A stretch of DNA of 64,000 bases from NCBI RefSeq assembly GCF_900447535.1, contig NZ_UFXX01000001.1, positions 2,356,001 through 2,420,000 on the forward strand, written 5' to 3'. This DNA is from Dermacoccus nishinomiyaensis. Its GTDB lineage: Bacteria > Actinomycetota > Actinomycetes > Actinomycetales > Dermatophilaceae. Each line of letters starts with the position of its first letter. The first letter of the stretch is position 1. Shown in pieces: positions 1 to 64,000 of the stretch. The position numbers and the translations under genes are program-made. Below the pieces are notes generated by a model. The model had not been told where the DNA came from, searched no databases, and worked only from the letters and a program-made list of their open reading frames with translations.

Positions 1-53
1 CCTGCAACGAGCTCGGTTCGGCCGGCAAGAGCAAGGCCGCCAAGAAGGCCTGA
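1..53 (+). CDS. 3' end of a gene, possibly class II fructose-bisphosphate aldolase (partial)
   Basis: An open frame from base 3 gives 16 codons (C-N-E-L-G-S-A-G, then a Lys/Ala-rich end) and a TGA at 51-53. Actinobacterial class II aldolases tend to end in a similar acidic, Leu, Gly/Ser, Lys tail, and fba is commonly found just upstream of a DUF3151 gene and purA, both of which follow here. Only the tail is visible, so the identification rests mainly on gene order. The strong hairpin at 75-108 would terminate it. Confidence 0.35.
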   Translation, partial: CNELGSAGKSKAAKKA

Positions 54-74
54 TCGCCTGACCCGCCGCTGAGG

Positions 75-108
75 AACGGCCCGCCCCGAATGATCGGGGT
101 GGGCCGTT
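75..108. terminator. Bidirectional terminator hairpin between converging genes
   Basis: Two 15-nt arms (75-89 and 94-108) pair with one G-T wobble around a 4-nt loop. No T-tract follows, which is usual in high-GC actinobacteria. It sits between the aldolase-like tail and the end of the convergent phosphoketolase gene. Confidence 0.65.
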
Positions 109-121
109 CGCGTGTCAGGTA

Positions 122-2614
122 TCAGACGTTGTCGCCGCCCGTGTCCTGCTGCGGGCCACCGGTTTCGGTGCCGGTGTCGCCGGCGTCGGACCACACCCAC
201 GACGCGACGGCGGGGAGGTCCTCACCGTTCTCGTAGGCGTAGGCGCGTGCCTCGAGGCGCAGATCCTGCATCTCCTGACGCAGCCCCGCGCAGCGTGCAC
301 CGAGGCCGGGTACACGGTCGAGGACGTCGATGACGAGGTGGAAGCGGTCGAGGTCGTTGCGCATCACCATGTCGAACGGCGTCGTCGTCGTGCCCTCCTC
401 GATGAACCCGCGCACGTGCAGGTTGCTGTGGCCGCTCCGGCCGTAGGTGAGGCGGTGGATGAGCCACGGGTAGCCGTGGTAGGCGAACACGATGGGCTTG
501 TCGGGTGTGAAGATCGTGTCGAACTCGCGGTCGCTCAGGCCGTGCGGGTGCTCCTTCTCGGCCTGCAGGCGCATGAGGTCGACGACGTTGACGACGCGCA
601 CCTTCAGCCCCGGCACGCGTTCGCGCAGGATCTTCGCCGCGGCGAGCACCTCGATCGTCGGGATGTCGCCCGCGCAGGCGAGCACGACGTCGGGCTCCTC
701 GCCGGCGACCTCGGTGCCGGCCCATTCCCAGATGCCCAGGCCGCGCGCGCAGTGCCGGACGGCCTCGTCCATCGTGAGCCAGACGGGGTTGGGCTGCTTG
801 CCTGCGACGACGACGTTGACGTATTGCTCGGTGCGCAGGACGTGGTCGAACGTCGACAGCAGCGTGTTCGCGTCGGCCGGCAGGTAGACGCGGATGACGT
901 CGCTCTTCTTGTTGACGACGTGGTCGATGAAACCGGGGTCCTGGTGGCTGAATCCGTTGTGATCCTGACGCCACACGTGCGAGCTCAGCAGGTAGTTGAG
1001 CGACGAGATGGGTCGACGCCAGCCGATCTCGTTCGTCACCTTGAGCCACTTGGCGTGCTGGTTGAACATCGAGTCGACGATGTGGATGAACGCCTCGTAG
1101 CTCGACATGAGCCCGTGGCGGCCGGTGAGCAGGTATCCCTCGAGCCAGCCCTGGCACTGGTGTTCCGACAGCATCTCCATGACCTGCCCGACGCGGCCCA
1201 TCGGGTCTTCGGCGTCGTTGGGCTCGTACGCGCCCATCCACTGCTTGTTCGTCGTCTCGTAGACGGCCTGCAGCCGGTTCGACGCGGTCTCGTCCGGACC
1301 GAAGATGCGGAAGTTCTCAGGGTTCGCGGCTGCGACGGCGCGCAACCACTCGCCGAGCACCCGCGTCGACTCGGCGACCGAGGTGCCGCGCTCGTCGTCG
1401 CGGCCCGCGTCGACGGCGAAGTCGCGGAAGTCGGGCAGTTCGAGGGCGATGCGCAGTTCGCCACCGTTGGCGTAGGGCGTCGCGCCCATGCGCAGCTCGC
1501 CGTCGGGGGCGAGGGCCATGATGTCGTCGGCTGGGCGGCCGGCCTCGTCGAACAGCTCGTCGGGGCGGTAGCTGCGCAGCCACGCGTCGAGGTCGTGGAG
1601 GTGTTCGTCGGTGTCGCGGGCGTTGGCGAGCGGCACCTGGTGGCTGCGCCAGTGACCCTCGGCGACCTTGCCGTCGATCGTCTTCGGGCCCGTCCAACCC
1701 TTCGGCGTGCGGAAGACGATCATCGGCCAGTGCGGACGCTCGGCGTTCTCGGCACCCGCTTCGGCGGCCTCGGCCTTGATGCGGGCGATGTGGTCGAACA
1801 CCTCGTCGAGCAGCGTCGCGAAACGGCGGTGGATCGAGATCGGATCCTCGTCGTCGAAGCCCGCCTCGAACACGTACGGCGTGTGGCCATAGCCGCGCAT
1901 GAGGGCATCGAGCTCCTCGTCGCTGATGCGGGCGAGCACCGTCGGATTCGCGATCTTGTAGCCGTTGAGGTGCAGCACGGGCAGGACGACGCCGTCGGTG
2001 ACAGGGTTGACGAACTTGTTCGAGTGCCACGACGTCGCGAGCGGCCCCGTCTCCGCCTCGCCGTCACCGATGACGGTGAACGCGAGCAGTTCGGGGTTGT
2101 CGAAGACGGCCCCGTAGGCGTGGCTGAGGGCGTAACCCAGCTCTCCGCCCTCGTGGATCGAGCCGGGCGTCTCGGGTGCCGCGTGCGACGGGATGCCGCC
2201 GGGGAAGCTGAACTGCTTCACGAGCCGGCGCAGGCCCGCCTCGTCGAGCCCGACGTTCGGGTAGATCTGCGAGTACGTGCCCTCGAGGTAGGTGTTGGCG
2301 ACCATGCCGGGGCCGCCGTGGCCGGGGCCGGTGACGTAGATCGTCGGCTGAGAGCGCTCGGCGATGACGCGGTTGAGGTGGGCGTAGAGGAAGTTGAGCC
2401 CGGGCGTGGTACCCCAGTGCCCGAGCAGGCGATGCTTGACGTTGTCGCGCGTCAGCGGCTCGCGCAGCAGGGGGTTGTCGAGCAGGTAGATCTGCCCGAC
2501 CGACAGGTAGTTGGCGGCGCGCCACCAGCGGTGGATCGTCTCGAGAGTCGCGTCGGTGAGCTCGGTTCCGGGGGAGGGCTGCCAGAGGGTCGCGGTGCTG
2601 ACGTGGAAGGTCAT
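122..2614 (-). CDS. xfp: Xylulose-5-phosphate/fructose-6-phosphate phosphoketolase
   Basis: A thiamine-diphosphate enzyme that phosphorolytically cleaves xylulose 5-phosphate (and often fructose 6-phosphate) to acetyl phosphate plus glyceraldehyde 3-phosphate or erythrose 4-phosphate. It is 830 residues, close to family length. Visible signatures are GPGHGGPG near residues 96-103, the cofactor motif GDGEAETGP near 183-191, and FSHQDPGF in the central domain. ATG 2614 is preceded by GGAGG, though only one base separates it from the start; the frame stays open far upstream but that part is GC-driven noise. The gene lies between the aldolase-like tail and DUF3151, on the opposite strand, so it interrupts the usual fba-DUF3151-purA order. 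Confidence 0.95.
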
Positions 2615-2767
2615 GCCTCCATTCTCGTCGTGCGGCACGAGCGATGAAAGGGGCTGGGACGTTGGTCCTGACGCTCGGTGGAGTCGGTCGGCGGCGTGAG
2701 GGGTGTGACGTGGGTGTTGCCGGCCCGCCGCGGCGGGGTTGTCGGGTGTCGATGCTTGAATGGCGGC

Positions 2768-3169
2768 ATGGACAACCTTCTTGCCATTCCGGAGACCAAG
2801 CTCGACGTCGACCCCGCAGCCGAGAAGCTCGACCTCGGCGTCCACGCCCGCGACGTGGCCCGCATGTACCCGGCGAGTTCGCTCGTGTGGGCGACGCTCG
2901 CCGAGGACGCGCTGGGTGACGGCGAGGCTGTCGAGGCGTACGCCTACGCGCGCACCGGCTACCACCGCGGCCTCGATTCCCTGCGCCGCGCCGGGTGGAA
3001 GGGCCAGGGGCCCGTTCCGTGGGAGCACGAGCCGAACCGCGGTTTCCTGCGAGCACTCGCCGCGCTGAGCAAGGCCGCCGGCGAGATCGGTGAGGTCGAC
3101 GAGCAGCGACGCTGCGCCGACTTCCTGCGCGACTCCTCGGCCACCGCGGCGCGTGAGTTGGGCGTCTGA
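2768..3169 (+). CDS. DUF3151 family protein
   Basis: A 133-residue protein of the actinobacterial DUF3151 family, whose function is unknown. The family core is visible: [10 protein letters not shown], then [20 protein letters not shown], then a helical C-terminus. The start at ATG 2768 fits family length; an upstream in-frame ATG at 2678 would add 30 non-conserved residues. DUF3151 genes commonly neighbour fba and purA. Upstream, 2615-2767 is the region divergent with xfp; downstream is a strong hairpin at 3387-3426. Confidence 0.8.
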
Positions 3170-3386
3170 GACGCGCTCGAGCGCCGCGTCCGAAAATGAT
3201 GTCGGCGTGAGGGAACCGATCTCCTGATCGCGGCGTCTCAGATGTGACGATGCCCGGTCAGGGAGCGCTCGCACTCGGTGCGTCGAATCGTCGTACCTCT
3301 CGGGGCGCGGCTGTCGGCGCCCGGTATCTCTGGGGGGATGAGCGAACGGGAGTCGGGCGTCGTCCGCCGCCTGCAACAGGGCGGGC

Positions 3387-3426
3387 GCGACGGGGGTGTG
3401 GCCGGGAGGGGCCACACCCCCGTCGC
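3387..3426. terminator. Perfect 17-bp hairpin terminator
   Basis: Arms 3387-3403 and 3410-3426 pair perfectly around a 6-nt loop. It lies 217 nt past the DUF3151 stop and ends 25 bp before the next leaderless promoter, so it insulates the following regulator. I see no gene in 3170-3386. Confidence 0.6.
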
Positions 3427-3451
3427 ATGTCATCTGGCGGCCACGGCGCGC

Positions 3452-3457
3452 TAGCCT
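3452..3457 (+). promoter_or_regulatory. -10 box (TAGCCT) of a leaderless gene
   Basis: TAGCCT followed by six bases and then GTG 3464. The spacing puts the transcription start at the start codon, and there is no ribosome-binding site, so this decides the start. Confidence 0.6.
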
Positions 3458-3463
3458 GACGGC

Positions 3464-4426
3464 GTGAATCCTCTCGCCGTCCTCGGCATCGACGACCTCG
3501 CCGAACAGCTCTACCGCCAGGTGCTGCGTGACCAGGCGCGACCGTTCGGTGTGTACGCCTCGCGGCTCAACACGCCCGTCGGTGACGTCGAGGCAGCGGC
3601 TGAACAGTTGCGCGCGCTGCGTCTCGTGCGCATCACCGAGGACGGTCGTCCCTCCGCCGATCATCCGCGCGCCGGGCTCGAACGCGTCCTGTCGGCCGAG
3701 GAGGCGCGTCTCGCCGAGCGACGCCGCGACCTCGCCCGCCTGCGCGACGCCATCGATGGTTTCGCAGGCGACCACCGTGCGGGCCAGGAGCAGGCCGACC
3801 CCGCCGAGGCGGGTCGCGAGTACGTCGAGATCGACGGGCTCGGTGACGTCATGGAGCACCTGGCGGCATCGACCTCGGGCCCGATCCGGTTCACGCACAC
3901 CGACGCGCTCGCCGTCAGCGCCGGGGAGCAGCCGGTGCTCGCGCGCCTCGTCGCCGACGGGCGCCTGCTGCGTGGCCTGCACGAGTTCGACGCCGCGAGC
4001 ACGCGCAGCCTCGACGTCGTCGAGTGGGCGAACCTGGGCGAGGAGCAGCGCCTCGCGACGCACATCCCGAACGAGTTCGTCTGCTATGGAACGGATGCCG
4101 TCATCGCCAACACCGATTGGGGCGGCGAGGGTGGGCGGTACGTCGTGCTGCGTGACGCCGTCGTCGTGCGTGCGTTCGTCGAATTGTTCGACCGGATGTG
4201 GGCGGCCGCCTCCGGCGTCGACGACGGCGCGGAACCGACGTCGGAGCGTCTCGTCGAACTCATGCAGGCCGGGTTGAAGGACGAGGCGATCGCGCGGGCG
4301 CTCGGTGTCAGCCTGCGGACGGTGCGACGCCGCGTCGCGGCGCTCATGGAGGAGTGCGGTGTCGAGACGCGCTTCCAGCTCGCGGTGAAGCTCACCGAAC
4401 GTGGCCTCACCGGCTTCGAGGGCTGA
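3464..4426 (+). CDS. TrmB-like/LuxR-type transcriptional regulator
   Basis: A 320-residue protein with two DNA-binding-type segments. Residues about 1-60 resemble a TrmB-like winged helix ([20 protein letters not shown]) followed by a charged helix. The C-terminus, about 262-315, is a LuxR/GerE-type HTH ([18 protein letters not shown]). The middle is a probable ligand or effector domain of unknown specificity. It starts with GTG behind a -10 box and is probably leaderless. The gene at 13509-14687 has the same architecture. Its target is unknown; its nearest downstream neighbour is purA. Confidence 0.75.
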
Positions 4427-4542
4427 CCAGGCACTCGATGAGGGGCGTCCGGTGGTGCTCGGCGGGCGGCGCGTCGGCTCGCCTGCTGACGACGACCGCG
4501 ACGGATGCGTGCCAGCGGGTAACCTTGGGCGGTAAGAGTTGA

Positions 4543-5928
<1,386 letters not shown>

Positions 5929-5942
5929 CGCTCTCATCCCTC

Positions 5943-5982
5943 GCCGCAGGGGTCGACTCGCTGACGAGTCGGCCCCTGCGGC
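5943..5982. terminator. purA terminator hairpin
   Basis: Arms 5943-5960 and 5965-5982 form an 18-bp stem with one G-T wobble and the loop CTGA, starting 15 nt after the purA stop. The right arm runs into a 9-bp tandem repeat. Confidence 0.7.
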
Positions 5983-6000
5983 CCCTGCGGCCCCTGCGGC
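5971..6000. repeat. Short 9-bp tandem repeat overlapping the purA terminator
   Basis: GGCCCCTGC occurs three times head to tail; the first unit is the 3' arm of the terminator hairpin. It probably arose by slippage, and gives three alternative 3' arms for the same stem. Confidence 0.6.
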
Positions 6001-6036
6001 GCGTTCGTGTGCGTCCTGGCGTCGGCGGGCCGCCGG

Positions 6037-6042
6037 TAGGCT
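6037..6042 (+). promoter_or_regulatory. -10 box (TAGGCT) of a leaderless gene
   Basis: TAGGCT, six bases, then GTG 6049. No Shine-Dalgarno is present, so this fixes the start of the DUF402 gene. Confidence 0.6.
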
Positions 6043-6048
6043 GAGTGT

Positions 6049-6558
6049 GTGGCGAGGGAAGCGATCCGACTGCAGTTCGGCAAGTACAACGGTGACGAGC
6101 ACTGGGGGTTCGACGCCGTCGTGCTGGGTCGTGATGCGCAGGGGCTGTGGCTCGGGGTGACGGGTGGCACTCGTGTGGCACGACCCGGGCTCGAGTTCGC
6201 AGCGCACGGCGACTTCGTCGTCCTCGTTCCCGACGACGCCTGGTGGGTGGCCACCTTCAACACCGCTCCGGGCGGCAAGGACCATGACATCGACGTCTAC
6301 GTCGACATCACGACGCCGACGACCGTCAACCAGGGTGAGGCGTTCACGCTCGACCTCGACCTCGACGTCGTCAAGCGCACGAACGGCGACCTCGACCTCG
6401 ACGACGAGGACGAGTTCGAGCGGCACGCCCGCGAGATGAGCTACCCGCCGCGGCTCGTGACGGCGGCGCGTGACGCTGCCGACACTGTCATGGCGATGGT
6501 GCGTGACGGCGCCGCACCGTTCGACGGTTCGCACGAGACGTGGCTCGCGAAGCTCTGA
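6049..6558 (+). CDS. DUF402 domain protein
   Basis: A 169-residue soluble protein matching the DUF402 pattern: an N-terminal KYNGDEHWGF segment, then a beta-rich core with WWVATFNT, a Y-V-D-I-T-T-P stretch and D-L-D-L-D-V. The Asp/Glu-rich DLDLDDEDEFERHA motif is typical of the family and could bind divalent metal. Some family members are nucleotide phosphatases (established knowledge); substrate here is not shown. It starts at a leaderless GTG and sits alone between purA and lysS. Confidence 0.7.
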   Translation: MAREAIRLQFGKYNGDEHWGFDAVVLGRDAQGLWLGVTGGTRVARPGLEFAAHGDFVVLVPDDAWWVATFNTAPGGKDHDIDVYVDITTPTTVNQGEAFTLDLDLDVVKRTNGDLDLDDEDEFERHAREMSYPPRLVTAARDAADTVMAMVRDGAAPFDGSHETWLAKL

Positions 6559-6663
6559 CGAGGCGCCGTCTGTTTCGGTTCACGGCCAGCTCGTCCGCCA
6601 TCCTGCCGATGTCAGCGCGAAGAGCCCCCTGCGGGCGCGTCAGAACCACCCTGACCGGGCGCC

Positions 6664-6669
6664 TAAAAT
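6664..6669 (+). promoter_or_regulatory. -10 box (TAAAAT) of lysS
   Basis: TAAAAT, six bases, then ATG 6676. This is the most AT-rich of the leaderless -10 boxes in the window and is probably a strong promoter. Confidence 0.65.
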
Positions 6670-6675
6670 GAACCC

Positions 6676-8490
6676 ATGACGACTGTGTTGCCTCCTGACG
6701 CCGACTGGGTTTCGCGACTTGCCGACGAGACGATCGCCGAAGCCGAGAAGCGTGGCACGAAGGTCGTCGTCGCCTCCGGCATCAGCCCCTCGGGCCCGGT
6801 GCACCTGGGCAACCTGCGCGAGGTCATGACGCCGCACCTCGTCGCCGACGAGATCCGTCGCCGCGGCATCGAGTGCGAGCACATCATCAGCTGGGACGAC
6901 TTCGACCGCTACCGCAAGGTGCCGAACGTCGAGGGCGTCGACGCTTCGTACGAGCAGTACATCGGCATGCCGCTGACGCGCGTGCCCGCGCCGAAGGGCA
7001 GCTCGGCGAGCAGCTGGGCCGAGCACTTCCGCGCCCAGTTCGAGGAGGGCCTCGCGGCGCTCGGCGTCGTCTACCGAGGCATCAGCCAGAGCGAACAGTA
7101 CGGCGCGGGCGCCTACACGGATCAGATCCTCTTCGCGATGAGCAAGCGCGACGAGCTCGACGCCATCCTCGCGCGCTACCGCACCCTGCCGAAGCCTGAC
7201 GGCGACGCCGCCGGCAGCGGCAAGCCCGTCAAGGGCGGCAAGAAGGCGCCCGTGTTGTCCGAGGAGGAGCAGGCGGCAGCCGCCGAGGCGGAGGCCGGTT
7301 CCGGGGCGGCAGCCGAGGACGACGGCGGCAGCGCGTCCGGTTACTACCCGTACAAGCCGTACTGCTCGGCGTGCGGCACCGACTTCACCACCGTCACCGC
7401 CTATGACGACGCCACGCACGACCTCACGTACACGTGCCGCTGCGGGCACACCGAGACCGTCGACCTGCGTGAGCACCGCAACGGCAAGCTCGTGTGGAAG
7501 ATCGACTGGCCGATGCGCTGGTCGGTCGAGAAGGTCGTCTTCGAGCCGTCGGGCGTCGATCACCAGAGCCCCGGTTCGAGCTTCGTCGTCGGCAAGGACG
7601 TCGCTCCGATCTTCGGGTGGGAGCGCCCGCTCGGCCCGATGTATGCGTTCGTCGGCATCAAGGGCATGGCGAAGATGAGCTCGAGCAAGGGTGGCGTGCC
7701 GACCCCGAAGGACGCGCTCGGCATCATGGAACCGGCCCTGCTGCGCTGGCTTTACGCGCGCAAGAAGCCTAACCAGAGCTTCACCGTCGCGTTCGACTCC
7801 GACGTGCAGCGCATGTACGACGAGTGGGACGCGCTCGTCGTGAAGGTCGCCGCCCACAAGGGCCAGCCCGGTGACGTCGCCGCCTACGTGCGCGCGTCGA
7901 CGACGGCTGAGAAGGTGCTGCCCGCGACCGAGTACCCGGTCGCCTACCGCACCCTTGCGAGCATCATCGACATCACGACGGGTGACGAGACGCAGACGCT
8001 GCGCATCGTCGGCACGCTCGACCCGGCGAACCCCCCGTCGAGCCTCGACGCGCTGCGCCCGCGCCTGACGAACGTCGAGAACTGGGTCGCGCGCTACATG
8101 CCCGACGACGAACGCACGGTCGTGCGGGAGACGAAGAACACCGACGCCCTCGCGGCCGCCAGCGATGAGCAGAAGGCCGCCCTACGCATCCTGCTCGACG
8201 GCCTCGACGTGCCGGGCGAGCAGGGGCTGCCGCGCATCGAGGACGCGTGGTCGCTCGACGGGCTGACGACGCAGGTCTACGGCGTGCCGAAGGTGCAGAT
8301 CGGCAAGGGTGCCGACTTCCGACCCGACCGCAAGGCCGACCCCGAGACGGCCGCCGCCCTCGGCGCGAGCCAGCGCGAGTTCTTCAAGCTGCTCTACATG
8401 CTGCTCATCGACAAGGAGACCGGCCCGCGTCTTCCGACGCTGCTGCTCGCCGTCGGCCCGCAGCGTCTGCGCGAACTCGTCACCCCCTGA
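6676..8490 (+). CDS. lysS: Class I lysyl-tRNA synthetase
   Basis: Charges tRNA-Lys with lysine. It is the archaeal-type class I enzyme, not the common class II bacterial form: the HIGH-type motif is HLGN at residues 43-46 and the KMSKS-type motif is KMSSSKG near 333. A probable zinc site (CSACG, then CRCGH) lies near 230-255. Residues about 175-215 form a low-complexity Lys/Ala/Glu insert. At 604 residues it is slightly long for the family because of this insert. It starts at a leaderless ATG. A conserved intergenic motif copy lies 17 nt after its stop. Confidence 0.95.
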   Translation: MTTVLPPDADWVSRLADETIAEAEKRGTKVVVASGISPSGPVHLGNLREVMTPHLVADEIRRRGIECEHIISWDDFDRYRKVPNVEGVDASYEQYIGMPLTRVPAPKGSSASSWAEHFRAQFEEGLAALGVVYRGISQSEQYGAGAYTDQILFAMSKRDELDAILARYRTLPKPDGDAAGSGKPVKGGKKAPVLSEEEQAAAAEAEAGSGAAAEDDGGSASGYYPYKPYCSACGTDFTTVTAYDDATHDLTYTCRCGHTETVDLREHRNGKLVWKIDWPMRWSVEKVVFEPSGVDHQSPGSSFVVGKDVAPIFGWERPLGPMYAFVGIKGMAKMSSSKGGVPTPKDALGIMEPALLRWLYARKKPNQSFTVAFDSDVQRMYDEWDALVVKVAAHKGQPGDVAAYVRASTTAEKVLPATEYPVAYRTLASIIDITTGDETQTLRIVGTLDPANPPSSLDALRPRLTNVENWVARYMPDDERTVVRETKNTDALAAASDEQKAALRILLDGLDVPGEQGLPRIEDAWSLDGLTTQVYGVPKVQIGKGADFRPDRKADPETAAALGASQREFFKLLYMLLIDKETGPRLPTLLLAVGPQRLRELVTP

Positions 8491-8507
8491 CGGTCGGCTC
8501 CGTACCC

Positions 8508-8534
8508 ATCGGCGATTTTCGTCCACATTCGTCG
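8508..8534 (+). repeat. Dispersed 27-bp motif, copy A
   Basis: Identical over 27 bp to 35371-35397; near copies are at 46760-46786 and 23051-23075 in the opposite orientation. Core on the opposite strand: GGACGAAAATCGCCGAT. It is intergenic, just after lysS. Confidence 0.75.
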
Positions 8535-8622
8535 TGCCGGGCGGGGCCGGTGATCGGGTCAGCCAACGCCGGAGTGACGGGCTTCTGCGCCCCGATCGGG
8601 CCGCGTTGTCGGTGTCGACGTC

Positions 8623-8628
8623 TACGCT
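8623..8628 (+). promoter_or_regulatory. -10 box (TACGCT) of the nuclease gene
   Basis: TACGCT, seven bases, then GTG 8636. ATG 8639, one codon later, is an alternative start. Confidence 0.55.
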
Positions 8629-8635
8629 GACGCGC

Positions 8636-9646
8636 GTGATGACGATGACGACGATCCGCGGAGCCGTGACGAGCCTGGGCGCGGCTGCGCTCCTCGCGGG
8701 CACCGCGGCCTGCGGCACCTCGTCGGACGCATCGCACTCGGCGACGAGCGCGTCGCCCACGGCGTCCTCGTCGAACGGCACGCAGCCGGCGCCCTCGGCG
8801 TCGGGCTCGTCGCGCGCGTCAGCGTCAGGGCCCACGCCTGCCGACAGTGGCTCGACATCGACGAAGCCGGCGTCCGACGCCACGTCGAGCTCCGCGAAGG
8901 GCGGCGACACGCACGGGCAGGGCGCCGGGACGGGTCCGGGAGCGGCGTACGACGTCGTCAGCGTCATCGACGGCGACACCATCGCCGTCCGTATCGACGG
9001 AAAGCGCGAGAAGATCCGCATCATCGGCCTCGACACCCCCGAGACGCGCAAGCCGAACACGCCCGTGCAGTGCTTCGGCAAGGAGGCGAGCAGTCACATG
9101 CAGTCGCTCGTGCAGAGCAAGCAGGTGCAGCTCGCGGCGGACTCGTCGCAGGGCGATCGCGACAAGTACGGCCGCCTGCTGCGTCACGTCTTCGTCGGCG
9201 GGACGACGAACGTCGCGCTCGCGCAGATCGAGGGTGGCTATGGGCGCGAGTACACGTACGACGGGCCGTACCAGCACCGCCTCGAATATCTCGCGGCGCA
9301 GAACCAGGCGAAGAACGCCCACCGCGGAACGTGGGGCCCGCCGTGCAACGGTTTTCACCAGGATGACGCAGGCTCGAGCGCTGCTGCGTCGACGTCAGCT
9401 GCGCCGGCACCCTCGACGCCCGTCGCGTCGGCGGTGCCAGCCGCTCCATCGTCGCCGGCCGGTGCCGGCTCGAGCGGCGGAGCGTGCGCGATCAAGGGCA
9501 ACATCAACTCGAAGGGCGCCAAGATCGCGCACGCGCCCGGTTCGGCGACGTACGACAAGACCGTCATCACGCCGAGCAAGGGGGAGCGCATGTTCTGCTC
9601 CGCGGCCGAGGCCATCGCCGCAGGGTGGCGCATGGCGAACGACTGA
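8636..9646 (+). CDS. Secreted staphylococcal-nuclease-like lipoprotein with C-terminal sunset-type domain
   Basis: A 336-residue exported protein. The N-terminus is a lipoprotein signal (LLAGTAAC, Cys near residue 26), then a Ser/Ala-rich linker. Residues about 105-240 form an SNase/thermonuclease fold: VIDGDTIAV, then LDTPETRKPN, DKYGRLLR and a nuclease-type NAHRGTWG end. After a second Ala/Ser linker, residues about 283-336 form a small domain beginning CAIKGNINSKGAKIAH and ending with Cys and AAGWR, like sunset domains attached to other nucleases. Likely role: extracellular or cell-surface nucleic acid degradation. It is probably leaderless and monocistronic. Confidence 0.85.
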   Translation: MMTMTTIRGAVTSLGAAALLAGTAACGTSSDASHSATSASPTASSSNGTQPAPSASGSSRASASGPTPADSGSTSTKPASDATSSSAKGGDTHGQGAGTGPGAAYDVVSVIDGDTIAVRIDGKREKIRIIGLDTPETRKPNTPVQCFGKEASSHMQSLVQSKQVQLAADSSQGDRDKYGRLLRHVFVGGTTNVALAQIEGGYGREYTYDGPYQHRLEYLAAQNQAKNAHRGTWGPPCNGFHQDDAGSSAAASTSAAPAPSTPVASAVPAAPSSPAGAGSSGGACAIKGNINSKGAKIAHAPGSATYDKTVITPSKGERMFCSAAEAIAAGWRMAND

Positions 9647-9800
9647 CCTGACCGCAGCGCACCACGTCGGCCTGGTGGCCGCCCTGCTCGACGCCGGCCG
9701 ATGCAGGCGCGCGCCATGGGTGGGAAGGGCCCGGCCACGCCCCGCCACCCCCTGGATTACTCGCCGGTATGACTCAGCCCACACAAGGCCGATCGACTCC

Positions 9801-9806
9801 TACGAT
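9801..9806 (+). promoter_or_regulatory. -10 box (TACGAT) of the thioesterase gene
   Basis: TACGAT, six bases, then ATG 9813; there is no ribosome-binding site. Confidence 0.6.
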
Positions 9807-9812
9807 GGCGTC

Positions 9813-10664
9813 ATGAGCGACACCACCACCTCGAACACGCCGGGCGAACAGAACCAGCACGACATCGACGTCTTACTCACCGCCGCCGCGCGGCAGGGCG
9901 CCGTCACGATTCCGGCGGGCTGGGGGCAGGGTCGGGCGACGTTCGGTGGCGTCGTCGCAGGCGCCCTCGTCGCCCGCGTGCTCGGTGAGCTGGCCGCGGA
10001 TCCGACGTCGCTGCGTTCGCTCACCGTCAACTTCGTCGCACCGGCCTCCGCCGGCACGGCCGAGGTGCGCGTCGAGGTGCTGCGTCAGGGCAAGTCGGCG
10101 ACGCAGGTCGAGGCGCGCCTCGTGCAGCCGGACGATTCCGGCGAGAGCACCGTCCGCGCCATCGCCCTGCTGACGTTCGGTGCGCAACGCGACTCGAAGG
10201 TGGCGCTCGATCCGACCTTCGACGCAGTCACGCGCCCGGCGTTCGAGATGCTCGAGGCCATTCCGTACATCGAGCCGTTCACGCCCGAGTTCATCGCACG
10301 CGTCGACCTGCGCCCGGCCAGCGGGGTGCTGCCGTTCTCCGCAGCGACTGACGGTGACCTCACCGGCTACATGCGATTCCGCGAGCTGACGGACGACTTC
10401 AGCGTCGCGCACCTCGTCACGCTCATCGACGCGTGGCCGCCGGCAGCGGGGCAGATGCTGCACTCGCCGGCCCCGATGTCGACGATGACGTGGACACTCG
10501 AGTTCACCGCGCCCGTCTCGTCCGACCCGGTGACGACGTGGTGGTACGACGTCACGACGGACGCCGCCCACGACGGCTACGCCCACTCGGGGGCGCGCAT
10601 CTACGACCCCGCGAGCGGCGCCCTCGTCGCCATCAGTCGTCAGACGGTGGCGTTGTTCGGCTGA
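9813..10664 (+). CDS. Acyl-CoA thioesterase-like protein (TesB-type double hotdog)
   Basis: A 283-residue protein resembling the actinobacterial thioesterase families with two hotdog folds. The first half holds GWGQGRATFGGVVAGAL, typical of the first hotdog helix, and SLTVNFVAP. The second half has SVAHLVTLIDAWPPA with the conserved Asp, and TWTLEFTAP. Such proteins hydrolyse acyl-CoA thioesters; the substrate cannot be read from sequence. It starts leaderless at ATG 9813; the frame is open far upstream but overlaps the nuclease gene and lacks coding signal there. It converges with the chorismate mutase gene. Confidence 0.8.
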   Translation: MSDTTTSNTPGEQNQHDIDVLLTAAARQGAVTIPAGWGQGRATFGGVVAGALVARVLGELAADPTSLRSLTVNFVAPASAGTAEVRVEVLRQGKSATQVEARLVQPDDSGESTVRAIALLTFGAQRDSKVALDPTFDAVTRPAFEMLEAIPYIEPFTPEFIARVDLRPASGVLPFSAATDGDLTGYMRFRELTDDFSVAHLVTLIDAWPPAAGQMLHSPAPMSTMTWTLEFTAPVSSDPVTTWWYDVTTDAAHDGYAHSGARIYDPASGALVAISRQTVALFG

Positions 10665-10685
10665 CGTACACGCGAACCAACGACG

Positions 10686-11075
10686 TCAGGACGCGTCGGA
10701 CGCCGCCTGCAGGTGGTGGTGGATGACCTCGTCGATGACGAATCGGAGGAACTTCTCGCTGAACTCGGGGTCGAGGCCCGATTCGGCGGCGAGGCCGCGC
10801 AAGCGGGCGACCTGACGCTCCTCGCGCGACGGGTCGGCGGGCGGCAGCTCGTGCGTCGCCTTGTACTCGCCGACGGCCTGCGTGATGCGGAAGCGTTCGG
10901 CGAGCATGTGGATGATCGCCGCGTCGATGTTGTCGATGCTGCGTCGGTACGCGCCCAGCACCGCGTCGGACGTGCCCGCGACCGAGCCGTGCAGACCGCC
11001 GTCGCCCGCGGTCGCGCTCGCGCCGCCGTCGGGGCCGTCGCTCGCCGGCAGCGCGGCGTCAGGGGTGTGGGTCAT
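10686..11075 (-). CDS. Chorismate mutase (AroQ class)
   Basis: A 129-residue protein. After a variable N-terminus of about 40 residues, the AroQ helical fold begins with YRRSIDNIDAAIIHMLAERF, then the active-site segment Q-A-V-G-E-Y-K (catalytic Lys) and PADPSREERQVARLR. Converts chorismate to prephenate for Phe and Tyr synthesis; acts as a cytoplasmic dimer in this family. ATG 11075 has a purine-rich GGAGCGAGGA upstream. The gene lies 34 bp downstream of HelD on the same strand and may be co-transcribed with it. Confidence 0.85.
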   Translation of the reverse strand: MTHTPDAALPASDGPDGGASATAGDGGLHGSVAGTSDAVLGAYRRSIDNIDAAIIHMLAERFRITQAVGEYKATHELPPADPSREERQVARLRGLAAESGLDPEFSEKFLRFVIDEVIHHHLQAASDAS

Positions 11076-11109
11076 GTCGTCCTCGCTCCGTCGTCACTCG
11101 TGTCTCGCG

Positions 11110-13428
11110 TCAGCGCACGTCGAGCACAGTCATGCGGTGCGCCGCACGAGTCAGCACAACATAGAGAACGCGCGCGCCGCCAGGTGACTCGGCGGTGATC
11201 TCATCGGGGTCGACGACGAGCGTCGCGTCGTACTCGAGGCCCTTCGTCGACATCGGGTCGATGACGACGACGCGGCCCGCTGCGCCGTCGAGCTCAGCCA
11301 GCGCCTGCCGCCACGCCGCGGGCGCGATGACGGCGACGCTGCCGTCGACCTGCTCGAGCAGGTCGCTGACGGCTTCGCGGGCGCGGGCGATGACGTCGTC
11401 TCGGCTCACGTCGATCGAGACGGGGTGAATGCCGGTCTCGCGCACGGCTTCGGGGATGTCGGCGTCGGGCACGTAGCGTCGGATGAGGTCGGCCGCGAAG
11501 TCGAAGATCTCGCGCGCGTTGCGGTAGTTCGTCGTCATGTGGAAGCTCTGACGCTTCTTCGTCCCGAAGGCCTCCTCGCGTGCCTCGGCGGCTTCGTCGA
11601 GGTCGGGCCACGACGCCTGCGCGAGGTCGCCGACGACGGTCCACGACGCGAACTTTCCGCGCCGACCGACGGCGCGCCACTGCATCGGCGACAGGTCCTG
11701 CGCCTCGTCGACGAGGACGTGACTGTATTCCTCGGCGCGCGTGAGGCGCCCGGCGAGCAGGCGCTCGCGGGCGTCGGCGGGCGTCACCTCGAAGCCGACC
11801 TCGCCGCCCTGACGGCGCGATCCGGTCACCTCGACCTCGTGGACGCCGTACTCGGTGAGGTTGTCGAACTCCTCGATCTCGTAGAAACCACGCTCCTCGC
11901 GGGCGGCCTCGGGCACCTCGGCGAGGCGGGCGAGCAGGTCGTCGACGAGCGCAACGTCGGCCACGGACCACTCGCCGCGCTCGACCGCGACGGCGATCGA
12001 CGCGACGAGTTCCGCCTGCTCACCAATGCTCAGCACGCCGCGTGCATAGCGCGCGAGCCGGTCGGCGTCACCGAGCCACAGCAGCACGTGACGCGGGTCG
12101 ATCGGGCGCCACCAGTCGGCGACGAACGCCTCGACGTCGCGCGAATCCTCGAAGCGGTCGACGAACTCGGGGCGCTCCAGGTTCGTGTGCTCGCGCACCT
12201 GCAGCCACGCCGCGGCCGCGAGGGCCTCGACGACGTCGGCGGGGTTGCCGGCGAGCTTGTTGTGCTGGTGGTGGCTGAGCAGGCTCGCGCGGATGCGGCG
12301 CAGCTCGCGCTCATCGAGGTGGACGGCGAGGCCCGCGACCATCGTGCGCAGGCTCGTCGCCGCGTCGGGCGCGACGTCCTTCGCGGCGCGCGAGAGCACC
12401 TTTCGGATGCGCAGCCCACCCTTGACGGCGGCCGCGGCCGGCGCGTCGAGGCGCGTCGCCGTCAGCCCGCCGACGAGGTCGCCGAGCGCGCGCAGCGCCA
12501 CCGAATCCTCGCCGAGCGACGGCAGGACGCGCTCGATGTACGCGGTGTAGGCGGCCGACGGGCCGACGACGAGGATGCCGCCCGACTCGAATCGGCGCCG
12601 ATCCGAGTAGAGCAGGTAGGCCGCGCGGTGCAGCGCGACGACGGTCTTGCCCGTGCCCGGCCCACCCGTGATGAGGGTGACGCCGCGCGCGTCGGCGCGG
12701 ATCGCCTCGTCCTGGTGGCGCTGGATCGTCGCCACGATGTCGCGCATCCGCGCCCCGCGCGAGCGCGTCAGGGCGGCCATGAGCGCGCCGTCACCGACGA
12801 CCGTCATGCCCTCCGGCGCCTCCACCGTCATGAGGTCGTCCTCGACGCCGAGGACGCGAGCGTCACGGCAGCGCAGCACGCGGCGGCGCACGACCTTCTC
12901 CGGGGCGACGGGCGTCGCGCGGTAGAACGGTGACGCCGCCGGCGCGCGCCAGTCGATGACGAGCGGTTCGTACTCGTCGTCACGCACGCCGAGGCGGCCG
13001 ATGTAACGCACCTCTAGGTCGTCACCCGAGCCGGTGGAGACGAACCCGCCGGGGGCGTCGTTCGCGTCCGCACCCGCCGTCATCGCGTGGTCGAGGTCGA
13101 GGCGCCCGAAGACGAGGCCCTCGAACTGCTGCTCGAGTGTCGCGCGTCGCTTGCCGGCGGAGAACATGAGCGCGTCGCGCTCGAACAGGCCGGCCTTCTC
13201 CTCGTCGCGCATGTCGCCGGAGCGGCTCGCGCGCCCGCGCGCGAGGCCTTCGGATTCGACGATGCCGACGCGCTCGCCGGCCTTCGCCAGTTCGGCGTAG
13301 ACGCGCTCGACGTGCGCCTGTTCGATCGCGATCTCGCGGGTGACCTCGTCGGGTAGTTCGTCGACCTGGCCGGCCGGACGTCCCTCAACCGTGCTCACGC
13401 AGTGCTTCCCCTCGCCGTGCTGGCTCAC
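11110..13428 (-). CDS. helD: HelD-type RNA polymerase recycling ATPase (UvrD/Rep-like helicase fold)
   Basis: A 772-residue SF1 helicase-like protein of the HelD family, which removes RNA polymerase from DNA and recycles it using ATP; related actinobacterial HelR proteins protect RNA polymerase from rifamycins. Visible: an N-terminal charged coiled-coil (about 25-75), Walker A GGPGTGKT at 255-262, Walker B LVDEAQDLSPMQW near 572, a motif-IV-like TTNYRN segment, and a terminal YVVLTRAAHRM helicase motif. GTG 13398 is an alternative start giving VSTVEGRPAG. Co-directional with chorismate mutase. Confidence 0.85.
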   Translation of the reverse strand: MSQHGEGKHCVSTVEGRPAGQVDELPDEVTREIAIEQAHVERVYAELAKAGERVGIVESEGLARGRASRSGDMRDEEKAGLFERDALMFSAGKRRATLEQQFEGLVFGRLDLDHAMTAGADANDAPGGFVSTGSGDDLEVRYIGRLGVRDDEYEPLVIDWRAPAASPFYRATPVAPEKVVRRRVLRCRDARVLGVEDDLMTVEAPEGMTVVGDGALMAALTRSRGARMRDIVATIQRHQDEAIRADARGVTLITGGPGTGKTVVALHRAAYLLYSDRRRFESGGILVVGPSAAYTAYIERVLPSLGEDSVALRALGDLVGGLTATRLDAPAAAAVKGGLRIRKVLSRAAKDVAPDAATSLRTMVAGLAVHLDERELRRIRASLLSHHQHNKLAGNPADVVEALAAAAWLQVREHTNLERPEFVDRFEDSRDVEAFVADWWRPIDPRHVLLWLGDADRLARYARGVLSIGEQAELVASIAVAVERGEWSVADVALVDDLLARLAEVPEAAREERGFYEIEEFDNLTEYGVHEVEVTGSRRQGGEVGFEVTPADARERLLAGRLTRAEEYSHVLVDEAQDLSPMQWRAVGRRGKFASWTVVGDLAQASWPDLDEAAEAREEAFGTKKRQSFHMTTNYRNAREIFDFAADLIRRYVPDADIPEAVRETGIHPVSIDVSRDDVIARAREAVSDLLEQVDGSVAVIAPAAWRQALAELDGAAGRVVVIDPMSTKGLEYDATLVVDPDEITAESPGGARVLYVVLTRAAHRMTVLDVR

Positions 13429-13508
13429 CGCGCCGCCCGCGGATGACCCTCTACCTTAGAGCGTTCGTCGGCCCGCACGGCGCGTCGGGGTTCATGTCGC
13501 GACAGGGC

Positions 13509-14687
13509 TCACAACCAGCCGCGTCGGGCGGCCAGCACCCCGGCCTGAAACCGTGTCTGGGCGTTGAGGCGATCCATGACGCTGCGGACGCGCCGATCGA
13601 ACGTGCGCTGGCTGACGCCGACGCGACGCGCCACGGTGGCGTCGGGCACTCCTGCGGCGAGCAGCGTCAGGATGAGGCGCTCCTGGTCGCTCAACGCATC
13701 CGACGTGGCAGCCTGCACACCGTCCGTGCGCTGGCGCGCCATGGACTGCGTCGACGCACGCGGATGGGTCGCGGCGAGGGGAGCGGCGAGGCGCAGCATG
13801 AGGTCGATCGTCGACGACACCGCCGCGACGAGTCCGGCGTCGTGCACGACGAGCCCCGCCACACCGCCACCGCTGACGGTCTCGATGACGGCCATCCCGT
13901 CGTCGTTGACGGCGGCGGTGAACGGAACGCCCGTCGCAAGGGTGACGCGGACGTTCGGCGTGGGTTGCAGAGAGGCGAAGTCGTCGGCGTCGAAGTCGGC
14001 GACCAGGCTCGAGTCGATGACGGTGTCGACCGTCACGAGACGTTGCGAGGCGCCGACGCGCCCGTCGCGTGAACCGGGCAGCGCGTCGAGGATGGGCGAG
14101 CGCGTCGCGATGGATCGCGTGCGCATGGCTCGCACCTCATGACGAGCGTTCGCGACGCACTGGGCGAACGCGAACGCGACCTCGCGCTCGCCGTCGAGCG
14201 CGTCGGTGCCTTCTAAAAGTCGGTTCGCGCCCGTGGCCTTCGCGGCGTTGCGGTGGGCGGCGACGAGGCCCGGCAACGCGGCGCGGATACTCGTCGCGCG
14301 TGACTCGAGCTGCCCCGCGAGGGTGGGCAGCGCTTGCTCCGGGGGCGTGACCCGCCACCCCGACGAATCCCGCTCGACCATGGCACGCGCGGTGAGGATG
14401 CGCAGGGCGACGGCGGTAGCCTCAACGGCGAATCCGGCTGCGGCGAGATCGGCCTCGTCGCACGCGCCGTGCATGAGCAGGTGGAGGTAGAGCTCGGTCG
14501 GACGGTGCTCGCCGATGAGGTCGGCGAGCGCGTTCGTCGTCGCAGCGCCCTCGGGCATCATCGCGGCGAGGTCGGCGATCGCGTCGGCGGGCGTGCCGCT
14601 GCCGGGGGCGTCGGAAGGCGCGCCGAGAGCGTCGGCGGGTGTGCCGGGCGCCCCGGAAGGTACATCGGTGGATGACTCATGGGGCAT
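13509..14687 (-). CDS. TrmB-like/LuxR-type transcriptional regulator
   Basis: A 392-residue regulator. The first 40 residues are Ala/Pro/Gly low complexity. Residues about 50-110 look like a TrmB-type winged helix (ELYLHLLMHGACDEADLA) followed by a long helix. Residues about 331-392 are a LuxR-type HTH (LLAAGVPDATVARRVGVSQR). ATG 14687 was chosen; ATG 14755 is an alternative that would add about 22 residues and place the 14728-14745 palindrome inside the gene. The same architecture occurs at 3464-4426. It is divergent from purD, but the palindrome suggests autoregulation rather than purine control. Confidence 0.7.
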   Translation of the reverse strand: MPHESSTDVPSGAPGTPADALGAPSDAPGSGTPADAIADLAAMMPEGAATTNALADLIGEHRPTELYLHLLMHGACDEADLAAAGFAVEATAVALRILTARAMVERDSSGWRVTPPEQALPTLAGQLESRATSIRAALPGLVAAHRNAAKATGANRLLEGTDALDGEREVAFAFAQCVANARHEVRAMRTRSIATRSPILDALPGSRDGRVGASQRLVTVDTVIDSSLVADFDADDFASLQPTPNVRVTLATGVPFTAAVNDDGMAVIETVSGGGVAGLVVHDAGLVAAVSSTIDLMLRLAAPLAATHPRASTQSMARQRTDGVQAATSDALSDQERLILTLLAAGVPDATVARRVGVSQRTFDRRVRSVMDRLNAQTRFQAGVLAARRGWL

Positions 14688-14727
14688 GACGGCCGCCTGT
14701 CGACGAGGGAGAAAGAAGTGGCGCTCT

Positions 14728-14753
14728 TGGCGAATGTTCGCCAATGACGTCAT
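14728..14753. promoter_or_regulatory. Palindrome cluster upstream of the LuxR-type regulator
   Basis: TTGGCGAATGTTCGCCAA (14728-14745) is a perfect inverted repeat with a 2-bp centre, and is directly followed by ATGACGTCAT (14744-14753), also palindromic. It lies 41-66 bp upstream of the regulator's ATG, a reasonable operator position. The binding protein is unknown. Confidence 0.45.
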
Positions 14754-14944
14754 TCTGCCAAACCGTGAGCGAGCGGGTGCCCGTGGTCGTGCCATAGTGG
14801 GTCGTGCCGGCCCGTCCGGTGCGCGAAGGAGCGTGTCACCACCTCCCCCCGATGGTTCGACCCACTTCGCGCCAGGTGCGCGCCGCCCCGGGAGCATTTC
14901 CTCCCCCTGGGTTCCCGGGGCCGCGCGCGCCGCCTCTTCGCCGG

Positions 14945-14950
14945 TAGGGT
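14945..14950 (+). promoter_or_regulatory. -10 box (TAGGGT) of purD
   Basis: TAGGGT, seven bases, then ATG 14958. Probable leaderless promoter for purD-purC. Confidence 0.6.
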
Positions 14951-14957
14951 TGCAGCC

Positions 14958-16259
14958 ATGAAGGCTTTGGTCGTCGGAACGGGCGCGCGCGAGCACGCCA
15001 TCGTCAAGGGGCTCGCAGCGGATCCGCAGGTCGACAGCATCGTCGCCGCCCCCGGAAATCCAGGCATGGCCGCCGACGCCCAGGTGCGTGACGTCGACAT
15101 CCTCGACGGTGACGCCGTCGCCGAACTGGCGCAGGAGATCAGGGCCGACCTCGTCGTCATCGGGCCCGAGGCGCCGCTCGTCGCCGGGGTGGCGGACGCG
15201 GTGCGCGCAGCCGGAATCGACACGTTCGGCCCGTCCGCCGAAGCCGCCCGACTCGAGGGGTCGAAAGCGTTCGCGAAGGACGTCATGGCGGCCGCCGGCG
15301 TCCCGACCGCCGGCGCGCACGCGTGCACGAACATGACGCAGGTCGCCGCGGCCCTCGATGCGACCGGCGCCCCGTACGTCGTCAAGGACGACGGGCTCGC
15401 GGCCGGCAAGGGTGTCGTCGTGACGAACGACCGCCACGAGGCGCTCGCGCACGCCCGGGCCTGTCTCGACGCCGGGTCGAGCCTCGTCATCGAAGAATTT
15501 CTCGACGGCCCCGAGGTGTCGCTGTTCTGCATCAGCGACGGTGCGACGGTCGTTCCGCTCGAGCCGGCGCAGGATTTCAAGCGCGCGCATGATGACGATG
15601 CGGGTCCGAACACCGGTGGCATGGGCGCGTACTCGCCGCTCGACTGGGCGCCGGCGGGGCTCGTCGACGATGTCGTGAAGCGAGTCGCGCAGCCGACGAT
15701 CGACGAGATGGCGCGCCGCGGCACGCCGTTCGCGGGCGTGCTGTACGTCGGGCTGGCGCTGACGTCGGAGGGCCCGAAGGTCGTCGAGTTCAACGCGCGC
15801 TTCGGCGACCCGGAGACGCAGGTCGTCCTCGCGCGTCTGCGCACGCCGCTCGGCGGTCTGCTGCGCGCTGCCGCACGGGGTGAGCTCGCTGACTTCGGGC
15901 CGCTCGAATGGAGCGATGACGCAGCCGTCACCGTCGTCGTCGCGAGCGAGGGTTACCCCGCAAAGCCGGTGACGGGTGCGCGCATCGACGGCCTCGACGA
16001 GGTGAACGGCGACGGCACCGCGGCGGGTGACGGTGCGTACGTCCTGCATGCGGGGACGAAGCTGGGCAGCGGCGGCGGAATCGTCTCGTCCGGTGGGCGT
16101 GTGCTGTCGGTCGTCGGGCGGGGTGCGGATCTCGCCGCCGCCCGTGAGGTGGCGTACGCGGGCGTCGAGCGCATCACGTTGCCCGGCAGTCATCACCGCA
16201 CCGACATCGCGCTCAAGGCACTCGAGGGTGAGATCACCGTCGAAGGAGAGCAGGCATGA
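14958..16259 (+). CDS. purD: Phosphoribosylamine-glycine ligase (GAR synthetase)
   Basis: ATP-grasp enzyme for step two of de novo purine synthesis: phosphoribosylamine plus glycine plus ATP to GAR. It is 433 residues, family length. Visible: N-terminal GTGAREHAI, VIGPEAPLVAGVADA, the ATP-grasp core KDDGLAAGKGVVV, NTGGMGAYSP, and EFNARFGDPETQ. It has a leaderless start. Its stop overlaps the purC start by 4 bp (ATGA), so the two are translationally coupled. Confidence 0.97.
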   Translation: MKALVVGTGAREHAIVKGLAADPQVDSIVAAPGNPGMAADAQVRDVDILDGDAVAELAQEIRADLVVIGPEAPLVAGVADAVRAAGIDTFGPSAEAARLEGSKAFAKDVMAAAGVPTAGAHACTNMTQVAAALDATGAPYVVKDDGLAAGKGVVVTNDRHEALAHARACLDAGSSLVIEEFLDGPEVSLFCISDGATVVPLEPAQDFKRAHDDDAGPNTGGMGAYSPLDWAPAGLVDDVVKRVAQPTIDEMARRGTPFAGVLYVGLALTSEGPKVVEFNARFGDPETQVVLARLRTPLGGLLRAAARGELADFGPLEWSDDAAVTVVVASEGYPAKPVTGARIDGLDEVNGDGTAAGDGAYVLHAGTKLGSGGGIVSSGGRVLSVVGRGADLAAAREVAYAGVERITLPGSHHRTDIALKALEGEITVEGEQA

Positions 16260-17149
16260 GCGAGACACTCGACCTTCCTGGGTACGCGCACGTCTACTCC
16301 GGCAAGGTGCGCGACCTGTACGCGCCGCTCGACGCGGACGGCAAGGCTCGCGACGACCAGGTGCTGCTCGTCGCGAGCGACCGCATCTCGGCGTTCGACT
16401 TCATCCTCTCGACACCCATCCCCGACAAGGGCAAGGTGCTGACGCAGCTGTCGCTGTGGTGGTTCGAGCAGATGGCAGACCTCGTGCCCAACCACGTCGT
16501 CTCGACGGACGTGCCCGACGCCGTCGCGGGCCGTGCGGTGCTCGTCGAACGGCTCGACATGGTGCCGCTCGAAGCCATCGCCCGCGCATACCTGACTGGC
16601 GGCGGGCTCGCCGAGTACCGTGCCACCGGTGCGGTGTGTGGGGTGGCCCTGCCGGACGGCTTGGTCGATGCCTCGAAGCTCGAGACGCCGATCTTCACGC
16701 CGACGTCGAAGGCGGAGATCGGGGATCACGACGAGTCGATGACGTTCGACGAGGCCGTCGTGCTCGTCGGGCGGGAGCGCGCGGATGAGATCCGTGACCT
16801 CACCGTGCGAATCCTCGCGCGTGGCAACGAGATCGCCGCCGAGCGGGGCATCCTCATCGCCGACACGAAGGTCGAGTTCGGCGTGCGCGCCGACGGCACG
16901 CTCGTGCTCGCCGACGAGCTGCTGACGCCCGACTCGTCGCGTTTCTGGCCGGCCGCGTCGTGGCAGCCGGGGCGCGCACAGGATTCGTACGACAAGCAGT
17001 TCGTGCGCGACTGGCTGACGTCCCCGGCCTCTGGTTGGGACAAGTCGTCGGGCGAGCAGCCGCCGGCATTGCCCGACGACATCGTCGCCGCCACGCGCGC
17101 CAAGTACATCGAGGCCTACGAAGCACTGACGGGCCGCACGTTCGCGTGA
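16256..17149 (+). CDS. purC: Phosphoribosylaminoimidazole-succinocarboxamide synthase (SAICAR synthetase)
   Basis: Ligates CAIR with aspartate using ATP to give SAICAR. It is 297 residues. Visible: YSGKVRDLY, VASDRISAFDFIL, the TGSG-like YLTGGGLAEY turn, and LADELLTPDSSRFWPA, all family signatures. ATG 16256 overlaps the purD stop. At the 3' end its TGA overlaps the GTG of a truncated DUF429 reading frame, indicating that an intact gene once continued the operon. Confidence 0.97.
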   Translation: MSETLDLPGYAHVYSGKVRDLYAPLDADGKARDDQVLLVASDRISAFDFILSTPIPDKGKVLTQLSLWWFEQMADLVPNHVVSTDVPDAVAGRAVLVERLDMVPLEAIARAYLTGGGLAEYRATGAVCGVALPDGLVDASKLETPIFTPTSKAEIGDHDESMTFDEAVVLVGRERADEIRDLTVRILARGNEIAAERGILIADTKVEFGVRADGTLVLADELLTPDSSRFWPAASWQPGRAQDSYDKQFVRDWLTSPASGWDKSSGEQPPALPDDIVAATRAKYIEAYEALTGRTFA

Positions 17150-17625
17150 CGGGTCGCAGGGCGGCAGGCGAGCCCGAGGTTCAGCGACCGGCCCACGGCA
17201 TCAGTATCGGTGTCGATCTGGCTGCCGCCCCGGTCAACACCGCTGCGGTGGAGTTGGGTTGGGAGGGGGACCGCGCGACGATCGTCGACGTCTGGGGCGA
17301 GGGTCGTGAGTGCGTCAGCGACGCGGTGCTCGTCAGCCTCCTCGATCGCAGTGACGCCGAGATCGGCGTCGACTGCCCGTTCGGCTGGCCTCAGGAGTTC
17401 GTCGAACTCGTGGGTGATCAGGGTGGTGGGGAACCGGGCGGGTCCGAGGTGCGGGAAGCGTCCTACGCGACGCCGGACGAGCGCCAGCGCTTGGTCTATC
17501 GGGCGACGGATCTCGACGTCATCGAGGTGACGAAGCGCCACGGCTCGAGCGCTGATCCGGCGCGGCCGGCCGTCAGGCCGCTCAGTGTCTCGGCCGATCG
17601 CATCGCCCACGTGTGCGCACCGTGA
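17146..17625 (+). pseudogene. C-terminally truncated DUF429 domain protein
   Basis: 159 codons, starting at a GTG that overlaps the purC stop by 4 bp. The N-terminal part matches the DUF429 family: GISIGVDLAAAP, then IGVDCPFGWP, DERQRLVYRATDLDV and PLSVSADRIAHV. Normal members continue for roughly 80-100 residues after this point; here the frame ends four residues later at TGA 17623, and I find no C-terminal half in the other frames before purS. It therefore looks like a remnant of a coupled gene, broken by a 3' deletion. A short functional form cannot be excluded. Confidence 0.65.
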
Positions 17626-17706
17626 CGCGGCCCGTCCAGAGGGCTGGATCCACCTGCCGCTGCGCACGACGTGAGCGGGAATGGGGCGTTGTCGGTGGCG
17701 CCCGCC

Positions 17707-17712
17707 TAGACT
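17707..17712 (+). promoter_or_regulatory. -10 box (TAGACT) for purS-purQ-purL
   Basis: TAGACT about 38 bp before purS, predicting a leader of about 30 nt carrying the GGGAGA ribosome-binding site at 17741-17746. It lets purSQL be transcribed separately from purDC. Confidence 0.45.
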
Positions 17713-17750
17713 CAGGGTGCTGGACACACCGCCTCTCACAGGGAGAACCC

Positions 17751-18008
17751 ATGGGCCACGTCGTCGTCGACGTCATGCTGAAGTCCGAGATCCTCGACCC
17801 GCAGGGTCAGGCCGTCGCCGGTGCGCTGCCGCGCCTCGGTTTCGAGCAGTTCACCGACGTGCGTCAGGGCAAGCGTTTCGTCCTCACCGTCGACGGTGAT
17901 GTGACGGACGCGCACCTCGCTGCGGCGCGTGAGGCGGCCGACAAGCTGCTGAGCAACCCCGTGATCGAGGACGTCGTCAGCGTGCACGACCTGAAGGACG
18001 AGCAGTGA
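17751..18008 (+). CDS. purS: Phosphoribosylformylglycinamidine synthase subunit PurS
   Basis: An 85-residue small subunit of the three-part FGAM synthetase, needed for ammonia transfer between PurQ and PurL. Visible family features: [19 protein letters not shown] and a short alpha/beta fold ending in V-S-V-H-D-L. ATG 17751 follows GGGAGA at good spacing. Its stop overlaps the purQ GTG by 4 bp. Confidence 0.95.
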
Positions 18009-18676
18009 AGATCGGCGTCATCACCTTCCCCGGTTCGCTCGACGATCACGACGCGAAGCGCGCCGTCCGCCTCGCCGGGGGAGACCCCGTCGACCTGTGG
18101 CACGGTGACGCCGACCTCAAGGGCGTCGACGCCGTCGTCGTGCCGGGCGGTTTCAGCTACGGCGACTACCTGCGCTGCGGCGCCATCGCGCGGTTCGCGC
18201 CTGTCATGGACGAGCTGATCCCTGCGGCGCAGGGCGGCATGCCCGTGCTCGGCATCTGCAACGGCTTCCAGATCCTGTGCGAATCGCATCTGTTGCCCGG
18301 CGCGCTCATTCGCAACGACCACCAGAAGTTCCTGTGCAAGGACCAGGTGCTGCGTGTCGAGAACACCTCCACCGCGTGGACGAACGCTTTCACGGCCGAT
18401 CAGGAGATCACCATCGCGCTGAAGAACGGGGAGGGCTGCTTCGTCGCAGATGACGCGACGCTCGACCGCCTCGAGGGCGAGGGCCAGGTCGTCTTCCGCT
18501 ACCTGCAGGGCAACCCGAACGGCTCGTACCGCGACATCGCCGGCGTCACGAACGAACGCGGCAACGTCGTCGGCCTCATGCCGCACCCCGAGCACTGCGT
18601 CGAGGAGGGCTTCGGCCCCTCGACCGACGGGCTCGCCTTCTTCACGTCCGCCATCACGGCGCTCGCGAGCGTCTGA
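18005..18676 (+). CDS. purQ: Phosphoribosylformylglycinamidine synthase subunit PurQ (glutaminase)
   Basis: A class I glutamine amidotransferase that supplies ammonia to PurL. It is 223 residues. The nucleophile Cys is at residue 85 in LGICNGFQ, and the catalytic His/Glu lie in [12 protein letters not shown]. It starts at GTG 18005, overlapping purS. Thirteen bases separate it from purL. Confidence 0.96.
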
Positions 18677-18689
18677 GGAGACAGCACTG

Positions 18690-21035
<2,346 letters not shown>

Positions 21036-21072
21036 CGGCCTGCGCATCGCTGACGGTTGGTGCGCGCTCGTT

Positions 21073-21110
21073 CGAGAGGCCCATTCCTGGAACCAGGAAT
21101 GGGCCTCTCG
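21073..21110. terminator. purL terminator hairpin
   Basis: A perfect inverted repeat of two 18-nt arms (21073-21090, 21093-21110) around a 2-bp centre, 38 bp after the purL stop. Confidence 0.75.
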
Positions 21111-21175
21111 ACGTGTTCACGAGGTGCGGGTCCAGGCGTGTGCCCCATCTCGGCTCGGCTGCTCGGATTGGGGCT

Positions 21176-21256
21176 GAAACTCTGCCATGCCAGATTGCGG
21201 CTCTCAACCGGCGAGTCGGGGTCCGAAACTCTGCCATGCGGGATTGCGGCCCTCAC
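21176..21256. repeat. Imperfect direct repeat, two copies, 49-bp period
   Basis: Copies at 21176-21206 and 21225-21256 share GAAACTCTGCCATGC, then a 2-3 bp variable centre, GATTGCGG and a C(T/C)CTCA end. It lies between the purL terminator and the end of the nei-type gene. No function is evident. Confidence 0.6.
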
Positions 21257-22122
21257 GGGTTGGGCGTGCGACGGCGGTGACGCGGCTGGCAGCGCGGGCA
21301 CCAGAACAGGTTGCGGCCCGCGAACTCCTCGTGTGCCACGGGCGTGCCGCAGACGAGGCACGGTTGCCCCGCGCGTCGATAGACGTAGACCTCGCCGCCG
21401 TGCTTGTCGACGCGCGGATCACGCCCCATGGTCTCGGGCGAGTGTTCGTCGCGGACGGTGTCGATGCGGCCGTCGCGTACCCCGAGCGGCATGAGCGCGA
21501 CGAGGTCCGCCCAGATCGCGTCGAACTCGGTGCGGCGCAAGAACTTCCCCGGCATCTTCGGGTCGAGGCCGTGGCGGAAGAGCACCTCGGCTCGGTAGAT
21601 GTTGCCGACGCCGTTGAACACCTTCTGGTCCATGAGCAGCGCAGCGATCGGCGTCGACGTGTGGCGGATCCGCACCCACGCGACGTCAGGGTCGGCGTCC
21701 ACGCGCAACGGGTCGGGCCCGAGCTTGCCGACGATCGCCGCCACCTCGTCCGGCGTCTTGAGCGCGCAGACGTTGGGGCCACGCAGATCCATGACCACAC
21801 TGCCGCGCGCATCACCGTCGTCGGACGATGCTCCGAGACGCCACCGGATGGCGCCGGTGATCGGCGCCTCGCCGGGCTCGACACCGTACGTCCAGAAGAA
21901 CTTTCCGAGCAGACCGAGGTGGATGTTGACGCGCTCGTCGAGCCCTTCGAACGCGACGAGCATGTGCTTGCCGTAGGCCTCGGCGTGATCGAAGGCACGG
22001 CCGTCGATGCGCGCTGAGCTTTCGGCGAATCGGCCCTGGGGAGAGGACGATTTGATGATTCGCCCAGCGAAGTTGTCGTTCATCATCCCCGCGATGCGGT
22101 GCGTGACGTGGCCCTCGGGCAT
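21253..22122 (-). CDS. nei: Fpg/Nei family DNA glycosylase (Nei1-like)
   Basis: A base-excision repair glycosylase/AP lyase for oxidised bases. It is 289 residues. The N-terminus MPEGHVTHR provides the catalytic Pro2 and Glu3; ALLMDQKVFNGVGNIYR is the H2TH region; the C-terminal zinc finger is CLVCG, then GRNLFWCPRCQ. The arrangement closely follows mycobacterial Nei1 (from memory). ATG 22122 is preceded by AAGGAG at good spacing. It is co-directional with the spermidine-synthase-like gene 49 bp upstream. Confidence 0.9.
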   Translation of the reverse strand: MPEGHVTHRIAGMMNDNFAGRIIKSSSPQGRFAESSARIDGRAFDHAEAYGKHMLVAFEGLDERVNIHLGLLGKFFWTYGVEPGEAPITGAIRWRLGASSDDGDARGSVVMDLRGPNVCALKTPDEVAAIVGKLGPDPLRVDADPDVAWVRIRHTSTPIAALLMDQKVFNGVGNIYRAEVLFRHGLDPKMPGKFLRRTEFDAIWADLVALMPLGVRDGRIDTVRDEHSPETMGRDPRVDKHGGEVYVYRRAGQPCLVCGTPVAHEEFAGRNLFWCPRCQPRHRRRTPNP

Positions 22123-22171
22123 CGTTCTCCTTCGTCGTGGCGGTGCAGCCGATCGTGTCACGCTCGCAGCG

Positions 22172-23032
22172 TCAGCGCACTCGCCACGCACCGAGCTGCG
22201 GCGGGACGGGGGAGCGTGCCGCGTCGTTGTCGGTGAAAGGGGCGGCCGCCCGCAACATCCGTGCCAGCTCGGCGCCGCGCCGGACGCCCGTCGGCAGGGG
22301 CGCACGAGCGGCGGCGCGGGTGACGGCGTCGAGGTCGAGGGCGCTGGAGTCGGCCGACGCGGCCAGCACGACGTTGCCGAAGCGCTTGCCCTTGAGCACC
22401 TCGTGCGCCCCGACGATGACGGCGTGTGGCAGCACGGCGGTGAACGTCGCGGCGGCGCGTGAGTTCCACGCGAACCCTGGCTCGTCGGCGAGATTGGCGA
22501 TGAACACGCCACCCGGCTTGAGCACACGCGCGACGTCGGCCGCGAACGTCGGGCTGACGAGCTCGGCCGGCACGCGTCCGTCGGCGAATGCGTCGAGGAC
22601 GATGACGTCGGCCGAGTCGTCCTTGAGAGCTACGACGCCCGAGGCGCCGTCAGCCGGCCGTACCCGGATGCGATGCGCGCGGGGCAGCGGCAGTTCGCGA
22701 CGGACGGCGTCGGTGAGGCGGACGTCGGGCTCGAGGACGATCTGCGGCGAACCGGGGCGGGTCGCCTCGACGTAGCGTGCCAGCGTCAGCCCTGCGCCGC
22801 CGACGTGCGTGACGCCGAGCAGGGACGGCGCGGGCGGCGTCAGCGCGTCGAGCACGAGCGCGAAGTGCTGGACGTACTCGAACTCCAGCAGCGTCGGATC
22901 GTCCGGGTGGACGTGCGACTGTGGGTGCCCGTCGCGCATGACGGTGACGCCGCCGCGCTCGTCGGTGATGAACTCGAATGGGTCGCCGGCGGCGGTCTCA
23001 GGGGCAGTCGTGGGGATGCGTCGGCGAGCCAT
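22172..23032 (-). CDS. Spermidine-synthase-like methyltransferase-fold protein
   Basis: A 286-residue Rossmann-fold protein similar to the spermidine synthase-like family: VTHVGGAGLTLARYV (nucleotide/SAM loop), then I-V-L-E-P-D, DDSADVIVLDAFADGRVP, and VLKPGGVFIANL. Many actinobacterial relatives are annotated only as fused or spermidine synthase-like proteins and lack proven polyamine activity. ATG 23032 has a leaderless-type -10 (TACATT) just upstream. The 19-bp repeat array lies directly behind that promoter. Confidence 0.75.
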   Translation of the reverse strand: MARRRIPTTAPETAAGDPFEFITDERGGVTVMRDGHPQSHVHPDDPTLLEFEYVQHFALVLDALTPPAPSLLGVTHVGGAGLTLARYVEATRPGSPQIVLEPDVRLTDAVRRELPLPRAHRIRVRPADGASGVVALKDDSADVIVLDAFADGRVPAELVSPTFAADVARVLKPGGVFIANLADEPGFAWNSRAAATFTAVLPHAVIVGAHEVLKGKRFGNVVLAASADSSALDLDAVTRAAARAPLPTGVRRGAELARMLRAAAPFTDNDAARSPVPPQLGAWRVR

Positions 23033-23038
23033 GCGACC

Positions 23039-23044
23039 AATGTA
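23039..23044 (-). promoter_or_regulatory. -10 box (TACATT) of the spermidine-synthase-like gene
   Basis: On the minus strand TACATT, six bases, then ATG 23032. Confidence 0.6.
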
Positions 23045-23050
23045 GGCGGT

Positions 23051-23075
23051 GCGAATGTGGACGAAGATCGCCGAT
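23051..23075 (-). repeat. Dispersed motif, copy D
   Basis: Near copy of the 27-bp motif at 8508 and 35371, reading the opposite way on the + strand (GCGAATGTGGACGAAGATCG, then CCGAT). It overlaps the first unit of the 19-bp array. Confidence 0.6.
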
Positions 23076-23153
23076 GGGGACAGGAATCGCGAAGGTGGAC
23101 AGGAATCGCCGATGTGTCCGTGGTTCGCCGATGGGAACGAGAATCGCGGAAGG
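23059..23153. repeat. Five-unit 19-bp tandem array in a divergent promoter region
   Basis: Units start at 23059, 23078, 23097, 23116 and 23135, exactly 19 bp apart, with consensus GGACAGGAATCGCCGATGG. Units 1 and 3 are closest to consensus; unit 4 is the most diverged at its 5' end. The array fills the space between the divergent promoters of the spermidine-synthase-like and sterol-carrier genes, suggesting repeated protein-binding sites. Confidence 0.7.
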
Positions 23154-23165
23154 AGAAGGCGCCCC

Positions 23166-23171
23166 TAGGAT
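23166..23171 (+). promoter_or_regulatory. -10 box (TAGGAT) of the sterol-carrier-family gene
   Basis: TAGGAT, seven bases, then ATG 23179. The upstream ATG at 23170 lies inside the box, so 23179 is the better start. Confidence 0.6.
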
Positions 23172-23178
23172 GGGGCGC

Positions 23179-23547
23179 ATGCCACCTCGTCGCCGCATCG
23201 CGCCAGAAGCGGGTCGCGCCGCCGTCCTCGACTGGGCCGCGAACCCCGCTGACACGGCACGACCCACCACCGCCCTCGCCGTGCGCTACACGCTCGAAGA
23301 GCTCGGTATCCAGGTGCCCGGCCGCACCGTCGAGGTGCGCGTGCCGCCGTTCGGCGCCGTCCAGTGCATCGAGGGCCCGGTCCACACGCGCGGCACGCCC
23401 CCGAACGTCATCGAGACCGACGCCGTCACCTGGCTCGAACTCGCCACCGGCCGCCTGACGTGGGACGCCGCCCGCGCCGAGGGGCGCCTGCGCACGTCGG
23501 GGCAGCGCGCCGACGTCTCGGCCCAACTGCCGCTCGTCCCAGCCTGA
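23179..23547 (+). CDS. Sterol carrier family protein
   Basis: A 122-residue protein of an actinobacterial family related to the SCP2 fold. Characteristic segments: VRYTLEELGIQVPGRTVEVR, PPFGAVQCIEGP, HTRGTPPNVIETDAVTWL and ATGRLTWDAA. The fold binds lipids or lipophilic ligands in other members; the ligand here is unknown. Leaderless start at ATG 23179. It converges with the sunset-domain gene, with two hairpins between them. Confidence 0.75.
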   Translation: MPPRRRIAPEAGRAAVLDWAANPADTARPTTALAVRYTLEELGIQVPGRTVEVRVPPFGAVQCIEGPVHTRGTPPNVIETDAVTWLELATGRLTWDAARAEGRLRTSGQRADVSAQLPLVPA

Positions 23548-23643
23548 CGGGACTCGCAACGTTGCCGGGCCGGCCAGCAGCGCCGGCCGCGGAGGTGGCC
23601 GGGGCCCCGCCCCGCCCGGGAGACAAAACGGAGCCTGGAGGAT

Positions 23644-23699
23644 GGCGGGTAACTCACAGGTCGGCGGGCAGTTACCTGCCGACGTGTGAGCTACTCGCC
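23644..23699. terminator. Long imperfect hairpin between convergent genes
   Basis: Arms 23644-23665 and 23678-23699 pair over about 19 of 22 positions with three single mismatches; the loop can pair further. It is a likely terminator for the sterol-carrier-family gene. Confidence 0.55.
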
Positions 23700-23761
23700 A
23701 TCGGGAGCGTGTGCGGACGCGCGGAGGGTGCCGAAGGGCTCGGTCAGGCGGCCGAGGACGG

Positions 23762-23796
23762 CGATGGCCGCCCACCTTCGAGGTGAGCGGCCATCG
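23762..23796. terminator. Hairpin terminator for the sunset-domain gene
   Basis: CGATGGCCGC (23762-23771) and GCGGCCATCG (23787-23796) with an inner CACCT/AGGTG pair, one mismatch and a TCG loop: 15 base pairs. It lies 16 bp past the stop of the minus-strand gene. Confidence 0.6.
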
Positions 23797-23812
23797 TCAG
23801 GAGCTGAGTCGA

Positions 23813-26080
23813 TCAGCGCTGGGCGGGGTCCCAGTGGCGGAACATCGCGGCCTTGGCGGCGTCCACGCTCGTGAACCACACCTCGGCCTCGGTCTGCTCG
23901 TAGCTCGGGCTGTCGGGCGTGTGGAACAGCATCGTGTCCGCGTTGCCCTTGATCGTGTACGCCGGCGACGGCGCCGAACCATCCTCGTTCGGCTCGGCCG
24001 AGCCAGGACCGAACGGACCGTCAGCCACCTCGGCAGCCGAGACCTCAGCCGCCGTGGGAGCAGCCTGCAACGGCGAACCGGCGCCCTGCGGCGACTGCCC
24101 CGACTCGCTCGATGAAGCCGTGTCGTGAGCCAGCTCGTCGGACGTGAAGTCCTGCAGTGGCTGAGCGGCGTCGTCGGTGCGGACGTCGGCCTCGACCGCC
24201 GTCTGCGAGGCGCTCGCGGCATCTTCGGACGCCGGCGGCTGCGCCAGCGTCGTCGTGGCGGCGTTCGACGCAGCGCCCGTCGTCGACGTGGACGGGTCGG
24301 CGACGGGCTCGCTCACACCGACACCGGCCGACTCCGCAGGCGCTGCGGCCGCGTCGGTCGTCGACGTGGACGGGTCGGCGACGGGCTCGCTCACACCGAC
24401 ACCGGCCGACTCCGCAGGCGCTGCGGCCGCGCCGGTCGTCGCCGGAGCGAACTGGTCAAGCTGGTCCAGCGGAAGCGGCTCGGTGCCCCAGTCGTCGCCG
24501 CCCGAGGGCTTCGGCGCAGCAGGGGTCGTGGCGGGTGCCGACGCGGCGGCGTCCTGCGCTCCCGAGCCCGCGTGCTTGGACTGCGTCTGCGTCGCGGTCG
24601 AGTCGGCTTCCGCGGAACGGTCCGACGCGTCGGTCGCCGTGTCGTCCGACGAGCGGCCCGACGCCATCGCGGCAGCGGCGGCCGCCCCTCCCGCGACACC
24701 GGCCGCAACCGCAGCACCGGACGTGCCGTGGTCGGTGGTGTCAGCGGCCTGTTCGGACGGGCGTGTGGCGGCGTCAGTCGTCGTGTCGTTCGTGCTCGTC
24801 GACGCGGCCTGAGTCGACGTCGAGTCCGCCGCCGGGGTGGATGCTGCTTCGGCAGCGGCCTTCTCGCCGTCAGCTTCGGGAGCAGCCGGGGTGCTCGGGG
24901 TCGAGTCAGCAGCGGTGGACGCGGCCGCAGGGGCAGCCTTCTCGTCCGTCGCTGCGGGCGCTGCCGGGGCGAGCGAGTCGAGCTGGTCGAGCGGCAGCGG
25001 CTCCGTTCCCCAGTCATCGCCACCCGACGACGCCGGTGCGGGTGTCGGGGCCGCGGCAGGTTGGCTCGTCGCCGTGTCCTGGGCCGGCGCGGGGGTCTCG
25101 GCCTGGGCCGGATCGCTTGCCGGGGCAGCTGCCTGCGGCTGCGCAGCGGGGGCGGGAGCGGAGTCGTCGAGAGCCGGGGGAGCAGCGTCCCAGTCGTCGC
25201 CACCGGAGGCGGCGGGTGCGGCTTGCGGTGCCTGGGTGGCTTCGGGTGTCTGTTGCGGCTGCGCGGCCGGAGCCGAGTCGTCGAGTGCGGGCGGCGGGGC
25301 GTCCCAGTCGTCGCCGCCGGAGGTGGCGGGTGCGGCTTGCGGTGCCTGTGTGGCTTCGGGGGTCTGCTGCGGCTGGGCGGCCGGAGCCGAGTCGTCGAGT
25401 GCGGGCGGCGGGGCGTCCCAGTCGTCACCACCGGACGCGGCAGGCGCAGCGGCGGCAGGGGCGGAGTCGTCCAGAGCGGGGGCGGGGGCGTCCCAGTCGT
25501 CGCTGCCGGATGCGGCGGGCGCGGCGGGCGCAGCCTGAGCCGGCGCGGCCGGGGCAGCGGTCGCGTCGAGAGCCGGAGCGGGGGCATCCCAGTCGTCGCC
25601 ACTCGATGCGGCGGGCGCGGCGGGCGTCTCAGGAGCAGGAGCCGGGGCGGCATCCCAGTCGTCGGCCGCTGCCGCCGCAGCGCCACCGGCAGACGCCGCA
25701 GCACCGGCCGCGGCAGCCTTCTGGCCGTTGGACGGCGCGTTCTTCGGCGCGGGAGCCTCCGCCTTCGCGGGCGCGTCCTGGGCGGCCGGCTGCTGCTTGG
25801 CCGTCTCGTTCTTCGGTGCGCCGGTCTTCACCTCGTCGGCCGTCTTCGCGGCACCCTTCGCAGGCTTCTCCTCGAGTTCGGAGGTGGCCGCGGCCTTCGC
25901 GTCAGGCGTCTCGACGCTCTCGTCGACGGAGTCGTCACGGCCGATCTTGTTCTTGCCGTTCACTCCGTGGATGCCGACCGAACCCGGGCGCTTCGGCGCG
26001 CCCTTCTTCGGGTCGCGCATGAGCAGGTAGGCGATCAGAGCCAACAGCAGGATGACGTTTTCGAGGATGAACCACTTCAC
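23813..26080 (-). CDS. Membrane-anchored Ala/Pro/Asp-rich repeat protein with C-terminal sunset-type domain
   Basis: A 755-residue protein in three parts. Residues 5-21 are one hydrophobic segment, followed by a basic stretch (KKGAPKR), so it is probably a single-span membrane protein. About residues 30-700 are low-complexity Ala/Pro/Ser/Asp/Thr with eight recurring DDW motifs: six DDWDA-type and two DDWGTEPLPLDQLD. The last 50 residues form a small folded domain (YTIKGNADTMLFHTPDSPSY, then EVWFTSVDAAKAAMF), like the sunset domain of ArfC-type accessory proteins. GTG 26080 starts it. Repeats are visible at DNA level. Function unknown; a scaffold or long membrane stalk is an inference. Confidence 0.75.
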   Translation of the reverse strand: MKWFILENVILLLALIAYLLMRDPKKGAPKRPGSVGIHGVNGKNKIGRDDSVDESVETPDAKAAATSELEEKPAKGAAKTADEVKTGAPKNETAKQQPAAQDAPAKAEAPAPKNAPSNGQKAAAAGAAASAGGAAAAAADDWDAAPAPAPETPAAPAASSGDDWDAPAPALDATAAPAAPAQAAPAAPAASGSDDWDAPAPALDDSAPAAAAPAASGGDDWDAPPPALDDSAPAAQPQQTPEATQAPQAAPATSGGDDWDAPPPALDDSAPAAQPQQTPEATQAPQAAPAASGGDDWDAAPPALDDSAPAPAAQPQAAAPASDPAQAETPAPAQDTATSQPAAAPTPAPASSGGDDWGTEPLPLDQLDSLAPAAPAATDEKAAPAAASTAADSTPSTPAAPEADGEKAAAEAASTPAADSTSTQAASTSTNDTTTDAATRPSEQAADTTDHGTSGAAVAAGVAGGAAAAAAMASGRSSDDTATDASDRSAEADSTATQTQSKHAGSGAQDAAASAPATTPAAPKPSGGDDWGTEPLPLDQLDQFAPATTGAAAAPAESAGVGVSEPVADPSTSTTDAAAAPAESAGVGVSEPVADPSTSTTGAASNAATTTLAQPPASEDAASASQTAVEADVRTDDAAQPLQDFTSDELAHDTASSSESGQSPQGAGSPLQAAPTAAEVSAAEVADGPFGPGSAEPNEDGSAPSPAYTIKGNADTMLFHTPDSPSYEQTEAEVWFTSVDAAKAAMFRHWDPAQR
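24279..24431. repeat. 78-bp direct repeat inside the sunset-domain gene
   Basis: Copies at 24279-24353 and 24357-24431, nearly identical over 75 bp. The 78-bp period is 26 codons, so the repeat is in frame (ESAGVGVSEPVADPSTSTT). Confidence 0.75.
25211..25438. repeat. 114-bp direct repeat inside the sunset-domain gene
   Basis: Copies at 25211-25324 and 25325-25438 with a few differences. The 114-bp period is 38 codons, each holding one GGDDWDAPPPALDDSAP unit. It indicates growth of the stalk by in-frame duplication. Confidence 0.75.
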
Positions 26081-26189
26081 GGTCGCGTCCCATCAGTCGT
26101 ACGAGCACACATTTCTGTGGCCACCCTACCGCCGAGTCACTTGCGCCGGGCCGGGATTTACCGCGTCGTGATGCGCCCGCGGGCGTTGC

Positions 26190-26195
26190 TACCGT
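26190..26195 (+). promoter_or_regulatory. -10 box (TACCGT), leaderless gene
   Basis: TACCGT, six bases, then GTG 26202. Confidence 0.55.
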
Positions 26196-26201
26196 GGTGG
26201 G

Positions 26202-26570
26202 GTGAGCACGCCTGAACCCCGCACCGAAACCGCCGAGCGCGACGAGAGCCGCCACGACACCCGTGACGACGCCCGCCCGGCGTCCGAGGCCCCACGCCCG
26301 GCACATGACGAGGCGCGCGCCGACGAACGTCCGGCCATGAACCGCGACGGCGTGCCCCTCGCTCGCGTGCGTCGTGCCCCCCGCGTCATGCCGTTCCTGC
26401 TGACGGGCGCCGTCATCGGAGCCCTCGCGGGCCTCTTCGTCTCCCTCGACGGCGGTGACGGCGGCAACTACACGGCGTCGTCGTCGACCGGTTATCTCGT
26501 CGTCCTGTTCGGTGCCCTCGGCACGCTGCTCGGCGGCCTCGCGTTCGTCGTCGCCGACCGTCGTTCCTGA
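26202..26570 (+). CDS. Small two-span membrane protein of unknown function
   Basis: 122 residues: a charged, Arg/Asp/Glu-rich N-terminus of about 60 residues, then two hydrophobic segments (about 63-81 and 95-117) separated by a Gly/Asp/Ser turn. I recognise no domain. A small membrane protein directly before purF recurs in related actinobacteria (from memory). GTG start, probably leaderless. The purF start lies 75 bp downstream. Confidence 0.7.
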   Translation: MSTPEPRTETAERDESRHDTRDDARPASEAPRPAHDEARADERPAMNRDGVPLARVRRAPRVMPFLLTGAVIGALAGLFVSLDGGDGGNYTASSSTGYLVVLFGALGTLLGGLAFVVADRRS

Positions 26571-26645
26571 CGCCCGTACGTGTCCTGCGCCCCGGCGCCC
26601 GGCTGCTCGCACGATGCACGCTGCGGCTCAGGTCGTGAAAGACTG

Positions 26646-28274
26646 ATGTCTGTGGCACGCGGCGACGGTAAACTCTCACACGACATCCTTCCCGGCGAGA
26701 AGGGCCCCCAGGACGCATGTGGCGTCTTCGGGGTCTGGGCGCCGGGTGAAGAGGTCGCGAAACTCACCTACTACGGCCTGTACGCGCTGCAGCACCGCGG
26801 CCAGGAGTCGGCAGGTATCGCGACGAGCGACGGCAAGAGCCTGCTCGTCTACAAGGACATGGGCCTCGTCTCCCAGGTGTTCGACGAGACAAGCCTCGCC
26901 TCCCTGCGCGGCCACCTCGCGATCGGCCACTGCCGGTACTCGACGACGGGTGGTTCCACCTGGGAGAACGCGCAACCGACGCTCGGTGACACCGAGGCGG
27001 GCACGGTGGCGCTCGCGCACAACGGCAACCTCATCAACTCCGCCGAGCTGCGCGAGAAGCTCGAGGAGATCCACGGCGAGCTCGGCAACACGCTCGGCGA
27101 GCTGCGTCGCGGCAACACCACCGACACCGCGCTCGTGACGGCGCTGCTCGGCGCTCAGTTCGACACGAGCCTCGAGAAGACGGCCCTCGCCCTGCTGCCT
27201 CACCTGCGGGGCGCGTTCTGCTTCGTCTTCATGGACGAGAACACGCTCTACGCCGCGCGTGACCCGCAGGGCATCCGCCCGCTCGTCATCGGCCGCCTGG
27301 AGCGCGGTTGGGTCGTGGCGAGCGAGACGGCGGCGCTCGACATCGTCGGCGCCAGCTACGTGCGCGAGGTCGCGCCGGGCGAGATGATCGCCATCGACGC
27401 GGACGGTCTGCGCTCGACGACGTTCGCCGAGCCCGAGCCGAAGGGCTGCGTCTTTGAGTACGTCTACCTCGCCCGTCCCGACACGACGATCGCCGGCCGC
27501 GAGGTCTACGAGAGCCGCGTCGAGATGGGCCGTCAGCTCGCGCGTGAGTTCCCCGTCGACGCTGACATGGTCATGCCGACGCCGGAATCCGGGACGCCCG
27601 CCGCGATCGGGTACGCCGAGGAGTCCGGGATTCCGTACGGCATGGGCCTGGTGAAAAACGCCTACGTCGGGCGGACGTTCATCGCGCCGAGCCAGACGAT
27701 CCGCCAGCTCGGCATCCGCCTCAAGCTCAATCCGCTCAAGCCCGTCATCAAGGGCAAGCGCCTCGTCGTCATCGACGACTCGATCGTGCGCGGCAACACC
27801 CAGCGCGCCCTCGTGCGGATGCTGCGCGAGGCCGGCGCGGCCGAGGTGCACGTGCGCATCTCGAGCCCGCCCGTGCGCTGGCCGTGCTTCTACGGCATCG
27901 ACTTCGCGACGCGCGCCGAACTCATCGCCAACGGCCTTGTCGTCGACGAGATCGCAACGTCTCTCGGTGCCGACTCGCTCGGTTACATCAGCGAGGACGG
28001 CATGATCGCCGCCACCGGGCAGCCGCGCGAGAACGTGTGCACCGCATGCTTCACGGGCCGTTACCCCGTCGAGCTGCCCGCTGAGGATCGCCTCGGCAAG
28101 GGCCTGCTCGAGCTGCAGCTGCCTGTCGAGTTCGGCGGCGTCGATCCGACGACGGTCGGCACGGCCGACCTCGGCCAGGACGAGTCGATCGACCTCGCCC
28201 GCACCAACCCCGACGGCGTCTCGCCCGCCGGGGGCGCCGCCGTCAGCCCGGCCCGTCGCCACACGTCGAACTGA
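26646..28274 (+). CDS. purF: Amidophosphoribosyltransferase
   Basis: First committed enzyme of purine synthesis: PRPP plus glutamine to phosphoribosylamine. It is 542 residues. It appears to be the propeptide type: the catalytic Cys is residue 25 (QDACGVFGVW), to be exposed by processing. The N-terminal Ntn glutaminase (ALQHRGQES) is followed by the PRTase with VIDDSIVRGNTQR. ATG 26646 gives the expected N-terminus; GTG 26652 is an alternative. Weak GAAAG ribosome site. The gene ends 86 bp before purM, in the same direction. Confidence 0.96.
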   Translation: MSVARGDGKLSHDILPGEKGPQDACGVFGVWAPGEEVAKLTYYGLYALQHRGQESAGIATSDGKSLLVYKDMGLVSQVFDETSLASLRGHLAIGHCRYSTTGGSTWENAQPTLGDTEAGTVALAHNGNLINSAELREKLEEIHGELGNTLGELRRGNTTDTALVTALLGAQFDTSLEKTALALLPHLRGAFCFVFMDENTLYAARDPQGIRPLVIGRLERGWVVASETAALDIVGASYVREVAPGEMIAIDADGLRSTTFAEPEPKGCVFEYVYLARPDTTIAGREVYESRVEMGRQLAREFPVDADMVMPTPESGTPAAIGYAEESGIPYGMGLVKNAYVGRTFIAPSQTIRQLGIRLKLNPLKPVIKGKRLVVIDDSIVRGNTQRALVRMLREAGAAEVHVRISSPPVRWPCFYGIDFATRAELIANGLVVDEIATSLGADSLGYISEDGMIAATGQPRENVCTACFTGRYPVELPAEDRLGKGLLELQLPVEFGGVDPTTVGTADLGQDESIDLARTNPDGVSPAGGAAVSPARRHTSN

Positions 28275-28360
28275 CCGACGCCTCTCGATCCTCCCGCGCC
28301 GCCGCAGCCCTGACGGCGGCGCCGCGCCCGCACCGTGACCTCGCACCTCGAAGGACGACG

Positions 28361-29476
28361 ATGACCCAGCACAACGAACCCATCACCTACGCAGGCGCCG
28401 GCGTCGACGTCGAGGCCGGCGACAAGGCCGTCGAACTGATGAAGGCCTCCGTCAAACAGGCCCAGCGCCCCGAGGTGCTCGGCGGCCTCGGCGGGTTCGC
28501 GGGGCTGTTCGACGCCTCCGTCCTCGCGCGCATGGAGCACCCGATCCTCGCGACGTCGACGGACGGCGTCGGCACGAAGGTCGCGATCGCGCAGGCGCTC
28601 GACACGCACGACACGATCGGATTCGACCTCGTCGGCATGGTCGTCGACGACATCGTCGTGTGCGGCGCGGAGCCGCTCTACATGACCGACTACATCGCGA
28701 CCGGCAAGGTCGTGCCCGAGCGCATCGCGGCCATCGTCAAGGGCATCGCCGCCGCGTGCGGTCAGGCGAACGTCGCCCTCATCGGTGGGGAGACGGCCGA
28801 GCACCCGGGCCTGCTCGCCGCGGACGAGTACGACGTCGCGGGCGCCGCGACGGGCGTCGTCGACAAGGCCGATCTCATCCTTCCCGAGTCGGTGCGCGAA
28901 GGTGACGTCGTCCTCGGCCTCGCCGCGAGCGGCCTGCACAGCAACGGCTACTCGCTCGTGCGCAAGGTCTACGCGAGCGCCGGGTGGGGCTACGACAAGC
29001 ACGTCGAGGAGTTCGGCCGCACGCTGGGGGAGGAGCTGCTCGAACCGACGCGGGTCTACGCTGCTGACCTGCTGCGCCTCATCCGCACCGACGGCGTCGA
29101 CATCCACGCGCTGTCCCACGTCACCGGCGGGGGCCTGGCGGCGAACGTCGCCCGCGTCCTGCCCAAGGGCATGGGCGCGCGCATCGAGCGTTCGACGTGG
29201 ACGCCGCCGGCCGTCTTCGACGTCACCCAGCGCGTCGGCAACGTGCCCCAGGACGACATCGAACGCACCCTCAACATGGGCGTCGGCTTCGTCGCCGTGC
29301 TGCCCGCCGAGCAGGCCGCGACGGCCATCGAGGTGTGCGCCGAACTCGACCTGCCCGCATGGCGCATGGGCGATATCGCACGCACCGAGAATCTCGACGC
29401 CGCGGAGGCAGAGATCATCTCCGGCGCCAAGGGCGTCGACGCCGGCGCCTGCCAGATCGTGGGCAGCTACGCCTGA
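28361..29476 (+). CDS. purM: Phosphoribosylformylglycinamidine cyclo-ligase (AIR synthetase)
   Basis: Closes the imidazole ring: FGAM plus ATP to AIR. It is 371 residues. Signatures: TYAGAGVDVEAGDKAVE, ATSTDGVGTKV, GGETAEHPG, AASGLHSNGYSLVR and HVTGGGL. ATG 28361 follows GAAGGACGACG. With purF it forms a two-gene unit closed by the hairpin at 29539-29575. Confidence 0.97.
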   Translation: MTQHNEPITYAGAGVDVEAGDKAVELMKASVKQAQRPEVLGGLGGFAGLFDASVLARMEHPILATSTDGVGTKVAIAQALDTHDTIGFDLVGMVVDDIVVCGAEPLYMTDYIATGKVVPERIAAIVKGIAAACGQANVALIGGETAEHPGLLAADEYDVAGAATGVVDKADLILPESVREGDVVLGLAASGLHSNGYSLVRKVYASAGWGYDKHVEEFGRTLGEELLEPTRVYAADLLRLIRTDGVDIHALSHVTGGGLAANVARVLPKGMGARIERSTWTPPAVFDVTQRVGNVPQDDIERTLNMGVGFVAVLPAEQAATAIEVCAELDLPAWRMGDIARTENLDAAEAEIISGAKGVDAGACQIVGSYA

Positions 29477-29538
29477 CGCGTGAGCACGGGCGCTCGAGCC
29501 CCTCGAGCTCGGCGGCGGCCCACGCAGAAGTCAGCACG

Positions 29539-29575
29539 ACGAGAGCCTCCGTCCCGATGGGATGGAGGCTCTCGT
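29539..29575. terminator. purFM terminator hairpin
   Basis: 17-bp stem (29539-29555 with 29559-29575, one G-T pair) with a 3-nt loop; also positioned to end the convergent DUF3073 gene. Confidence 0.7.
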
Positions 29576-29617
29576 TCACGTCAACTCAAGAAAAAGCGGG
29601 TTGCGCGCTCGTCGTGG

Positions 29618-29815
29618 TCAGTCGTCGTCCGAGGCCCACTTGGAGTAGCGGTCATACTCGTCGCCCTCGTCGTCGGCTTGCGCCTGACGCGTTTCGTTCG
29701 CGCTGCGCGAGGCACGGAGCTCTCGCTCCAACGCGCTGAGGTCGGTGTCCGGCGAGAAGTACTTGAGCTCGCGTGCAACCTTGGTCTGCTTGGCTTTGGC
29801 CCGGCCGCGCCCCAT
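29618..29815 (-). CDS. DUF3073 family protein
   Basis: 65 residues. The N-terminus MGRGRAKAKQTKVARELKY and SPDTDLSALERELR match DUF3073, a small basic-then-acidic actinobacterial protein of unknown function that often lies next to purM. A GAGGGGG precedes ATG 29815. The C-terminus is strongly acidic (EGDEYDRYSKWASDDD). Confidence 0.85.
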   Translation of the reverse strand: MGRGRAKAKQTKVARELKYFSPDTDLSALERELRASRSANETRQAQADDEGDEYDRYSKWASDDD

Positions 29816-30002
29816 GGCGAGACCCCCTCTGTCGTGTTGCCAGGGCGGCCATCATCACCCCGCACGCGGGCGTGCGGACGTCAGGCGGAGGGCCCTGGGG
29901 ATCCTAAGTTTCTGTCGTGGGGGTAACGCTACCTCAGGTGCGTTGATTTCCGCCCATCGACGCGGATCACCGGGCACCTCGCGCGGCCATGAGTGACCGG
30001 TC

Positions 30003-30365
30003 TCACTCCGTGTGGGTGGTGGCCAAGCCTGGATCGTCGACGACACGCCGTCGGGCGACGACGAACGCCCCCGCGAGGGCGAGCGCGCCGAGGCCGAAAC
30101 CACCCAGGACGAGGGCAGGTTCGTTGTCGCCGGGCTCGTCGACCGTCGGCGTCGTCGGCCCCTTGACGGTGCTCGGGGAGGCCGTGGCGGTCTGCACGGT
30201 CAACTCCTGAGCTCCCTCGGACGCCCCGGCGGTGCTGCTCGAGCTCACACCCGGGCTGCGCGTGATGGCGGCGGCGGGTGAGGACGACCCCGCGGCGACG
30301 GCGAGCACGCAGGCACCACCGACGACGAGGGTGCGAGCGGATGCGGGCAGATGGCGCGACGTCAT
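30003..30365 (-). CDS. Secreted/membrane-anchored small protein, unknown function
   Basis: 120 residues. N-terminal signal peptide (MTSRHLPASARTLVVGG, hydrophobic core, then SSSPAAA), a Ser/Thr/Pro-rich middle, and a C-terminal hydrophobic segment (LVLGGFGLGALALAGAFVVA) followed by RRR. The layout recalls cell-wall-anchored proteins, but I see no LPXTG motif. ATG 30365 follows a GGGGG; a CAGAAT six bases upstream could make it leaderless. 29816-30002 holds no gene I can recognise. Confidence 0.55.
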   Translation of the reverse strand: MTSRHLPASARTLVVGGACVLAVAAGSSSPAAAITRSPGVSSSSTAGASEGAQELTVQTATASPSTVKGPTTPTVDEPGDNEPALVLGGFGLGALALAGAFVVARRRVVDDPGLATTHTE

Positions 30366-30435
30366 GCCCCCATTCTGACGCCCGCGCGACGGGGGCGCCA
30401 CGTTCCGCGTCGTCGTTTCGCATCATCGCGCCCGG

Positions 30436-30441
30436 TATCGT
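30436..30441 (+). promoter_or_regulatory. -10 box (TATCGT) of the YigZ-family gene
   Basis: TATCGT, eight bases, then ATG 30450. Confidence 0.5.
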
Positions 30442-30449
30442 CGCCGGAC

Positions 30450-31127
30450 ATGACGACGTCTCGGTTCACCACCCTCGCAGGCCCGGCCATCGCCGAGATC
30501 GAGGTGAAGCGCTCGCGGTTCCTGTGTGAACTGACGCCGGTGGGCGCGGGTGACGACGAAGCGTCGGAGGTGGCCGCACGGGCCGTCGTCGAGGTCGCTC
30601 GTAAGCAGCACTGGGACGCGCGTCATCACTGCAGCGCGTTCGTGCTCGGCCCCCAGCGTCAGGTGCGGCGCAGCAACGACGACGGCGAGCCGTCGGGCAC
30701 GGCGGGCGCGCCGATGCTGGAGGCGCTCGTCGCCTCGGGTCTGAGCGACGTCGTCGCCGTCGTGACGCGCTGGTTCGGCGGCACGCTGCTCGGCGCCGGA
30801 GGGCTCGTGCGGGCCTACGGCGACGTCGTGCGCGCCGCGCTGGCCGAGGCCCGCGTCGTCACGTACGAGTGTCGCCTCGTCATGGCGGCCGACGTCGGCA
30901 TCGCCGACGTCGGCCGCGTCGAGAACGCCCTGCGAGCCGCCGGGCGGCACGTCGAGGGCGTCGACTACGCCCAAGGCGCGGCCTCAGGAACGGCGCGCCT
31001 GGTGCTCGCCGTCACGGAGGCCGACCGCGCAGCGCTCGAGAGCGAGCTCGCGAGCCTGACGGGCGGTTCGGCCGACCTCGACGAGTGTGGGCAGCGCTGG
31101 GTCTCACTCGCCGACCAGCCTGGGTGA
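30450..31127 (+). CDS. YigZ/IMPACT family protein
   Basis: 225 residues of the UPF0029/IMPACT family. The N-terminal domain shows IEVKRSRF, HHCSAFVLG, SNDDGEPSGTAG and VTRWFGGTLLGAGGLVRAYG, which are diagnostic. The C-terminal DUF1949-like domain follows. The family is linked to translation or stress regulation in eukaryotes; its bacterial role is not settled. Leaderless start. Confidence 0.9.
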   Translation: MTTSRFTTLAGPAIAEIEVKRSRFLCELTPVGAGDDEASEVAARAVVEVARKQHWDARHHCSAFVLGPQRQVRRSNDDGEPSGTAGAPMLEALVASGLSDVVAVVTRWFGGTLLGAGGLVRAYGDVVRAALAEARVVTYECRLVMAADVGIADVGRVENALRAAGRHVEGVDYAQGAASGTARLVLAVTEADRAALESELASLTGGSADLDECGQRWVSLADQPG

Positions 31128-31286
31128 GGCGTCAGCCGGCCGGACCTTCGCGCGTCTTCGGGGCGCACCGGCCGCCACCCATCAGCGACACCACACCTGC
31201 CCCGGTACTTCTGCCGCGCCACGGCGCGTCTCCCGCGCCCTGAGACGGGGTTGGCGCGTGGGCGTGCGAACCCCCAGAGTGGCTCC

Positions 31287-32594
31287 ATGAGTGAACCGAA
31301 GACCTTGACCCCCGACGAAACATACGCACTCGACCGGGCCCACGTCTTCCATTCGTGGTCGGCGCAGGCCGCGCTGAAGCCGATGGTCGTGACGAAGACG
31401 TCCGGCTCCCGCCTGTGGGACGGCGACGGCAACGAGTACCTCGACTTCACCGGCCAGCTCGTCTACACGAACGTCGGCCACCAGCACCCGCGCGTCGTCG
31501 AGGCGATCAAGACGCAGGCCGAGACGCTGTGCACGATCGGGCCGAGCAACGCCAACGACCAGCGTTCGCAGCTGGCGAAGATGATCAGCGACCTGCTGCC
31601 CGACACGCTCAACAAGGTGTTCTTCACCAACGGTGGTACCGAGGCGAACGAGCACGCCGTCCGCATGGCGCGCGAGGTGACGGGCCGTCGCAAGCTGCTC
31701 GCCGCCTACCGCAGCTACCACGGCGCGACGGCGCAGTCGATCCACCTCACCGGTGAGGCGCGCCGCTTCGCCAACGACAAGGGCGCGAGCGAGGTCGTCC
31801 ACTTCTTCGGTCCGTTCCTCTACCGCAGCGAGTTCTGGGCGACGAGCGAGGACGAGGAGTGCGAGCGTGCGCTGACGCACCTCGAGCACACCATCACCTC
31901 CGAGGGCGCCGACGCGTTCGCCGCTCTCATCCTCGAGCCCGTCATCGGTTCGGCCGGCATCATCCCGCCGCCGCCGGGCTACCTCGAGGGCGTCCGCGAG
32001 ATCTGCACGAAGTACGGCATCATCTTCATCGCCGACGAGGTCATGGCCGGCTTCGGCCGCACCGGTGCCTGGTTCGCGCACCAGCACGCGAATGTCGTGC
32101 CCGACCTCATCACGTTCGCCAAGGGCGTCAACTCGGGGTACGTGCCGCTCGGCGGTGTCGTGCTGAGCGACGAGATCGCTCACCACTTCGACGAGCGCGC
32201 CTACCCCGGCGGCCTCACCTACTCCGGCCACCCGCTCGCGTGCGCGGCGGGCGTCGCGACGATCGCCGCGATGCAGGACGAGGGCATCGTCGAGAACGCC
32301 GCCCGCATCGGTTCCGACGTGCTCGGCCCCGGCCTGCAGGCGCTCGCCGAGAAGCACGACGCGGTCGGCCAGGCGCGTGGCGTCGGGGTGTTCTGGGCGC
32401 TCGAACTCGTCGAGGACGCCGCGCGCACGCCCGACGTCGAGCGCGCCGCCGCCGTCGCGGCCGCGTGCAAGAAGACCGGCCTGCTCGTCATCGCCGCCGC
32501 GAACCGGCTGCACGTCGTGCCGCCGTGCAACGTCAGCGACGACGACGTCCGTGCGGCCCTGACGATCCTCGACGAGGCGCTCTCCGCGAGCTGA
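31287..32594 (+). CDS. Class III PLP-dependent aminotransferase
   Basis: 435 residues. The fold and key sites of class III (omega) aminotransferases are intact: [24 protein letters not shown], the cofactor-contacting Asp at 250 ([14 protein letters not shown]), and the PLP Lys at about 279 ([10 protein letters not shown]). Family members use beta-alanine, taurine, GABA, putrescine or similar amines with pyruvate or 2-oxoglutarate; the substrate cannot be read here. ATG 31287 is chosen over GTG 31251 by similarity. Two hairpins follow. Confidence 0.85.
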
Positions 32595-32626
32595 CGACGA
32601 CGCGCCGTCGGTGGGTGGTCGGCCGT

Positions 32627-32656
32627 TGCGACGCTGCCGAACGAGGCAGCGTCGCA
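32627..32656. terminator. Aminotransferase terminator hairpin
   Basis: TGCGACGCTGCC and its exact complement around a 6-nt loop, 32 bp after the stop. Confidence 0.65.
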
Positions 32657-32697
32657 CCCGGTGCAACGTCGGGGGTGCCGCGGCGTGGAACGCGCCT

Positions 32698-32729
32698 CGA
32701 ACCGGGAGGCATATCGAACCGGGAGGCAT
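32698..32729. repeat. 15-bp direct repeat
   Basis: CGAACCGGGAGGCAT at 32698-32712 and 32715-32729, in the gap between two hairpins. Confidence 0.6.
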
Positions 32730-32737
32730 GCAGAACA

Positions 32738-32775
32738 CGAGAAAGCCCCCGAGACGAATCTCGGGGGCTTTCTCG
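32738..32775. terminator. Terminator of the tRNA operon (bidirectional)
   Basis: A perfect 17-bp hairpin (arms 32738-32754, 32759-32775, loop CGAA) just past the 3' end of tRNA-Phe on the minus strand. It can serve both directions. Confidence 0.75.
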
Positions 32776-32783
32776 GTGGAGCG

Positions 32784-32856
32784 TGGCCAGAGACGGGGTC
32801 GAACCGCCGACCTAGCGATTTTCAGTCGCTCGCTCTACCAACTGAGCTATCTGGCC
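32784..32856 (-). tRNA. tRNA-Phe (GAA)
   Basis: 73-nt cloverleaf; acceptor GGCCAGA/TCTGGCC, anticodon loop CTGAAAA with GAA, T-loop GGTTCGACC. No encoded CCA. Third in a Glu-Asp-Phe cluster. Confidence 0.95.
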
Positions 32857-32872
32857 CTTGGGAAAGGGATGG

Positions 32873-32946
32873 CGACCCCGACGGGACTCGAACCCGCGAC
32901 CTCCGCCGTGACAAGGCGGCGCGCTAACCAACTGCGCTACGGGGCC
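32873..32946 (-). tRNA. tRNA-Asp (GTC)
   Basis: 74-nt cloverleaf; acceptor GGCCCCG/CGGGGTC, anticodon loop CTTGTCA with GTC. No encoded CCA. Confidence 0.95.
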
Positions 32947-32971
32947 TCGTGAAAGGCCGATCTGTGCGTGG

Positions 32972-33044
32972 TATCCCCAACGGGATTCGAACCCGTGCCG
33001 CTGCCGTGAAAGGGCAGTGTCCTAGGCCGCTAGACGATGGGGAC
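32972..33044 (-). tRNA. tRNA-Glu (TTC)
   Basis: 73-nt cloverleaf; acceptor GTCCCCA/TGGGGAT, anticodon loop CTTTCAC region with TTC. First gene of the cluster; a plausible promoter lies about 65 bp upstream. Confidence 0.95.
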
Positions 33045-33108
33045 TACACAAATCATTCCCGCGAGCCGCTCACCTTCCGGTGTTTGCCCCGCTGGAACTT
33101 GCGTAACT

Positions 33109-33135
33109 TTAGTACACGTTCGCCGGGCAACGCAA
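33109..33135 (-). promoter_or_regulatory. Probable promoter of the tRNA-Glu-Asp-Phe cluster
   Basis: On the minus strand TTGCGT (33130-33135), 15 bp, TACTAA (33109-33114). It is the only AT-richer patch upstream of the cluster. Confidence 0.4.
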
Positions 33136-33211
33136 AACGCCCGGAATGACGGGGATTCCGGCGGCATGGCGTGCGGTGCGCTGCCCGGCCCGGACGGCGT
33201 CGAGGCGCTTC

Positions 33212-34258
33212 TCAGGCGATCTCCTTGCGCGCGAACGTACGCACCCGCTCGACGTCCCACGTCGTGATGACGCGCTCGAGCGGCACGCCGAGCTCCTCGA
33301 TGCGCGCGGCGCCGTACTGGAGGAAGTCGAGCTGGCCGGGCGCGTGCGCGTCGGAGTCGAGGGAGAAGTAGCAGCCGGCGTCGATCGCCTCGCGGATGAG
33401 ATCGTCGGGCGGGTCGCAGCGTTCGGGGCGCGCGTTGATCTCGACGGCGACGCGGTGCTCGGCGCATGCAGCGAACACGGCCTTGGAATCGAACGTCGAC
33501 GGTGGGCGGACGCCGCGTTCGCCGTCGACGAGGCGGCCGGTGCAGTGCCCGAGGATCGTCGTGTGGGGGTTCTCGATGGCGCCGAGCATGCGTTTCGTCA
33601 TGGCAGCCGGGCCCGAACGCAGCTTGGAGTGAACCGACGCGACCCGCACGTCGAGGCGGTCGAGCATGTCGGCGCGCTGGTCGAGGGAGCCGTCCTCCTT
33701 GATGTCTACCTCGATACCCTTGAGCAGGACGAACGGGGTGCCCGTCGCCCCGAGGGCCGAGTTCATCGCGTCGATGACGCCGAGCTGCTTCGTCAGCCGC
33801 TCGGCACTCAGCCCGTTGGCGACGCGCAGCGAGGGGGAGTGGTCGGTCTGCACGATGTACTCGCGCCCGAGGGAGATCGCTGCCATGACCATCTCGTCGA
33901 TCGGTGAGCCGCCGTCGCTCCAGTCCGAGTGGGTGTGGCAGTCGCCCTTGACGGCGGCCATGACGCGCTGCGCGCCCTCGACGAGGTGCTCGGGGCTCGA
34001 TTCCTCCAGCTGGTCGAGGTAGCTCGGGACGCGGCCGTCGAGTGCCTCGGTGATGACGGCGAGCGTCGTCTTGCCGATGCCGGAGACGTCCGCGAGGGAG
34101 CCGTCGGCGGCCTTCGCGCGCAACGTCTCCTCGTCGAGCGCGGCAATCGCGCGCGAGGCGCCACGGAACGCCTTGACGCGGTATGTACCCGCACGGCGAC
34201 GTTCGAGCAGGAAGGCGATGCGGTCGAGCGCTTCGCGAGGCGTGGGAGCACCGGTCAT
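33212..34258 (-). CDS. PHP-domain metal-dependent phosphoesterase with N-terminal HhH region
   Basis: 348 residues, resembling the C-terminal half of PolX-type proteins without the polymerase domain. Residues about 1-90 are helical with a helix-hairpin-helix motif (DVSGIGKTTLAVI). The PHP domain begins GDCHTHSDWSDG and contains QTDHSPSL, KGIEVDIKEDG, TILGHCTGR and FSLDSDAHAPGQ: metal-binding His and Asp residues are all present. Likely a phosphoesterase or exonuclease; the substrate is unknown. Start decided by the leaderless -10 at 34265-34270. Confidence 0.85.
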   Translation of the reverse strand: MTGAPTPREALDRIAFLLERRRAGTYRVKAFRGASRAIAALDEETLRAKAADGSLADVSGIGKTTLAVITEALDGRVPSYLDQLEESSPEHLVEGAQRVMAAVKGDCHTHSDWSDGGSPIDEMVMAAISLGREYIVQTDHSPSLRVANGLSAERLTKQLGVIDAMNSALGATGTPFVLLKGIEVDIKEDGSLDQRADMLDRLDVRVASVHSKLRSGPAAMTKRMLGAIENPHTTILGHCTGRLVDGERGVRPPSTFDSKAVFAACAEHRVAVEINARPERCDPPDDLIREAIDAGCYFSLDSDAHAPGQLDFLQYGAARIEELGVPLERVITTWDVERVRTFARKEIA

Positions 34259-34264
34259 GTGGTC

Positions 34265-34270
34265 ACTGTA
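34265..34270 (-). promoter_or_regulatory. -10 box (TACAGT) of the PHP-domain gene
   Basis: On the minus strand TACAGT, six bases, then ATG 34258. Confidence 0.6.
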
Positions 34271-34286
34271 CGAACATCGCCCGGAC

Positions 34287-34328
34287 TTGCCCAGGGCCTC
34301 CCCTTGCCCAAGTGCCCTGATTTGCCCA
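34287..34328. repeat. Three phased TTGCCCA repeats
   Basis: TTGCCCA at 34287, 34304 and 34322 (17 and 18 bp apart) in the divergent region between the PHP and siderophore-interacting protein genes; possible binding sites. Confidence 0.4.
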
Positions 34329-34332
34329 GAGG

Positions 34333-34350
34333 TTAGGTAAGCCTTAGTTT
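34333..34350 (+). promoter_or_regulatory. DtxR/IdeR-like iron box
   Basis: TTAGGTAAGCCTTAGTTT shares about 11 of 19 positions with the DtxR/IdeR consensus, including the full TTAGGT half-site and the GCCT centre. It lies about 120 bp upstream of a siderophore-interacting protein gene, a classic iron-repressed target. Confidence 0.6.
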
Positions 34351-34472
34351 GGGGTTGGCTCGACTGCGTCGCCTCGGTGTCGTTCCTTCGTGGGTGCCAC
34401 TGGAGATGGCCGATCAGGATTGCAGCGAGGTGCCCCTGCGGCGCCGAGGAGCCCCGACGAGACGAGGACATC

Positions 34473-35345
34473 GTGACGAGCACCGAAGCAGCGCCGGCCC
34501 GCCCGCGTCGAACGCCCACCCACGTGAGAGTCGAGCGGACCGAGCGGCTGACCCGCGACCTCGTGCGCGTCCACTTCAGCGGGGACGGGCTGCGCGCCCT
34601 CGAGCCGAAACCGGTGACGGACGCCTACGTCAAGCTCCTCTTCCCGCCGCGCGGGGCCGACTACGCAGCGCCGTTCGACCCCGAACAGATCCGCGCCGAG
34701 CGCCCTCGTGAGGAGTGGCCGGTGACGCGCACCTACACGATCCGGGCGATCGACCACGCGGCCGGAACTTTGGCGATCGACTTCGTCGTGCACGGTGACA
34801 CCGGCCTCGCAGGGCCGTGGGCGGCTGCGGCGCGAGCGGGCGACGTCATCGGCTTCCTCGGCCCCGGCGGCGCGTGGGCGCCCGAGTCGGAGGCCGCTCA
34901 TCACCTCTTCGTCGGCGACGAATCGGCCTACCCCGCGATCGCCGCGGCGCTCGACGCGCTGCCGCAGGACGCCGCGTGCACCGTCGTGCTCGAGGTGGCC
35001 GACGCGAGCGTGTACCCTCCGGTGCGCGCACTGCCGCACATGAACCTCGTCTGGGTGCACCGGGACGAGACACGCAGCCACGGCGGCGGGCTCGTCGACG
35101 TCGTCGCCGCAGCCGACGTGCCGGGCCTGCGCGACGGTGATGCCCCCAACGGGCTGCGCGTGTTCGTGCACGGCAACGCCGAGATGATCAAGGAGATGCG
35201 CCGGTTGCTCATCGTCGAGAAGAGCGTCGCTCGCGCGCACGCGTCGATCTCCGGATATTGGCGCCCCGGCCACGACGAGGACGCGTGGCAGTCGAGCAAG
35301 CGCGAGTTCGTGCAGCAGATGGAGCAGGAACAAGACCGCGCCTGA
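34473..35345 (+). CDS. Siderophore-interacting protein (FAD-dependent ferric-siderophore reductase)
   Basis: 290 residues of the ViuB/SIP family, which reduce ferric siderophores to release iron in the cytoplasm. The FAD-binding barrel shows RTYTIRAID with the conserved Arg and Tyr, then DFVVHGDTGLAGPWA; the NAD(P)H half shows FVGDESAYPAI and ends in ISGYWRPGHDEDAW. GTG 34473 is preceded by GAGGA. Its iron-box promoter supports induction under iron limitation. Confidence 0.9.
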   Translation: MTSTEAAPARPRRTPTHVRVERTERLTRDLVRVHFSGDGLRALEPKPVTDAYVKLLFPPRGADYAAPFDPEQIRAERPREEWPVTRTYTIRAIDHAAGTLAIDFVVHGDTGLAGPWAAAARAGDVIGFLGPGGAWAPESEAAHHLFVGDESAYPAIAAALDALPQDAACTVVLEVADASVYPPVRALPHMNLVWVHRDETRSHGGGLVDVVAAADVPGLRDGDAPNGLRVFVHGNAEMIKEMRRLLIVEKSVARAHASISGYWRPGHDEDAWQSSKREFVQQMEQEQDRA

Positions 35346-35370
35346 CCCCCGCGCCTCGCCCGCTGCACCA

Positions 35371-35397
35371 ATCGGCGATTTTCGTCCACATTCGTCG
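35371..35397 (+). repeat. Dispersed 27-bp motif, copy B
   Basis: Identical to 8508-8534; located 25 bp after the siderophore-interacting protein stop. Confidence 0.75.
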
Positions 35398-35527
35398 AGG
35401 CCACGCTGATGGCCGGTCGCTCGCCCCCGCATCACTGATCGCCTCGGCGCGATCGACGCCGAGGTCCGCGACGACAACGACGTCGAACGCGGCGCGCGGT
35501 CGCGGCGAAACGCGAGACAATGCCGCG

Positions 35528-35986
35528 GTGAAGTCCTGGTTGCTCCTGCTGCTCGTCGTCGCTGCTGCGGCCCTCGTCCTGCTGACGCGTCGTTCGGTGC
35601 GGACGTCCGTCGTCACGTGGATGGCGGCGCGGGTCGGCCCCGACGCGCGCAGCGGCCGGCGGGCCGCGCTGCTGTGGTACGGTTCGGCGTTCCTCGCCGC
35701 CGTCGCAACACTGACGGGCGCCTGGTTCGGTGTGCGCGCCGGGGGAGCGGCGCGCTGGGTCGGGGATGCGGCGGCGATCGCGGTCGTCCTCGGCTACCTG
35801 CCGTTCACGTCGCTGGGCGCGCCGAAGATGACGCGGTGGCAGAAGAGCTTCGGGCAGCACCTCGCCGAAGCGGGTGCCGCCCGAAGTGCCGCGACGGCCT
35901 GTGCCGACGTCGCGCGTGTGTTCTCAGTGGTCGGTGTGCTCGTCGCTCTCGCGGCGCTCGTCGTCGTCGCCGGCCGCGGGGCGTGA
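35528..35986 (+). CDS. Small multi-span membrane protein, unknown function
   Basis: 152 residues with four hydrophobic segments (about 3-20, 48-70, 77-97, 128-148). Between the third and fourth is a polar, basic stretch (PKMTRWQKSFGQHLAEAG). I recognise no family. GTG start, with GACAAT six bases upstream as a weak leaderless -10. The last 63 bp overlap the convergent gene. Confidence 0.55.
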   Translation: MKSWLLLLLVVAAAALVLLTRRSVRTSVVTWMAARVGPDARSGRRAALLWYGSAFLAAVATLTGAWFGVRAGGAARWVGDAAAIAVVLGYLPFTSLGAPKMTRWQKSFGQHLAEAGAARSAATACADVARVFSVVGVLVALAALVVVAGRGA

Positions 35987-36550
35987 GGTGTTCGCGGACT
36001 CGATCTGACCGGCCGGCGCAGACGCCTTCTGCTTCGTGCCGAGCGGGTCGCTGAGCGTCGACTCGAGCGTCTCCTTCGGCAGCGCCTTCTCCTGCAGACG
36101 GGCCGTGGACGCCTGGATCTGCTTCGTCACGTACGGCCCGACGAGGCTGATCGCCGCAGCTCCGACAGCCATCCACAGACGCGGGTGGCGCACGCCGCGC
36201 TTGAGCAGCATTTTCTCGACGTTCTTGTCGATGCGCAGCGCGAGCCCGGACGTCACGAGGCCCATGCCGGCCGTCGCGGCGGCGGCCAGGTCGCTCATCG
36301 ACGACGACGTGGCGCGCCCGTCGACGACGTTGATCGCCTTGTTCGAGTCGGCCAGGCGCGAGCTCGCGGGGCGGCGCTCGCCCGCCATCGCCATGCCGAC
36401 GCTCGTCAGCGTCGACGACATCGCGACGCCGCGTCGCACCCAGCGCGGGAAGCGCGCGGGACGCACCAGCGTCGTGGCGGCCGCCGTCGCGGCGGAGATG
36501 GCGGCCTGCGCGGCCGGGGAGTCGAGAGCGGGAAGCGTGAAACGAGGCAT
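35924..36550 (-). CDS. Uncharacterised protein with one or two hydrophobic segments
   Basis: 208 residues. Ala/Arg-rich N-terminus, then a segment with GMGLVTSGLALRIDKNVEKMLLKRGVRHPRLW, one clear hydrophobic stretch (WMAVGAAAISLVGPYV), and a hydrophilic acidic tail (DDDERRESDEHTDH). No family recognised. Its 3' end overlaps the 3' end of the + strand gene by 63 bp, so one of the two stops or starts may be misjudged, though both frames look coding. Confidence 0.55.
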   Translation of the reverse strand: MPRFTLPALDSPAAQAAISAATAAATTLVRPARFPRWVRRGVAMSSTLTSVGMAMAGERRPASSRLADSNKAINVVDGRATSSSMSDLAAAATAGMGLVTSGLALRIDKNVEKMLLKRGVRHPRLWMAVGAAAISLVGPYVTKQIQASTARLQEKALPKETLESTLSDPLGTKQKASAPAGQIESANTSRPAAGDDDERRESDEHTDH

Positions 36551-36608
36551 GACCTCAGCCTAACGAGAGGCGCTGGCGCGGCACCACCACGTCAGCGACG
36601 TCGGCTGG

Positions 36609-37820
36609 TCACACCTGCGCAGCGCGCGCTTGCGCGCGCCGCAACAAACCGCGCGCCGCGACGGCGAGGACGAGGGCGACGCTCGTCGCCGTGAGCGTGA
36701 CGGCGAACGCGGCCGTCGCGCCGTGGGCGTCGACGAGGCGTCCGGCGATGCCCGCTCCGCTGGCGTAGCCGAGGCCTGTCGCGCCGGCGAGGAACGTCAT
36801 GGCCGTCGCGAGGCGCCCGCGATCGGTGATGAGTTCGCCGAGCGTGAACGTCGTGATCATGTACGGCGCGATCGCGAAGCCGAGGATGACGAGCTCACCT
36901 GCGAGCCCCCACAGCCCGTCGACGGCGAGCAACGGCAGCGACAGCACCCACATGGCCGTCGCGAAGAGGAGCAGCCGGCGCGCGTGATCCGGGGTGCGGC
37001 GCACGCGGCCCAACGCGAGGCCGGCGCTGACGGAACCGATGCCGAGCAGCGCGTGGAACAACCCGGCGCTCTCGGCGTGGCCGGCGGCGCGCGTCATCAT
37101 CGTCGTACCGGTCTGGATCGAGCCGAACAGGTTGCCGATGAGGAACTGCGCGACGAACAGGACGGTGAACGCGGCGCTCCACACAGGTATACGCGACGAG
37201 CCCGTCGGGGCCGGCGTGACCAGTGAGGCGCTGGGGTGACGTGCGAACTGCAGACCGAACCACAGCAGCAGCGCCGAGGCGGCGAGCAGCGGCGCCCACG
37301 TCCCGAACAAGGCCGCGAACGCGCCGACGAGCATCGGGCCGACGACGAACGACGCCTCGTCCGCGGCTCCCTCGTAGGAGAATGCGGTCGTGACGAGCCG
37401 CCCATCGGCGCCGTGCGATCCGATGATAGGACGCCAGCGCACGCGGGCGAGCTGACCGATCTGCGGCAGCGCGAACCCGGCGAGCGCCGCGACGATGGCC
37501 GTCAGCCACCAGGGCGTATCGAAGTAGCGGGTGGCGACGACACCGACGAGGCCCGCCGCGCCGCCGAGGCACTGCACGAGAAGGATGCGCGTCTGGCCGA
37601 GCCGGTCGGTGAGGGAACCGAACCAGGGCGAACCGATGGCGTTGCACACCGCCAGCGCTCCCGCGCAGATGCCGGCGTAGGTGTAGGAGTCGGTCGTCGT
37701 CGCGACGAGCAGCAGCGTGCCGAGTTGCGACATGGCCAGTGGCAGGCGCGCGATGAACGCGACGACGACGTACCAACGGCCCGTGAGCCCGAACAACCCT
37801 GAATACCCGACGTGACTCAC
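36609..37820 (-). CDS. Major facilitator superfamily transporter
   Basis: 403 residues with about 12 hydrophobic segments and an MFS loop 2-3 motif (GSPWFGSLTDRLGQTR). The central loop is short and polar. Substrate unknown; the fold resembles actinobacterial drug or sugar efflux proteins. GTG 37820 is set by a leaderless -10. It is divergent from the ABC exporter operon with a 92-bp gap, so the two efflux systems may share control. Confidence 0.85.
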   Translation of the reverse strand: MSHVGYSGLFGLTGRWYVVVAFIARLPLAMSQLGTLLLVATTTDSYTYAGICAGALAVCNAIGSPWFGSLTDRLGQTRILLVQCLGGAAGLVGVVATRYFDTPWWLTAIVAALAGFALPQIGQLARVRWRPIIGSHGADGRLVTTAFSYEGAADEASFVVGPMLVGAFAALFGTWAPLLAASALLLWFGLQFARHPSASLVTPAPTGSSRIPVWSAAFTVLFVAQFLIGNLFGSIQTGTTMMTRAAGHAESAGLFHALLGIGSVSAGLALGRVRRTPDHARRLLLFATAMWVLSLPLLAVDGLWGLAGELVILGFAIAPYMITTFTLGELITDRGRLATAMTFLAGATGLGYASGAGIAGRLVDAHGATAAFAVTLTATSVALVLAVAARGLLRRAQARAAQV

Positions 37821-37826
37821 CCGCCC

Positions 37827-37832
37827 ATGCTA
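37827..37832 (-). promoter_or_regulatory. -10 box (TAGCAT) of the MFS gene
   Basis: On the minus strand TAGCAT, six bases, then GTG 37820. Confidence 0.6.
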
Positions 37833-37900
37833 CCGGCGCCGTGAGGGCGCCGAAACCGCCGACAACCGCGACCTGACGGGGTTGTCGGTCCTGGCGCACC

Positions 37901-37906
37901 TAGGCT
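37901..37906 (+). promoter_or_regulatory. -10 box (TAGGCT) of the ABC exporter operon
   Basis: TAGGCT, six bases, then GTG 37913. Confidence 0.6.
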
Positions 37907-37912
37907 GAGCAC

Positions 37913-39652
37913 GTGCTCGTCTCACTCGTGCGTCAGTCGCTGGCGCCCCATGGTCGGTTGCTGCTCGGGCTCGTCGCCGCGCAACTCGTCAGCGTCGCCG
38001 CGTCGCTGTATCTGCCGAACCTCAACGCCGACATCGTCGACCACGGCGTCGTACGCGCCGACACCGGTTACATCTGGCGCACCGGCGGCTGGATGCTGCT
38101 CGTCAGCGTTGTCCAGGTGTGCGCCGCGATCTGCGCGGCCTGGTTCTCGGCCCGCATCGCGATGAACGCCGGACGCGACATGCGGGCCCGCGTCTTCGGC
38201 GCCGTCCAGCGCTTCAGCTCGCGCGAGGTCGCCGAGTTCGGCGCGCCGTCGCTCATCACGCGCTCGACGAACGACGTGCAGCAGGTGCAGATGCTCGTTC
38301 TCATGGGCGCCAACCTCATGGTGACGGCGCCGATCATGATGGTGGGCGGCGTCGTGATGGCGCTGCATCAGGACGTCGGGTTGTCGTGGCTCATGGTCGT
38401 CGCCGTGCCGGTGCTGGCCGTCGCGATCGGCCTCATCGTCTCGCGCATGGTGCCCGGGTTCCGCACGGTTCAGGAGCGGCTCGACGGCGTCAACCGGGTC
38501 ATGCGCGAGCACCTGTCGGGCATCCGCGTCGTGCGTGCGTTCGTCCGGGAACCGCACGAGTTGCAGCGTTTCGGCGCCGCCAACTCGGCGCTCGCGAACG
38601 CGCAGATCCGCGTCGGCAACCTCATGGCCTTCATGTTCCCGACGGTGTTCCTCGTCATGAACCTCTCGACGGTCGCCGTCTGGTGGTTCGGCGGCCACCG
38701 CGTCGGTGACGGCGACCTGCAGATCGGCGCGCTGTCGGCGTATATGAGCTATCTCATGCAGATCCTCATGGCCATCATGATGGCCACGTTCATGCTCGTC
38801 ATGATCCCGCGCGCCGCAGTGGCTGCCGAGCGCATCACGGCGGTACTGGACACGCGCTCGAGCGTGGTCGAGCCTCCGTCACCGATCTTGCCCGACGGTG
38901 GGGTGCGCGGCGTCGTCGAACTCGAGCACGCCGAGATGCGCTATCCGGGCGCCGACGAACCTGTCGTGCGCGACCTGTCGTTCACCGCCCGCCCCGGCCA
39001 ACGCGTCGCGCTCATCGGCTCGACCGGTTCGGGCAAGTCGACGGTGCTCGGCCTCGTCGCGCGACTGTTCGACGTGTCGGCCGGCGCGGTGCGCATCGAC
39101 GGCGTCGACGTGCGCGAACTCGACCCGCAGGCGCTGTGGGGCAGCATCGGCCTCGTCCCGCAGCACGCCTATCTGTTCTCCGGCACCGTCGCGTCGAACC
39201 TTCGCTACGGCAAACCCGACGCCACCGACGACGAGCTGTGGTCCGCGCTCGAGACGGCACAGGCGCGTGACTTCGTCGAGAGAATGGACGGCGGCCTCGA
39301 CGCCGTCATCGAGCAGGGCGGTAGCAACGTCTCCGGTGGCCAACGGCAGCGATTGTGCATCGCTCGGGCGCTCGTCGCGAAGCCCCGCATCTACCTGTTC
39401 GACGACTCGTTCAGCGCACTCGACCTCGCGACCGACAGGCGGCTGCGTGGCGCGCTCGCGCCGCAGGTGAAGGACGCGACGGTGCTCATCGTCGCCCAGC
39501 GCGTCTCGACGATCACCGACGCCGACCTCATCATCGTCCTCGAGGACGGCGCGGCCGTCGGCATGGGCACGCACGAGGAACTGCTCGCCACGTGCGCGCC
39601 GTACCGCGAGGTGGTCGATTCGCAGCTCGGACGTCAGGAGGGAGCGGCGTGA
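37913..39652 (+). CDS. ABC exporter half-transporter, degenerate ATP site partner
   Basis: 579 residues: six-span exporter domain (about 15-310) then a nucleotide-binding domain. Walker A GSTGSGKST near 370 and signature VSGGQRQRL are intact. Walker B is followed by Asp in place of the catalytic Glu (IYLFDDSFSALD, near 497), and the switch His is Gln (IVAQRVSTI, near 527). That pair of changes marks the degenerate-site half of heterodimeric exporters such as TM287/288 or BmrCD. Its stop overlaps the next gene's GTG. Substrate unknown. Confidence 0.9.
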   Translation: MLVSLVRQSLAPHGRLLLGLVAAQLVSVAASLYLPNLNADIVDHGVVRADTGYIWRTGGWMLLVSVVQVCAAICAAWFSARIAMNAGRDMRARVFGAVQRFSSREVAEFGAPSLITRSTNDVQQVQMLVLMGANLMVTAPIMMVGGVVMALHQDVGLSWLMVVAVPVLAVAIGLIVSRMVPGFRTVQERLDGVNRVMREHLSGIRVVRAFVREPHELQRFGAANSALANAQIRVGNLMAFMFPTVFLVMNLSTVAVWWFGGHRVGDGDLQIGALSAYMSYLMQILMAIMMATFMLVMIPRAAVAAERITAVLDTRSSVVEPPSPILPDGGVRGVVELEHAEMRYPGADEPVVRDLSFTARPGQRVALIGSTGSGKSTVLGLVARLFDVSAGAVRIDGVDVRELDPQALWGSIGLVPQHAYLFSGTVASNLRYGKPDATDDELWSALETAQARDFVERMDGGLDAVIEQGGSNVSGGQRQRLCIARALVAKPRIYLFDDSFSALDLATDRRLRGALAPQVKDATVLIVAQRVSTITDADLIIVLEDGAAVGMGTHEELLATCAPYREVVDSQLGRQEGAA

Positions 39653-41706
39653 GCCGCCGTCAGCCGTCGGGGCCCGCCGCATCGGCCGCATCGCCCGGCT
39701 CGGGCACTCGCCCGCCGGGCCCGCCGGCCGGAGGGCCGCGTCGCGGGGGTCATGGCGCGGCGATGGCGCCCGCGGAGAAGTCGCTGAACTTCGGCGCATC
39801 CGCGCGCCGCCTCATCGGGCTGCTGAAACCGCATCGGCTGCGCGTCATCGCGGTACTGGCGCTCAGCGTCACGGCCGTCGTCATGAACGTCGTCGCGCCG
39901 AAGGTGCTCGGCAAGGCCGTCGACGCAGTGTTCGCGGGCTCGGTGAGCATGCATCTGCCCCTGGGCTCGACGAAGGCACAGGCCGTGGCGGCGCTGCGCG
40001 CGTCGGGGCAGTCGAAGATGGCCGACATGGTCGCGGCGATGGACCTCGTACCGGGCGCGGGCATCGACTTCGACCGTGTCGCGACGATCCTGCTCACCGT
40101 CGTCGCGCTCTACGTCGTTGCATCGCTGCTGCAGGTCGTGCAGGCGCGTCTGCTCAACACCGTCGTACAACGGACGGTGGAGAAACTGCGCGCCGACGTC
40201 GACGCCAAGCTGCAGCGCGTGCCGCTGTCCTATGTCGACTCGCGCCCGCGCGGCGAGCTGCTCTCGCGCGTGACGAACGACATAGACAACGTCGGGCAGT
40301 CGATGCAGCAGTCGGCGGGGCAGCTGCTCGTGTCGATCTGCACGGTGCTCGGCGTCGTCGTCATGATGCTGACGGTCTCGTGGCAGCTGACGATCGTCGC
40401 ACTGCTGACCATTCCCCTCGTCATGCTCGTCGCCGGGCAGATCATGAAGCGTTCGCAGGGGCAGTACGTGGCCCAGTGGGCGCACACGGGCACGCTCAAC
40501 GGGCAGATCGAGGAGGCGTTCACGGCGCACGAGCTCGTCAAGGTCTTCGGGCGCGGGCCGCAGGTGGAGGCGGCGTTCGCGTCGACGAACGCCTCCTTGA
40601 CGGAGGTCTCGCGCCGCGCGCAGTTCCTGTCGGGGCTGATGATGCCGATCATGATGTTCGTCGGCAACCTGCAGTACGTCGCGATCTGCGTCATCGGCGG
40701 CGTGCGCGTCGCGTCGGGGCAGATGACGCTCGGTGACGTCACCGCGTTCATCCAGTACTCGCGCCAGTTCACGCAGCCCGTCACGCAGATCGCGTCGATG
40801 ATCAACCTGCTGCAGTCCGGCGTCGCGAGCGCCGAGCGCGTGTTCGAGGTGCTCGACGCGCCGGAGGAGTCGCGCGACGCCCGCGGGCGCGGTGCCGGCG
40901 AGAACGCGCACCTGCCGACGCCGCTGCGCGGAGAGGTCGTCTTCGATGACGTGCGCTTCGGTTACGACCCTGACGCGTCGCTCATCACGGGCCTCGACCT
41001 GCGGATCGAGCCCGGCCAGACGGTCGCCATCGTCGGGCCGACGGGTGCGGGCAAGACGACGCTCGTCAACCTCGTCATGCGCTTCTACGACGTCGATGCG
41101 GGTCGCATCCTCGTCGACGGGGTCGACGTGCGTGACGTGCCACGCGAGGAGTTGCGCTGCCACTTCGGGATGGTGCTGCAGGACAGTTGGCTGTTCCGCG
41201 GCACGATCGCCGACAACCTGCGCTACGGGCGGCTCGACGCGAGCGACGACGAACTGCTCGAAGCCGCTCGCGCGACGTTCGTCGACCGGTTCGTGCACTC
41301 ACTGCCCGACGGCTATGACACGATCATCGACGACGAGGGCGGCTCCATCTCGACGGGTGAGCGTCAGCTCATCACCATCGCGCGCGCCTTCCTCGCGCGG
41401 CCCGACATCCTCATCCTCGACGAGGCGACGTCATCGGTCGACACGCGCACGGAGGCGACGCTCCAGCAGGCAATGGCGGCGCTGCGTCAGGATCGCACGA
41501 GCTTCGTCATCGCCCACCGACTGTCGACGATCCGTGACGCCGACATCATTCTCGTCATGGAGAACGGCGGCATCGTCGAACAGGGCTCGCACGACGATCT
41601 GCTCGCCGCGCGCGGCGCCTACTGGCGGTTGTACGAGGCACAGTTCGCCGGGGCGGCGCAGACCGACACGGACGAGGGGAAGGCAGCGGACGTACGACCG
41701 GCCTGA
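39649..41706 (+). CDS. ABC exporter half-transporter, catalytic partner
   Basis: 685 residues. A Pro/Gly-rich N-terminal tail of about 45 residues precedes the six-span exporter domain. The nucleotide-binding domain has Walker A GPTGAGKTT near 463, Walker B with catalytic Glu (ILILDEATSSVD, near 590) and the switch His (VIAHRLSTI). Its own signature is altered (ISTGERQLI rather than LSGGQ). The canonical ATP site pairs this half's Walker motifs with the intact SGGQ of its partner. GTG 39649 overlaps the partner's stop; GGAGG precedes it. Confidence 0.92.
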   Translation: MSRRQPSGPAASAASPGSGTRPPGPPAGGPRRGGHGAAMAPAEKSLNFGASARRLIGLLKPHRLRVIAVLALSVTAVVMNVVAPKVLGKAVDAVFAGSVSMHLPLGSTKAQAVAALRASGQSKMADMVAAMDLVPGAGIDFDRVATILLTVVALYVVASLLQVVQARLLNTVVQRTVEKLRADVDAKLQRVPLSYVDSRPRGELLSRVTNDIDNVGQSMQQSAGQLLVSICTVLGVVVMMLTVSWQLTIVALLTIPLVMLVAGQIMKRSQGQYVAQWAHTGTLNGQIEEAFTAHELVKVFGRGPQVEAAFASTNASLTEVSRRAQFLSGLMMPIMMFVGNLQYVAICVIGGVRVASGQMTLGDVTAFIQYSRQFTQPVTQIASMINLLQSGVASAERVFEVLDAPEESRDARGRGAGENAHLPTPLRGEVVFDDVRFGYDPDASLITGLDLRIEPGQTVAIVGPTGAGKTTLVNLVMRFYDVDAGRILVDGVDVRDVPREELRCHFGMVLQDSWLFRGTIADNLRYGRLDASDDELLEAARATFVDRFVHSLPDGYDTIIDDEGGSISTGERQLITIARAFLARPDILILDEATSSVDTRTEATLQQAMAALRQDRTSFVIAHRLSTIRDADIILVMENGGIVEQGSHDDLLAARGAYWRLYEAQFAGAAQTDTDEGKAADVRPA

Positions 41707-41755
41707 CGGGAGCCGGATGATTCCGGCGTCGTCGTCCGCATTCTTCGGCCGGGAA

Positions 41756-41789
41756 GACCGCCCCGACGTTCTCGAGGGCCGGGGCGGTC
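41756..41789. terminator. Hairpin between convergent genes
   Basis: GACCGCCCC and GGGGCGGTC around a 16-nt loop whose ends can also pair; lies between the exporter operon and the flavin oxidoreductase gene. Confidence 0.5.
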
Positions 41790-41798
41790 GACGGCATC

Positions 41799-42893
41799 TC
41801 AGCCCCGGGCGTGCTCCCACGCGCCGCGCGTGTACTGCGCCGGATACGGCGTCTCGCGCCATGTCAGACCCAGTTCGGCGGCGGCGCGCAGCGGCCAATA
41901 CGGCTCGCGCAGGCCTGCTCGTCCGATGAGGACGACGTCGGCGTCGCCCTCGGTGAGGATCGCCTCGGCCTGCGCGGGCTCCGTGATGAGTCCCACGGCT
42001 CCGGTCGCAATATCGGCCCCGCGCCGGATCTCGGACGCGAAACGCACCTGGTAGTTGGGCCCTACGGGGATGTCGGCGGGCACGTTGCCGCCGGTGCTCG
42101 TGTCGACGAGGTCGACGCCGACGGACTTCAGCTCGCGAGCGAGGCGGACGGTCTCGTCGATGTTCCAGCCCGTCTCGGCCCAATCGGTGGCCGAGACCCG
42201 CACGAAGAGCGGCTTCGCCTCCGGCCAGGCCCCGCGCACCTCGGTCGCGATGCGTAGCAGCAGACGGGCGCGGTTCTCGAAGGAGCCGCCGTACTCGTCG
42301 TCACGGCGGTTGGAGGCAGGGGAGAGGAACTCGTGCAGCAGGTAGCCGTGCGCTGCGTGGAGCTCGACGACGTCGAAACCGGCCTCGTCCGCGCGTCGGG
42401 CGGCGTCGACGAAGGCGTCCACGACGTCGTCGATGTCGGCGAGCGTCATGGCGCGGGGCGTTGCGTAACCGTCGAAGGCGACCGCGGACGGGCCGAGAGC
42501 CTCCCAACCGCCTGCGTCGACGGGCACGCTGCCGGAGGGCTCACCCGCGAAGGGGCGGTAGGTCGACGCCTTGCGTCCGGCGTGCGCGAGCTGGACTCCG
42601 ATCTTCGCGCCGTTCGCGTGGACGGCGTCGACGACGCGGCGCCATGCGGCCACCTGGTCGTGGTTCCACAGGCCGGCGTCCTGGGGGCTGATGCGCCCCT
42701 CGGGCGCGACGGCGGTGGCCTCCGTCAGCACGAGCCCGAAACCACCGACGGCGCGCGTCGCGTAGTGGACGAAGTGCCACGCGGTCGGGATACCGTCGCA
42801 CGCCTCGCAGCTGTACTGACACATCGGCGTGAGCCAGATGCGGTTGCGGAACTCGACGTCGCGCAGGGTGAGGGGTTCGAACAGCTGGGGCAT
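41799..42893 (-). CDS. namA: Old-yellow-enzyme family NADPH dehydrogenase (YqjM/NamA-like)
   Basis: 364 residues. FMN-dependent ene-reductase of the thermophilic-like OYE class: LTPMCQYSCE (Cys near the flavin, as in YqjM), HFVHYATRAVGG, VQLAHAGRKAS (catalytic His region), HAAHGYLLHEFLSPASN, NRRDDEYGGSFENRARL, and VLIGRAGLREPYWP. It reduces alpha,beta-unsaturated carbonyls or nitro compounds; the natural substrate is uncertain. ATG 42893; the ribosome site is poor. Confidence 0.9.
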   Translation of the reverse strand: MPQLFEPLTLRDVEFRNRIWLTPMCQYSCEACDGIPTAWHFVHYATRAVGGFGLVLTEATAVAPEGRISPQDAGLWNHDQVAAWRRVVDAVHANGAKIGVQLAHAGRKASTYRPFAGEPSGSVPVDAGGWEALGPSAVAFDGYATPRAMTLADIDDVVDAFVDAARRADEAGFDVVELHAAHGYLLHEFLSPASNRRDDEYGGSFENRARLLLRIATEVRGAWPEAKPLFVRVSATDWAETGWNIDETVRLARELKSVGVDLVDTSTGGNVPADIPVGPNYQVRFASEIRRGADIATGAVGLITEPAQAEAILTEGDADVVLIGRAGLREPYWPLRAAAELGLTWRETPYPAQYTRGAWEHARG

Positions 42894-43014
42894 GCGGGGG
42901 CCTTTCGTCAGGATCGGGCGCGGCCACGGACCGCGCCTCGTGGGGCCCATGCGACAACGGTGGTTAGGGACGCGATATTTCCTCGGCCCGTTGTTCTGGC
43001 CGCGAACCGCTCCG

Positions 43015-43929
43015 TCAGAACGCCGCCGATGCCTCGCCGCGCTTGACGTCGGCGCGCCATCGCGTGAGGAACGCGGCACCGGCGGCGTCGTTCGTCAGCG
43101 CCGGATCGGGCGTGACCTCGACGGGGTAGGTGCGCTCGAGCAGGCCGTCGGCGGGGCGAACGTCGCCGTGGCGCACGACGAATCCACGCTCGTGCAGACG
43201 ATCAGCCATCGCGTAGTCGCTGCGTGAATCGCCGAGGGTGCGCCACTCGCGCGGGGTGATGCCGCGCGTGGCGAGCAGTTCGATCGCCTTGTCGGCACCG
43301 ACGTTCTTGCCGACCCCAACGTGCTCGATGTCGGTCGAGATGATCGTCGGATCGATGCGGACGGCGATGTCTTCACTGCCGTTGAGCGCTTCTCGCTCAC
43401 CCCAGACGACGCCGATCTCCTGCTCGGCGAGGTAATCCCAAACCCGCTGATCGAACGCGTGCTGACGTTCGCGGTAGACGTCGAGGTCGATGCCATGGTG
43501 CGCCTCGAGGCTCACCATGGCCTTCTTCGTGTCGTCGAAGAACATGGCGTCGTCGAAATCGGGGGCGATACTGCGGCAGTACTCGACGAGCCCCGTCGGA
43601 ACGCGCAGGGCGTCGTCGACGCGCAGGTCGACGCCCGCGTTGCGCAGGTGCGCGCGCGTCGGGGTGAACCACGTCGCGCCCTTCTCACAGACGGCGATGA
43701 CGGGCGCGTCGTCGGGTAGTCCGGCGTCGAGCAGGGCGGGCATGACGGTGGCTGCGACGAAGTCGTCGGAGCGACCCGTGTTGAACACGATGGGGACGCC
43801 CGCCCGCGCCATCGCGACGAGATCCGTGGCGATCGACGGGATCGCGACGGTGCGCGTCACCGGGCTCGCGATGGGTCCGTCGACGTCGAGGAGGAGGCCG
43901 TACAGGGGTTCGCGCAGCTGGCTCGTCAT
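43015..43929 (-). CDS. HAD-superfamily hydrolase (Cof-like)
   Basis: 304 residues. Motif I is LLLDVDGPI, motif II NTGRSD, motif III region GKNVGADKAIELL with Lys, and motif IV TLGDSRSDYAM, all of the C2-cap Cof/sucrose-phosphatase-like HAD type. Substrate, probably a sugar phosphate, is unknown. ATG 43929; GACACT six bases upstream on the minus strand is a weak leaderless -10. It is divergent from scoA. Confidence 0.8.
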   Translation of the reverse strand: MTSQLREPLYGLLLDVDGPIASPVTRTVAIPSIATDLVAMARAGVPIVFNTGRSDDFVAATVMPALLDAGLPDDAPVIAVCEKGATWFTPTRAHLRNAGVDLRVDDALRVPTGLVEYCRSIAPDFDDAMFFDDTKKAMVSLEAHHGIDLDVYRERQHAFDQRVWDYLAEQEIGVVWGEREALNGSEDIAVRIDPTIISTDIEHVGVGKNVGADKAIELLATRGITPREWRTLGDSRSDYAMADRLHERGFVVRHGDVRPADGLLERTYPVEVTPDPALTNDAAGAAFLTRWRADVKRGEASAAF

Positions 43930-43983
43930 GCTCGAAGTGTCGTCGCGCGCGGGGCCGGTCGCAAGCCGCACCCCCACGCCTCG

Positions 43984-44030
43984 GTTAAGGATGATTAACT
44001 GAAGTCGGCATGGTGTGAGGTGCATCTCAC
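43984..44030. promoter_or_regulatory. Two inverted repeats upstream of scoA
   Basis: GTTAA-N6-TTAAC (43984-43999) and GTGAG-N6-CTCAC (44015-44030), both with 6-bp centres, in the 122-bp gap between the HAD gene and scoA. They could be operators for the ketone-body genes; no regulator gene is adjacent. Confidence 0.35.
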
Positions 44031-44051
44031 GAAGCGCGATCTGGAGGGTTC

Positions 44052-44831
44052 ATGGACAAGGTGGTGGCCTCGGCTGCGGAAGCGGTCGCCGACATCGGTG
44101 ACGGTTCGTCGCTCGCCGTCGGAGGGTTCGGGCTGTGCGGCATCCCGAGCGTCCTCATCGCGGCGCTGCACGAGCACGGCGCGAAGGATCTTGACGTCGT
44201 CTCCAACAACTGTGGGGTCGACGACTGGGGTCTCGGCGTGCTGCTGCGCGACGGGCGCCTGCGCACCGTCATCGCGTCGTACGTGGGCGAGAACAAGGAA
44301 TTCGCGCGCCAGTACCTCGAGGGCGAGCTGGAGGTGCACCTGACGCCGCAGGGCACCCTCGCGGAGAAGTTGCGCGCCGGTGGCGCAGGCATCCCCGCGT
44401 TCTACACGGCGACGGGTGTGGGTACGCAGGTCGCCGACGGCGGCATGCCGTGGAAGTACGCGGCCGACGGCTCGGTAGAGAAGGCCTCACCGGCGAAGGA
44501 GACGCGCGTCTACGGTGACGGCGACGACGCGAAGCCGTACGTGCTCGAGGAGGCCATCACGACGGACTTCGCACTCGTGCGTGCGGCGAAGGGTGATCGT
44601 CACGGCAACCTGGTGTTCAACCTGTCGGCGCGCAACTTCAACCCGCTGTGTGCGATGGCGGGCCGCGTCGTCGTCGCGGAGGTGGAGCAGCTCGTCGAGC
44701 CGGGCGACATCCACCCCGACGACGTCCACCTGCCCGGCATCTACGTGCAGCGAGTCGTGGAATTGACGTCCGAACAGGCTGACGACAAGCGGATCGAGAA
44801 GCGCACGACCCGCGAGACGGAGGGTGACTGA
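44052..44831 (+). CDS. scoA: 3-oxoacid CoA-transferase subunit A
   Basis: 259 residues. Alpha subunit of succinyl-CoA:3-ketoacid CoA-transferase: GGFGLCGIPSVLI, VSNNCGVDDWGLG, LTPQGTLAEKLRAGGAGIPAFYT and NLSARNFNPLCAMAG are family signatures. Moves CoA between succinyl-CoA and acetoacetate with ScoB. ATG 44052 is preceded by GGAGGG. The last 11 codons ([11 protein letters not shown]) are repeated at the end of each of five following mini-ORFs. Confidence 0.95.
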   Translation: MDKVVASAAEAVADIGDGSSLAVGGFGLCGIPSVLIAALHEHGAKDLDVVSNNCGVDDWGLGVLLRDGRLRTVIASYVGENKEFARQYLEGELEVHLTPQGTLAEKLRAGGAGIPAFYTATGVGTQVADGGMPWKYAADGSVEKASPAKETRVYGDGDDAKPYVLEEAITTDFALVRAAKGDRHGNLVFNLSARNFNPLCAMAGRVVVAEVEQLVEPGDIHPDDVHLPGIYVQRVVELTSEQADDKRIEKRTTRETEGD

Positions 44832-44832
44832 G

Positions 44833-44913
44833 ATGGATGGGCGACTGTTCGGGGGGCGTGCGTTCGACCGAGAGTGCGAGAAGCGCACGACCCGCGAGAC
44901 GGAGGGTGACTGA
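44833..44913 (+). CDS. Tandem 26-codon mini-ORF, copy 1
   Basis: ATG to TGA in 81 nt: begins [15 protein letters not shown] and ends [11 protein letters not shown], identical to the ScoA C-terminus. GGAGG lies 8 nt before its ATG, inside the scoA end; TGA-g-ATG spacing favours re-initiation. It is unknown whether the peptide has a function or merely results from repeat expansion. One Cys per copy. Confidence 0.45.
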   Translation: MDGRLFGGRAFDRECEKRTTRETEGD

Positions 44914-44914
44914 G

Positions 44915-44995
44915 ATGGATGGGCGACTGTTCGGGGGGCGTGCGTTCGACCGAGAGTGCGAGAAGCGCACGACCCGCGAGACGGAGGGTGACTGA
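44915..44995 (+). CDS. Tandem 26-codon mini-ORF, copy 2
   Basis: Identical in DNA and predicted peptide to copy 1, with its own GGAGG 8 nt upstream. Confidence 0.45.
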   Translation: MDGRLFGGRAFDRECEKRTTRETEGD

Positions 44996-44996
44996 G

Positions 44997-45077
44997 ATGG
45001 ATGGGCGACTGTTCGGGGGGCGTGCGTTCGACCGAGAGTGCGAGAAGCGCACGACCCGCGAGACGGAGGGTGACTGA
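44997..45077 (+). CDS. Tandem 26-codon mini-ORF, copy 3
   Basis: Identical to copy 1; same TGA-g-ATG junctions on both sides. Confidence 0.45.
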   Translation: MDGRLFGGRAFDRECEKRTTRETEGD

Positions 45078-45078
45078 G

Positions 45079-45159
45079 ATGGATGGGCGACTGTTCGGGG
45101 GGCGTGCGTTCGACCGAGAGTGCGAGAAGCGCACGACCCGCGAGACGGAGGGTGACTGA
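45079..45159 (+). CDS. Tandem 26-codon mini-ORF, copy 4
   Basis: Identical to copy 1; same junctions. Confidence 0.45.
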
Positions 45160-45160
45160 G

Positions 45161-45241
45161 ATGGATGGGCGACTGTTCGGGGGGCGTGCGTTCGACCGAG
45201 AGTGCGAGAAGCGCACGACCCGCGAGACGGAGGGTGACTGA
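45161..45241 (+). CDS. Tandem 26-codon mini-ORF, copy 5
   Basis: Identical to copy 1. Its stop is followed by one base (C instead of G) and the scoB ATG, so it supplies scoB's GGAGG ribosome-binding site. Confidence 0.45.
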
Positions 45242-45242
45242 C

Positions 45243-45887
45243 ATGGCCTGGACGCGAGAGCAGATGGCGGCGCGTGCTGCGGCGGAGCTGCAGGACGGCG
45301 ATTACGTCAACCTGGGCATCGGGTTGCCGACGCTCGTGCCGAACTACGTGGCGGACGACGTCGAACTCGTCCTGCAGTCGGAGAACGGGCTGCTGGGGGT
45401 AGGCGCGTATCCGAGCGATGGCGCCGTCGATCCCGACCTCATCAATGCGGGCAAGGAGACGGTGACGCTGCGGCGCGGCGCCTCGACGTTCGACTCGGCG
45501 ATGTCGTTCGGCATGATCCGGGGCGGCAAGGTCGATGCGGCCATCCTCGGTGCCATGCAGGTGTCGGCGGACGGTGACATCGCGAACTGGATGATCCCGG
45601 GCAAGATGGTCAAGGGCATGGGTGGCGCGATGGATCTCGTGCACGGCGCGAAGAAGGTCATCGTCCTCATGGAGCACTGCGCGAAGGACGGATCGCCCAA
45701 GATCCTGCCCGCGTGCACCCTGCCGATCACGGGGCTCGGTGTCGTCGAGCGCACCATCACCGACCTCGCCGTCATCGACGTGACGCCCGACGGTCTCGTC
45801 GTCACCGAACTCGCACCGGACGTGACGTTCGCCGAGCTCGAGTCGAGGACGGGCGTGCCGCTGACGGCGGCGGCATCGGTGGGCTGA
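45243..45887 (+). CDS. scoB: 3-oxoacid CoA-transferase subunit B
   Basis: 214 residues. Beta subunit carrying the catalytic Glu at residue 47 (LQSENGLLG), which forms the glutamyl-CoA intermediate. Other signatures: [30 protein letters not shown] and [21 protein letters not shown]. Translation starts one base after the fifth mini-ORF stop. The operon ends at the hairpin at 45940-45980. Confidence 0.95.
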
Positions 45888-45939
45888 GGCAGCCATTCGG
45901 CCGCCGTGGGTGATCGACGGCGATCCGGGCGCGCGGCGT

Positions 45940-45980
45940 GAGCTCGGGGCGTCGTCGGAGACCGATGACACCCCGAGCTC
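45940..45980. terminator. scoAB terminator hairpin
   Basis: 19-bp stem (45940-45958 with 45962-45980) with one mismatch and one G-T pair, 3-nt loop, 52 bp after scoB. Confidence 0.7.
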
Positions 45981-46110
45981 CAGCGCGGCCTCGGGACGAC
46001 GCGGCGATCGATGGCGACGCGGGGGATGCCCAGTGTGACCTCGGGCGGCCCTGGGGGTGTTCCATAGTGCGACAACGCAGTAGCGTGGCAGTGAGGAAAG
46101 GTGGTGCGTC

Positions 46111-46470
46111 ATGGGGACGTGGAACTACGTGGTGAACGAGAAGTTCACCGAGGAGTACGGCGAGGGTTCGCTCAGCCGGTTCGCGGACATGCTCGGCGAC
46201 GTCGCCGGGCGAGTGCGGCCGGGCGATCGTGACGGCGCGATGGAACTGCTCGACGCAGGCTTCGAGCGTCTGGGCATGAACATGCCGAAGCTCACGCGTG
46301 ACCAGCTCGCCGAGAACCTGACGATGGCGGAGCACAGCACTATCGTCATCAGCGATGACTCCGGTCGCATCATCGCCGAGCACGCGCTGCCGGGTGCGGT
46401 GACCAGCACCGACGAGGAGCGGCGCACGCACGTCGAGCCCGAGGACGGCGACCGCCCGGCCTACAGCTGA
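46111..46470 (+). CDS. Small soluble protein, unknown function
   Basis: 119 residues, mixed charge, no membrane segment or signal. Begins MGTWNYVVNEKFTEEYGEGS, with a helical middle (MELLDAGFERLGMNMPKLTRDQLAENL). I recognise no domain. ATG 46111 is preceded by GGAAAGGTGG. It stands alone between the scoAB terminator and tRNA-Lys. Confidence 0.6.
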   Translation: MGTWNYVVNEKFTEEYGEGSLSRFADMLGDVAGRVRPGDRDGAMELLDAGFERLGMNMPKLTRDQLAENLTMAEHSTIVISDDSGRIIAEHALPGAVTSTDEERRTHVEPEDGDRPAYS

Positions 46471-46548
46471 GCAGCCGCTCGCCCCGTTCGTCGGCACCCG
46501 CTCGCAAGGCTCGCCCCGCCCGGTTCGTCGTGGCGCGTCGGGCGGGGC

Positions 46549-46623
46549 TAGGCTGTCTCGCGCTGCACGGTGGCCGTGCGAGTCGACGATCGTGAGTCGG
46601 ACGACTCGTCACGATTCTCTTCT
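46549..46623 (+). ncRNA. Possible small RNA or structured leader
   Basis: TAGGCT (46549-46554) resembles a -10 box. It is followed by a 6-bp hairpin (46565-46579) and an 11-12 bp bulged hairpin (46589-46615), then TCTCTTCT. This looks like promoter, stem, terminator. It could also be the 5' leader of tRNA-Lys. Confidence 0.25.
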
Positions 46624-46673
46624 GGCGCATCGAGCCCGATGCAAGGATCTGGGTGCCAGGAGCCGAGCAGCAA

Positions 46674-46749
46674 GGGCCTTTAGCTCAATTGGCAGAGCTG
46701 CGGACTTTTAATCCGTAGGTTGTGGGTTCGAGCCCCACAGGGCCCACCA
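46674..46749 (+). tRNA. tRNA-Lys (TTT)
   Basis: Cloverleaf with acceptor GGGCCTT/AGGGCCC, anticodon loop CTTTTAA with TTT, discriminator A and an encoded CCA at 46747-46749. Dispersed motif copy C starts 10 bp after the CCA. Confidence 0.96.
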
Positions 46750-46759
46750 CTCGTCGGCG

Positions 46760-46786
46760 CGACGAATGTGGACGAAAACCGCCGTT
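46760..46786 (-). repeat. Dispersed 27-bp motif, copy C
   Basis: Matches copies A and B at 25 of 27 positions in the opposite orientation; starts 10 bp after tRNA-Lys. Confidence 0.7.
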
Positions 46787-46854
46787 GTGCCAGGTCCCGA
46801 CCTGCCCGTCCCTTCTGCGATTTGCAACGACATTCGGTCCAGCAGACACGCGGG

Positions 46855-47517
46855 TCACGACGCAGGTCGCGTCGCTCCACTCCTCGCGGCCCCGCCCATC
46901 GACGCACCACTCGTCGGCGGCAGGGGCTTGGCGTACTTGCGCATCGTGCGGGCGATGGCGGCGACGTAGTGTTCCGTCTCCGCGAACGGCGGGACGCCCT
47001 GGTACTTCGTCACGTTGCCGAAGCCTGCGTTGTAGCCGGCGAGCGCGAGGCGCATGGGGTTGTCGGCGATGCCTGAACGTTCGGCCCGCTGCTTCAGCTC
47101 ACGCATCAAACGCCCCTGTGCGGCGATGGCGTCGGCGGGGTCGAACGGGTCGCCCTTGCCGTGGCTGGCCCACGCGTCGGGCGTGAACTGGGCGAGCCCC
47201 TTGGCGTTCGCGTGCGAGACGGCCTTCGGGTTCCACTTCGACTCGACCTCGAGCTGCGCAGCGAGCACAGCGCCGGGCACGCCCGATTCGCGCGACGCCG
47301 CCGCGACGAGCGGCCCCCAGCCGTTCGGCACCTTCGACTCGTCCAGCGCGCCGAGGGGCGCGTCGAACGACGGGACGAGCTGCGGGTCCGAGCGTGTCGA
47401 CGTCATGAGCAGCAGCAATCCCGCGCACAGCGCGACGACGAGGCACGTCACGACGATGCGCCCACGCCGCGTCAGACGGATGGGCGCGGACGATGACGCG
47501 GCGCGTCGTGGGGTCAT
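46855..47517 (-). CDS. Membrane-anchored lytic transglycosylase (SLT domain)
   Basis: 220 residues. A basic N-terminus and one hydrophobic anchor (VVTCLVVALCAGLLLLM, about 22-38) are followed by an SLT/goose-lysozyme-like domain: AQLEVESKWNPKAVSHANA with the catalytic Glu, KGLAQFTPDAW, and LALAGYNAGFGNV. It cleaves peptidoglycan glycan strands with anhydro-muramyl ends. ATG 47517 has GAGAAG upstream. Confidence 0.88.
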   Translation of the reverse strand: MTPRRAASSSAPIRLTRRGRIVVTCLVVALCAGLLLLMTSTRSDPQLVPSFDAPLGALDESKVPNGWGPLVAAASRESGVPGAVLAAQLEVESKWNPKAVSHANAKGLAQFTPDAWASHGKGDPFDPADAIAAQGRLMRELKQRAERSGIADNPMRLALAGYNAGFGNVTKYQGVPPFAETEHYVAAIARTMRKYAKPLPPTSGASMGGAARSGATRPAS

Positions 47518-47860
47518 GATCTTCTCGTTCGCTCTCGTCTCGCGCGTCTTGAGGTCCGACTCTCGGCCGAACCCGGCTGCTTGCCCGCTGCTGCCTCACA
47601 CGCTGCCAAACGATCAGGGGGCGTAGAACCCTGTCGATGTACGCATCCCCTCCGCAAGGCCGGGGTAGCGGGCCGCTCCAGTCTGACAGGCTGCCGGCGC
47701 CCGTCTCGGCTGCCACGCTCCGAGGGCCTGACGACGACGCGTCGCTGCAACGTCGCACAACACGTCGACAGATGGTCGCAGCCCCCCGACGACGGGCAGC
47801 CCTGATAAATCGACGAACACATGAACGTCCGCCCAGACCTCATCCACGCGCCTCGTCGAG

Positions 47861-48094
47861 GTGAAGGGATCGAAGGGGGCGATGAGTAGCCCTTGCTGTT
47901 CGATCGACACCGCACCCTCGGGCGCCGTGGGCGCCTCAGATCTGGAGAAGACGATGACGAACACCCCGATCACCGCCGGCAACACGATCGGCGAATGGCT
48001 GGAGCACGCCTCGACCACCTTCCTGTTGAGCGACGACTCGACCAACATCAACGGCGCGGTGCTCACCTCGGACGGCGGGTGGTCGGCGGCCTGA
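47861..48094 (+). pseudogene. C-terminal relic of a short-chain dehydrogenase/reductase
   Basis: The frame ends in FLLSDDSTNINGAVLTSDGGW, the typical C-terminal end of classical SDR enzymes (the substrate-loop and ING-V-DGG motif), but no Rossmann N-terminus or YxxxK is present upstream. An internal ATG at 47954 with GGAGAAG could still express a 46-residue peptide. The 343 bp before it (47518-47860) hold no intact gene; an eroded ORF is possible. Confidence 0.65.
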
Positions 48095-48201
48095 GCCTCA
48101 GGGGCTCGGATTCGGCGGAATTCCGGGGTTGTCGGCATGATGTGGTTGGGTTGTTCTCGACGAGGAGAACCCGACCACACCGACGCCGAGGAGGCGCACC
48201 G

Positions 48202-48753
48202 ATGGTGAACGACACCCCCGCAGCATCCGACGACCGCTCGAACGGCACGTGGCGCGACGTCGCGTCACCGCAGGCGCAGGCCGACCTCGACGAACTGCTC
48301 TCCGCAGCGCTCGGCGCGGCGATGGAGCACCTCGAGAAGAACGGCGAGTTCTACCCGTTCGCGATGTCGGTCGACGGCGAACCGACGATCGACTCCACGG
48401 GTGAGCCGACGGCCGCGAGCAACCAGGCCGTCGCGCCGGACGTCGACATCGTCTTCGCCGACCCCGCCGCGCTGGGCGAGCAGCCCGAGCCCGAAGCGGT
48501 GCTGGCCGAGCTGCGCCGCGTCCTCGCGGTGCGCGCCGAGAACGAGAACCGCACGGTCGCGCAGCGCGCGACGGCCATCGTCCTGTACGTCGTCGTGCCC
48601 GAGTTCGGTGACGCGGTGCGCGTCGACCTCGAGCACGCCGAGGGTGTGCAGCTCATGGTGCTCGCGCCCGTCAAGGGCAAGGGCAAATCGCGCAAGCGCA
48701 CCTTCGAGTACGGCGACCTGCGGCTGTTGCCGGGCCAGCGCCACATCTGGTGA
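48202..48753 (+). CDS. Conserved hypothetical protein
   Basis: 183 residues, acidic, with a helical N-terminus (LDELLSAALGAAMEHL) and a beta-rich core (GEFYPFAMSVDGEP, then ATAIVLYVVVPEF, RVDLEHAEGVQLMVLAPV), ending in a basic KGKGKSRKR stretch. No family recognised with confidence. ATG 48202 follows GAGGAGG. Lies 87 bp before the helicase in the same direction. Confidence 0.65.
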   Translation: MVNDTPAASDDRSNGTWRDVASPQAQADLDELLSAALGAAMEHLEKNGEFYPFAMSVDGEPTIDSTGEPTAASNQAVAPDVDIVFADPAALGEQPEPEAVLAELRRVLAVRAENENRTVAQRATAIVLYVVVPEFGDAVRVDLEHAEGVQLMVLAPVKGKGKSRKRTFEYGDLRLLPGQRHIW

Positions 48754-48840
48754 GCCGCGCCCTCGACCTCGTCCGCGATCCCGCACGACGACTTCGCGCA
48801 GCGGGATGCCCCGTCGACCACACCGAGCAGCAAGGCTGAC

Positions 48841-51588
48841 ATGACGAACGAATCGCCCGACGACGCCGCGGCCGGCGCCGTCGAGACCGTCCACTCCGGC
48901 GCGCAGGACGTCGCGGGCGACTTCGCCGCGTCCGCGGATGCCGCTGCGCGGGAGGCGAACCCGCGCGTCAAGACGCTGACGCAGCGGTTGCCGAAGACGT
49001 TTGACGCCGACCGCATCTACGAGGAGTTCACCGCCTGGGCGGGCGATCGTGGCCTCAGCCTCTATCCGCACCAGGAAGAGGCCATCATCGAGGTGCTCGA
49101 CGGCAAGAACGTCATCCTCGCGACGCCCACAGGCTCGGGCAAGTCGATGGTCGCGACGGCGGCGCACTTCGCGGCGCTCGCAGGCGACCGGGTGAGCTTC
49201 TACACCGCGCCGATCAAGGCTCTCGTGAGTGAGAAGTTCTTCGCGCTGTGCGAGATCTTCGGTGCCGAGCACGTCGGCATGCTGACGGGCGATGCCTCGG
49301 TCAACGCCGACGCGCCCATCATCTGCTGCACCGCGGAGATCCTCGCCAACATCGCCTTGCGCGAGGGCAAGGACGCCGACGTCGGCCTCGTCATCATGGA
49401 CGAGTTCCACTTCTACTCCGAGGGCGATCGCGGCTGGGCGTGGCAGGTGCCGCTGCTCGAACTGCCGCAGGCGCAGTTCCTGCTCATGTCCGCGACGCTC
49501 GGTGACGTGCGCCGTTTCGAGGAGGACATGACGCGTCGCACAGGCCGCGCCTCCGTCACCGTCGCGGGGGCCGAGCGTCCCGTGCCGCTCAGCTATCACT
49601 GGTCGACGACACCACTCAACGAGACGATCGAGGAACTGCTCGAGACACGTCAGGCGCCCGTCTACGTCGTGTTCTTCACGCAGGCCCAGGCGCTGGAGAA
49701 CGCGCAGGCGCTCATGTCGCTCAAGGTCGCCTCCCGTGAGGATCGCGACAGGATCGCCGAGATGATCGGCGACTTCCGCTTCTCCACCGGCTTCGGCAAG
49801 ACGCTCTCACGACTCATCCGTCACGGCATCGGTGTGCACCACGCCGGCATGTTGCCGAAGTACCGCCGTCTCGTCGAGACGCTCGCGCAGGCCGGTCTGC
49901 TCAAGGTGATCTGCGGCACCGACACGCTCGGCGTCGGCATCAACGTGCCGATCCGCACCGTCGTGCTCTCCGGCCTGACGAAGTTCGACGGCACCCGCCA
50001 GCGCATGCTCAAGTCGCGCGAGTTCCACCAGATCGCCGGGCGGGCCGGCCGTGCGGGGTTCGACACGAGCGGCACCGTCGTCGTCCAGGCGCCCGAGCAC
50101 GTCATCGAGAACACGCGCAACATCGCGAAGGCCGGTGACGACCCGAAGAAGCTCAAGAAGGTGCAGCGCAAGAAGCCGCCGGAGGGTTTCATCAACTGGA
50201 GTGAGGAGAGCTTCGAGCGCATCGTCGCGAGCGAGCCCGAAGCGCTCGTCAGTCGCATGCGCATCACGCACTCGATGCTGCTCAACCTCATCGCCCGCGA
50301 CGGCGACCCGTTCGTCGCCGTGCGCGATCTCGTGCGCGACAACCACGAGGATCGCAAGGGGCAGGCGAAGCTCGCTCGCCGCGCGATCGGCCTCTACCGC
50401 GAGATGCTGGCCGCCGGCGTCGTCCGGCGACTCGACGAACCGCAGGCCGACGGGCGCCAGGTCGACCTCACGGTCGACCTGCAGGACAACTTCGCGCTCA
50501 ACCAGCCGCTCGCACCGTTCGCCCTCGCCGTCCTCGACATGCTGAGTCCCGACGACGCCGCCCCCGCCCGCGGTGACGCGCCGAAGGTCGACACCTCGAC
50601 GAACGAGGGCGCACGCGCTGCGGCGCGTTCGAACGCACAGGATTACGCGGTCGACGTCGTCAGTGTCATCGAGTCGATCCTCGACGACCCTCGCCCGGTG
50701 CTCATGGCGCAACAGCACAAGGCGCGCGGCGTGGCGATCGCCGAGATGAAGGCCGACGGCATCGAGTACGACGAGCGCATGGAGCGCCTCGAGGACGTGA
50801 CGTGGCCGAAGCCGCTCTCCGACCTGCTCGACGCGGCGTTCGAGACGTACGCGCAGAGCCAGCCGATGGTGCGCATGTACGAACTGTCACCCAAGTCCGT
50901 CGTGCGCGAGATGTACGAGAATGCCTGGGGCTTCGGCGATCTCATCCGCTTCTACGACCTCGCGCGCAGCGAGGGCGTCGTCCTGCGCTACCTCACCGAC
51001 GCGTACCGCACCCTGCGTCAGAGCGTGCCCGAGTCGAAGAAGAACGAGGAACTCGCCGACCTCATCGAGTGGCTCGGGGAGGTCATCCGTCAGACCGACT
51101 CGAGCCTGCTCGACGAGTGGGAGGCCCTGACGCACCCGGGTGACGCGCCGGTGCAGCAGGAGACGGTGCTGAAGCAGCGTCCCCTCACGGCCAACCCGCG
51201 CGCGATGAAGGTCGCCATCCGCAAGGCGATGTTCAAGCGCGTCGAGCTCGCAGCGCGCGACGACGTCGACGGCCTCGCCGCGCTCGACGCCGCCGTCGCG
51301 GCGACGACCGACCCGCCGACCGAGATCGTCATGGATGCCGACGCGTGGGATGCCGACCTCGGCGCCTACTACGACGAGCATGACGAGATCCTCCTCGACG
51401 CGGACGCCCGCGGGCCGAGGATGCTGCGCATCACCGAGCAGCCCGACAAATGGGAGATCCGCCAGGTCATCCACGACCCCGATGACGACAACGACTGGGG
51501 GATCGACGCGGAGGTCGACCTCGCCGCCTCCGACGAGGCGGGCGTCCCGCTCGTCGTCGTGGTCGGCCTCAACCGCCTCGGGGACTGA
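48841..51588 (+). CDS. Ski2-like DEAD/DEAH-box helicase with DUF3516 C-terminus
   Basis: 915 residues. SF2 helicase core: Walker A ATPTGSGKS near 96-104, DEFH Walker B near 186, SATLG, and the second RecA domain with HHAGMLPKYRR, GTDTLGVGINVP and QIAGRAGRAG. The C-terminal third matches DUF3516 of actinobacterial relatives. Probably RNA remodelling or decay in the Ski2/Mtr4-like branch; partner nucleases unknown. An N-terminal tail of about 45 residues is Ala/Asp-rich. Confidence 0.88.
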   Translation: MTNESPDDAAAGAVETVHSGAQDVAGDFAASADAAAREANPRVKTLTQRLPKTFDADRIYEEFTAWAGDRGLSLYPHQEEAIIEVLDGKNVILATPTGSGKSMVATAAHFAALAGDRVSFYTAPIKALVSEKFFALCEIFGAEHVGMLTGDASVNADAPIICCTAEILANIALREGKDADVGLVIMDEFHFYSEGDRGWAWQVPLLELPQAQFLLMSATLGDVRRFEEDMTRRTGRASVTVAGAERPVPLSYHWSTTPLNETIEELLETRQAPVYVVFFTQAQALENAQALMSLKVASREDRDRIAEMIGDFRFSTGFGKTLSRLIRHGIGVHHAGMLPKYRRLVETLAQAGLLKVICGTDTLGVGINVPIRTVVLSGLTKFDGTRQRMLKSREFHQIAGRAGRAGFDTSGTVVVQAPEHVIENTRNIAKAGDDPKKLKKVQRKKPPEGFINWSEESFERIVASEPEALVSRMRITHSMLLNLIARDGDPFVAVRDLVRDNHEDRKGQAKLARRAIGLYREMLAAGVVRRLDEPQADGRQVDLTVDLQDNFALNQPLAPFALAVLDMLSPDDAAPARGDAPKVDTSTNEGARAAARSNAQDYAVDVVSVIESILDDPRPVLMAQQHKARGVAIAEMKADGIEYDERMERLEDVTWPKPLSDLLDAAFETYAQSQPMVRMYELSPKSVVREMYENAWGFGDLIRFYDLARSEGVVLRYLTDAYRTLRQSVPESKKNEELADLIEWLGEVIRQTDSSLLDEWEALTHPGDAPVQQETVLKQRPLTANPRAMKVAIRKAMFKRVELAARDDVDGLAALDAAVAATTDPPTEIVMDADAWDADLGAYYDEHDEILLDADARGPRMLRITEQPDKWEIRQVIHDPDDDNDWGIDAEVDLAASDEAGVPLVVVVGLNRLGD

Positions 51589-51826
51589 CGCGCGTCCGCG
51601 ACGAGCGGCGGTCATCGAGAGCCGCATACCGGCCAAGGACGAAAAGCAACCGAGCCAATCTTGTGAGCACGGGGAGCCCCTGACGACGAACACCGAACGC
51701 ACGGGCTCGGGTCGAGCACGTACCCTGACCCGGTTGTCGGCCGGCGCGGTGTCGCACGAGCGTGCCCAGCGCGACGCTTTCAATGAGACAGCCACGCCTC
51801 ACCCCAGCTCGTCGAAGGAGAACACG

Positions 51827-53257
51827 GTGGATCAGCAGGTCGGCGCCCACGCGGTCAAGGGCTCGGCGAGCACGGACGCCCCGGCGAGCTCAGAGGGTTC
51901 GAGTGGCCTGACGCGCAGCCTCGGGCATCGCACCATGCTGATGATCGGTCTCGGTTCGGCGCTCGGCACGGGCCTGTTCTTCGGTTCCGGCGCGGCGATC
52001 GGGGTGGCCGGCCCGGCGGCCGTCGTCAGCTATGCGCTGGGCGCGCTGCTCATCGCCGTCATCGGCCTCGCCATGGCGGAGATGGCAACCGCCCGCCCCG
52101 AGCCGGGCAGCTTCGGCGCCGCCGCGGGGCGTTACCTCGGGGAGTGGGCCGGCTACGTCTCTCGCTGGTGCTACTGGGCGGCGAGTGTCATCGCGCTCGG
52201 CGGCGAGGTCGTCGCGGCCGGCGCATATCTGCAGTACTGGTGGCCGCAGACGTCGCTCGCCGTGTTCGTCGCCCTCGTGGCGCTCGCGATCATCGTCATC
52301 AACCTGCTCTCCGTGCGCGCGTTCGGCCGCGCCGAGGTCGTCTTCTCCACGCTCAAGGTGACGGCTCTCGTCGCGTTCATCCTCGTCGCGCTCGTCCTCG
52401 TGCTGTTCGGCGTGCCCGGCCATCCCGCCACCGGGTTCGCTCACCTCACCGACCACGGCGGGTTCATGCCCGGTGGTATGGAGTCGATCTGGTTGTCGAT
52501 GTCGATCGTGATGTTCGCCTTCGTCGGCGTCGAGGTCGTGCCGATCACCGCGGCCGAGGCCGACGACCCGCGCCGCAGCGTCCGCACCGCGATGCGCGCC
52601 CTCGTCGCCCGGCTGGGGTTGTTCTACGTCATCGCGGTGGGTCTCATCGTCACGCTCAACGCCTGGACCGACGTCGCGTCCGCGAAGGGCCTGACGGCGA
52701 GCCCGTTCGTCAAGGCGTTCGACGCCGTCGGGCTCCCGGCCGCCGCGGGCATCATGAACGCCGTCATCCTCGTCGCCGCGCTGTCCACGGGCAACGCGCA
52801 GCTGTACGGCGCCGGTCGGCTCGTGCACTCGCTCGCCGTCGATCGTCTCGCACCACGATTCCTCGCCCGCACGACGTTGCGGGGAGTGCCGCTCGCGGCC
52901 ACGCTCGTCTCGACGTTCGGCCTCGTCCTCGCGATCTACCTCGCACAGACGGGGGTTGCCGACATCTTCACCAAGCTCGCCTCCATCGCGATCTTCTCCG
53001 TCATGGTGACGTGGCTGCTCGCCCTCGCCAGCTTCATCGCGTTCAAGCGCCGCGGCGACGTCGATGGCAGCGTCCACCTGCCCGGCGGCAGTGTGACGGC
53101 GGCGCTCGGCGTCGTCGGCGTGCTCGCCGTGATGGCCACCGCGTTCGAGGTCGACGACATGCGTCAGGCGGCGCTCATCGGCAGTGGCTGGGTCCTCGTG
53201 CTGCTCGTCGCGTACCTCCTCACGCGGGCCGGGCGAGCCCGGGCCCGTACCTACTGA
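51827..53257 (+). CDS. Amino-acid permease (APC superfamily)
   Basis: 476 residues with about 12 hydrophobic segments. The N-terminal signature IGLGSALGTGLFFGSG is that of AAT-type permeases such as the D-Ser/D-Ala/Gly or GABA group. FVGVEVVPITAAEADDPRR is the conserved loop. Substrate uncertain. GTG 51827 follows AAGGAG. The 238-bp gap upstream holds no gene I can see. Confidence 0.88.
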   Translation: MDQQVGAHAVKGSASTDAPASSEGSSGLTRSLGHRTMLMIGLGSALGTGLFFGSGAAIGVAGPAAVVSYALGALLIAVIGLAMAEMATARPEPGSFGAAAGRYLGEWAGYVSRWCYWAASVIALGGEVVAAGAYLQYWWPQTSLAVFVALVALAIIVINLLSVRAFGRAEVVFSTLKVTALVAFILVALVLVLFGVPGHPATGFAHLTDHGGFMPGGMESIWLSMSIVMFAFVGVEVVPITAAEADDPRRSVRTAMRALVARLGLFYVIAVGLIVTLNAWTDVASAKGLTASPFVKAFDAVGLPAAAGIMNAVILVAALSTGNAQLYGAGRLVHSLAVDRLAPRFLARTTLRGVPLAATLVSTFGLVLAIYLAQTGVADIFTKLASIAIFSVMVTWLLALASFIAFKRRGDVDGSVHLPGGSVTAALGVVGVLAVMATAFEVDDMRQAALIGSGWVLVLLVAYLLTRAGRARARTY

Positions 53258-53334
53258 CGCCCCACCTCACCCCTGCGGTGGGATGCTGCGGCCCCGACTC
53301 GATTTTCCGCGCGAATGGTGGTGGGGTTGGAGGC

Positions 53335-56034
53335 ATGAGCGCGCCCGTGACGTCCACCTATCGCTTCCAGCTGCACGCCGACTTCCCGTTCGACGCTGCC
53401 CGCGCGCAGTTGCCGTACCTGAAGAAGCTCGGCATCTCGCACGCCTACTGCTCGCCGATCCTCACCGCCGTCCCCGGTTCGGTCCACGGCTATGACGTGC
53501 TCGACCACACCCGTGTCAACCCGGAGCTGGGCGGACGCGAAGCGTTCGAGCGGTTCGCCGACGCCGCGCACGAGCTGGGGCTCGGTGTCGTCGTCGACGT
53601 CGTGCCGAACCACATGGCGTTCGTCGCGCCCGAGTCGAGCAACGCGCCGCTGTGGGCGCTGCTGGCAGGGGGGAAGGACGCCTCGACGGCGCATTGGTTC
53701 GACGTCGACTGGGACGCGCTCGACGGCGCGCTCGGCGTCCCGATTCTCGGCAAGCCGCTCGACGAGGAGATCGCGGACGGCTCGATCACGCTCGACCGCA
53801 GCGGTGACGAACCCGTGATCCGCTACTACGAACACGTCTTCCCCGTCGCCGACGGTTCCCTCGACGGCATCGGCGAGGCGCCGCAGGGCGACGAACTCGC
53901 CCGGCTTCTCGAGCGTCAGCACTACCGGCTCGCGTTCTGGCGCGATCGTGACGCGGTGCTCAACTATCGTCGCTTCTTCGAGGTCAACGAGCTCATCGCC
54001 GTGCGCGTCGAGACCGACGACGTCTTCGACGCGACGCACGCGCTGCTGCTCGAACTGCATCACGCCGGCCACATCGACGGCTTCCGCATCGACCACCCGG
54101 ACGGACTGGCCGACCCGGCCGGATACCTCGCGCGACTGACGCAGGAGTGCCGCAGGGGCACGCCGATCTGGGTCGAGAAGATCCTCGAACCGGGCGAGCA
54201 ACTACCGAGCGACTGGGCCTGCGCGGGCACGACGGGTTACGACGCGATGGCCGCCATCACCGCCGCGCTGGCCGATGACGCCGCCGCCCCGACGATCGAG
54301 GCATGCTGGCAGCGTGCGCTCGGTGACGGCGACGCCCGCGACGTCGAGGTCGCGACGCGCGAGGCGAAGCGCTTCGTCGTCGAGAACGGTCTCGTGCCGG
54401 AGGTCGAGCGGCTGACGCGTCGCGCCGCCGAGGTGCGCCCCGACCTGCAGCGCGAAGCACTGCGTGCCGCGATCGTCGAGCTGCTCGTCGCGGCGCCCGT
54501 CTACCGCGCCTACCTCGTCCCGGGCGCCCGCATGGCACCGGAGTCGAAGCACCACCTCGACGAGGCGCTCGAGGCCGCGCGCGAGGCCCGCCCCGATCTG
54601 GCCGACGAGCTCGATGCTCTCAAGCGCATCGCGCTCGTGCGTCCGCACGCCGGGGCCGACGAGTTCGACGACATCGAGCCGGCCGCGTCCGACTTCGCGG
54701 TGCGTCTGCAGCAGACGTGGGGCCCGGTCATGGCGAAGTCGATCGAGGACACCCTCTTCTACCGGTGGCACGCGTTGACCGCCCTCAACGAGGTCGGCGG
54801 CGACGTCGACGTCCTCGTGGACGCCGGCGCGCACCGTCTGAACGCCTGGGCGCAGCACAACGCCGAATACTGGCCGCGCACGATGACGACGCTGTCGACG
54901 CACGACACGAAGCGCAGCGAGGACGTTCGCGCGGCGTTGCTCGCGATCGCCGGTGACGACGAGGCGTGGACGGCGTGCAGCGACGCCGCGTTCGCGCTCG
55001 CCGACGCGATGGGCGTCGACCGGCCCGCGGCGGCGCTGGCGTGGCAGACCATCGCTGGATTCTCCACCGCCTACGGCCCGTTCGACACCACCGATGCTGA
55101 CGGCGCCGCACCCGACGCCGTCCACGGGCGGCGCGATCTCGGCATCGACGCGGATCGCCTGAGCGAGTACCTGACGAAGGCGCTGCGCGAGGCGAAGGTC
55201 TACACGGCCTGGACCGACGGCGACGAGGCGTACGAGAAGCAGGTGCTCGCCTTCGCCACCGCTGTCCTCGAGGCTGACGACGCCGCCGCCCCTCGAACGG
55301 GGGAGAGCGCTGCATCGGCGCCGGCCGCCGAGACGCTCGCCGCGGATCTACGCCGCAGCCTCCTCGACGCGCGTCGACGGAACGCCGAGGCGATCACGCT
55401 GACCGGGCACACTCAGAAGGTGCTCGAGCTGTTCCTTCCGGGCATCCCCGACACCTACCAGGGCTCGGAACGTCCGACGCTCAGCCTCGTCGACCCCGAC
55501 AACCGTCGCCCGGTCGACTACGGCGAACTCGAGCAGCTCCTCGACGTCGGGGGCTCGCGTCCGCGCCTCGTGCAGCGTTGCCTCGCCGCGGACGTCCATG
55601 CGCCGGCGAACCCGGGGTCGGGTTACGAACCGCTCGAATCCGACAGCGAGTTCCTCGTCGCGTTCGAGAGGACGGTGCCGGCAGCGTCCGTGGTGCGCCG
55701 TCAGATCGCCGAGGCCGGGCGTCTCGTCGAGGCCGCGGGGCGTCAGGTGAGCAAGTTGGTCAAGCGCGCCCAGGGCGGCGAGCAGACTGACGCACCGACG
55801 CCCGCCGAGGCGGACGCGACTCCGCTCGCCGTCGCCGTCATCGGGGTGCGCGCTGCATCCCGGGCACTGCGCACGGGCGCGCTGGCCGATGCCCACGTCA
55901 GCCTGCCTGCCGGAGAGTGGCGGCACGCCTTCACCGGCGAACGCCTCACCATCACCGACGCGCCGGTCGCGTTCGGCGATCTCGGTGACCACGAGTTCGG
56001 CCACGTCCACGTCCTCGTTCAGGAGAAGCGATGA
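53335..56034 (+). CDS. treY: Malto-oligosyltrehalose synthase
   Basis: 899 residues, longer than usual for the family (about 700-830) owing to Ala/Asp-rich inserts in the C-terminal third. GH13 enzyme that isomerises the reducing-end glucose of maltodextrin to an alpha,alpha-1,1 link. Key GH13 pieces: VVVDVVPNHMAF, GFRIDHPDGLADP (nucleophile Asp near 252), GTTGYD and TYQGSERP. ATG 53335 has GGAGG one base upstream, an unusually tight spacing. Overlaps treZ by 4 bp. Confidence 0.95.
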   Translation: MSAPVTSTYRFQLHADFPFDAARAQLPYLKKLGISHAYCSPILTAVPGSVHGYDVLDHTRVNPELGGREAFERFADAAHELGLGVVVDVVPNHMAFVAPESSNAPLWALLAGGKDASTAHWFDVDWDALDGALGVPILGKPLDEEIADGSITLDRSGDEPVIRYYEHVFPVADGSLDGIGEAPQGDELARLLERQHYRLAFWRDRDAVLNYRRFFEVNELIAVRVETDDVFDATHALLLELHHAGHIDGFRIDHPDGLADPAGYLARLTQECRRGTPIWVEKILEPGEQLPSDWACAGTTGYDAMAAITAALADDAAAPTIEACWQRALGDGDARDVEVATREAKRFVVENGLVPEVERLTRRAAEVRPDLQREALRAAIVELLVAAPVYRAYLVPGARMAPESKHHLDEALEAAREARPDLADELDALKRIALVRPHAGADEFDDIEPAASDFAVRLQQTWGPVMAKSIEDTLFYRWHALTALNEVGGDVDVLVDAGAHRLNAWAQHNAEYWPRTMTTLSTHDTKRSEDVRAALLAIAGDDEAWTACSDAAFALADAMGVDRPAAALAWQTIAGFSTAYGPFDTTDADGAAPDAVHGRRDLGIDADRLSEYLTKALREAKVYTAWTDGDEAYEKQVLAFATAVLEADDAAAPRTGESAASAPAAETLAADLRRSLLDARRRNAEAITLTGHTQKVLELFLPGIPDTYQGSERPTLSLVDPDNRRPVDYGELEQLLDVGGSRPRLVQRCLAADVHAPANPGSGYEPLESDSEFLVAFERTVPAASVVRRQIAEAGRLVEAAGRQVSKLVKRAQGGEQTDAPTPAEADATPLAVAVIGVRAASRALRTGALADAHVSLPAGEWRHAFTGERLTITDAPVAFGDLGDHEFGHVHVLVQEKR

Positions 56035-57884
56035 ACACCTACTCCTCGCCCGGTTTTCACGGCGCGACCCAGACGATCTCGGTGTGGGCGCCGGCCGCCG
56101 AGCGCATGGTGCACCTCGTCGCGGACGGCGTGAAGGCGCCCATGAAGGCCGGCGAGAACGGCTGGTGGCATTCGCCCGAGCCGGTGCGCGTCGGCAGCGA
56201 GTACGCCTTCAGCATCGACGGCGGCGACCCGCGCCCCGACCCGCGTTCGCTGCTGCAGCCCGAGGGCATCCACGGCCCCAGCGAGGTCGTCGACCTCGCG
56301 GCCCACGACTGGCAGGACGACGGTTGGCGCGGCCACCACGCGGACGCGGCCTCGCACGACGACGCGATGCGCGGCGCGGTCTTCTACGAGCTACACATCG
56401 GCACGTTCACCGAATCCGGGACGTTCGACTCGGCCATCGAACGGCTCGATCACCTCGTGACGCTCGGGGTGACACACGTCGAGATCCTGCCGGTGAACGG
56501 CGTTCCGGGAGAGCGAAACTGGGGCTATGACGGTGTCAACTGGTACGCGACGAGCGCCGCCTACGGCGGCCCGGCCGCCTTCCAGCGCTTCGTCGATGCG
56601 TGCCACGCGCGCGGCCTCGCCGTCTGCCTCGACGTCGTCTACAATCACCTCGGCCCGAGCGGCAACTACTTGCCCGAGTTCGGCCCCTACTTCAATGCGC
56701 TGCACCACACGCCGTGGGGCCCCGCCGTCAACCTCGACGGCCCGCAGAGTGACGAGGTGCGCCGCTTCATCATCGAGAACGCGCTCATGTGGTTCACCGA
56801 GTTCCACGTCGACGCGTTCCGCCTTGACGCCGTCCACGCGCTCGCCGACGACACGGCCGTCCACATCCTCGAAGAGCTCACGGCCGCACTGGAACTCGCC
56901 GCCGAGCAGACGGGGCGCAACGTGGTCGTCGTCGCCGAGTCCGACCGCAACGACCCGGCCACCGTCACGCCGCGTGCGCGCGAACCGCGCTCGGGTCAGC
57001 GCGGACTCGCAGTCGCCGACGGTGGCAGCGCCGGCCTCGGGCTGAGCGGGCAGTGGGCCGACGACATCCACCACACCCTGCACGTGCTGCTCACCGGCGA
57101 GACGCAGGGCTACTACGAGGACTTCGCGGCCCCCGCGGCCCTCGCCAAGATGTACGCGACGCCGTTCTTCCACGACGGCACGTACTCGAGCTTCCGCGAG
57201 CGCCGCCACGGCCGCCCCGTCGATCCCGAAGCGACGCCGGGTTGGCGCTTTGTCGCGTCTCTGCAGACGCACGATCAGGTCGGCAACCGCGCGACGGGCG
57301 AGCGCCTGTCGCAGCTCGTCGGCGTCGACCGGCTGGCCTGCGCGGCAGCGCTGCTGCTGACGTCGCCGTACACGCCGATGCTCTTCATGGGTGAGGAGTA
57401 CGGTGCGCAGACCCCCTGGCAGTTCTTCACCGACCACGTCGACCCCGAGATCGCCGAGGGCACCTCACGCGGGCGCGCGGCCGAGTTCGCAGCCCACGGC
57501 TGGGGTGACGCGGTGCCCGACCCCCAGGAGGAGTCGACCTTCCGCAACTCGGTGCTGCGCTGGAGCGAGATCGACGACCCCGACGGCGAGCAGTCGCTCC
57601 TGCTCGACTGGTACCGCACCCTCATCAGGCTGCGCCGCGAGGTGCCCGACCTGTCCGACCCGACCCTCGGCACGAGCCGGGTCGAGGGTGACGGCCAGGG
57701 CCCGACGAGCGTCGTGACGGTGCACCGCGGCGACTGCCGCGTCGTCGTCAACCTCTCGGGCGAGGCGACGACGATCGACGCCGACCGTGTCATCGCCGCA
57801 TGGCACATCGTCGACGAGCGCCCCGCCGACGGCGGGGGAGTGCGCGTCGTCATCCCGGCCGACGGGGTGGCCATCGTCCGCTGA
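56031..57884 (+). CDS. treZ: Malto-oligosyltrehalose trehalohydrolase
   Basis: 617 residues. Releases trehalose from the TreY product. N-terminal carbohydrate-binding-like domain, then GH13 signatures: FYELHIGTFTESGTFD, NWGYDGVNWYA, CLDVVYNHLGPSGNY, FHVDAFRLDAVHAL (nucleophile Asp near 265), VVVAESDRND (acid Glu) and MGEEYGAQTPWQFF. ATG 56031 overlaps the treY stop. No treX debranching gene is in the window. Confidence 0.95.
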   Translation: MNTYSSPGFHGATQTISVWAPAAERMVHLVADGVKAPMKAGENGWWHSPEPVRVGSEYAFSIDGGDPRPDPRSLLQPEGIHGPSEVVDLAAHDWQDDGWRGHHADAASHDDAMRGAVFYELHIGTFTESGTFDSAIERLDHLVTLGVTHVEILPVNGVPGERNWGYDGVNWYATSAAYGGPAAFQRFVDACHARGLAVCLDVVYNHLGPSGNYLPEFGPYFNALHHTPWGPAVNLDGPQSDEVRRFIIENALMWFTEFHVDAFRLDAVHALADDTAVHILEELTAALELAAEQTGRNVVVVAESDRNDPATVTPRAREPRSGQRGLAVADGGSAGLGLSGQWADDIHHTLHVLLTGETQGYYEDFAAPAALAKMYATPFFHDGTYSSFRERRHGRPVDPEATPGWRFVASLQTHDQVGNRATGERLSQLVGVDRLACAAALLLTSPYTPMLFMGEEYGAQTPWQFFTDHVDPEIAEGTSRGRAAEFAAHGWGDAVPDPQEESTFRNSVLRWSEIDDPDGEQSLLLDWYRTLIRLRREVPDLSDPTLGTSRVEGDGQGPTSVVTVHRGDCRVVVNLSGEATTIDADRVIAAWHIVDERPADGGGVRVVIPADGVAIVR

Positions 57885-58048
57885 CCCGTAGCAGGGTCGT
57901 GCCGCCCGGTGCGACCCTGTGGAGTTCGCGGCGACGGCGTCCGGCGGATGTCTCGACGGCGCCCGGCGGAATGCCGCCCGCCCGCGCGTCGTTGACCCGA
58001 TGACGCACTCGACGCCTCGTCGAGGCACCGAAGGAGCCAGCCGTACCC

Positions 58049-58675
58049 GTGACGCGTTCCCACCACAAGCCGTTGTTCTTCACCGACCGCGAGTTCCAGG
58101 CGTTCGAGGGAGCACCCGACCCCGCCGATGTCACCGCCATCGCGCACGAGAGCGCCGCCATCCTCGTCGGCGCCGGGCGCACCAACGCGGACCCGGAGGT
58201 GACGGCCCGGCTCATCGCGCTGACGGACGAGATCGGCTTGTCGACGCTCGCGCAGCTGTGGGCCGGGCGCCCCGCCGTCAGCCTGCCCGGCGTGCTGTGG
58301 CGCCTCTACACGCTGCGCGAATGGGTGCGCCGCGACGCTGTAGGCGCCGCGGGCGACTACAACGCCGGTATCCGGCACGCTCACGTCTCCCACGCCGTCG
58401 CGGGATCGGCCGACCCGAGCGGACCTGCCGAGATCAAGGCGCTCGCCGACCGCATCCTCGAGGGCGCCTACACCGGCGACTTCGCCGTCGCGCTCGAACG
58501 CGCCGCAGCCTTCTGTCGCGTCGTCGCCTCCGGCCGGGCCGAACGCGCCGAGCGTCACGACGGCCATGACGATGCCCTGGCCGCGCGCGAGGCGCTCAGC
58601 GCCGCACGGCTCGGCGACACAGCCCGTGACCTGACGAAGGCCGCCTCCGCCTGGCGCATCGGCAACCTCGACTGA
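58049..58675 (+). CDS. Conserved hypothetical protein
   Basis: 208 residues, soluble, largely helical. Contains TARLIALTDEIGLSTLAQLW and SLPGVLWRLYTLREWVRRD, then a helical C-terminus. I recognise no domain. GTG 58049 has AAGGAG 14 nt upstream, somewhat far. It follows treYZ by 164 bp in the same direction and could be co-transcribed; no functional link is evident. Confidence 0.6.
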   Translation: MTRSHHKPLFFTDREFQAFEGAPDPADVTAIAHESAAILVGAGRTNADPEVTARLIALTDEIGLSTLAQLWAGRPAVSLPGVLWRLYTLREWVRRDAVGAAGDYNAGIRHAHVSHAVAGSADPSGPAEIKALADRILEGAYTGDFAVALERAAAFCRVVASGRAERAERHDGHDDALAAREALSAARLGDTARDLTKAASAWRIGNLD

Positions 58676-58873
58676 TCCGACCCGACTGACTCGACTCAGG
58701 TCATTCGACCCGGGCGGCCCGTCTCGAGCGGTGCATCTCGACCGGTTCATGGGTTGCGCTGTCTGGTCTCGACCGGTGGTGACGCCTCGCCAGGCGTCGC
58801 CGGCTCCGGGACGACACTGCACTGCGTGACGTTTCTCGCAGCCGCCGGGAATGCGAGGGCCGGTGATGTTCGT

Positions 58874-58879
58874 TAAGGT
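58874..58879 (+). promoter_or_regulatory. -10 box (TAAGGT) of the candidate RNA
   Basis: TAAGGT followed seven bases later by the first paired base of the structured region at 58886. Confidence 0.4.
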
Positions 58880-58885
58880 GGATGA

Positions 58886-58970
58886 GCACGCTGGGCCGCG
58901 GCAGCCCCGGGTCCCAAATTCAGCCGCTACGAGCGGCCTAGTGCCGAGAGGCGCTCCCGGTCCAGCGTGT
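58886..58970 (+). ncRNA. Candidate structured RNA with closing helix and GNRA-capped hairpin
   Basis: The outer helix pairs 58886-58897 with 58959-58970 (12 bp with G-T wobbles). Inside are a 6-bp hairpin with ACG loop (58923-58937) and a 6-bp hairpin capped by the GNRA tetraloop GAGA (58940-58955), giving a multi-branch junction. The 396-bp gap 58676-59071 contains no convincing gene. No known riboswitch or tRNA pattern was recognised. Orientation + is favoured by the -10 box. Confidence 0.35.
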
Positions 58971-59071
58971 CTCACATCTCTCGCGGCGCGGCCATCCCCT
59001 GCGCCGCTACCGCACCTCATCGCGAGCGGCGAAGCGCCGGGATGTATTGGCATTCGACCGTGCCGTGGTGG

Positions 59072-59479
59072 TCAGTGCGCCAGGAGGTAGTGCTCCGCCG
59101 CGTCGCGGCGGGCCTTCTCGCGGGCGCGACGCCCACCGCCCTTCCAGTCGCAGACGTGGCAGACGCCGTAGCTGAAGTTGCCGTCGTCGACGATTCCCGG
59201 GGTGTCCGAGAAGACGATCTCGTCAGGGGTCGGGTGAGCGCCGCGCGCGATCGCCTGCTTCTTGCGGTTCTTGAGCAGCGACTTGCGCGACCACGTTCCA
59301 ATACGAGTTGCATCCTTCGGCACAAGCACAGTGTGCATGAAATCGGGATGAACGGCCCCTGAAGCATTGAGTCGATTTGCCCGACCCCGGGCACGATGTT
59401 CAGCGCCGGCTCGCGCTATGCCGAAGAGGGTTGCGCCCCAGGGAAACTCGATCGGCACACGGTCATAGCCCCCGCTCAT
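59072..59479 (-). CDS. Small protein with C-terminal Cys/His cluster, unknown function
   Basis: Up to 135 residues; the start is uncertain (ATG 59479 or ATG 59338). The C-terminal half looks real: WSRKSLLKNRKKQAIARGAH, FSDTPGIVDDGNFSYG, then CHVCDWKGGGRRAREKARRD and AAEHYLLAH. The CxxC plus distal His could bind zinc. The N-terminal 45 residues are less convincing. Family not recognised. Confidence 0.5.
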   Translation of the reverse strand: MSGGYDRVPIEFPWGATLFGIARAGAEHRARGRANRLNASGAVHPDFMHTVLVPKDATRIGTWSRKSLLKNRKKQAIARGAHPTPDEIVFSDTPGIVDDGNFSYGVCHVCDWKGGGRRAREKARRDAAEHYLLAH

Positions 59480-59581
59480 ATGTGATGTGAGTCATTCTGC
59501 ATCCCGACGTGCAGCGACGCCTGCAGCGCCTCCCAGCGTGAAGTCAGGTTGACGCCGCAGGAACGCTGCCCGGCAACGCAG

Positions 59582-59612
59582 GCGCCCCCACCGTCACGAC
59601 GGTGGGGGGCGC
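59582..59612. terminator. Hairpin in the gap after the small Cys/His gene
   Basis: A 14-bp stem (GCGCCCCCACCGTC with its complement, one bulged G) with a short loop. It could end minus-strand transcription coming out of the pst operon. I see no gene in 59480-59786. Confidence 0.45.
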
Positions 59613-59786
59613 ACAACGCACGATGGATCAGCAGTGCTTCTCGGGCTGAGCTCGGGGGCGCCTGCGGACCTCGCTTCGTTCGTGTCCTCGGCACCCTTTC
59701 GCTTTCACCTGACGGGCTCGGAGGGCCGCGCCGGGCCGGTGCTCGCTTCGCTGCGCCCCGGTCCTCACGGCCCTTTCGCCCGGCTG

Positions 59787-60563
<777 letters not shown>

Positions 60564-60606
60564 TGAACTCGGGTTCCTTTACGAGTCGTATCCGCGCGAG
60601 CGGATG

Positions 60607-61539
60607 TCAGTTCTTGACCTTGCTGAAGCGGCTGATGAAGCGGCCCAGCAGGTTGAGAAGAAGGATGAGGAGGATGAGGGTGCACGCCGCCGCCCACACG
60701 CGCTGCGCGGAGGCGTCGACGGCCATGTTGTCCTTGCCGTTGTAGATCATCGTCGGCAGCGTGCCCATGAGGCCGCCGAACAGGTTCGTCGACAGCGACT
60801 TGAAGTACGGCGCGAGGATGATGAGCGGTGCCGTCTCGCCCATGACGCGGGCGAGGCCGAGCAGCACACCGGTGACGATGCCGGAGAACGCCGTCGGGAG
60901 AACGATCTTGAGGATCGTCTTCCACTTCGGCACGCCGAGGGCGTACGCGGCCTCGCGCAGCTCGTTCGGCACGAGCTTCAACATCTCCTCCGTGGAGCGC
61001 ACGACGACGGGAACCATGAGCAGCACGAGCGCCAGGCACACGGCGAACGGGATGCGGTCGAAGCCGAACGTCGTCACCCAGACGGCGTAGACGAACAACG
61101 CGGCGACGATGGAGGGGACACCGGTGAGGATGTCGACCATGAAGCTGACGATCTTCGCGGCACGGCCGCGCCCGTACTCGACGAGGTAGACGGCGGTCAT
61201 CACGCCGATCGGCACGGCGATGAGAGCCGTGACGAAGGCCTGGATGAGGGTGCCCTGGATGGCGTGGGCGGCGCCGCCGGCGACCTCGCGGCGGCCGACG
61301 CCGCGCTGGCTCTTCGTCCACCAGTCGACGTGCAGGAGCAGCTCGCCGCCCTTCATGATGACGGTGGCGATGATCCACACCAGCGGTACGAGGGCGACGA
61401 GGAACGCGGCCCACATGACGACGGTGGCGATCGTGTTCTTCGTCGCGCGGCCGCCGGACTGGCCCTTGCCGGAGAGCGAGTTCTTCGACCGGGGCTCGGG
61501 AGCGGGGTTCTTCTCGAGGGAGTGGGCTGCGGTGCTCAT
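60607..61539 (-). CDS. pstA: Phosphate ABC transporter permease PstA
   Basis: 310 residues, six predicted hydrophobic segments. EAA-loop region ELREAAYALGVPKWKTILKIVLP contacts PstB. N-terminal 40 residues are polar. ATG 61539 overlaps the pstC stop by 4 bp. Confidence 0.96.
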   Translation of the reverse strand: MSTAAHSLEKNPAPEPRSKNSLSGKGQSGGRATKNTIATVVMWAAFLVALVPLVWIIATVIMKGGELLLHVDWWTKSQRGVGRREVAGGAAHAIQGTLIQAFVTALIAVPIGVMTAVYLVEYGRGRAAKIVSFMVDILTGVPSIVAALFVYAVWVTTFGFDRIPFAVCLALVLLMVPVVVRSTEEMLKLVPNELREAAYALGVPKWKTILKIVLPTAFSGIVTGVLLGLARVMGETAPLIILAPYFKSLSTNLFGGLMGTLPTMIYNGKDNMAVDASAQRVWAAACTLILLILLLNLLGRFISRFSKVKN

Positions 61540-62570
61540 TCGGTGAACGCCTTCCTGCGCTCGATGACGACACGGGCGATCGCGTTGACGACGAACGTCA
61601 GGATGAACAGGACGAGGCCCGCCGCGATGAAGGCCCCCGTCTTCGAGGGGTTGTCGAACTCGCCGGCGTTGTTGGCGATCTTCGAGGCGAAGGTCTCACC
61701 GCCCTTGAAGATCGAGAAGTTCCAACCCTCGCTGCCGTTGAGGGCGGAGACGATCATCATGACGGCGACGGTCTCACCGAGCGCGCGCCCGAGGCCGAGC
61801 ATGGACGCGCTGATGATGCCGGGCTTGCCGAAGGGGAGCACCGCGGTGCGGATGACCTCCCACTTCGTCGCGCCGAGCGCCGTCGCCGCATCCTTGTGGG
61901 CCTGCGGCGTCTGCGCGAAGACCTCACGCGTCAGGGCCGTGATGATCGGCAGGATCATGATGGCGAGGATGATCGAGACGAAGGCGATGGTGCTCGCGGG
62001 GGAGGTGTCCGTCTTGGCGAACAGGGGGCACCAGCCCAGCACGTCCTGGATGACCTTGGCCACCGGGTCGAAGTACTGACCGACGGTGAACACGCCCCAC
62101 AGGCCGTAGACGATGGACGGCACGGCCGCCAGCAGGTCGATGAGCGCAGCGCCCGGCTTCGCCAGCCACTTCGGCGCGTACTGCGTGAGGAACAGCGCGA
62201 TGCACACGGCGAGCGGCACGGCGATGAGCATGGCGAGCACCGAGGAGGTGACCGTCACCCACAGCAGGCGGGCGATGCCGAAGTGCATCGGGCTCGAGTC
62301 GACGTCCCAGTCCTGGGAGGTGAGGAAGTTCGAGTGGTCGTCCATGATGGCGGGAACCGCCTGGATGACGAGGAAGGCTCCGACGAGCGCGACGAGGACG
62401 ACGACGAGGAGGCCCGCGCCGCGCGCGAGGCCACCGAAGATCATGTCGCCCCTGCGGCCCGTCGCTGCGCGGTCACCGGAGGGGGCGCGTTCGCCGGGGC
62501 CCTCCCCGGGGGTGTGACCGTCGTCGGGGCCGGGTGCGTCGGCCACCGAGACGCCGGTGATTGAACTCAT
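61536..62570 (-). CDS. pstC: Phosphate ABC transporter permease PstC
   Basis: 344 residues. A Gly/Asp/Pro-rich N-terminal tail of about 45 residues precedes six hydrophobic segments. EAA-type loop KDAATALGATKWEVIRTAVLPFG; periplasmic-side and core motifs AVPSIVYGLWGVF and LGRALGETVAV are PstC-typical. Separated from pstS by 120 bp containing a strong hairpin. Confidence 0.96.
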   Translation of the reverse strand: MSSITGVSVADAPGPDDGHTPGEGPGERAPSGDRAATGRRGDMIFGGLARGAGLLVVVLVALVGAFLVIQAVPAIMDDHSNFLTSQDWDVDSSPMHFGIARLLWVTVTSSVLAMLIAVPLAVCIALFLTQYAPKWLAKPGAALIDLLAAVPSIVYGLWGVFTVGQYFDPVAKVIQDVLGWCPLFAKTDTSPASTIAFVSIILAIMILPIITALTREVFAQTPQAHKDAATALGATKWEVIRTAVLPFGKPGIISASMLGLGRALGETVAVMMIVSALNGSEGWNFSIFKGGETFASKIANNAGEFDNPSKTGAFIAAGLVLFILTFVVNAIARVVIERRKAFTE

Positions 62571-62638
62571 GAGGTTTCCTGCCTCTGCTCGAGCTGGTAC
62601 GGGTGGAACGCGAGACTATGGACTCGCTCTGACGCGCA

Positions 62639-62678
62639 GACGGGGTGCTCGGGCGCCGAAGCGCCCGAGCACCCCGTC
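62639..62678. terminator. pstS-pstC intercistronic hairpin
   Basis: Perfect 18-bp stem (62639-62656 with 62661-62678) and loop CGAA, 12 bp after the pstS stop. It probably stops most transcripts, so that pstS is made in excess of the membrane subunits, or protects the pstS mRNA 3' end. Confidence 0.75.
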
Positions 62679-62690
62679 AGGCGCTGTGCG

Positions 62691-63842
62691 TCACTGGATG
62701 GCGTTGACGGCCGTCTTGACCTTGCCCTGGATGTCGGCCGGCAGCGGCGCGTAACCCTGGGATTCGAGGTTCTTCTGGATGTCGTCGCCGGCGAAGTAGG
62801 TGAGGAACGACTTCACGGACTTGCCGATCTCGGCGTCCTTGTACTTCGAGCAGACGACCTCGTACGTGACGAGGACGATCGGGTAGGCGCCCGCTTCCTT
62901 CGTCGCGTAGTCGAGCTTGAGGCGCAGGTCGTTGCCCGTGCCGTCGATCTTCGCGGCAGAGATGGCCTTGGACGCCGAGGCGCCGGTCAGCTCGACGGCG
63001 CCCGCGCCGTTGTCGATCTTCGCGACCTGCAGCTCGTTGTCCTTCGCGGCCGACCACTCGGCGTACGTGATGCCACCGTCGGTCGACTTCACGGACGAGG
63101 TCACGCCGGCCGTCTTGGCCTTGCCTTCGCCCTTGCCCGTCCACTTCTTGCCGGGCTCGGCCGTCCACTTGTCCTTCGCGGAGGCGGCGAGGTACTTCGT
63201 GAAGTTCTCCGTCGTGCCCGACTCGTCCGAGCGGAAGAAGACCTTGATGTCCTTGGCCGGCAGGGTGACGCCCTTGTTGACCGCGGCGATCGCCGGGTCG
63301 TTCCACTTCGTGATCTTGCCGTTGAAGATGTCGGCGAGGACGGCCGGCGTCAGCGTGATCGGGTCCTTGACGTCCTTCAGGTTGTACGAGACGGCGATCG
63401 GGCCGGTCACCATCGGGATGTTCCAGGCCTCGGAACCGCAGGCCGTCTTGGCCTCGTCGGTCTCGATCTTGCCGTCCTTCGGCTTCGTCTTGAGCGCGGA
63501 GTCAGAGCCGGCGAAGTTGACCTGGCCGGCGATGAACTGCTTGATGCCGTTGCCGGAACCGGTCGCGTTGTAAGTGACGTTGTTGTCGCAGGTCTTGCCG
63601 TACTTCTCGATGGCGTCCTGGATCGCGTTGTCCTGGGCGGAGGAACCCTCGGCCTTCAGGTCCTTCTTGCCGCAGTCGGCCGAACCCGAGTCGCCGCCGG
63701 ACTTGGCGGCGTCCGTCGCGCTGGAGCCTGCGGACTTGGCGCCGTCGGTGGCGGAGTCGGACGACTCGCTGCCACAGGCGGACAGGGCAAGGGCGCCGGC
63801 CAGCGCGACGCCGGAGATGCGGGCGATGCTCGTGATCTTCAC
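62691..63842 (-). CDS. pstS: Phosphate-binding lipoprotein PstS
   Basis: 383 residues. Extracellular phosphate receptor. Lipoprotein signal (ARISGVALAGALALSAC) then a Ser/Asp/Ala linker, then the periplasmic-binding fold: AEGSSAQDNAI, YNATGSGNGIKQFI, FAGSDSALK, FFRSDESGTTENFTKYL and PIVLVTYEVVC with phosphate-contacting residues. GTG 63842 is preferred to GTG 63863 because the -10 box overlaps the latter and AGAGG lies upstream of the former. Controlled by the PHO box at 63930-63951. Confidence 0.95.
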   Translation of the reverse strand: MKITSIARISGVALAGALALSACGSESSDSATDGAKSAGSSATDAAKSGGDSGSADCGKKDLKAEGSSAQDNAIQDAIEKYGKTCDNNVTYNATGSGNGIKQFIAGQVNFAGSDSALKTKPKDGKIETDEAKTACGSEAWNIPMVTGPIAVSYNLKDVKDPITLTPAVLADIFNGKITKWNDPAIAAVNKGVTLPAKDIKVFFRSDESGTTENFTKYLAASAKDKWTAEPGKKWTGKGEGKAKTAGVTSSVKSTDGGITYAEWSAAKDNELQVAKIDNGAGAVELTGASASKAISAAKIDGTGNDLRLKLDYATKEAGAYPIVLVTYEVVCSKYKDAEIGKSVKSFLTYFAGDDIQKNLESQGYAPLPADIQGKVKTAVNAIQ

Positions 63843-63863
63843 GGGATACAGACCTCTCGTCAC

Positions 63864-63869
63864 AAAGTA
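63864..63869 (-). promoter_or_regulatory. -10 box (TACTTT) of pstS
   Basis: On the minus strand TACTTT, with transcription expected near 63856. It overlaps the alternative GTG 63863, supporting the start at 63842. Confidence 0.5.
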
Positions 63870-63929
63870 TTTCCGGGCACGTGCCTGGACGCTTGGAACC
63901 TAGGTCGTTCACGTGTCGCGAATCCCCCT

Positions 63930-63951
63930 TCGAGGTAAACGTTGAGTGAAC
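63930..63951 (-). promoter_or_regulatory. PHO box upstream of pstS
   Basis: On the minus strand two adjacent 11-bp direct repeats, GTTCACTCAAC (63941-63951) and GTTTACCTCGA (63930-63940), fit the PhoP-box direct-repeat pattern of actinobacteria (GTTCACC-type). They lie 60-80 bp upstream of the -10 box, so activation by PhoP under phosphate limitation is likely. Confidence 0.65.
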
Positions 63952-64000
63952 GCAGTCTGAGGGGTGTGAGAGGCCTTGGGCAGTGGGAGATTGCCGGTCG

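Follow-up and report, generated by a model that had tools for sequence, protein, structure and literature searches.

The window analyzed here is a stretch of 64,000 nucleotides from Dermacoccus nishinomiyaensis that holds scoA and scoB on its plus strand. The product of scoA (44052–44831) is the 259-residue subunit A of 3-oxoacid CoA-transferase (TIGR02429 of NCBIfam, 234.5 bits against a cut-off of 128.5), and that of scoB (45243–45887) is the 214-residue subunit B (TIGR02428, 322 bits against a cut-off of 243.55). The two genes lie 411 nt apart, and the gap is occupied by five identical 82-nt tandem units (44833–45241), each of which is a single 26-codon ORF. By translation, mini-ORFs 1 to 5 span 44833–44913, 44915–44995, 44997–45077, 45079–45159, and 45161–45241 on the plus strand, and the TGA of the last is one nucleotide from the scoB ATG. 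A unit consists of a 45-nt insert (44833–44877 in unit 1, displaced by +82, +164, +246, and +328 in units 2–5), a 36-nt copy of the scoA tail, and one spacer base. The tail, which lies at 44796–44831 in scoA itself, encodes the last 11 residues and the TGA stop and includes a GGAGGG sequence. With that of scoA counted, the array has six tails, spaced 82 nt apart, and five inserts. A single base separates stop from ATG (+1 spacing) at all six junctions; the relay junction reads TGA-G-ATG, and the base before the scoB ATG at 45243 is C 45242.

The original prediction, which was made from the letters of the window, had described five identical 26-codon ORFs with one-base stop-to-start spacing up to and including scoB, whose peptides end in the same 11 residues as ScoA. 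Translation reproduced the ORFs exactly, and the spacing and the common C-terminus were found as described. It had also placed GGAGG 8 nt upstream of each start; this distance holds at every ATG for the end of GGAGGG, whereas GGAGG itself ends 9 nt away.

Tandem Repeats Finder reported a period of 82, 5.5 copies, 99% matches, and a score of 897. This was the top repeat score in the 864 kb scanned (the window and 40 stretches of 20 kb, 28% of the 3.1-Mb genome), and the array was the only one there with a period of at least 60, at least three copies, and at least 95% matches. Copies of an ORF's own last 27 nt (at least 20 of 27 nt matching, at most 400 nt downstream of the ORF end) followed 6 of 1837 coding-like ORF ends in the same sample. 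These ends gave 10 hits, five of which belong to the scoA–scoB array; one other copy was perfect (minus strand, within a 78-bp repeat at 24273–24441), and the remaining four matched at 20–22 of 27 nt. Further long-period repeats of the window, at 24273–24441 and 25151–25664, have periods of 78, 114, 96, and 75 bp. All are multiples of three, as expected for repeats within a reading frame, and the 82-bp array differs from them in this respect. Sequence, profile, and RNA-model searches found no second locus of the unit in the window genome; a weak match at C1:185050 was rejected because it covered the scoA part of the query alone, and it was taken as chance.

Distribution and relatedness of the units

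The family to which the window genome belongs, which includes Metallococcus, Luteipulveratus, and Knoellia, was surveyed with one genome per species (186 genomes). A ScoA search matched 173 of them at 1e-60 or better, and junctions were read at 150 places in 149 genomes (one genome twice); 148 were judged, as those of G135 and G087 run off their contigs. A mini-ORF profile (E 1e-4) and an RNA model of the unit were searched against all 186 genomes, and both found full units in five genomes of four genera, solely between scoA and scoB. The bearers are the window genome (G000, five copies), a member of the same genus (G001, two), Metallococcus carri (G005, two), an Intrasporangium MAG (G088, one), and G010 (one). 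Because both models were built from these five, their own matches arise by construction, and the result is the absence of others. Under strict filters, with which weak copies could be missed, the RNA model scored the units at 85–122 bits and the next best match at 30.7 bits. The latter (G007:C4) lies inside an unrelated ORF and was rejected, as was a weak match in G018, which is not at a scoA junction and was taken as chance. One part of the refutation named by the original prediction was loss or frame disruption of the unit in close relatives. The congener G001 speaks against that part, as the unit is present there with its frame intact; most other genera lack it.

Close adjacency of scoA and scoB is the rule in the family. 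An in-frame scoB start (ATG, GTG, or TTG) lies within 5 nt of the scoA stop in 138 of the 148 judged junctions; five of the rest carry units, and five have gaps of 6–18 nt. Three such gaps (G124, 11 nt; G074, 6 nt; G020, 18 nt) have no complete relay of ORFs. In G109 (L210) and G007 (L224), 13-nt gaps are bridged by two- and three-codon ORFs, ATGGTCTGA and ATGGAGATCTGA. Forty-six more named junctions were read outside or beyond the family set, and 45 of them are close; the other, in Nocardioides caldifontis (L063, about 3765–3808), has a 14-codon ORF that bridges the genes with GTGA and ATGA overlaps and without a tail copy. Shuffled gaps gave a complete chain in 27% (G007), 24% (G109), and 85% (L063) of cases, so these short bridging ORFs are uninformative and could be chance.

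At higher ranks, thin samples of 394 genomes from the class and of 396 and 297 from the order, some of whose members belong to the family, gave no further full unit among the matches listed. The profile had matches at E up to 1 in 283 of 396 genomes of the order sample. Among the matches listed for the family, class, and order, 30 non-unit loci were inspected; 29 show an ordinary ScoA-type tail, the exception being L269. The same tail accounts for 13 of 20 weaker RNA-model matches inspected. Some of the loci read have peculiarities of their own. One other family of the order supplied loci L249, L250, L253–L262, and L270–L273, whose ScoA has EKRTVREA as its C-terminus. Nearly all of these loci place the scoB start about 9–12 nt past the scoA stop and in frame with scoA, which means that one readthrough event would join both subunits into a single protein. 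In Arthrobacter and relatives (L068, L071, L073, L079, L080, L083, L085, L090, L091, and L093), ScoB appears to be longer at its N-terminus by roughly 30 residues, with a start at the scoA stop or close to it. In Streptomyces sp. A012304 (L070, 3001–3144), the scoA frame stops after 47 codons with the rest of the gene present, which indicates a frameshift or a sequencing error.

On a tree built from part of ScoB, the bearers are scattered among non-bearers, and the unit is thus patchy. G000, G001, and G005 fall into one 14-row clade together with non-bearers (support 0.87), G010 is closest to two congeners without the unit (G206 and G207), and G088 lies in a 31-row clade with Terrabacter, Terracoccus, and Humibacillus. 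In G087, a congener of G088, the 15 nt visible past scoA lead straight to an ATG.

The inserts are related across genera. In comparisons against mononucleotide shuffles (ten pairs tested), similarity was significant for G001–G005 and G005–G088 (p < 0.0005), G000–G005 and G088–G010 (p = 0.0005), G005–G010 (0.01), G000–G088 (0.013), and G001–G088 (0.02), and not significant for G000–G010 (0.08) and G001–G010 (0.26). The simplest reading of these sequences is that the units are one element of shared origin, which would often have been lost or passed sideways. Part of the similarity sits in a segment complementary to the tail, and this leaves room for recurrent independent formation. When the 149 scoA tails were scored against the inverted complement of each insert, the number outscoring the bearer's own tail was 0 (G010), 2 (G088), 8 (G001), 11 (G000), and 106 (G005), a spread that does not settle the matter of independent origins. 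Two candidate sources of the insert were unsupported: the start of scoB, as in a junction-spanning duplication (p = 0.10, 0.12, 0.19, 0.88, and 0.79 in the five genomes), and the part of scoA just 5′ of the tail (p = 0.15 to 0.93).

G010 appears to be the best and clearest example of an insertion event. The scoA genes of its congeners end in IERITTRPRP...QTQEA and IERTTTRQRP...ESKEA, and scoB follows directly. In G010, an ending of this type closes the mini-ORF (IERTTTRPHEQKQEA), while scoA itself ends in IERVTVRTAGSGEQKEV; the tail copy scores 23 against the tail of G206 and 10 against that of its own scoA. The unit tails also differ between bearers (ERRTVR in G088 and ERTTTR in G010, against EKRT(T/V)R elsewhere). 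The features of G010 are compatible with an 83-nt element family specific for the scoA 3′ end in this family of Actinomycetes, which would move or be exchanged between lineages, split off the tail, and carry a covarying hairpin across stop and start. An insertion of this kind would give scoA a new end and make its former tail the terminal part of a coupled mini-ORF. We put this forward only tentatively, as an account that is possible but rather less probable than not; if true, operon repeats that preserve coupling would be known from a second lineage, in addition to the mycobacterial MIRUs discussed below.

Register and possible RNA pairing across the junction

The tails are spaced 83 nt apart in G001, G005, G088, and G010, and 82 nt apart in G000. 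On the scoA side, four of the five bearers have a 4-nt overlap (GTGA/ATGA), and the window has the +1 spacing; G010 has an extra in-frame GTG at +2. The scoB-side spacings of G000, G001, G005, G088, and G010 are +1, +1, −1, +3, and +1, with none at −4. For the relay to return to the frame of the tail, units joined by a 4-nt overlap must have a length of 2 modulo 3, and units joined at +1 a length of 1 modulo 3. The unit length thus follows the geometry of the junction, and the ORF relay stays open despite diverged inserts. This match of length and overlap is read directly from the sequences of five genomes in four genera, and no other single argument speaks as strongly for maintained openness.

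The chain of ORFs from scoA to scoB is complete in all five bearers; shuffled gaps yielded one in 0.3, 3.3, 2.5, 2.8, and 4.3% of cases, with the reservation that copies inside an array are not independent. RTGA is the scoA stop context in four of five bearers, or in three of four when counted by lineage, against 11 of the remaining 143 junctions of the family (Fisher p = 3e-4 by genome and 0.003 by lineage). When the observed length and RTGA stop were kept and the inserts shuffled, an open coupled frame arose in 61% (G001), 80% (G005), 86% (G088), 64% (G010), and 3.8% (G000) of cases, so openness alone is weak evidence in the first four. With random lengths, it arose in 20–27% for these four and in 7% for G000.

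We consider that the array is probably a MIRU-like intercistronic repeat that preserves coupling, was amplified in this genome, and relays ribosomes from scoA to scoB. Each unit would be a self-contained relay, with a start on or beside the preceding stop, an insert of about 45 nt, and a tail copy that brings the Shine-Dalgarno sequence, the stop, and the next junction. At the end of scoA, a ribosome would re-initiate at mini-ORF 1, terminate beside mini-ORF 2, and repeat this until scoB, by which ScoB would stay coupled to ScoA across the whole gap. The peptide would be a by-product, and selection would act on openness and register. The unit may have multiplied to five copies recently, for which unequal recombination between tail copies is the simplest route. 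Translation of the units, their coupling to scoB, and the way in which they spread and were amplified are what we infer from features read directly, namely anatomy, recurrence, period, register, relatedness of the inserts, and codon-position pattern. The original prediction had considered an expansion that keeps coupling, and this suggestion gains from the recurrence of the unit in other genera, the open relay, and the matched change of length and overlap.

Published work illustrates the sensitivity of coupling to distance. According to excerpts of one study, a 22-nt gap abolished and a 13-nt gap reduced reinitiation in a Haloferax pair. In three E. coli pairs, a 38-nt gap removed 80–90% or all of it, and subunits of the same complex are overrepresented among close gene pairs (PMC10666635). 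Some observations count against the relay. The strong Shine-Dalgarno sequence before every start means that scoB could initiate independently, the gaps of G124, G074, and G020 have no complete relay, and the scoB starts 9–12 nt past scoA in the other family of the order weaken the premise that adjacency is needed.

The insert may also have an inverted relationship to the tail. Its reverse complement matches the final 70 nt of scoA, with p = 0.017, 0.006, 0.27 (G005), 0.059 (G088), and 0.024 taken singly, and 2e-4 for the five genomes or 0.0024 for four lineages (G001 left out) when combined; no complementarity was found to the remaining scoA sequence at hand. Insert–tail duplexes are stronger than those of shuffles in combination (p = 0.0005 for the upstream tail and 0.001 for the downstream copy) and not significantly so in G001 alone or G010 alone. 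A putative hairpin has its 5′ arm within the scoA tail (44802–44815) and its 3′ arm within the insert (44849–44862), both on the plus strand and repeated every 82 nt. Its arms, which were chosen by eye, pair at 11–12 of 14 positions in each bearer and enclose a loop of 33, 34, 33, 33, and 33 nt in the five genomes. The helix was also scored on the five aligned sequences from which it had been picked, each running from the scoA tail through junction and insert to the tail copy. In the upstream helix, 84.6% of the cells are paired, and both sides have changed in 6 of 13 pairs. Its covariation score is 0.400 against 0.173 in shuffles, none of 500 shuffles reached it, and pairing drops strongly when the arms are slid. 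Pairing is weaker in the downstream helix, with 78.5% of cells paired and changes on both sides in 4 of 13 pairs, and the two helices are not independent because the tail arms are copies of each other. The pairing may be a function, with unfolding by the upstream ribosome, or the trace of an inverted duplication.

If it is a function, the array would be an RNA control element in which tail–insert pairing across stop and start is opened by upstream translation, and copy number would tune ScoB. The near-constant loop, the pairing in every bearer, the covariation, and the strength and confinement of the complementarity are in favor of this, as is the contrast in G010 between the upstream tail, with 12 of 14 positions paired, and the downstream copy, with 7 of 14. 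However, the covariation comes from the same five sequences on which the helix was found, single-sequence folding is unremarkable (z of −0.2 to −1.2), and the Shine-Dalgarno sequence and the start, like the stop, sit in the loop outside the stem. An inverted tail copy at the origin of the unit would yield equal complementarity without function. Rfam gave no match at E up to 1 in 43800–46200. We regard such an element as a rather improbable explanation.

The inverted duplication leads to an alternative of similarly low probability, a neutral minisatellite. In this account, the scoA tail would have been duplicated and a partial copy of it inverted, which yields the order tail, junction, inverted tail, tail, junction. 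The repeat would be under no coupling constraint and would be tolerated because each unit carries its own Shine-Dalgarno sequence. The inverted complementarity fits this account, as do the identical, recent copies. Between the congeners G000 and G001, 11 of the 45 insert sites differ, which by plain comparison of fractions is near the third-position count for scoA and scoB (161 of 459). Against it stand the equal 82–83-nt spacing and related inserts across four genera, the excess of RTGA stops, and the joint change of unit length and overlap.

It is very unlikely that the array serves as a promoter for scoB or that its last unit is a mere N-terminal extension of ScoB. Promoter activity has been described for the MIRU-holding senX3–regX3 intergenic region in excerpts of PMC4213456, and a 240-aa ORF runs into scoB in the window, but a scan for sigma-70-like promoters found no such site in 43900–46200, and in G088 and G010 the unit adds no upstream start to the scoB frame. 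In the window, this frame is open from 45165 (ATG) through the last unit to 45887, and an automatic annotation of ScoB may thus come out 26 residues longer.

Slightly less likely still is the functional small peptide of the original prediction, made in several copies, for example as a mimic of the ScoA C-terminal tail. The ORFs are unbroken in all five bearers, and the start M and the E, T, and R of the tail half are invariant across the five peptides. However, the half common to the units is a copy of scoA, the peptide matches no NCBIfam family, and the insert varies mainly at codon positions 1 and 2. The differences between G000 and G001 at positions 1/2/3 are 4/5/2 over the 15 insert codons (seven codons non-synonymous, start codon included, and one synonymous), 22/23/90 over 245 codons of scoA (36 non-synonymous and 72 synonymous), and 12/21/71 over 214 codons of scoB; the change at positions 1 and 2 of the insert differs from that of scoA at p = 0.002. 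This pattern, together with the copied tail half, makes a conserved peptide unlikely, and the original suggestion is not supported.

Comparison with known systems

Tandem inversion duplications have a direct-inverted-direct order, which the scoA tail arrangement may resemble. The scoA–scoB unit differs from them in that only tens of bases are involved and the inverted part would be partial and diverged.

Termination-reinitiation coupling, as presented in excerpts of PMC6728339 and PMC10666635, has an equal stop/start geometry and likewise concerns subunits of one complex, whereas here it would pass through one to five extra mini-cistrons. The synthetic bicistronic design uses a short leader ORF to deliver ribosomes to the next gene (PMC5995908, in excerpt), as the units may do; the latter are natural, mid-operon, and tandem.

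The closest known system is that of the mycobacterial MIRUs. In M. tuberculosis H37Rv, three 77-bp MIRU copies lie between senX3 and regX3, as the available excerpts describe (PMC4213456; PMC12548453), and the units there measure 77 and 53 bp (PMC4213456). The original prediction knew of no described equivalent, but these MIRUs are a published precedent. Both are tandem units of about 80 bp between two operon genes (82 or 83 nt here), and both carry a small ORF placed for coupling at a 4-nt overlap, which at scoA is seen in four of five bearers and replaced by +1 in the window. In the excerpted part of a review, MIRUs are read as an insertion with minimal impact on expression, and their copy make-up varies between strains. 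The link is by architecture alone. In a control set of 14 genomes, six had a hit, and none of these six is a mycobacterium. The scoA–scoB unit was found at one site and none dispersed among the 186 family genomes, half of it is a copy of the upstream gene's tail, it may form a hairpin with this tail, and its hosts belong to a non-mycobacterial family. Because it lacks the interspersed distribution of MIRUs, we consider it a variant that would work like a MIRU and not a MIRU itself.

Among the open-licence papers listed in literature searches, none describes such units at scoA–scoB; compared with MIRUs, the units are new in their lineage, in having a single site, in the copied tail, and in the hairpin that they may form. 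Related bacteria offer a natural dose series of 0, 1, 2, and 5 units at one site, which lets one ask how far successive termination and reinitiation can hand a ribosome on and whether keeping two subunits coupled decides which operon insertions survive. MIRU-like repeats may extend beyond mycobacteria, and some small ORFs may be relays rather than peptides.
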